This document shows positions 1 through 20,184 of a stretch of DNA of 20,184 bases, in pieces. Numbering within the stretch: position 1 is the stretch's first letter; every line of letters starts with the position of its first letter. Below the pieces are notes generated by a model. That model saw only the letters and a list, made by a program, of their open reading frames with translations, was not told where the DNA came from and did not search any database. Source of the DNA: a virus. The DNA lies in IMG/VR virus record IMGVR_UViG_3300046703_000046, positions 1-20,184 of that record. One strand, given 5' to 3'. The position numbers and the translations under genes were made by a program.

Positions 1-3000
1 GCTTATCGTTTCCCAATCTGGAAATGCTATGTGCTCTTCTAACAGCAATTCATCGCTTGAGAATGTAACTTCGCAGGTGTCCTCCCCCCCTACAACGCGG
101 TGCTCTTTGAACCCAGAGATAACACCACTAAACGCGGGTGTCTCGTCTGCGTTTCTCCAGATAACAAGGCCTGTCCCTTTAAGGAAACGTCGCGCTGGGT
201 ATAGGAAGGGGGCTATATCTGTTGACCTCGCAATACGATTTTGAATCCAGGTCCCCTCGGTTTGAGGTGTATAAACGGAATCGAACCATCCAGCAAGAAA
301 ATCAGCCGTGTTCATCGTCATAACAACGGTTGATACATCACAGTATTTTAGCTGGACATCCATAGTTAGCCAAGTCGTAACCGGATTGCGGAGGGTATAA
401 TCATAATTGCGAGCCCATACGCGATATACGGGGGGTGCTATTTCGACGTATTCATCGGTCTTTGTAATGGTGGAGCGCCATTTTTCAGAGAGGTAACTTT
501 TTGCTGCTTCTGCTGCCGAAAGGACTATATCATAAAGCCTAGCGAGGTATATCCCACCTAGCCAGTTTCCACCACTTATGGAATATCTACCGATTTGCAG
601 CGCACTTGCATCAGTAGGTATTGCTAAAGCACCTACAGTGGCCTGCTTATCGAGCACCCCGTCAATATACCACTTGATGTTATTAGCCCCGCCGTTTTTG
701 TCATACGTAAGAACGAAATGATACACTTGACCGGACACAAAATCGGTTTTCGTTGTGGTGAGAGTGAGGACTCCCACCCCCGCGTTATACACAGTGAAAT
801 AATAATAGAGGATTGTAGGGTGTCTAACGATTGTCCACCCGTTAGCACTTGGGGAGGTTCCATAGTCACCTATAGGCCCTCTCCAGCCTGCGTCTATCGT
901 GCAGGAAACTTGGAATTCGATCGAGAAAGCATCCGGTAAAACAGCGGGTGATGCAGCTGCGAGGTAGTCCGCACCGTCAAAATTGTAATAATACGAATTA
1001 ACACCTGGAGTCGATACAGCACCCGTGTTTGTGAGGCCAGCATAACGCCAGCTTTCCGCTACGTAATTTTGTTTGACGTCGTCTAACGATAAAATGGCAT
1101 TCTTGTATATTCTCGCTAGGTAAACATTAAATGCGGAGGGGGTTACGTCGTTACCAAACCTTAGAGGTAAAGGTGGGAATGGGTAGATGGCTATAGATGC
1201 ATGGACCTGTGTATTTAGGGCGCCGTTTATATATAACTTAAGGTTGTTTGTATCTGTCGAGTAGGGGTCATAAGTGACAACCACATGATACACGCGACCA
1301 AACGCGACCACACTACTTGAGATCTCGTAATTGGTAGCCCACCCTACACCAAAAGAGGTGAATCTCAAAGTGGAAGCGGCGAAATCCCAGTATAAAAGCC
1401 ATCCCGTCCCACCAGGGATGACAGTCCCAGCAAGGTATTGGTTTCCACCCGTGTCCGCCGTGACTTTTCCAACCCATTCAACAGAGAATGGTTCGAGGCC
1501 GTTCATTCCACCAATACGGGACATGCCAGCATTCGACGCTGCGAAATTCGTGGATGTAAACCTGTAGTAATAAGAGTCTATATCGGCAGTTGCTACGCCG
1601 CCGCTGTTCGCTAGTCCGCATATACGCCAGTTTTCTGCAATGAAGTTCGTATAAGCCCTATCAGCAGAAAGGACAGAACTATAAATGCGGCACGAAAGCA
1701 TCGCCTGATCCGTGGCAACGTGGGCACCTCCACCAATGGAAAAGATGTAAGGGGAGCTGGTGTTAGCGTCCCAATGCGAACCACCAGTCGCAGCTAGGGT
1801 AACTGTTTGGGATTCGCCATTGACATAAATGATTGGTGCGTGTGCTGCATCTGCACGCCGCATATCCCACGCTACTACGATATGGTATTCACTGCCAACA
1901 GCAGACGGCGATACGATCGTTCCTGCGGGTGTCACGTAGCTCCAGTAACCGCTGCCACCCCCCGCGGCCATCCGCTTAACCCTGATTGAGCCGGTGGGCT
2001 CTACGCATATATAATCGCTACCTTTAGCATACAAGTAAACACGTGCAGCCGCGACGTCTCCGCTGTAATAAAAGAATTCGTATGTCTTTTTTGAATTTCT
2101 GTTAAACGCGCCGTCAGTGGTAGCATGCCACGTGCTGTCCGTTGCATCTAACAGCGCAAACGCCCCACTGTTTAACGTGGTATAGGTGCCTGTAGGGACT
2201 GAGAGGTCATACGTGCCTGGGTGGACCGCATTGACAACCGTTGTGCCGCTACTTTGATTGAAGTCCCATTTAATAATACAGTCATCTTCATACGGCTGCG
2301 GTCGTATCGTGCTTTGGATAATCCCACTAACGGGACGATTAAAGTCCCACTTAGATACACACTGTTTCTCTTGTGGGTCTGCCGTGATTCTTGAGGTGTT
2401 ACGAACGTTTAAGCTTCCTGATTGATTGAAGTCATAGCTGTGTGTTGGTTGAACGGCGGGTTTTTGAACTGGTCTGGGCGCTCCCATTCGCCATTCATCA
2501 GCCCGATAATTTTGTGTGAGGTGGGCTCTACTAAGGACTAAACTATGCTGACGAAAGAGGATCAATGCGCCTTTGAGCACCAAGTCATTGGTAACGCGGT
2601 TTGCGATATACAGGGGGTAAGACGAATCATCAATCCACGCAGTAATAGCCGTCCCCGTATTCGTCATAGTGACTGCTACATTATTGACGTAGCAAAGTGG
2701 GGCGGCCGTGAACGGAGTCGTAGAGTCCCACGTTATCTGGATCGTATAACGCTTACCGGCGGCAATCGTTCCGGCAGGGGCCATCCAATAAACAAAATTG
2801 ACCCCCGCAGTATCCCTCCTTGTTAGAAGGATGCCCCCACCTGCGTAAATATACACTGAAAAAGCGGAGCTGCCATTTTTAGACCAGAGAGTTTGGGCAG
2901 TCGCAGTGGAATCTATTTGCACGATCCACTCAAAGGTCATGCCGGTCAGATTATTGTTGGGTGCCCCTGCAACTACTGCTAGGCGATCATCAGCAACTTC

Positions 3001-3162
3001 GAAACCAAAGGACGTAGCCCCCGTTTCCAACTTCCAGTATTGGTTGTGTGTAGCCGTCGCGTTATAGGTTGCTCCAGCGGTGCCCTTGTTGACCACCGTT
3101 GTTAGGTGTGGGGGCCATGTGCTATACTTGAGAGTGCAGTATGTCTCGAAAGCGTCAACCAT
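1..3162 (-). CDS. LamG-repeat tail/baseplate protein, partial (C-terminus beyond window)
   Basis: The minus-strand frame from ATG at 3162 stays open to base 1 (1054 codons, no stop), so the gene is cut by the window edge. It starts 5 nt after the distal tail gene, whose last codons (AAGGGGGTC) supply the ribosome binding site. About four LamG/concanavalin A-like units follow each other (roughly residues 1-225, 310-515, 525-705, 720-890). Each ends in a similar helix: NYRADEWR, NFIAENWR, NYVAESWR, SYLSEKWR. Residues about 895-1054 differ and contain VVMTMNTADFLAGWF, GTGLVIWRNADETPAFSGVI and a following DELLLEEHIAFPDWE stretch. These recall siphovirus ReqiPepy6 Gp37-like / baseplate hub proteins. 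By position (after TMP and Dit) this is a tail-tip protein. I infer that the LamG units bind host surface glycans. The LamG fold is well supported; the hub assignment is tentative. Confidence 0.8.
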   Translation of the reverse strand, partial: MVDAFETYCTLKYSTWPPHLTTVVNKGTAGATYNATATHNQYWKLETGATSFGFEVADDRLAVVAGAPNNNLTGMTFEWIVQIDSTATAQTLWSKNGSSAFSVYIYAGGGILLTRRDTAGVNFVYWMAPAGTIAAGKRYTIQITWDSTTPFTAAPLCYVNNVAVTMTNTGTAITAWIDDSSYPLYIANRVTNDLVLKGALILFRQHSLVLSRAHLTQNYRADEWRMGAPRPVQKPAVQPTHSYDFNQSGSLNVRNTSRITADPQEKQCVSKWDFNRPVSGIIQSTIRPQPYEDDCIIKWDFNQSSGTTVVNAVHPGTYDLSVPTGTYTTLNSGAFALLDATDSTWHATTDGAFNRNSKKTYEFFYYSGDVAAARVYLYAKGSDYICVEPTGSIRVKRMAAGGGSGYWSYVTPAGTIVSPSAVGSEYHIVVAWDMRRADAAHAPIIYVNGESQTVTLAATGGSHWDANTSSPYIFSIGGGAHVATDQAMLSCRIYSSVLSADRAYTNFIAENWRICGLANSGGVATADIDSYYYRFTSTNFAASNAGMSRIGGMNGLEPFSVEWVGKVTADTGGNQYLAGTVIPGGTGWLLYWDFAASTLRFTSFGVGWATNYEISSSVVAFGRVYHVVVTYDPYSTDTNNLKLYINGALNTQVHASIAIYPFPPLPLRFGNDVTPSAFNVYLARIYKNAILSLDDVKQNYVAESWRYAGLTNTGAVSTPGVNSYYYNFDGADYLAAASPAVLPDAFSIEFQVSCTIDAGWRGPIGDYGTSPSANGWTIVRHPTILYYYFTVYNAGVGVLTLTTTKTDFVSGQVYHFVLTYDKNGGANNIKWYIDGVLDKQATVGALAIPTDASALQIGRYSISGGNWLGGIYLARLYDIVLSAAEAAKSYLSEKWRSTITKTDEYVEIAPPVYRVWARNYDYTLRNPVTTWLTMDVQLKYCDVSTVVMTMNTADFLAGWFDSVYTPQTEGTWIQNRIARSTDIAPFLYPARRFLKGTGLVIWRNADETPAFSGVISGFKEHRVVGGEDTCEVTFSSDELLLEEHIAFPDWETIS
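2235..2445 (-). repeat. Three short WDFN-type protein repeats between LamG domains
   Basis: Between the first and second LamG units the protein reads SYDFNQSG, then KWDFNRPVSG, then KWDFNQSSG, at about 30-35 residue spacing. In LamG-type phage proteins such W/Y-D-F-N stretches usually mark the first strand of a jelly roll. The first two may be remnants of lost or compressed LamG units, or a linker. Confidence 0.5.
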
Positions 3163-3167
3163 CTAGC

Positions 3168-3995
3168 TTAGACCCCCTTATAGAACGAATACCAGTTAGC
3201 GGCCACGTTTGACGGAGCGGTCCCTGTGTAAGAGATCGTAATATTATTGACCCCCGCAACTAACGGGAAAAAATCGAGGGTGTTGACTGCGTCTATGTAA
3301 CCTGCCCAGTTAGTCGAGGGGGCCTTTACGACTGATTCCGACCCCTTTTGCGTTGTTATCTGGAAAACGCCTAGACCACAGGGGACTGCCGTGGTCCCAA
3401 GGACTATTTTGTAGCCAGTCGTGTTATTTGTTATCGTTACTACATACGGGTCCGCAGCGGCGACTATAGTCCAAACCGGATAAGAGGGCACATCGCCAGC
3501 GTTGTCTATGTCCTGGGTCCATCCGGCAGCGGTGCTGAATATCTGCGAGTTTACGGTGCTGTCATACCAGAATGGATACGGGGCGTGCAAGGAGACCGCA
3601 AAGAGAAAAAATTTACATCCGAACGTGTCTGTTGACTCCGCGGAGTCCCATTCATAACAATAGCAATCTAAGTTCCTTTCTTGAGAATCAACGGTATTTA
3701 ATTTGAGCCGCCCTATGCCACGCACCGGATCGAAGGCGTGTTCAAGCAGCCGCCGGTTTGCTTCGAGGTTAGAGGCAGTAGTCCCGAAACAAGATAGTGC
3801 GAGGGTCATCTCACGCGCTTTAACTTTAATTAATTTGATCTTATCCCCTGCTTGTAGATATCGCTCTTCTGTTACGAGCTCATAGTCTGGCCATGTCCTT
3901 CCCTGGATAGGGTAGCGCACGCGATAGATCGTGCCGTCGCTTAAGACAAAAGCTGTATCATCGGCATCATACCAGGTCCATATTTCATCTACCAT
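3168..3995 (-). CDS. Distal tail protein (Dit-like, phage tail family)
   Basis: The product is 275 aa, at the usual Dit position directly after the tape measure gene (gap 16 nt) and before the tail-tip protein. A GAGGTAGAG ribosome binding site precedes the ATG. The N-terminal half has the look of the Dit/phage tail family: a start rich in strands, then ANRRLLEHAFDP followed by GIGRLKL, and then CKFFLFAVSLHAPYPFWYD. That pattern (a helix with 'R..L...FDP..G.G.L', later 'L.AP.PFW.D') is typical of siphovirus tail proteins that form the hexameric hub at the end of the tail tube. The C-terminal half (about 150-275) is rich in strands and probably a galectin-like or carbohydrate-binding-type domain, as in long Dit proteins. 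Assignment rests on position plus sequence pattern. Confidence 0.75.
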   Translation of the reverse strand: MVDEIWTWYDADDTAFVLSDGTIYRVRYPIQGRTWPDYELVTEERYLQAGDKIKLIKVKAREMTLALSCFGTTASNLEANRRLLEHAFDPVRGIGRLKLNTVDSQERNLDCYCYEWDSAESTDTFGCKFFLFAVSLHAPYPFWYDSTVNSQIFSTAAGWTQDIDNAGDVPSYPVWTIVAAADPYVVTITNNTTGYKIVLGTTAVPCGLGVFQITTQKGSESVVKAPSTNWAGYIDAVNTLDFFPLVAGVNNITISYTGTAPSNVAANWYSFYKGV

Positions 3996-4011
3996 TTTTG
4001 TCTCTACCTCA

Positions 4012-7000
4012 TTACCTAAGTATATCGCGCATCCTCAACTTACGGATAACTTCCTTCACCACATCTTCTGACTTGACGCCCTCGACGTGGATATAATAAA
4101 CATTTTTGGCGTCCCCGCTTGTCTTAGGTGATGGTAAACCACCCATCTTAGACTCAGGGATGATATACTCCCTTTCTTTCTCACCTACAAACGCAAACTG
4201 TGGTTTATCAACCACGCCCCCGCTCGCGTAGCTTGAACAGTTAGAAGTTAAGCAGCCTGCGGTTGTGTCACATGATCCAGCAGTAGACGAACATGACCCA
4301 GCAGTAGCTGCGCAAGATCCGGCAGTAGCTGCACATGCCCCCGCAGTAGCTGCACATGATCCAGCGATTGACGCACAAGACCCCGCTATGCTCGATGTAT
4401 TATTATCGGTTGCTGTTGTGCAGTTAGTCTCACACGCCGCTGCTGTAGCATCACAAGCTGCCGCTGTAGAGTTACACGCCTTAGCAGTCGCATTGCTTGA
4501 GAGGGCAGTCGCAGCACCAGCAGTTCTTATCAGGGCCAAGCGGGTGTTAGCGGTCGCAGTGTTCTTTGTGGTCACTAACGCATAGTTAAGGCTTGCTTTG
4601 GTGTTTGAATTGATAGGTTGCAGGTATTGTATCTGTTTATCCCAATTAGCGCCGCCGCCGCCGCCACCTGCCGAACCCGAACCCGTTACAGTCCCACCGG
4701 CATATTGGGGTAGTGCATCGAACACCCAGGGGGCTACACCACTCCAGAGGCTCTCTGGGATAACCGCTTCTGGTCCTTTTTCGCCAATAAGGGCTAGTTG
4801 CGGACCGCTTGTGATGTGCCCACCGGAAGCCATCCCTACTAGCCCACCGGAAGCCATCCCTACTACCATTCCCTTCGCTGCAGGCTTGACTTCAGCCGAG
4901 CTTCCGCTGGAAGTGTAATTAGTGTTTACCGTGACCTGCACAGATTTCCCCTGTATCGCGTTTATGGCGCCTTGGGCAGCGCTCGTATCACATGAAACAG
5001 TAACAACTACGGGGGATGCTCGCGCTATTGCATCAATCGCTCCTTGTGCCGGAGCGGTCTGGCAGTCAACAGCCACTGAGACAGGGGATCCTCGCGCTAT
5101 TGCATCAATCGCTCCTTGTGCTGGACCCGTCTGTGCGTCAACAGGGATCGAGACAGGGGACCCTCTCGCTATGGCGTTTATGGCGCCTTGGGCAGCAGCC
5201 GTATCAGTAGTAACGGGAATATTGATAGGTGCCGTTCGTGCTATCGCGTTTATCGCTCCTTGTGCTGGTCCAGTCTGTGCATCAATAGGGATCGAAACAG
5301 GCGACGATCTCGAAAGTGCGTTTATTGCTGCTTGCGCTGGTCCGGTCTGAACGTCAATAGGTATTTTGACTGGCGTTGCTTTCATTGCATCGAGGCCAGT
5401 ATTATCAGCACCTTTAACGAGGTCCACCGTTATAGATGCATGTGTAGAACTTCCACCAAACAACCCTATTTGATCGCACCAGGCACACGTCCCTTTCTCA
5501 AGGTCAACTATGACTTTGGCGTGAGTAGTGCTGCCTGCGAAAAGCCCTATCTGATCGCACCAGGGGCACGATCCTTTAATGAGATCAACTGTAACCTGGA
5601 CCGGAGCAGACCCAAAGACTTTAGCCGCTGTGGGGTCAGCCGCTACGTTTGCGGTAACGTTCACTTCTTTATTGAACGGTGCCGAGTTAATGCCAAAGAC
5701 CTGATCGAGGGGGGCCTGGAGGGTGCCGGTTACTGTTACGGCTTTCGTAAACGCGGCTGAGTTAACTCCAAAGACCTGATCGAGGGGTGGTGTGAGGGTT
5801 CCGGTTACAGTCACTGATTTCGTAAATGCTGCTGAATTTTGACCAAAGACCTGATCGAGCGGAGGGGTGAGTGTCCCTGTTACGGTTACTGATTTCGTAA
5901 ATGCGGCAGAATTGACCCCAAAGACTTGATCGAGCGGAGGTGTAAGGGTTCCGGTTACGGTAACGGCTTTTGTGAACGGCGCGGAGTTTTCCCCAAATAC
6001 TTGCGCTGCTTTTGCATCATAGGTAGCCGTAACTTGTATTGTTTTTTTGATTTCTGCTGCCGCGTCGGTCCCAAATACTTTAGTAGCGTTAGCGTCGAGC
6101 GTAGCACTTACCGTTATGGATGTCGTTGGCGACTCAACATTTATTTTATTAAGCAAGTTTCCGCTAACGGTGCCGGTGGTCATGCTCACCTGGACAGACT
6201 TACTCTCGCCGGTGTCGGTGGATTTATTCCCTAGTAGCTGGTCTATGAAAGACGCCCCCGCCGCTAAGATTCCCCCACCCACCTTCGCAATGAAGTTTAC
6301 AGTCTGTTCAATAGCCGGTAATGCCTTCCCCTGCATCCAGTCCCACGCGCTGCTCGCTGTGTTAGCTACGAAATCTACTGCCGCGCTGATTGCTGGCCCT
6401 GCTTTACCTTGTAACCACGTCCATGCGCTGCTCGCTGTGTTAGCTACGAAATCTACTGCCGCGCTAATCATTGGCCCCGCCGTCCCTTGTAACCACTTCC
6501 ATGCGTTACTAGCAGCGTTGGCTATAAAATCAACTATAACCTGTGCCGTATGAACTGCCGCAGTTGCGACGCCTGTGAGGAAGCCCCAAAGTTCTTGACC
6601 GGCGCCTTTTACAAAGTTGACTGTTGCGTCCCACGTCCTCCCCACGATGCCCTTAAGGTCCTCAAATAGTTTACTTATATCCGGTGCGTTTACGAGTAAG
6701 TTTAATATCGCGGTGTATGTGCTGAAATGGTCAAAGATAAATTTAAGGAAGTCCCAGACGAGTTGAGCGGCTGCCATTGCTGGAAGGATAAACGTTACAT
6801 TAAGCGTGGCCTGCGCAATACCACCGAGCATACCATGCGATGAAATTGATTTCAAGAGTTGAGGTAGTGTAGATCCCAGATCGCCTTGTGTAATTGTGTC
6901 AAATACACTCCGAGTATCCCCTCCCCCGCCGCCGTTGTCTTTTAATACGCTGTCGTTTGGCCCCGTTGGCCCCGTAGGAATAGCATCAATTTGTGCTTGG

Positions 7001-9522
7001 AGTTCAGGGGTCATCGTTGTGATCTTTGCGGTAACATCAATAGTGTATTTGTGGTTTGCTAGTTGAGTTGCTACCATAGTGGCCGCATCTGGGGATAATC
7101 CGGCATCGACAAGGATTTTATATGCTTCTGAGAAAGTAGTCGCGTTTTCCAGTTGCGATATTATCGACGGTATAGACGCAGAGTCTATACCCACACTTGC
7201 CAATAATTTAGTGGCGCCAATCTGTTCTGGAAGGGTGTCTAACACGGTTTTATCGAATATTGGACGGATCACAGGCACCACAGTTTGCATAGTGTTTTTT
7301 ATCGTATTCGCATCTTCTTGGATCTGTGCGTCACTTATTAGAGGCACGTCAGGTAAGAGAGAGCCCCCAGGTAGTGAATTTTTAACCTTATTAATGGCGT
7401 TGGCAATCCCGTTGTAAAAGAGGTCCCCAAGTAGGTTGGCAACCGCCGCCGCCCCCGCAAGGATACCATCCCAGTTTATAACCAACCTGTCCAACTGGGT
7501 CTGAATCCCAGCAGTAAAACCACTTATTGCTGATGCAAAACCGCTCTTAAATTCACTACCTAGATCTTGACTTGCCCCTTGGACCGCACTTGTAGCCTCA
7601 CCGGAGTCCCCCCCGCCTATAGAGCCTGCGATAGCCGTCCAAAACCAACTTGAGATACTGAAAAGTGTTTGTATGGCTGTAATAAATGCTTCGCCTAATA
7701 GTTGACCCGCTGTATTCCCAACCGATTTCCAGTCCTGTGTTTCAAACCAAGAAATAACAATATTCCTTAAGTTATCCATATTGGCAGCGAAACTATCCCA
7801 GATGCCACCCCAATCGACGCTCCTGACGGCTGTCATTATGGATGTTACTATATTACTCCCAATACCACCCCAATCGACGGATTTAACCGAGGCGACAAGA
7901 CTACTCCAGATGCCACCCCAATCGACGGACTTAAACGCCGCTACTGCCGCGACAAAGGCACCGACAAGAGCTAGTTTAATGGTGTTCCCAATACCACCCC
8001 AATCGACGGCTTTGAGGGCATCGCCTACTTTAGAGGCGGCAGAGGCGATTTCATTCCATACTTCCGCAGCGCCGCTTTTGATTGACTCCCATACACCACC
8101 CCAATCGACGGCTTTGATAGCATTAACAGCGGTATTCCATCCAGCGACGATCGTGGCCCATGTGGACTGAGCATTGGAAACCATCGTATTCCAGATGCCG
8201 CCCCAGTCTACCTTTTTGATGGCGTCTAAGCCGCCCCTAACCGCGTTTGCTATGGCAGTTCCGACCCCGCCCCAGTTAACGGCCATTAAGAAGGCAAGGA
8301 GCGCAGCGCCCAGTGAAGCCAGGCCAGTCAATGCCGATTTGATCCCGTTTAAGATGGCAGTTCCGACGGCACCCCAGTCGGTTGATTTTAAGGTGTCCCA
8401 CACGCCTGTCAGTGTGCTCTTTATCGTGTCGAAACTCTCCATGAGAGATATTTTGAGTTTGTTTCCAATATCCCCCCAGTTGAGTTTCATGAGGTAATTG
8501 AAAGTGTCCATTACGCCAGTTTTGAGTAAATTTCCTACTTGACCGAAGTCACCAGCGAAAAGAGCGTCTTTAACTTTACCCCCCCATGATACTAATTCCT
8601 GGACTTTAGCGACCACCCCGCCCATCAACCCTTGAAACGTTTTAGAGGTTGTTTCGAGGGTAAGAAAAGCAGCGCCTACTGCAACGGCACCTACAAGAAC
8701 GGGACCCGAAATTATCCCACCTAACATGCCTGCTCCAGTGGTCGCCATATACATTTCATTGCTGAACAGCCCTCCGACTTGCGCCATAGCCCCCATGCTC
8801 TTAAGGGGGCCAGAAAAGGCCTTCGCAAGGCCGGAGTCCTTGCCCATCGTAGTGAATAACCGATTGACCCCAGTGACGTCCTTTTTTAAGCCGGTAAGCT
8901 CGGTTTTCATTACTTTAAAGCCGTTTGTATCGGCAGTAGATTTGAGGGCCACTACGTTGTCTTTCTTGACATTATTGATCTCGCTGTTTAGCGCTTTAAT
9001 TGGTGCGGAGTTAACCACCGTTTCTACCTCGATTATCTGGGGGCTCATTCCGCTTATCTCGCTAGACAGGGCAGCCAACGAACCATCATCCACGTTCGTA
9101 TCGACATCTATGGTGGTTCCGCTCAGGGAATCAATCGCGCTTTGCGCTTCTGTAATAGCAGAGTCATCGACAGCAGTAGCTATATTAACAGTTTGACCGC
9201 CGAGGCTATCTATAGAAGAGGTAATATCAGATTCAAGGCTCGTAGTATCCGCGATTGCCTCGACGTTAGCCGTTAGGCCATTGGTTGCAGAGGATAGGTC
9301 AGCTTCGATTGCAGAGGTGTCTACAGTCGCTGCTATATCGGCAGTTAACCCAGTAGTAGCCGTCGCGAGGTCTGCCTCAAGAGCGGAACTGTCAAAGTTT
9401 GTGGCGATGTCAATACTCTTTCCACTGAGCGCGTCGATGCTATCTGCTGCTGCTTGTATAGCCGCGTCAAGGTCACTCTCTAAGCTCAGGTTTACGCACA
9501 GATCCGCGATGACATCCGACAT
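4012..9522 (-). CDS. Tail tape measure protein
   Basis: At 1836 aa this is the longest gene in the window, and it follows the tail assembly chaperone frameshift pair as tape measure genes do. The ribosome binding site TAGGAGAATAA overlaps the end of the chaperone extension. The TMP sets tail length and is ejected with DNA. Approximate domains: 8-190, repeated A/D/S-rich units; 255-300 and other hydrophobic stretches (for example ISGPVLVGAVAVGAAFLTL) that could insert in membranes; 345-600, ten WGG repeats; 988-1085, about four AVDFVANTASSAWxWLQG repeats; 1131-1306, seven 25-residue repeats; 1308-1373, two CxxC repeats; 1376-1531, six 24-residue repeats; 1668-1763, cysteine heptads. Two GEKGPEAVIP-like motifs, common near TMP C-termini, flank the cysteine block (about 1576 and 1780). 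No peptidase or lysozyme domain is evident. At about 1.5 angstrom per residue the tail would be roughly 275 nm (inference). Confidence 0.93.
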   Translation of the reverse strand: MSDVIADLCVNLSLESDLDAAIQAAADSIDALSGKSIDIATNFDSSALEADLATATTGLTADIAATVDTSAIEADLSSATNGLTANVEAIADTTSLESDITSSIDSLGGQTVNIATAVDDSAITEAQSAIDSLSGTTIDVDTNVDDGSLAALSSEISGMSPQIIEVETVVNSAPIKALNSEINNVKKDNVVALKSTADTNGFKVMKTELTGLKKDVTGVNRLFTTMGKDSGLAKAFSGPLKSMGAMAQVGGLFSNEMYMATTGAGMLGGIISGPVLVGAVAVGAAFLTLETTSKTFQGLMGGVVAKVQELVSWGGKVKDALFAGDFGQVGNLLKTGVMDTFNYLMKLNWGDIGNKLKISLMESFDTIKSTLTGVWDTLKSTDWGAVGTAILNGIKSALTGLASLGAALLAFLMAVNWGGVGTAIANAVRGGLDAIKKVDWGGIWNTMVSNAQSTWATIVAGWNTAVNAIKAVDWGGVWESIKSGAAEVWNEIASAASKVGDALKAVDWGGIGNTIKLALVGAFVAAVAAFKSVDWGGIWSSLVASVKSVDWGGIGSNIVTSIMTAVRSVDWGGIWDSFAANMDNLRNIVISWFETQDWKSVGNTAGQLLGEAFITAIQTLFSISSWFWTAIAGSIGGGDSGEATSAVQGASQDLGSEFKSGFASAISGFTAGIQTQLDRLVINWDGILAGAAAVANLLGDLFYNGIANAINKVKNSLPGGSLLPDVPLISDAQIQEDANTIKNTMQTVVPVIRPIFDKTVLDTLPEQIGATKLLASVGIDSASIPSIISQLENATTFSEAYKILVDAGLSPDAATMVATQLANHKYTIDVTAKITTMTPELQAQIDAIPTGPTGPNDSVLKDNGGGGGDTRSVFDTITQGDLGSTLPQLLKSISSHGMLGGIAQATLNVTFILPAMAAAQLVWDFLKFIFDHFSTYTAILNLLVNAPDISKLFEDLKGIVGRTWDATVNFVKGAGQELWGFLTGVATAAVHTAQVIVDFIANAASNAWKWLQGTAGPMISAAVDFVANTASSAWTWLQGKAGPAISAAVDFVANTASSAWDWMQGKALPAIEQTVNFIAKVGGGILAAGASFIDQLLGNKSTDTGESKSVQVSMTTGTVSGNLLNKINVESPTTSITVSATLDANATKVFGTDAAAEIKKTIQVTATYDAKAAQVFGENSAPFTKAVTVTGTLTPPLDQVFGVNSAAFTKSVTVTGTLTPPLDQVFGQNSAAFTKSVTVTGTLTPPLDQVFGVNSAAFTKAVTVTGTLQAPLDQVFGINSAPFNKEVNVTANVAADPTAAKVFGSAPVQVTVDLIKGSCPWCDQIGLFAGSTTHAKVIVDLEKGTCAWCDQIGLFGGSSTHASITVDLVKGADNTGLDAMKATPVKIPIDVQTGPAQAAINALSRSSPVSIPIDAQTGPAQGAINAIARTAPINIPVTTDTAAAQGAINAIARGSPVSIPVDAQTGPAQGAIDAIARGSPVSVAVDCQTAPAQGAIDAIARASPVVVTVSCDTSAAQGAINAIQGKSVQVTVNTNYTSSGSSAEVKPAAKGMVVGMASGGLVGMASGGHITSGPQLALIGEKGPEAVIPESLWSGVAPWVFDALPQYAGGTVTGSGSAGGGGGGANWDKQIQYLQPINSNTKASLNYALVTTKNTATANTRLALIRTAGAATALSSNATAKACNSTAAACDATAAACETNCTTATDNNTSSIAGSCASIAGSCAATAGACAATAGSCAATAGSCSSTAGSCDTTAGCLTSNCSSYASGGVVDKPQFAFVGEKEREYIIPESKMGGLPSPKTSGDAKNVYYIHVEGVKSEDVVKEVIRKLRMRDILR
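4235..4520 (-). repeat. Cysteine heptad repeats in the tape measure C-terminal region
   Basis: About 85 residues hold 12 cysteines, most exactly seven residues apart, in units such as GSCAATA, GACAATA, GSCSSTA, TAAACDA (21-bp DNA period). The rest is Ala, Thr, Ser and Gly. The block is bounded on both sides by a GEK-type TMP motif. Confidence 0.9.
4930..5395 (-). repeat. 72-bp tandem repeats (SPVSIPIDAQTGPAQGAINAIAR)
   Basis: Six units of 24 residues (72 bp): a strand SPVSIP(I/V)D, then QTGPAQ and a helix GAI(N/D)AIAR. Adjacent copies share almost identical DNA (for example around 5024 and 5096). Confidence 0.9.
5405..5600 (-). repeat. Two CxxC repeats (CPWCDQIGLF / CAWCDQIGLF)
   Basis: Two copies of about 28 residues, each VDL.KG(S/T)C(P/A)WCDQIGLF.GS(T/S)THA. 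The CxxC pairs could bind a metal or form disulfides. They lie exactly between the 25- and the 24-residue repeat arrays. Confidence 0.85.
5605..6130 (-). repeat. 75-bp tandem repeats (VTVTGTLTPPLDQVFG)
   Basis: Seven units of 25 residues (75 bp), each with VTVTGTL-type strands, then PLDQVFG and NSAAFTK. The middle four are nearly identical. The outer ones diverge (ATKVFGTDAA, AAQVFGENSA, AAKVFGSAP). Confidence 0.9.
6270..6560 (-). repeat. 27-residue tandem repeats (AVDFVANTASSAWTWLQG)
   Basis: Three clear copies and one degenerate copy of an amphipathic helical unit ending in AW(K/T/D)W(L/M)QGxAxPxI. Neighbouring copies share long identical DNA stretches (around 6345-6390 and 6425-6470), which implies recent duplication or recombination. 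Confidence 0.85.
7720..8490 (-). repeat. Ten WGG repeats in the tape measure protein
   Basis: The motif VDWGGI(G/W)xx(I/L) recurs ten times (LNWGDIG, TDWGAVG, VNWGGVG, VDWGGIW, VDWGGVW, VDWGGIG, VDWGGIW, VDWGGIG, VDWGGIW, QDWKSVG), spaced by about 20-35 helical residues. At DNA level the plus-strand string ccaccccaatcgacg is repeated nearly unchanged in six of them. Tandem W-containing repeats are common in TMPs and probably set the helical register along the tube. Confidence 0.85.
8955..9500 (-). repeat. N-terminal Ala/Asp/Ser-rich repeats of the tape measure protein
   Basis: About six imperfect units of roughly 30 residues, each a short strand (such as IDIATNFDSSA, TADIAATVDTSA, VNIATAVDDSA, IDVDTNVDDGS) followed by a helix (such as LEADLATATTG). 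The same strand-plus-helix design reappears in the 24- and 25-residue repeats further on. Confidence 0.7.
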
Positions 9523-9533
9523 TTTGGTTTTGC

Positions 9534-9797
9534 TTATTCTCCTAGGTGTCTTACCTCTTCTGGCAAGTCATCTACAGTAAACATCTCCTCTGAGTAGTCC
9601 TTTGTGCCCCTACTGCGTGCTTCTTGTTCTGCCTCAGCTTGTTTCTGTTTTTTCAAGTTTTCTTTTTCTTTGATCCCATAGTAGGCATGCCATTGGCTCA
9701 GCTCATAGCTCGATACGTTGGCCATGAGCTGACCAACAGTCATGTGGAGCTGCTCTGCCAGGGAGAAGATAAAGAATAACTCATAGTTATCCCTCAG
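9534..9797 (-). CDS. Tail assembly chaperone, -1 frameshift extension (gpT-like part)
   Basis: This is the second part of the tail assembly chaperone, read in the -1 frame from the slippery site. The frame is open from the slip point: LRDNYELFFIFSLAEQLH leads into MTVGQLMANVSSYELSQWHAYYG, then a charged helix and a TAA at 9534. That makes 87 residues and a 212-residue fusion product with the upstream ORF. MTVxxLMxxxSSxELxxWxAYY is the typical pattern of the lambda gpT-like part of chaperones. An internal ATG at 9743 would give 69 aa, but the conserved residues before it argue for synthesis by frameshift. Its stop codon region supplies the ribosome binding site of the tape measure gene. The fusion is expected to bind the TMP and keep it soluble during tail assembly. 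Confidence 0.88.
   Translation of the reverse strand: MRDNYELFFIFSLAEQLHMTVGQLMANVSSYELSQWHAYYGIKEKENLKKQKQAEAEQEARSRGTKDYSEEMFTVDDLPEEVRHLGE
9776..9790 (-). other. Hairpin downstream of the frameshift site
   Basis: Perfect inverted repeat ATAACT/AGTTAT with a three-base loop, 6 nt after the slippery heptamer. This is within the usual 5-9 nt spacer for frameshift-stimulating structures. Confidence 0.55.
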
Positions 9798-10171
9798 TTT
9801 TTTGTTATCAGCTTGTCTGCATCACGTCCGAGACCCGAAAGCCTGTTGATAACTTTAGCGAGCCGTTCAAGAGGGGCGCTGTTTTTCAATAGCAGCCTTT
9901 CCATCTGGGTTTTCTTGAAGAGCCTTTCCCCTGTCTCTGGATTATAGGCCCCTAGGAAAACGATGTCCGCAGTAGTGCTTGTGCTGTGGACCTTGTTAGT
10001 TTCCCCGTCGATGTCAAGCATGTCGCCTAATACCGCTCGGTCCGCTCCGGTCATGTTCTTACAAAGAATCTCCATGTTATTCCACTCAGGGACTTTAACA
10101 AGCTCGCTTCGTTCATCGTTTAGGTTTAAGATCTCTTCTGCTAGATTTTGTTTCGTTGGTTTTTCTACCAT
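9794..10171 (-). CDS. Tail assembly chaperone (gpG-like, zero frame)
   Basis: The product is 125 aa, lying after the tail tube genes and before the tape measure gene, the standard place for a lambda gpG-like chaperone. The ribosome binding site is AAGGTGAGGT before ATG at 10171. The protein is small, charged and mainly helical (AEEILNLNDERSELVKVPEW, then ERLLLKNSAPLERLAKVINRL). Its last three codons ACA AAA AAC carry the slippery heptamer directly before the TGA stop, so most ribosomes stop here and a fraction shift into the gpT-like frame. Confidence 0.88.
   Translation of the reverse strand: MVEKPTKQNLAEEILNLNDERSELVKVPEWNNMEILCKNMTGADRAVLGDMLDIDGETNKVHSTSTTADIVFLGAYNPETGERLFKKTQMERLLLKNSAPLERLAKVINRLSGLGRDADKLITKN
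9797..9803 (-). other. Programmed -1 ribosomal frameshift site A AAA AAC
   Basis: The minus strand reads ACA AAA AAC TGA in the chaperone frame, so the X XXY YYZ heptamer A AAA AAC is in the correct register just before the stop. The -1 frame after it is open for 87 codons with gpT-like sequence. Six nucleotides downstream is a hairpin, ATAACT-ATG-AGTTAT (9790-9776), a perfect 6-bp stem that could stimulate slippage. An outer AGGGA/TCCCT pairing (9794-9790 with 9764-9760) is also possible. Confidence 0.88.
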
Positions 10172-10198
10172 ATTTCTACCTCACCTTTTTTATTTAGT

Positions 10199-10873
10199 TT
10201 ATGTTTGTCTCGATACTACGTGCCCTTCTGCATCCCGCATTCCATTCCACGCGATCGTCTCTTCTTGCATCCCTTCGATGGCAGCTTTCAAGTCATACTT
10301 GTCGATATTAGCCCACGAAAGTATGCTGAGATTAGCATGCACGTAGAATTGAACCGCGATGACCGCGTTGGCTATTGTTTGAGCCGAGAAATAATTAGGG
10401 ACTCCGACAGTGAACCCAGCAGGAGGTGCCGTTGTTGGGATCTCGGCAGGGTCAAAGAAGGTCCCAAGCGTGCCGCTCACTTCTGATAGACCACGATTTA
10501 CTGACTGGAAGTTCTGAGCGAACGGTGTTGTTTCCACGATTTTTGGAGTGATCTCCATAGTGAACTCGTTGCAATACAGCAACTGTGCCATTTCTAGATA
10601 TTTTCCCGTTATCGTTAGGGGTATGTGGGTTGTTTCATCTGCGGCTGACGTCCATGTTCCCGTCAGGCGATTAACCGTAATAGGTCCCGTTGGTGCGGTG
10701 GCCCAGTTTTGTGTTTGCGTGGTTACAGGAGCGCATACGCGCTTGAGCGGAGCTGTTATCTGAAATATCTTGCCTGCGCCGCTCATCGTTGTGGGCTCTA
10801 AAGTCATAACTGTTTCGGCAACGGTGCCCACGTAAACTACTGCGTGGTGCCCAGGTGTTATTACGCCTACCAT
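10199..10873 (-). CDS. Tail tube-like protein 3 (major tail protein candidate)
   Basis: The product is 224 aa with ribosome binding site TTAAGGAGC before the ATG. It ends with KYDLKAAIEGMQEETIAWNG, which matches in place and pattern the end of the two preceding genes (DIKDTVDGMQEVTFDVTNSG and SAKPEGMVEFKFTAQSTG). This is the C-terminal strand pattern of siphovirus tail tube proteins. It is longer than its two relatives, with a proline/threonine-rich region around residues 150-165. It is directly upstream of the chaperone pair, the normal place for the main tube protein. Which of the three forms the tube cannot be settled from sequence. Confidence 0.65.
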   Translation of the reverse strand: MVGVITPGHHAVVYVGTVAETVMTLEPTTMSGAGKIFQITAPLKRVCAPVTTQTQNWATAPTGPITVNRLTGTWTSAADETTHIPLTITGKYLEMAQLLYCNEFTMEITPKIVETTPFAQNFQSVNRGLSEVSGTLGTFFDPAEIPTTAPPAGFTVGVPNYFSAQTIANAVIAVQFYVHANLSILSWANIDKYDLKAAIEGMQEETIAWNGMRDAEGHVVSRQT

Positions 10874-10904
10874 GTTACTAGCTCCTTAAATTTGAAGCTA
10901 CTGT

Positions 10905-11321
10905 TTACGCCCACGTAACGATGGCGCCTGAGTTGGTGACATCGAACGTAACTTCTTGCATGCCGTCAACTGTGTCTTTTATGTCTATCTTTTCTACGAT
11001 TGCGTTAAAGTTGACTGTAGGTGAGGCCCCCGCGACACCGAACCCTAGCTTAATCCAGAGAATTGTATCGGACACATGGTTGGCAAAGATAGCCCCCTGC
11101 CCTGGGTCCGCATAATACAGAAACCCTGATATTGTAGCTGAGAGGTCCTTGATTGCGGACAGTTTAGCCGCATACGTTGGACATGCCGCAGCAAACTCTG
11201 TAACGTCGATGGCTTTCCCACTGAGAGACAGCTTAACATCATTGATGTGAGCGCATACCGTTGTGGGTCCCGTTGTGGCGCCTGCATACACTTTGGCGCA
11301 CGATCCTTTGGCTATTGTCAT
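10905..11321 (-). CDS. Tail tube-like protein 2
   Basis: The product is 138 aa with ribosome binding site TTAAGGAGAC. It begins MTIAKGSCAKVYAG and has KAIDVTEFAAACPTYAAKLSAIKDLSATISGF in the middle and DGMQEVTFDVTNSGAIVTW at the end. The layout aligns with the next gene upstream (MTIKDGSLGCLQAA, KNIDVTQMCGATNYVQRMTAIQKITYEAQG, EGMVEFKFTAQSTGAITHG). 'IDVT.......Y..+..AIK..' followed by a late 'GM.E..F....SGAI' is typical of small tail tube proteins. It is probably a structural component of the tube or its terminator region. Confidence 0.7.
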   Translation of the reverse strand: MTIAKGSCAKVYAGATTGPTTVCAHINDVKLSLSGKAIDVTEFAAACPTYAAKLSAIKDLSATISGFLYYADPGQGAIFANHVSDTILWIKLGFGVAGASPTVNFNAIVEKIDIKDTVDGMQEVTFDVTNSGAIVTWA

Positions 11322-11362
11322 TTTCTTATAGTCTCCTTAAGTTTTCATTCCGATTAATCCGG

Positions 11363-11767
11363 TTAACCGTGAGTTATCGCTCCGGTTGACTGTGCAGTAA
11401 ATTTAAATTCTACCATTCCCTCCGGCTTAGCGCTTATCGTAAACTTATCAATCACGGCCTGTGATTTCACGTATTTCGTTCCGTCGAAAAGAAATTTTAA
11501 CCAGAGTGGCGCATCGTTTACCGCGTTGTCTAGGCAGATGTTTTGTGCTATATCGCCATAGTCATCCCAAGCGCCTTGTGCCTCGTAAGTTATCTTTTGG
11601 ATGGCAGTCATTCTCTGAACGTAGTTAGTAGCTCCGCACATCTGCGTTACGTCAATATTTTTCTGTTCATGTGACCCTCCAAGCTCATGCGCCTGAGATA
11701 TGTTAACATACCCCGTATCTGCAACAGCTGCCTGGAGACATCCCAGCGACCCGTCTTTTATTGTCAT
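11363..11767 (-). CDS. Tail tube-like protein 1
   Basis: The product is 134 aa with a strong ribosome binding site (AGAGGTGA). It starts a new transcription-unit-like block: the 101-nt gap before it holds a 16-bp palindrome. It is a paralogue of the next gene by shared landmarks (start MTI.(K/A).GS, central IDVT with AIxKI, end GM.EF.FTAQSTGAIT). Expected role is tail tube subunit, or a specialised ring at the tube end. Confidence 0.68.
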   Translation of the reverse strand: MTIKDGSLGCLQAAVADTGYVNISQAHELGGSHEQKNIDVTQMCGATNYVQRMTAIQKITYEAQGAWDDYGDIAQNICLDNAVNDAPLWLKFLFDGTKYVKSQAVIDKFTISAKPEGMVEFKFTAQSTGAITHG

Positions 11768-11816
11768 CTTTTTGGTTCACCTCTGTAAATTCTAAGTTTC
11801 CACGTTTTCTTTCGCT

Positions 11817-11832
11817 GTCAACCGCGGTTGAC
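11817..11832. promoter_or_regulatory. 16-bp perfect palindrome, copy 1 (candidate operator)
   Basis: GTCAACCGCGGTTGAC lies in the 101-nt gap between the tail completion gene and the first tail tube gene. It is identical to the copy at 20127-20142. On the coding strand both copies are followed by A, so both contain TTGACA, a match to a bacterial -35 hexamer. I see no good -10 at 17 bases, so promoter function is unproven; a dimeric repressor or activator site is the simplest reading. Confidence 0.65.
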
Positions 11833-11868
11833 ACGTTGCCAATTATATTTTCCTAAGTTCTCAAGTTC

Positions 11869-12291
11869 TCATGTTTGCATCACATTTACCGCTAAGTCCA
11901 AAACGCCGTGATAGTGTTTCATGTCAGGATCCTTCATGACATTATTGAAGTCCGCTCGCGTCCGAACGTGCGTGTAACCTGTGATAGTAAGCGAAGTGCC
12001 GCAAAGCAGTTCTTTTAAATGCGTAATAATCTCTGCCGCCTGTTTTTTACCTTGATACGTGCTCCACACATGGAGCCTTATAGCCACTCTTTGACCAAGC
12101 GCTTCACAGAAGCAGTCCCAGGGAGTCTCCATTGGCTCCCCTATCTCTACATAAGGCTTAGTAGCTAGGGCCACCTCTTGCGGCACGTAGTCGTAAGCGC
12201 TGCATTCGTGTGTGGTCACAAGATGGGCATTGCCATTGATGACGTCAAGAATCGCGTGCTGTAATTCGAGGATCGCGGATTCTCTGGTCAT
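11869..12291 (-). CDS. Tail completion/terminator protein (DUF3168-like)
   Basis: The product is 140 aa and its ATG overlaps the stop of the preceding gene (ATGA at 12291-12288). It begins ESAILELQHAILDVI, then PQEVALATKPYVEIGEP, CFCEALGQRVAIRLHVWS, KKQAAEIITHLKELL, and a final repeat of strands ending LDLAVNVMQ. 'PYV.IGE' followed by '..R.HVWS...G...A..I...+..LL' is the DUF3168/gp17-like pattern of proteins that cap the head-proximal end of the siphovirus tail. The position between gp10-like and tail tube genes agrees. Confidence 0.8.
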   Translation of the reverse strand: MTRESAILELQHAILDVINGNAHLVTTHECSAYDYVPQEVALATKPYVEIGEPMETPWDCFCEALGQRVAIRLHVWSTYQGKKQAAEIITHLKELLCGTSLTITGYTHVRTRADFNNVMKDPDMKHYHGVLDLAVNVMQT

Positions 12292-12677
12292 GATTGGGAT
12301 AACCTACTTTTGATATACGCCGCTATTTCATCACGGGACCGTTCTGCCCCGCGTTTCATGTAGGGGTTTCCGGTCCAGCCTTTCCCACCTCTATCTGCAC
12401 TCCCAGGCTCCCACTCTCCAAACTCGACCCAATAAGCGTATTCAACCCCTGGGGCTATCGTAACCTCTGTGTCTGAGACTTGCGAAACGCTTATGCTACC
12501 CTGTAGTGCCCCTGAGACAACAGGCGCCTCTTCTTGGCATGCGGTTGCTAAGAGCTCTCCACCTTCATAGAGTGCCGTCGAGGCGTTGGAAACGATCTCA
12601 CCTAGTTTGGCCTTGATTTTGGCGCTTACTTCTGTCTTATCGGAATCCGAGATCGAAACCGTGATAGTTGCTGACAT
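12288..12677 (-). CDS. HK97 gp10-like neck/tail completion protein
   Basis: The product is 129 aa with ribosome binding site AAGGTGTAACG before the ATG. It contains CQEEAPVVSGALQGSISV, then GVEYAYWVEFGEWE, and GNPYMKRGAERSRDEIAAYI. The 'AP..+G.L..S', 'Y..+VEFG' and 'P(Y/F)M+.A' landmarks are the family signature of HK97 gp10-type proteins, which join tail to head. The downstream gene overlaps by 4 nt, which suggests translational coupling. Confidence 0.85.
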   Translation of the reverse strand: MSATITVSISDSDKTEVSAKIKAKLGEIVSNASTALYEGGELLATACQEEAPVVSGALQGSISVSQVSDTEVTIAPGVEYAYWVEFGEWEPGSADRGGKGWTGNPYMKRGAERSRDEIAAYIKSRLSQS

Positions 12678-12682
12678 ACTCG

Positions 12683-13024
12683 TTACACCTTTTCGTTGCA
12701 GTAGAGGGTCATATACTCGTTTTTCATTCCATGCGGATCTATGCCAAGGATCTCAAAGACCCTCGCGCCTAACTTAACAACGTGTTTAAGTGTGACACTC
12801 GCAGTCCACCACATCTCTATTACCCAGTCAGCCGATCCGACGATACGCCCCGCATTAAGTGCCTCAGTCCCAGATCTAAACTCGATTGAACACCATTCCG
12901 TCGATACGACGGTTTCCGTTGGGGGACTTGTGAAGCCACCGTATCCATCTGCCGTTTCGGCATAAGAAACGATAGTTACCACTTGGTCAAAGGTGTGGAA
13001 TTGGAAGGCCTGTTGTGTGCTCAT
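12683..13024 (-). CDS. Phage head-tail adaptor / head closure protein
   Basis: The product is 113 aa. It has FDQVVTIVSYAETADGYGGF, then STEWCSIEFRSGTEAL and a C-terminal VVKLGARVFEILGIDP...YMTLYCNE. A start with 'VTI......DGYGG', a central 'W..IE..SG.E' and a final 'R.FEI.GI.....N.Y..L.C.E' match the SPP1 gp16 / Phage_H_T_join family that closes the portal channel. There is no good Shine-Dalgarno directly before the ATG; the upstream 12 nt contain a GGTTCA/GGGTTCA direct repeat (plus strand 13025-13038). Translation may be coupled to the gene before it. Confidence 0.82.
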   Translation of the reverse strand: MSTQQAFQFHTFDQVVTIVSYAETADGYGGFTSPPTETVVSTEWCSIEFRSGTEALNAGRIVGSADWVIEMWWTASVTLKHVVKLGARVFEILGIDPHGMKNEYMTLYCNEKV

Positions 13025-13036
13025 GGGTTCACGGGT

Positions 13037-13588
13037 TCAAGGGAGGTAGACGATATACGGTCGTAGTTTCTTTTCAGTCATTGGTGGGATCGTGCCCATC
13101 GACGCTGGTTCGCTAAACCAATACGCAGCAAGTTCTATGATCGCTCGTTTAATCGGTAGAGGCACCGCGGAAGCGGCCCCGTAACCGGCCGTGTATTCGA
13201 TCAGCATGCCGTTAAGTTCTCTAATATAGCCCCAGGTGTAACCCGTTAAGAGTTCTACCCACCCTGGCTCTGAGAAGGTGTCCATCGTGTAGGACGCCGC
13301 GTCCTGGACCGTAGCGGCTCCTATGTCATTATAAGTAGTGATCGAAACGATGCTTCGAAGGGGGGGCCTCGGCAGCCATATTGCGTCCTTGACGTCTTTA
13401 TAATCAAGTGCTTTCTGCCAGGTCTGCGTGATAAAGGCGCGTCTCGTAAAGTCCTCGGCATATTGACGCGCTGCTTGTGCGAGCTCTAGCAGAGTTGCGT
13501 CCGCTGCAGATGATGACATGCGTAAGAAGGTCCGCACGTCTAACGCGACGGCGACGTCCGTTGCTGGGGCTGTCTTTAGTTTTATCAT
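13037..13588 (-). CDS. Head-tail connector protein (gp6-like / phiE125 gp8 family)
   Basis: The product is 183 aa and its ATG overlaps the previous stop (ATGA at 13588-13585). Its landmarks are ARQYAEDFTRRAFITQTWQ, IWLPRPPLRSIVSITTYND, PGWVELLTGYTWG, LIEYTAGYG, and PLPIKRAIIELAAYWF. These 'A+.Y.E..T.RA..TQTW', 'LPR.PL.S+.SI.Y' and 'YTAGYG...PL.I+.AI..L..YW' stretches are diagnostic of the gp6-like/phiE125 gp8 connector family. The protein forms the ring under the portal. Length is normal for the family. Confidence 0.9.
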   Translation of the reverse strand: MIKLKTAPATDVAVALDVRTFLRMSSSAADATLLELAQAARQYAEDFTRRAFITQTWQKALDYKDVKDAIWLPRPPLRSIVSITTYNDIGAATVQDAASYTMDTFSEPGWVELLTGYTWGYIRELNGMLIEYTAGYGAASAVPLPIKRAIIELAAYWFSEPASMGTIPPMTEKKLRPYIVYLP

Positions 13589-14079
13589 CCCTTCACTACT
13601 TCCGGCACTATTTTGTTGATTTCTATAGGCATGGGTCTAGCGTCAAACGCGGCCGTTGTTACCGTCGATAACGCAACTTCTTTCGTCACCTTATCCACAA
13701 AGATAGTTTCGGGTTCCGGCGCTATTGGCAGCTCTATTGAGCCATCGTCTGCGTTTATGCTGACTAACGTTTGTTTGAGTTCTAGGAAGTTTGTTAAAGT
13801 GTGATACCATAGAAGTGTAGGTTCATCAAAGTCAGCCTCGAGCGAGAGTCCTATTCCGAAATATGCGTCAAAATTGTTCGTTACAAGGGGAAGTTCAATA
13901 GTAGGAATCTGTAACATGGTTTCGTCATATTCGAAACCCGTCACCACTTCGCCTTCTCCGTCTAAATCCGATTGCATTTCAGTTTCGGTTATATTTTGAG
14001 CAAGTCGGATAAGGACCGTGTCATCAATCTCAGCCTGAACTGTTATAGGGTCCGGTTGTGTCATGCTTTGCGATTTCAT
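13585..14079 (-). CDS. Unknown acidic structural-region protein after the DGR reverse transcriptase
   Basis: I choose ATG at 14079 (164 aa) because AGGAGAAT lies 10 nt before it, within the last codons of the RT gene. The longer start at 14145 would overlap the RT by 61 nt and adds a basic stretch unlike the rest. The protein is acidic and rich in strands, with ETEMQSDLDGEGEVVTGFEYDE near the N-terminus and PEPETIFVDKV and PMPIEINKIVPEVV near the end. I recognise no family. It is not Avd, which is a small basic helical protein. Its stop overlaps the connector start (ATGA). Being between DGR and connector, it could be an accessory neck protein or a partner of the DGR target; this is a guess. 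Confidence 0.7.
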   Translation of the reverse strand: MKSQSMTQPDPITVQAEIDDTVLIRLAQNITETEMQSDLDGEGEVVTGFEYDETMLQIPTIELPLVTNNFDAYFGIGLSLEADFDEPTLLWYHTLTNFLELKQTLVSINADDGSIELPIAPEPETIFVDKVTKEVALSTVTTAAFDARPMPIEINKIVPEVVKG

Positions 14080-14084
14080 GTTTT

Positions 14085-15083
14085 TTATTCTCCTACCGTA
14101 AGCGGCGCAACGTAACGCTGTTCGAGGTTGAAGGCGTCGCACCATTTCATCCAGCCGTGATAACTCGCAACTGAAGATAATTCACCAGCAGTCAGTGGCA
14201 ACGAAAGGTTTGTCATCTTCCTTTTGGCCCTAGTCGCGATTGATTTCCTTAATAATGTATAATCGCCAAAGCTGCGGTAGCCGAGAAAATCGACGCCTCT
14301 TGTCGTCGTTGGGAATATCTGATAGTTAGATTTTAAGGTGAGTTGCAGCTGCGTGGCGAGATATTCTTCGATGCGCTCAAGGATTGTATGAAGCACGTCT
14401 GGATCCTGGTGAAGGATTACACAGTCATCGCAATAGCGGAAGTAGTAGTGCATTCTCAGATCTTCTTTGACCCAGTGATCAAAATACGTCAGATAAAGGT
14501 TGCTGAGATACTGGCTCAGATAATTGCCGATTGGAGCACCATGACCCCCGCCTACACTTTCAACGATCCCGTCAAGGAGCCATAACACGTCATTATCCTT
14601 GATCTTCTTACGAATGATCTGTTTTAGAATCGCATGATTAATCGATGGGTAGAACTTCTTAACGTCGAACTTCAGACAGTAAGTTGTATTTTCTTTATCC
14701 CGTAGCGCCTGGTGTATCCTTTTCAGTCCGAAATGGATTCCTCGTCCGTGAATTGAAGAATACGTGTCATAAATAAACGTCCGATCCCATATCGGACCAA
14801 GGACCTGCATGATTGCCCAATGGATGATGCGGTCAGGATAATAGGGAAGCCGGTAAATCTCACGTTCCTTCTTCCCATCAAACCTCATGAAGATGTCATA
14901 AGGTGATGTTTCATAGGTCTTGTTTTCCAGCATATCGCAGATTTGCGAGAGATACAATTCTGGATTCTTGTTAACCATCTTTACTTCAGAATAGAATGCT
15001 TTTCCTCTGCGAGCGTTGACGTGCGCTCGAGTAAGGTTGTCCATTGTATAGATTTGAGGGTAAAGATGATCGTAGCGTTTCAT
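14085..15083 (-). CDS. DGR-type reverse transcriptase
   Basis: The product is 332 aa with ribosome binding site AGGA 6 nt before ATG. It copies the template RNA into cDNA with errors at adenines. RT motifs in order: REIYRLPYYPDRIIHWAI (74-91), DTYSSIHGRGIHFGLKRI (106-123), motif A YCLKFDVKKFYPSI with catalytic D140, motif B GAPIGNYLSQ (182-191; the IGxxxSQ box typical of DGR RTs), motif C YCDD with D219-D220, then LQLTLKSN and RGVDFLGYR. The tail YHGWMKWCDAFNL also matches DGR RTs. It lacks the maturase and endonuclease domains of group II introns. All catalytic residues are present, so it looks functional. It begins within the ATGA overlap with the TR-containing ORF and is part of the late-gene series. 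Confidence 0.95.
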   Translation of the reverse strand: MKRYDHLYPQIYTMDNLTRAHVNARRGKAFYSEVKMVNKNPELYLSQICDMLENKTYETSPYDIFMRFDGKKEREIYRLPYYPDRIIHWAIMQVLGPIWDRTFIYDTYSSIHGRGIHFGLKRIHQALRDKENTTYCLKFDVKKFYPSINHAILKQIIRKKIKDNDVLWLLDGIVESVGGGHGAPIGNYLSQYLSNLYLTYFDHWVKEDLRMHYYFRYCDDCVILHQDPDVLHTILERIEEYLATQLQLTLKSNYQIFPTTTRGVDFLGYRSFGDYTLLRKSIATRAKRKMTNLSLPLTAGELSSVASYHGWMKWCDAFNLEQRYVAPLTVGE

Positions 15084-15364
15084 GATGTCCTAGTCAGTTT
15101 GTGAAGTAACTGCCGAGCATTCCATTCTTTTTTTGAGAATCTACTAACACGGCATTGTTCGTTGTTGTGTGTTTTACCCAGAGGTAGGGCACGCATCTTA
15201 TCGAAATGAGTTTTAAATTCCGATCTAGAGAATACTCCACAAAGTAAGTGAGTGCTGATATTCCGATTAGAATTCGATGAGGCATTATTCAGATTCCAAT
15301 TGAAAGTGCCTGCATTAGCCTCATTATTCCAATTGCTGCTGGATATCGCACAGATGCATGCCAT
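15080..15364 (-). CDS. 94-codon ORF that contains the DGR template repeat
   Basis: ATG at 15364 is preceded by GAAAAGGAAAG, an acceptable ribosome binding site, and the stop overlaps the RT start (ATGA). Residues about 6-41 are the TR read in the same frame as the target protein (SSNWNNEANAGTFNWNLNN). The remaining 53 residues, CGVFSRSEFKTHFDKMRALP onward, have ordinary protein composition and no family I know. TRs are normally treated as non-coding, so this may be only an open frame that results from TR's coding origin plus a leader for RT. The start, ribosome binding site and coupling make translation plausible. Confidence 0.4.
   Translation of the reverse strand: MACICAISSSNWNNEANAGTFNWNLNNASSNSNRNISTHLLCGVFSRSEFKTHFDKMRALPLGKTHNNEQCRVSRFSKKEWNARQLLHKLTRTS
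15241..15350 (-). repeat. DGR template repeat (TR)
   Basis: This 110-nt sequence aligns without gaps to the VR at 15436-15545. It carries eleven AAT codons in the target frame, each giving NNT after A mutagenesis, so stop codons cannot arise at these sites. Of 35 adenines in TR, 25 differ in VR; only one non-A position differs (T to G near the 5' end). Direction TR then RT is normal for a DGR. Confidence 0.97.
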
Positions 15365-15424
15365 TTATTCTTTCCTTTTCTCTTGTTAATTTTAGCCTTT
15401 GCTTATTTTTTAGCCGAATGTCGT

Positions 15425-16561
15425 CTATCCCACATAAAGCAAGCGAGCGCCGATACTCCGACTAGAATTCGACGAGGCACTAGCCAGAGCCCAACTGAAA
15501 GCGCCCGCACCAGCCCCAGTATTCCAAAAGCCGCCGGCCACCGCAATCTTGTTTCCTGTTAAGCGGTAGTAGTAGTCGCACAGTTTCGTAGTTGCGCTGC
15601 CGCCTACCGCAGACGGTAGAAATCCGAAGTCGTGTCCGGCACCTATAGCGATGTCCGTCGCGTAGCCGTCTGTGTTGCAGAGTGTTAGTCCGGTGTCTGC
15701 GTATGGGTGTGCAAATGTATCTGATGCAAAGTCATGATCCGCTATCCAGGGCATATAATCGGCCTTGATGTTGATCCCATCAACGAACTTGAAAAGGTTG
15801 CCGTAGAAATTCTCCACCCATCTATACGCCATCGCCTTCGTCGTCTGACCTGTTTGGTAGTGAATTACAGATACTTCTCCGCTGCCGTTCCCGCTAAGCA
15901 CCGCGGTATATCCGGTATCGATCGCCATATTAGTAGTAGCGTCATCAGTGATGTTCGTCACTCCGGCGCTCAGCAACGCTTGCGAGTTATAACCGCCATA
16001 TTCAACAAAATACAGTCCTTGCAAGTGCGCAGTAGTAAGGTAGTCCTGGATCTCCCACTTGTTCGCTACGCCGCCGGCGCGTAGTCTCGCAGCAGTCCTG
16101 AACTGTGCTATCGTCTTTAATGCTGTTGGTTTCTTGTTAGGCAGCGATTCCAACATTGAAGTAGTAGCATTGAAGTATCCCTCATATCTTCCAATGTAAA
16201 TATACTCCCGCACGGCACTGTCTCTACTAAATAGAGGACATAACTTCACGGCGTTTCCATCGACAGTATCAGCGGGGTTGTCAGAGAAGTATAACGAGTA
16301 GGTGGTGGATGGTGCGTCATACTTTTCGTAGTAATAACACTTAGGAATCTGAACCATCTCTTGGTGCGGTTCCGCGATAGGATGATTATAACACGGGGTG
16401 CCGCCGTAAGCGGTAACGTTTCCTAGATTGTTGAGGTTCACTAGTCGCAACATCCAGGGCGCGCACCAATTGAAGTCAAGCCCTGCAGTCTTCCCGACCG
16501 CCCCTTCTAATCGCGTGTAAACGTCCGTTGTTTTATTCCACGCTAAACCCCACAAGGTCAT
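15425..16561 (-). CDS. DGR target protein, C-type lectin-like
   Basis: The product is 378 aa with ribosome binding site GGTGAGGT before ATG. Its C-terminal part has the landmarks of the C-type-lectin-like (FGE-sulfatase-type) fold used by DGR targets: YIYIGRYEGYF (120-130), KKPTALKTIAQFRTAARLR (143-161), LQGLYFVEYGGYNSQALLSAG (180-200), YRWVENFYGNLFKFVDGINI (246-265), then GGFWNTGAGAGAFSWALAS (343-361) within the VR. The invariant core of the VR (W346, F355, W357, R368, L374-L375) would hold the fold, while residues from AAT codons form the ligand-binding face. Expected role is a displayed receptor-binding or attachment protein. It sits between capsid-associated genes and neck genes, so its place on the particle is uncertain. 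No signal peptide or membrane segment is seen. Confidence 0.92.
   Translation of the reverse strand: MTLWGLAWNKTTDVYTRLEGAVGKTAGLDFNWCAPWMLRLVNLNNLGNVTAYGGTPCYNHPIAEPHQEMVQIPKCYYYEKYDAPSTTYSLYFSDNPADTVDGNAVKLCPLFSRDSAVREYIYIGRYEGYFNATTSMLESLPNKKPTALKTIAQFRTAARLRAGGVANKWEIQDYLTTAHLQGLYFVEYGGYNSQALLSAGVTNITDDATTNMAIDTGYTAVLSGNGSGEVSVIHYQTGQTTKAMAYRWVENFYGNLFKFVDGINIKADYMPWIADHDFASDTFAHPYADTGLTLCNTDGYATDIAIGAGHDFGFLPSAVGGSATTKLCDYYYRLTGNKIAVAGGFWNTGAGAGAFSWALASASSNSSRSIGARLLYVG
15436..15545 (-). repeat. DGR variable repeat (VR)
   Basis: The VR encodes residues 340-375 of the target protein, at its C-terminus. Changes relative to TR are 20 A to G, 3 A to C, 2 A to T and 1 T to G. The stop codon follows three codons later. 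After the aligned block, VR continues CTTTATGTGG and TR CTTTGTGG, so similarity fades with a 2-nt offset. Confidence 0.97.
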
Positions 16562-16582
16562 ATTTTTACCTCACCGATGCTT

Positions 16583-16942
16583 TCATACCGACGGTTTCAT
16601 GACGATGGTTATCACTCTGGAGCTGCTCTGCGTGACAGGCGTTGCTGACGTGCCGGAACGCAACTTCAAAAACCGCCAAGGCGCAAGACTCCACATTGCC
16701 ACGTTGAGGGTGCGGTTGACGCTAACGGAAACGGCCATAGAAACCTCACCGGAAGCATCGTAGACATTCTGATATGTTCCGGCAAGCGTGTCACAGCTTT
16801 GAAACGTAAGGACGGCGGCAGTCCATGCGGCGGGCATGATCATTCCCAGATACTTCGCCGCCCCAATATCTATTGCATTGCTTAGTCCTGTTTCATCGCC
16901 AGCCGCTATTGTCGCAGTGACCGGACTCGGATAGGATCTCAT
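16583..16942 (-). CDS. Small head-region structural protein (119 aa)
   Basis: The product is 119 aa with ribosome binding site CAGGGGG before ATG. It contains MPAAWTAAVLTFQSCDTLAGTY, then WSLAPWRFLKLRSGTSATPV and SSSRVITIVM. The pattern 'AWTAA.LTFQ.......Y....D..G', 'P.R.LKLRSGT...PV.Q...R.I.++.+' occurs in many small phage proteins of unknown function encoded in head or tail-fibre regions. It is mostly strands, like a decoration or fibre-base domain. It lies directly upstream of the DGR target (21 nt), so a structural link with the variable lectin is possible. Confidence 0.7.
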   Translation of the reverse strand: MRSYPSPVTATIAAGDETGLSNAIDIGAAKYLGMIMPAAWTAAVLTFQSCDTLAGTYQNVYDASGEVSMAVSVSVNRTLNVAMWSLAPWRFLKLRSGTSATPVTQSSSRVITIVMKPSV

Positions 16943-17045
16943 TTTTCCCCCTGTCAGTTAAGACTCGGAAATGTAAAATGTTCTAAGAGAGGGCGGGGCG
17001 GGAATGAAGAAAAACCAACCCCGTATCCTCCTTAGATAACTGTTT
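16943..17045. other. 103-nt gap with an unused Shine-Dalgarno
   Basis: On the minus strand the gap begins with AAGGAGGAT (17024-17032), a near-perfect ribosome binding site, but no ATG or GTG follows at a useful distance. TTG at about 17015 would give only 11 codons. A G/C-rich purine run (plus 16986-17002) follows. No clear terminator hairpin is seen. Confidence 0.5.
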
Positions 17046-17495
17046 CTAGGCGTGTGCTGGTTCGTTTCTCAGATAGGTCTTGAGTAGGTAGCAACCCACT
17101 ATGGTTGATATTGTGCCCACCGATGACGTCAGCCGGATAAAGTCCATAGTTCCCTTATATTGGAAGAAATACGTGTGGGCTGTGTCCGCGCCTGCTGTAG
17201 CCGTTAGCAAAGAGCCAACGATTTTGGCTACGTCGCCATCGTCTCTTACTACCTTACAGTCAGCTGCTGCTACTGCGGTCCCCGCTCCTGCGGCTGTTGC
17301 AGATTCTTTCAGACCGATTACCAGGTCTGCGGTTGCTGCGGTTCCTAATACTAATACAAACGTGTTAGACTCCGCGTCCGTTGTGTCAATACATTGGTTG
17401 CCAAACGCCGTTTCAATCGCGGCAGTGTTTGCGCATACTAAGGGTGCGAAGATTGGGACCCAGTGGATCCTGTGGAATATTTCCTTATTCACCAT
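17046..17495 (-). CDS. Putative head accessory protein (149 aa)
   Basis: The product is 149 aa, starting 1 nt after the previous stop, with GAGGATAAC before the ATG. N-terminal MVNKEIFHRIHWVPIFAPLVCANTAAIETAF is followed by Ala/Thr-rich segments (ATADLVIGLKESATAAGAGT, ADCKVVRDDGDVAKIVGSLL), HTYFFQYKGTMDFIRLT and a hydrophobic GTISTIVGCYLL. The composition (strands, Ala/Gly/Thr-rich) and the place two genes after the capsid gene suggest a capsid decoration or cement protein. I recognise no family with certainty. Confidence 0.7.
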   Translation of the reverse strand: MVNKEIFHRIHWVPIFAPLVCANTAAIETAFGNQCIDTTDAESNTFVLVLGTAATADLVIGLKESATAAGAGTAVAAADCKVVRDDGDVAKIVGSLLTATAGADTAHTYFFQYKGTMDFIRLTSSVGTISTIVGCYLLKTYLRNEPAHA

Positions 17496-17496
17496 A

Positions 17497-17682
17497 TTAG
17501 TTATCCTCTTGATTTTCTATTGCGATTTTCGTTTTTTCTTGTGATGCTATGAAAAAAAGGACTTGCCTGCGCTCTTCTAGGGCGCCGTCACAGGCGTGAA
17601 CGTTTGCTTGAAACTGGGCACGCGCTGCGACTAGCTCGTCTATTCGCTGTAAGCAATCCTGTTTTAAATATTCACTGTTCAT
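17497..17682 (-). CDS. Small helical protein (61 aa)
   Basis: The product is 61 aa with ribosome binding site TTAGGTGAT 4 nt before ATG. The sequence predicts one or two helices (YLKQDCLQRIDELVAARAQF and ALEERRQVLFFIASQEKTK), likely a short coiled coil. Short coiled-coil proteins of this kind are common in phage head regions, but no function is known to me. It is not a convincing Avd: too short, and without the basic four-helix length. Confidence 0.65.
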   Translation of the reverse strand: MNSEYLKQDCLQRIDELVAARAQFQANVHACDGALEERRQVLFFIASQEKTKIAIENQEDN

Positions 17683-17715
17683 AAATCACCTAATTTCTAA
17701 GGTTCTAAGATTCGA

Positions 17716-17874
17716 TCAGGCCCACGATCCCGTAAAGGTAAACACTTGACCTGCGGCATTTTTCAGCTTTACGTCTGTGCCGTCGAAATACACAATGACG
17801 CCACTAGCGGGGGCAGCAGGCGCTGTCGTGGTTTTGACCCGCATCGCGCTGGCTTTAATTGCTTTTGCTGGCAT
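17716..17874 (-). CDS. Small protein after the major capsid gene (52 aa)
   Basis: A 52-codon ORF with a strong ribosome binding site (TAAGGAGTG, 7 nt before ATG at 17874) lies in the gap between the capsid gene and the 61-aa gene. The translation is MPAKAIKASAMRVKTTTAPA followed by strands (SGVIVYFDGTDVKLKNAAG, then QVFTFTGSW). It resembles a short strand-rich fragment of a phage decoration or fibre protein ('YFDGTDVKLKNAAGQ'). Spacing (24 nt after the capsid stop) and ribosome binding site support real expression; function unknown. Confidence 0.72.
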   Translation of the reverse strand: MPAKAIKASAMRVKTTTAPAAPASGVIVYFDGTDVKLKNAAGQVFTFTGSWA

Positions 17875-17898
17875 GTCTCTTCACTCCTTACAACTGAA

Positions 17899-19134
17899 TC
17901 AGACTGAGCACTCTAAGGGCACGTATGCGGCTTCGTTAACTACCCCGCCGCCAACTCCGAGGCGTTCTGAAAAGAGACTGACTAAACCTTTGGTTGTTAT
18001 CTCATCCCTGATCGTGTAGATACCTGGATTATCGACTATAGTGTAGGCCTCTCTGAAATCGCCATACATAATAGGCTTGACGTTCACTCCACCAACAGCC
18101 GCGCCAATGTTCTGCATTGCAGGGACATAGGTTATAGGGTGCCCAAAGAGCATGTCTCTTGAAATGGGCGTTGCGTTAACACCGTAACCCATCATGACAT
18201 TTTGCTCCAGGATGTAGCGCCCAAGGCCGTCTTGCATCATTCTAAGGGCTGCCTTCGTAGCACGATTCATGATCCATGTTGCGTTAGATTGATACTGCTC
18301 TGGCAGGTGCTCTTGGCAATCAATCAAGCAATCAAAGTCAGGGATCGTAGCAGCGGCGGCTGTGTGGACATGCACTACGTTGGTTGCTGCCTTGTTTGCA
18401 GCGGTTAGGACTCCCTGTGGTCTACCTGTGCCGCTTCCTGTGACAAAGGCGACGCCTTCAAGGAAACCGTAATATTCAGTAACTCTGCGAGTCATCCAGC
18501 TTTCGACATTGAACGCTGCGGTCCTTGCCATCTTCTGCGTCATAAGTGGCATGGCATACATCGGATGTGTTGGGATTTTGACTTCCGCAGTCGTCATGTT
18601 TGCAGTTGCGGGTCTTGCCCCTACTTCTGAGGTCCACCCACAAGGCATAGTGCCGACTTCCTGGACCATCGTTAACTCGTCACCATTTTGTAGCGTCTCG
18701 ACGCTGGCGATAGATCTGATTGGTGATGTGTTTACAATAACCTCGATGATACGGTTGCTCATCGTGGAGGGCATCCAATACCCGCCGGTTGTCAGATCGT
18801 TTGCAGCGATAGTCTTGATATAATCAGGCGTCTCGCGCTTTGAGTGCGTCGCTACGTATTCCTTGATCCAGGTGAGCTCATCGTAGCTGGACTTTGTGAA
18901 CAGATAGTGCTGATAGTCCTCCATCCACTTCTCTTCTATGTCGTCACCTTTTTCTTTGGCGACAAGTCCAGGGGGCATATTGCCCTTTGTTTCGAGAGTG
19001 TCCATCCTGTCTGTTAGTGATTCCTGTGCGAGCCCAAACTCATCAAGCTTTGAGCTCATCTTTGTATTGAGATCAGCCACTCCGATTGACATTTCCGAAA
19101 CGAGCTGCTCCATCGTTTTTGCTTCTACTGCCAT
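17899..19134 (-). CDS. HK97-fold major capsid protein
   Basis: The product is 411 aa, 10 nt after the protease gene, with GAGGATAAC before ATG. The first about 100 residues are charged and helical (MEQLVSEMSIGVADLNTKMS, ...DRMDTLETKG), like the delta domain that acts as a scaffold and is cut off by the protease. The capsid fold follows: AANDLTTGGYWMPSTMSNRII, NTSPIRSIASVETLQNGDEL, VKIPTHPMYAMPLMTQKMAR, ESWMTRRVTEYYGFLEGVAFVTGSG-TGRPQGVL, and a C-terminal GDFREAYTIVDNPGIYTIRDE. 'AFVTGSGTGRPQGVL' and 'GDF+.AY.I.D..GI...RDE' are diagnostic of the HK97 capsid family. Length is normal. Confidence 0.96.
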   Translation of the reverse strand: MAVEAKTMEQLVSEMSIGVADLNTKMSSKLDEFGLAQESLTDRMDTLETKGNMPPGLVAKEKGDDIEEKWMEDYQHYLFTKSSYDELTWIKEYVATHSKRETPDYIKTIAANDLTTGGYWMPSTMSNRIIEVIVNTSPIRSIASVETLQNGDELTMVQEVGTMPCGWTSEVGARPATANMTTAEVKIPTHPMYAMPLMTQKMARTAAFNVESWMTRRVTEYYGFLEGVAFVTGSGTGRPQGVLTAANKAATNVVHVHTAAAATIPDFDCLIDCQEHLPEQYQSNATWIMNRATKAALRMMQDGLGRYILEQNVMMGYGVNATPISRDMLFGHPITYVPAMQNIGAAVGGVNVKPIMYGDFREAYTIVDNPGIYTIRDEITTKGLVSLFSERLGVGGGVVNEAAYVPLECSV

Positions 19135-19144
19135 GTTATCCTCT

Positions 19145-19891
19145 TTAGTTTTCGATCTTTAGTGCTTCGATTAATTCCGTAAGTTTCAATTTCAACTGCT
19201 CATCCACTTTTACATCCAACTGTGCATCTTCTGCTTTGGCAGGGGGTGCCTTGGCTGGTGGTGCTGCTTGTGCGTCCGCTGGAGGTGCGGCTCTACCAAG
19301 AATAGCATCACAGTATTTTAGCGCCTGCGCGAGCGTGTCTCGTAATGCGGTAAAGTCATCTGAGTTAACAGTCGAGAGCACGCGCCCCGCTTTTTCCCCG
19401 TCTGGTGCCTCTGGTTTGTCACCTAGGCCCTTTACCGATGTGTTAACTGCCTCTGGGTTGCTAGGAAAAGTGACGTTGCTGATCTCCCAGAGGTCCACTA
19501 TCGAAAGGTGCTGGGTCCCGTCATCGTCTTTAAAGGCCTTACCAGCTTTTACGTTGTAACCTATCGAGTTACTATCAATGTCGCCATTGACGGCGGCTTC
19601 GTAAGCATCTTTACCCCAGCTCGTTTTGAGGTTGTATTTAGCACGATACTTTAAGCCGATTTCATCCTCCCAAAGTTTGAGGATCCGTCCTGTAGGTTTC
19701 TTAAAATCATGCTGCCATAGAAACTTGACCTTACTGGGATCACGTAAGACAGCATTAAAGGCCCCTATGTCTACAACGTCGTTTTGCGAGTCTACTACGC
19801 CATAGACACTTGCGTAGCCCTCGACAAACCCTTTCTCGTCTGGGACTTCTATAGGTGCTGAAATGTTTTTATAAGAAAGTTCTTGTGTCAT
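19145..19891 (-). CDS. HK97-type prohead protease, with scaffold-like tail
   Basis: The product is 248 aa with ribosome binding site AAAGGGGAT. It has GFVEGYASVYGVVDSQNDVV (21-40), FLWQHD with catalytic His61, SNSIGY with catalytic Ser109, and DLWEISNVTFPSNPEA (133-148), the signature of the Peptidase_S78/U35 prohead protease family that trims the capsid protein during maturation. After residue about 155 comes a disordered Ala/Pro-rich linker (APPADAQAAPPAKAPPAKAE) and a helical end (LDVKVDEQLKLKLTELIEAL), which may add scaffold function. It is directly upstream of the capsid gene, as in HK97. Confidence 0.93.
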   Translation of the reverse strand: MTQELSYKNISAPIEVPDEKGFVEGYASVYGVVDSQNDVVDIGAFNAVLRDPSKVKFLWQHDFKKPTGRILKLWEDEIGLKYRAKYNLKTSWGKDAYEAAVNGDIDSNSIGYNVKAGKAFKDDDGTQHLSIVDLWEISNVTFPSNPEAVNTSVKGLGDKPEAPDGEKAGRVLSTVNSDDFTALRDTLAQALKYCDAILGRAAPPADAQAAPPAKAPPAKAEDAQLDVKVDEQLKLKLTELIEALKIEN

Positions 19892-20184
19892 ATACTAACT
19901 ATCCCCTTTGTGGAATTTGTGGAAAACGTCCGCTCAGGATTCTCGTTTTGTGTTAAAATATAATTAAAGCTAAGGCTAAGCGTAGAAGAGTAGGAGGGCG
20001 CCTGTAGCGCGAAAAGCATCTATAAAAAGCTACTACGAAAAGAGATATATACCTACTGAAAATGAGAAAAGAAATTTTCGTTTACCGAAAAGATTTACGA
20101 GTCGGCATTCCACCGCTCAAGCTCTTGTCAACCGCGGTTGACGCCCCCATAAGGTTACTTCTTCGGTTTCTTAGGTATTGCGAA
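19892..20184. promoter_or_regulatory. Non-coding leader upstream of the head genes
   Basis: These 293 nt hold no convincing complete gene. On the minus strand the first codons in one frame read FAIPKKPKK then TAA at 20157-20155, a possible end of an upstream protein (portal would be expected there). Next come the palindrome (20127-20142), a TTTTCG/CGAAAA hairpin (20075-20091), three CGAAAAG copies (20010, 20036, 20086) and an AT-rich stretch TTTAATTATATTTTAA (19953-19968) that could be a promoter core. No clear intrinsic terminator is seen. Confidence 0.5.
20127..20142. promoter_or_regulatory. 16-bp perfect palindrome, copy 2 (candidate operator)
   Basis: GTCAACCGCGGTTGAC, identical to the copy at 11817-11832, lies in the leader before the protease gene. 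The coding strand again reads on into TTGACA. The two copies sit in the two larger non-coding gaps of the window, which fits a common regulator. Confidence 0.65.

Follow-up and report, generated by a model that had tools for sequence, protein, structure and literature searches.

The locus raised the question of whether a phage cassette with a target gene, a template repeat (TR) and a reverse transcriptase (RT) gene, but no avd gene, is a working diversity-generating retroelement (DGR) and, if so, how copying of its template would be primed. We know of no mechanism worked out for Avd-less DGRs. The cassette occupies positions 14085-16561 of IMGVR_UViG_3300046703_000046, a virus fragment of 20,184 bases. 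The whole of this stretch is called the window below, and related loci are designated by L numbers.

Components of the cassette

The following features, all on the minus strand, were distinguished:

14085-15083, minus strand: DGR reverse transcriptase, 332 aa (PF00078, PHROG 1423, 8ub7, catalytic residues, RT tree)
15080-15364, minus strand: 94-aa open reading frame across the TR and the spacer, with its stop on the RT start codon; judged incidental
15088-15092, minus strand: probable RT ribosome-binding site TAGGA, directly 3' of J', assigned from its sequence
15091-15191, minus strand: match to the Rfam RT-17 RNA (RF03020), 32.1 bits, under the gathering score of 40.4
15098-15108, minus strand: helix J', 3' strand TACTTCACAAA; forms 11 bp with J, one of them G-U, closing the domain that contains H1 and H2
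15111-15154, minus strand: hairpin H2; outer helix UGCCG-U-GU / GC-U-CGGCA, internal loop 5' AGUA / 3' GAA, inner hairpin
15172-15189, minus strand: hairpin H1 (CCC-UACC-UCUG-GGUA-AAA), from the spacer alignment, covariation and the covariance model R1
15233-15243, minus strand: helix J, 5' strand TTTGTGGAGTA, at the 3' boundary of the TR; predicted template side of the priming duplex
15241-15350, minus strand: TR, with 35 A in 110 nt, from the repeat alignment
15425-16561, minus strand: gene of the target, a DGR variable protein of 378 aa with a C-type-lectin fold (PHROG 5302 'tail protein', 5vf4 profile, AlphaFold model)
15436-15545, minus strand: variable repeat (VR), target codons 339-376, from the repeat alignment

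The target with its VR, the TR and the RT thus follow one another on one strand in the predicted order. The TR and VR aligned without gaps over 110 nt and, in agreement with the original prediction, 25 of the 26 mismatches fell on adenines of the TR (20 A>G, 3 A>C and 2 A>T, plus one T>G), a concentration with a hypergeometric p of about 1e-15. The two sequences part sharply beyond 15241 and 15436. No third copy was found in the window, where the next best site differed at no fewer than 40 of 75 non-A positions. In a check for IMH/IMH* and a 3' stem-loop, the inverted repeats seen downstream of the VR were just 6 nt long, with no clear stem-loop and nothing above chance; in BPP-1 there is no strict requirement for such a stem-loop (PMC12875486). 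We also noticed that A>G accounts for 80% of the template-A changes in the window (20/25) and for 49% over the VRs of 79 relatives; in the closest relatives, L002-L004, the share is 68-70%. The variable positions of the window VR now code mostly for Gly, Ala and Ser.

The RT matched PF00078 (E 1.9e-17) and PHROG 1423 (E 5e-119), and its nearest solved structure was the BPP-1 DGR RT (8ub7, E 8e-41 across residues 2-320). The catalytic residues D140, D219 and D220 and the IGNYLSQ box (residue 185) were found where they had been claimed to be, and the protein therefore has the catalytic Asp and the [I/V/L]GxxxSQ box of a DGR-type RT. In a tree of 65 RTs, in which many deep forks were weakly supported and long branches were flagged, the window RT grouped with the RTs that bear the RNA element described below, including that of crAssphage LMMB, and apart from BPP-1.

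The target matched PHROG 5302 ('tail protein', E 1.5e-66) and, by profile, 5vf4 (E 3e-9), and the VR covers residues 339-376 of its 378, that is, the C-terminus, as had been proposed. An AlphaFold model built from a 17-sequence alignment had a mean pLDDT of 83.6 and a pTM of 0.88, with pLDDT below 50 in part of the variable loop. TaqVP, a DGR variable protein, was the top match of the model, with a Foldseek E of 3e-11 and a VIA Z of 25.7 across 268 residues, and further matches, among formylglycine-generating-enzyme folds, were TvpA (Z 13.4) and Mtd (Z 11.5). These structural matches support the predicted C-type-lectin fold, which the target would share with TaqVP (5vf4), TvpA (2y3c) and Mtd (1yu0-1yu4) at sequence identities of 18%, 14% and about 17%, respectively; Mtd aligns through its C-terminal half only (chain residues 165-377). 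Target homologues of 42-43% identity with VR-like C-termini were also seen in L082 (5001-6176), L084 (945-2174) and L085, and no RT, TR or RNA element was present in the DNA examined around them.

Absence of Avd

No match to bAvd (PF22296) was obtained among the window proteins tested. Similarly, a six-frame search that found the BPP-1 control detected no Avd, whether in the window or among the 29 related records covered, several of which are fragments. The lineage-3 DGR of crAssphage LMMB has the target-TR-RT order without avd (PMC7290462), and the window shows the same lineage-3 features, so that the lack of Avd is normal for this class. The original prediction had listed all parts of a DGR except Avd; every part that it named was confirmed, but the lack of Avd is no defect, and the structured RNA in the TR-RT spacer had been overlooked. 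The window holds a complete Avd-less DGR, an unremarkable representative of a known class.

The LMMB cassette resembles that of the window in its gene order, the lack of avd, a C-type-lectin target, a homologous RT (44%) and the same RNA element (R1, E 6e-13), whereas the phage backbone is another one and the LMMB target differs in position (tail-collar fibre). With the BPP-1 DGR (brt, avd, mtd, TR, VR1) the window shares the A-specific transfer from TR to VR, a homologous RT (8ub7), a C-type-lectin target with a C-terminal VR, a structured TR-RT spacer and a TR 3' end that pairs with the spacer beside a priming A, which in the window is a predicted one. The two differ in that BPP-1 needs Avd and in the kind of spacer: that of BPP-1 is the Phage_DGR RNA (RF03022), that of the window is RT-17-like.

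Variable repeat turnover in relatives

For signs of activity we compared relatives whose RT genes are at least 95% identical, over about 2.1 kb (2,100 nt) for each pair. L008 and L009 differed at 22 positions, 21 of which were VR positions with a template A; the corresponding numbers were 16 of 17 for L008/L011, all 17 for L009/L011, all 9 for L017/L018 and 14 of 16 for L043/L044. The TRs were identical within all of these pairs. This is the A-position diversity with an invariant TR that had been suggested as a check, here observed in the cassettes of relatives, and it indicates that related cassettes are active in nature. In addition, most of 80 relatives have an A-biased TR/VR pair next to the RT. 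A pattern search of the IMG/VR records searched gave no near-copies of the VR or TR of the window's phage; judged from its relatives, the window's own copy would be active as well.

It could be argued that the A-biased mismatches are a relic and that an inactive cassette is passively carried. The data for the window come from a single contig, and both the predominance of Gly, Ala and Ser at the variable positions and the high share of A>G would fit such a relic. On the other hand, a single non-A mismatch was found in 110 nt, the catalytic residues of the RT, the frame of the target and the RNA domain are all intact, the relatives are active, and the nearest of them are A>G-rich as well. We therefore regard an inactive DGR as improbable.

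A structured RNA in the spacer

An alignment of the region between TR and RT revealed a motif present in nearly all of the relatives examined. Its reading frame varies among them and contains stop codons, and the motif is therefore no conserved peptide. In the relatives, H1 is preceded by CC and followed by AAA, and changes in its stem compensate each other (TGCC/GGCA, TACC/GGTA, CGCC/GGCG, TGGC/GCCA and CACC/GGTG). H2 lies at a distance of 23-30 nt as a rule; its outer helix usually contains a U-U or G-A mismatch and its inner stem is variable. The internal loop of H2 has the form [G/A]GUA over GAA (GGUA in 53 and AGUA in 16 of 69 cases), and the AGUA/GAA of the window corresponds to the sequence consensus of a sarcin-ricin/loop E module. 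Double-sided changes of base pairs were counted in 54 cells among 17 aligned relatives, compared with 15.3 after shuffling, and the covariation score of 0.696 fell to 0.19 or less when the partners were slid by one base.

We built a covariance model of the spacer RNA, R1, from which the window was left out. It matched the window at 15100-15189 on the minus strand (E 2.6e-5), and this was its sole match in the 20 kb; in the 410 kb of window and related loci there were 43 matches. Among RT relatives in prokaryote genomes, 32 of 37 were detected with E of at most 0.001, and a further viral set yielded 29 of 50. crAssphages LMMB and cr6_1 were matched too. There was no match in the methanogen virus L184 or in the BPP-1 spacer, and the element was absent from the loci of the most distant RTs. 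L184 carries an element-positive label in the RT tree, which leaves the reading unaltered.

The same element is described in Rfam as RT-17 (RF03020), by a model that does not include helix J/J' and fails to find several members recovered by R1. At the TR-RT spacer, 9 of 16 sampled sources reached the gathering score of RF03020. Although the window does not, we call its element RT-17-like because position and structure are the same and related loci pass. RF03022 had no match in the window, while BPP-1 itself was matched. None of the openly accessible papers searched describes a role of RT-17 as a DGR RNA.

Two further observations concern other Rfam families. In L124, which is among the most distant RTs, an RT-3 RNA (3824-3971) lies in the TR-RT spacer of a DGR with A-biased TR and VR, and in L151 a divergent R1-positive locus (2923-2998) corresponds to RT-18 in the same place. 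These orphan RT-n families look like DGR RNAs as well.

Pairing of the spacer with the TR end

When we searched for pairing between spacer and TR, the 3' boundary of the TR was found to pair with the segment directly 3' of H2, forming helix J/J'. In 50 nonredundant loci, J and J' of the same locus paired far better than permuted partners (z 9.5, 0/5,000), and controls with the TR body, the linker and H1 gave z near 0. The median start position of J is about -1 relative to the TR end, which is the expected start of copying. In 15 nonredundant prokaryote-genome loci alone the effect was not significant (z -0.5 and 0.8); the permutation test is powerless where J is invariant. Using the same J and tail windows, 14 new viral loci gave z 5.8 (0/20,000), their helices reaching 9-11 bp; for all 29 loci taken together z was 5.6. 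Additionally, free folding of the window spacer produced J/J', H1 and H2 together unaided, and the fold was more stable than 200 of 200 shuffles (z -2.95).

As a positive control, the same stem finder was applied to BPP-1, where it paired ATCACCT of the TR end with AGGTGGT at spacer positions 48-54, followed by C55 and A56, the latter being the BPP-1 primer. The spacer of BPP-1 reportedly folds, recruits bRT-Avd and uses an adenine within it for priming (PMC12875486). In the 14 new viral loci the sequence after J' is mostly A or CA; in the window the sequence is CUGA, and the A is thus not immediately beside J', unlike in most relatives. J' abuts the RT ribosome-binding site, which reads TAGGA in the window and ACAAAGGAG in several relatives, so the fold may also restrain RT translation.

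Template RNA, leader or gene

A structured element in front of a gene could be a leader of the RT mRNA that controls translation and forms no part of the template RNA. In nearly all loci the element does directly precede the RT, and J' not only adjoins the ribosome-binding site but in some relatives overlaps an AAAGGAG-like sequence. However, in L034 and L063 it has stayed with the TR, some 700-800 nt away from the RT and separated from it by other sequence, and in L040 a second copy is found 3' of a second TR, downstream of the RT. J, moreover, is situated at the TR 3' end. Because the element tracks the TR in these loci, it is part of the template RNA and not an RT leader alone; we give the pure leader little credence, although a leader role and a template role could coexist. 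That it is a gene is less credible still. The 94-aa frame is open in the window, L083, L086 and L004, in L004 it is fused in frame to the RT, and in PHROG 1423 TR-like sequence precedes the RT on the N-terminal side, which together might suggest a TR peptide coupled or fused to the RT and conserved at the protein level. Against this, the motif occurs in differing frames with interrupting stops, a frame open in the TR extends to the RT in only 12 of 53 loci, and the base pairs covary. The exact coincidence of its end with the RT start is explained by the ATGA start of the RT, which stops any open frame of that phase. On the evidence of reading frame and covariation we rejected the frame as a gene, which we consider highly improbable. 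The structured TR-RT spacer RNA has the look of an essential part of the DGR.

Some of these loci are of interest in themselves. L063 (4092-5001) and L034 represent a natural separation of the template RNA from the RT. On the 3' side of the RT, L040 (1723-1905, the second TR having its own RNA element), L045 (6409-6472) and L026 (6318-6380) have second TR/VR pairs or VRs. The fusion of the TR-spacer frame to the RT in L004 illustrates the likely source of misannotated long RTs such as those of PHROG 1423 with TR-like sequence.

Position of the cassette

The minus strand of the window has a siphovirus-like gene order. It begins with a prohead protease, the capsid protein, two small genes, the target, the TR and the RT, continues after the RT with a gene of no assigned function, a head-tail adaptor, head closure, neck, tail terminator and major tail protein, and ends with a chaperone, the tape measure, Dit and a 1,054-aa frame that leaves the left contig end. 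This last frame (1-3162) had no PHROG match. No relatives were found by the search with the 119-aa gene between capsid and target, and a promoter and terminator scan gave nothing exceeding chance. Outside the cassette, the window has almost no synteny in common with its relatives. On a 72-kb viral contig with the same DGR type, L016, a Pistol ribozyme (RF02679, 65 bits) was seen upstream at 673-743.

The cassette lies within the head module (13037-19891), flanked by the genes for the capsid and the head-tail adaptor. L083 and L086, both close relatives, likewise have it amid head, packaging or neck genes, at other points: between a weakly capsid-like gene and neck and major tail genes in one case, and between terminase and head-morphogenesis genes in the other. 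From this position it is possible that the variable protein is displayed on the head, and not at the tail tip, so that the DGR would diversify a lectin of the capsid surface. Gene position is weak evidence, however; PHROG 5302 is named 'tail protein', and the cassette comes after tail or baseplate genes in L009, where baseplate genes precede it, and in crAssphage LMMB. We consider head display rather unlikely, though more plausible than the alternatives dealt with above.

Discussion

Taken as a whole, the data are very probably best explained by a working-looking Avd-less (lineage 3) DGR with a folded template RNA and priming at J'. Computed in this analysis were the A-specific mismatches of TR and VR, the identity of RT and target, the lack of Avd, the covarying RNA that travels with the TR, the J/J' complementarity and the A-specific VR turnover of relatives. 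In the mechanism that we propose, the TR-spacer RNA would be transcribed upstream of, and together with, the RT. The spacer would fold into H1 and H2, the latter with its loop-E-like internal loop, in a domain closed by J/J', and this helix would link the TR 3' end to the segment right before the RT start and present a spacer adenosine. The RT would presumably bind the TR-spacer RNA without Avd, and an adenosine next to J' would prime cDNA synthesis back into the TR. Copying of the TR would be error-prone at A, and the cDNA would replace the terminal VR of the target gene, so that up to about 20 residues of the C-type-lectin binding face may change. The target would probably serve in receptor binding.

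Because the element tracks the TR even far from the RT, and because J/J' resembles the BPP-1 pairing by A56, RT-17 is most likely the scaffold and primer of the template RNA in Avd-less DGRs. We also find it likely, with somewhat less confidence than we place in the overall explanation of the cassette, that the wider reading holds in all its parts: RT-17 would be the 3' template-RNA scaffold of these DGRs, with covarying hairpins, one of them loop-E-like, closed by a J/J' helix that determines the priming adenosine and, by abutting the RT ribosome-binding site, may let the transcript alternate between serving as template and as messenger, and RT-3 (L124) and RT-18 (L151) would be its counterparts in other DGR lineages.

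As a DGR, the locus is a further phage cassette in an already large class. Its value is at the level of the family, since it would give a function to the orphan RNA family RT-17 and provides a concrete primer-template model for Avd-less DGRs, in which the covarying RNA positions are open to compensatory mutation. For targeted protein diversification, a compact cassette of target, TR, RNA and RT without Avd would also offer a simpler tool.
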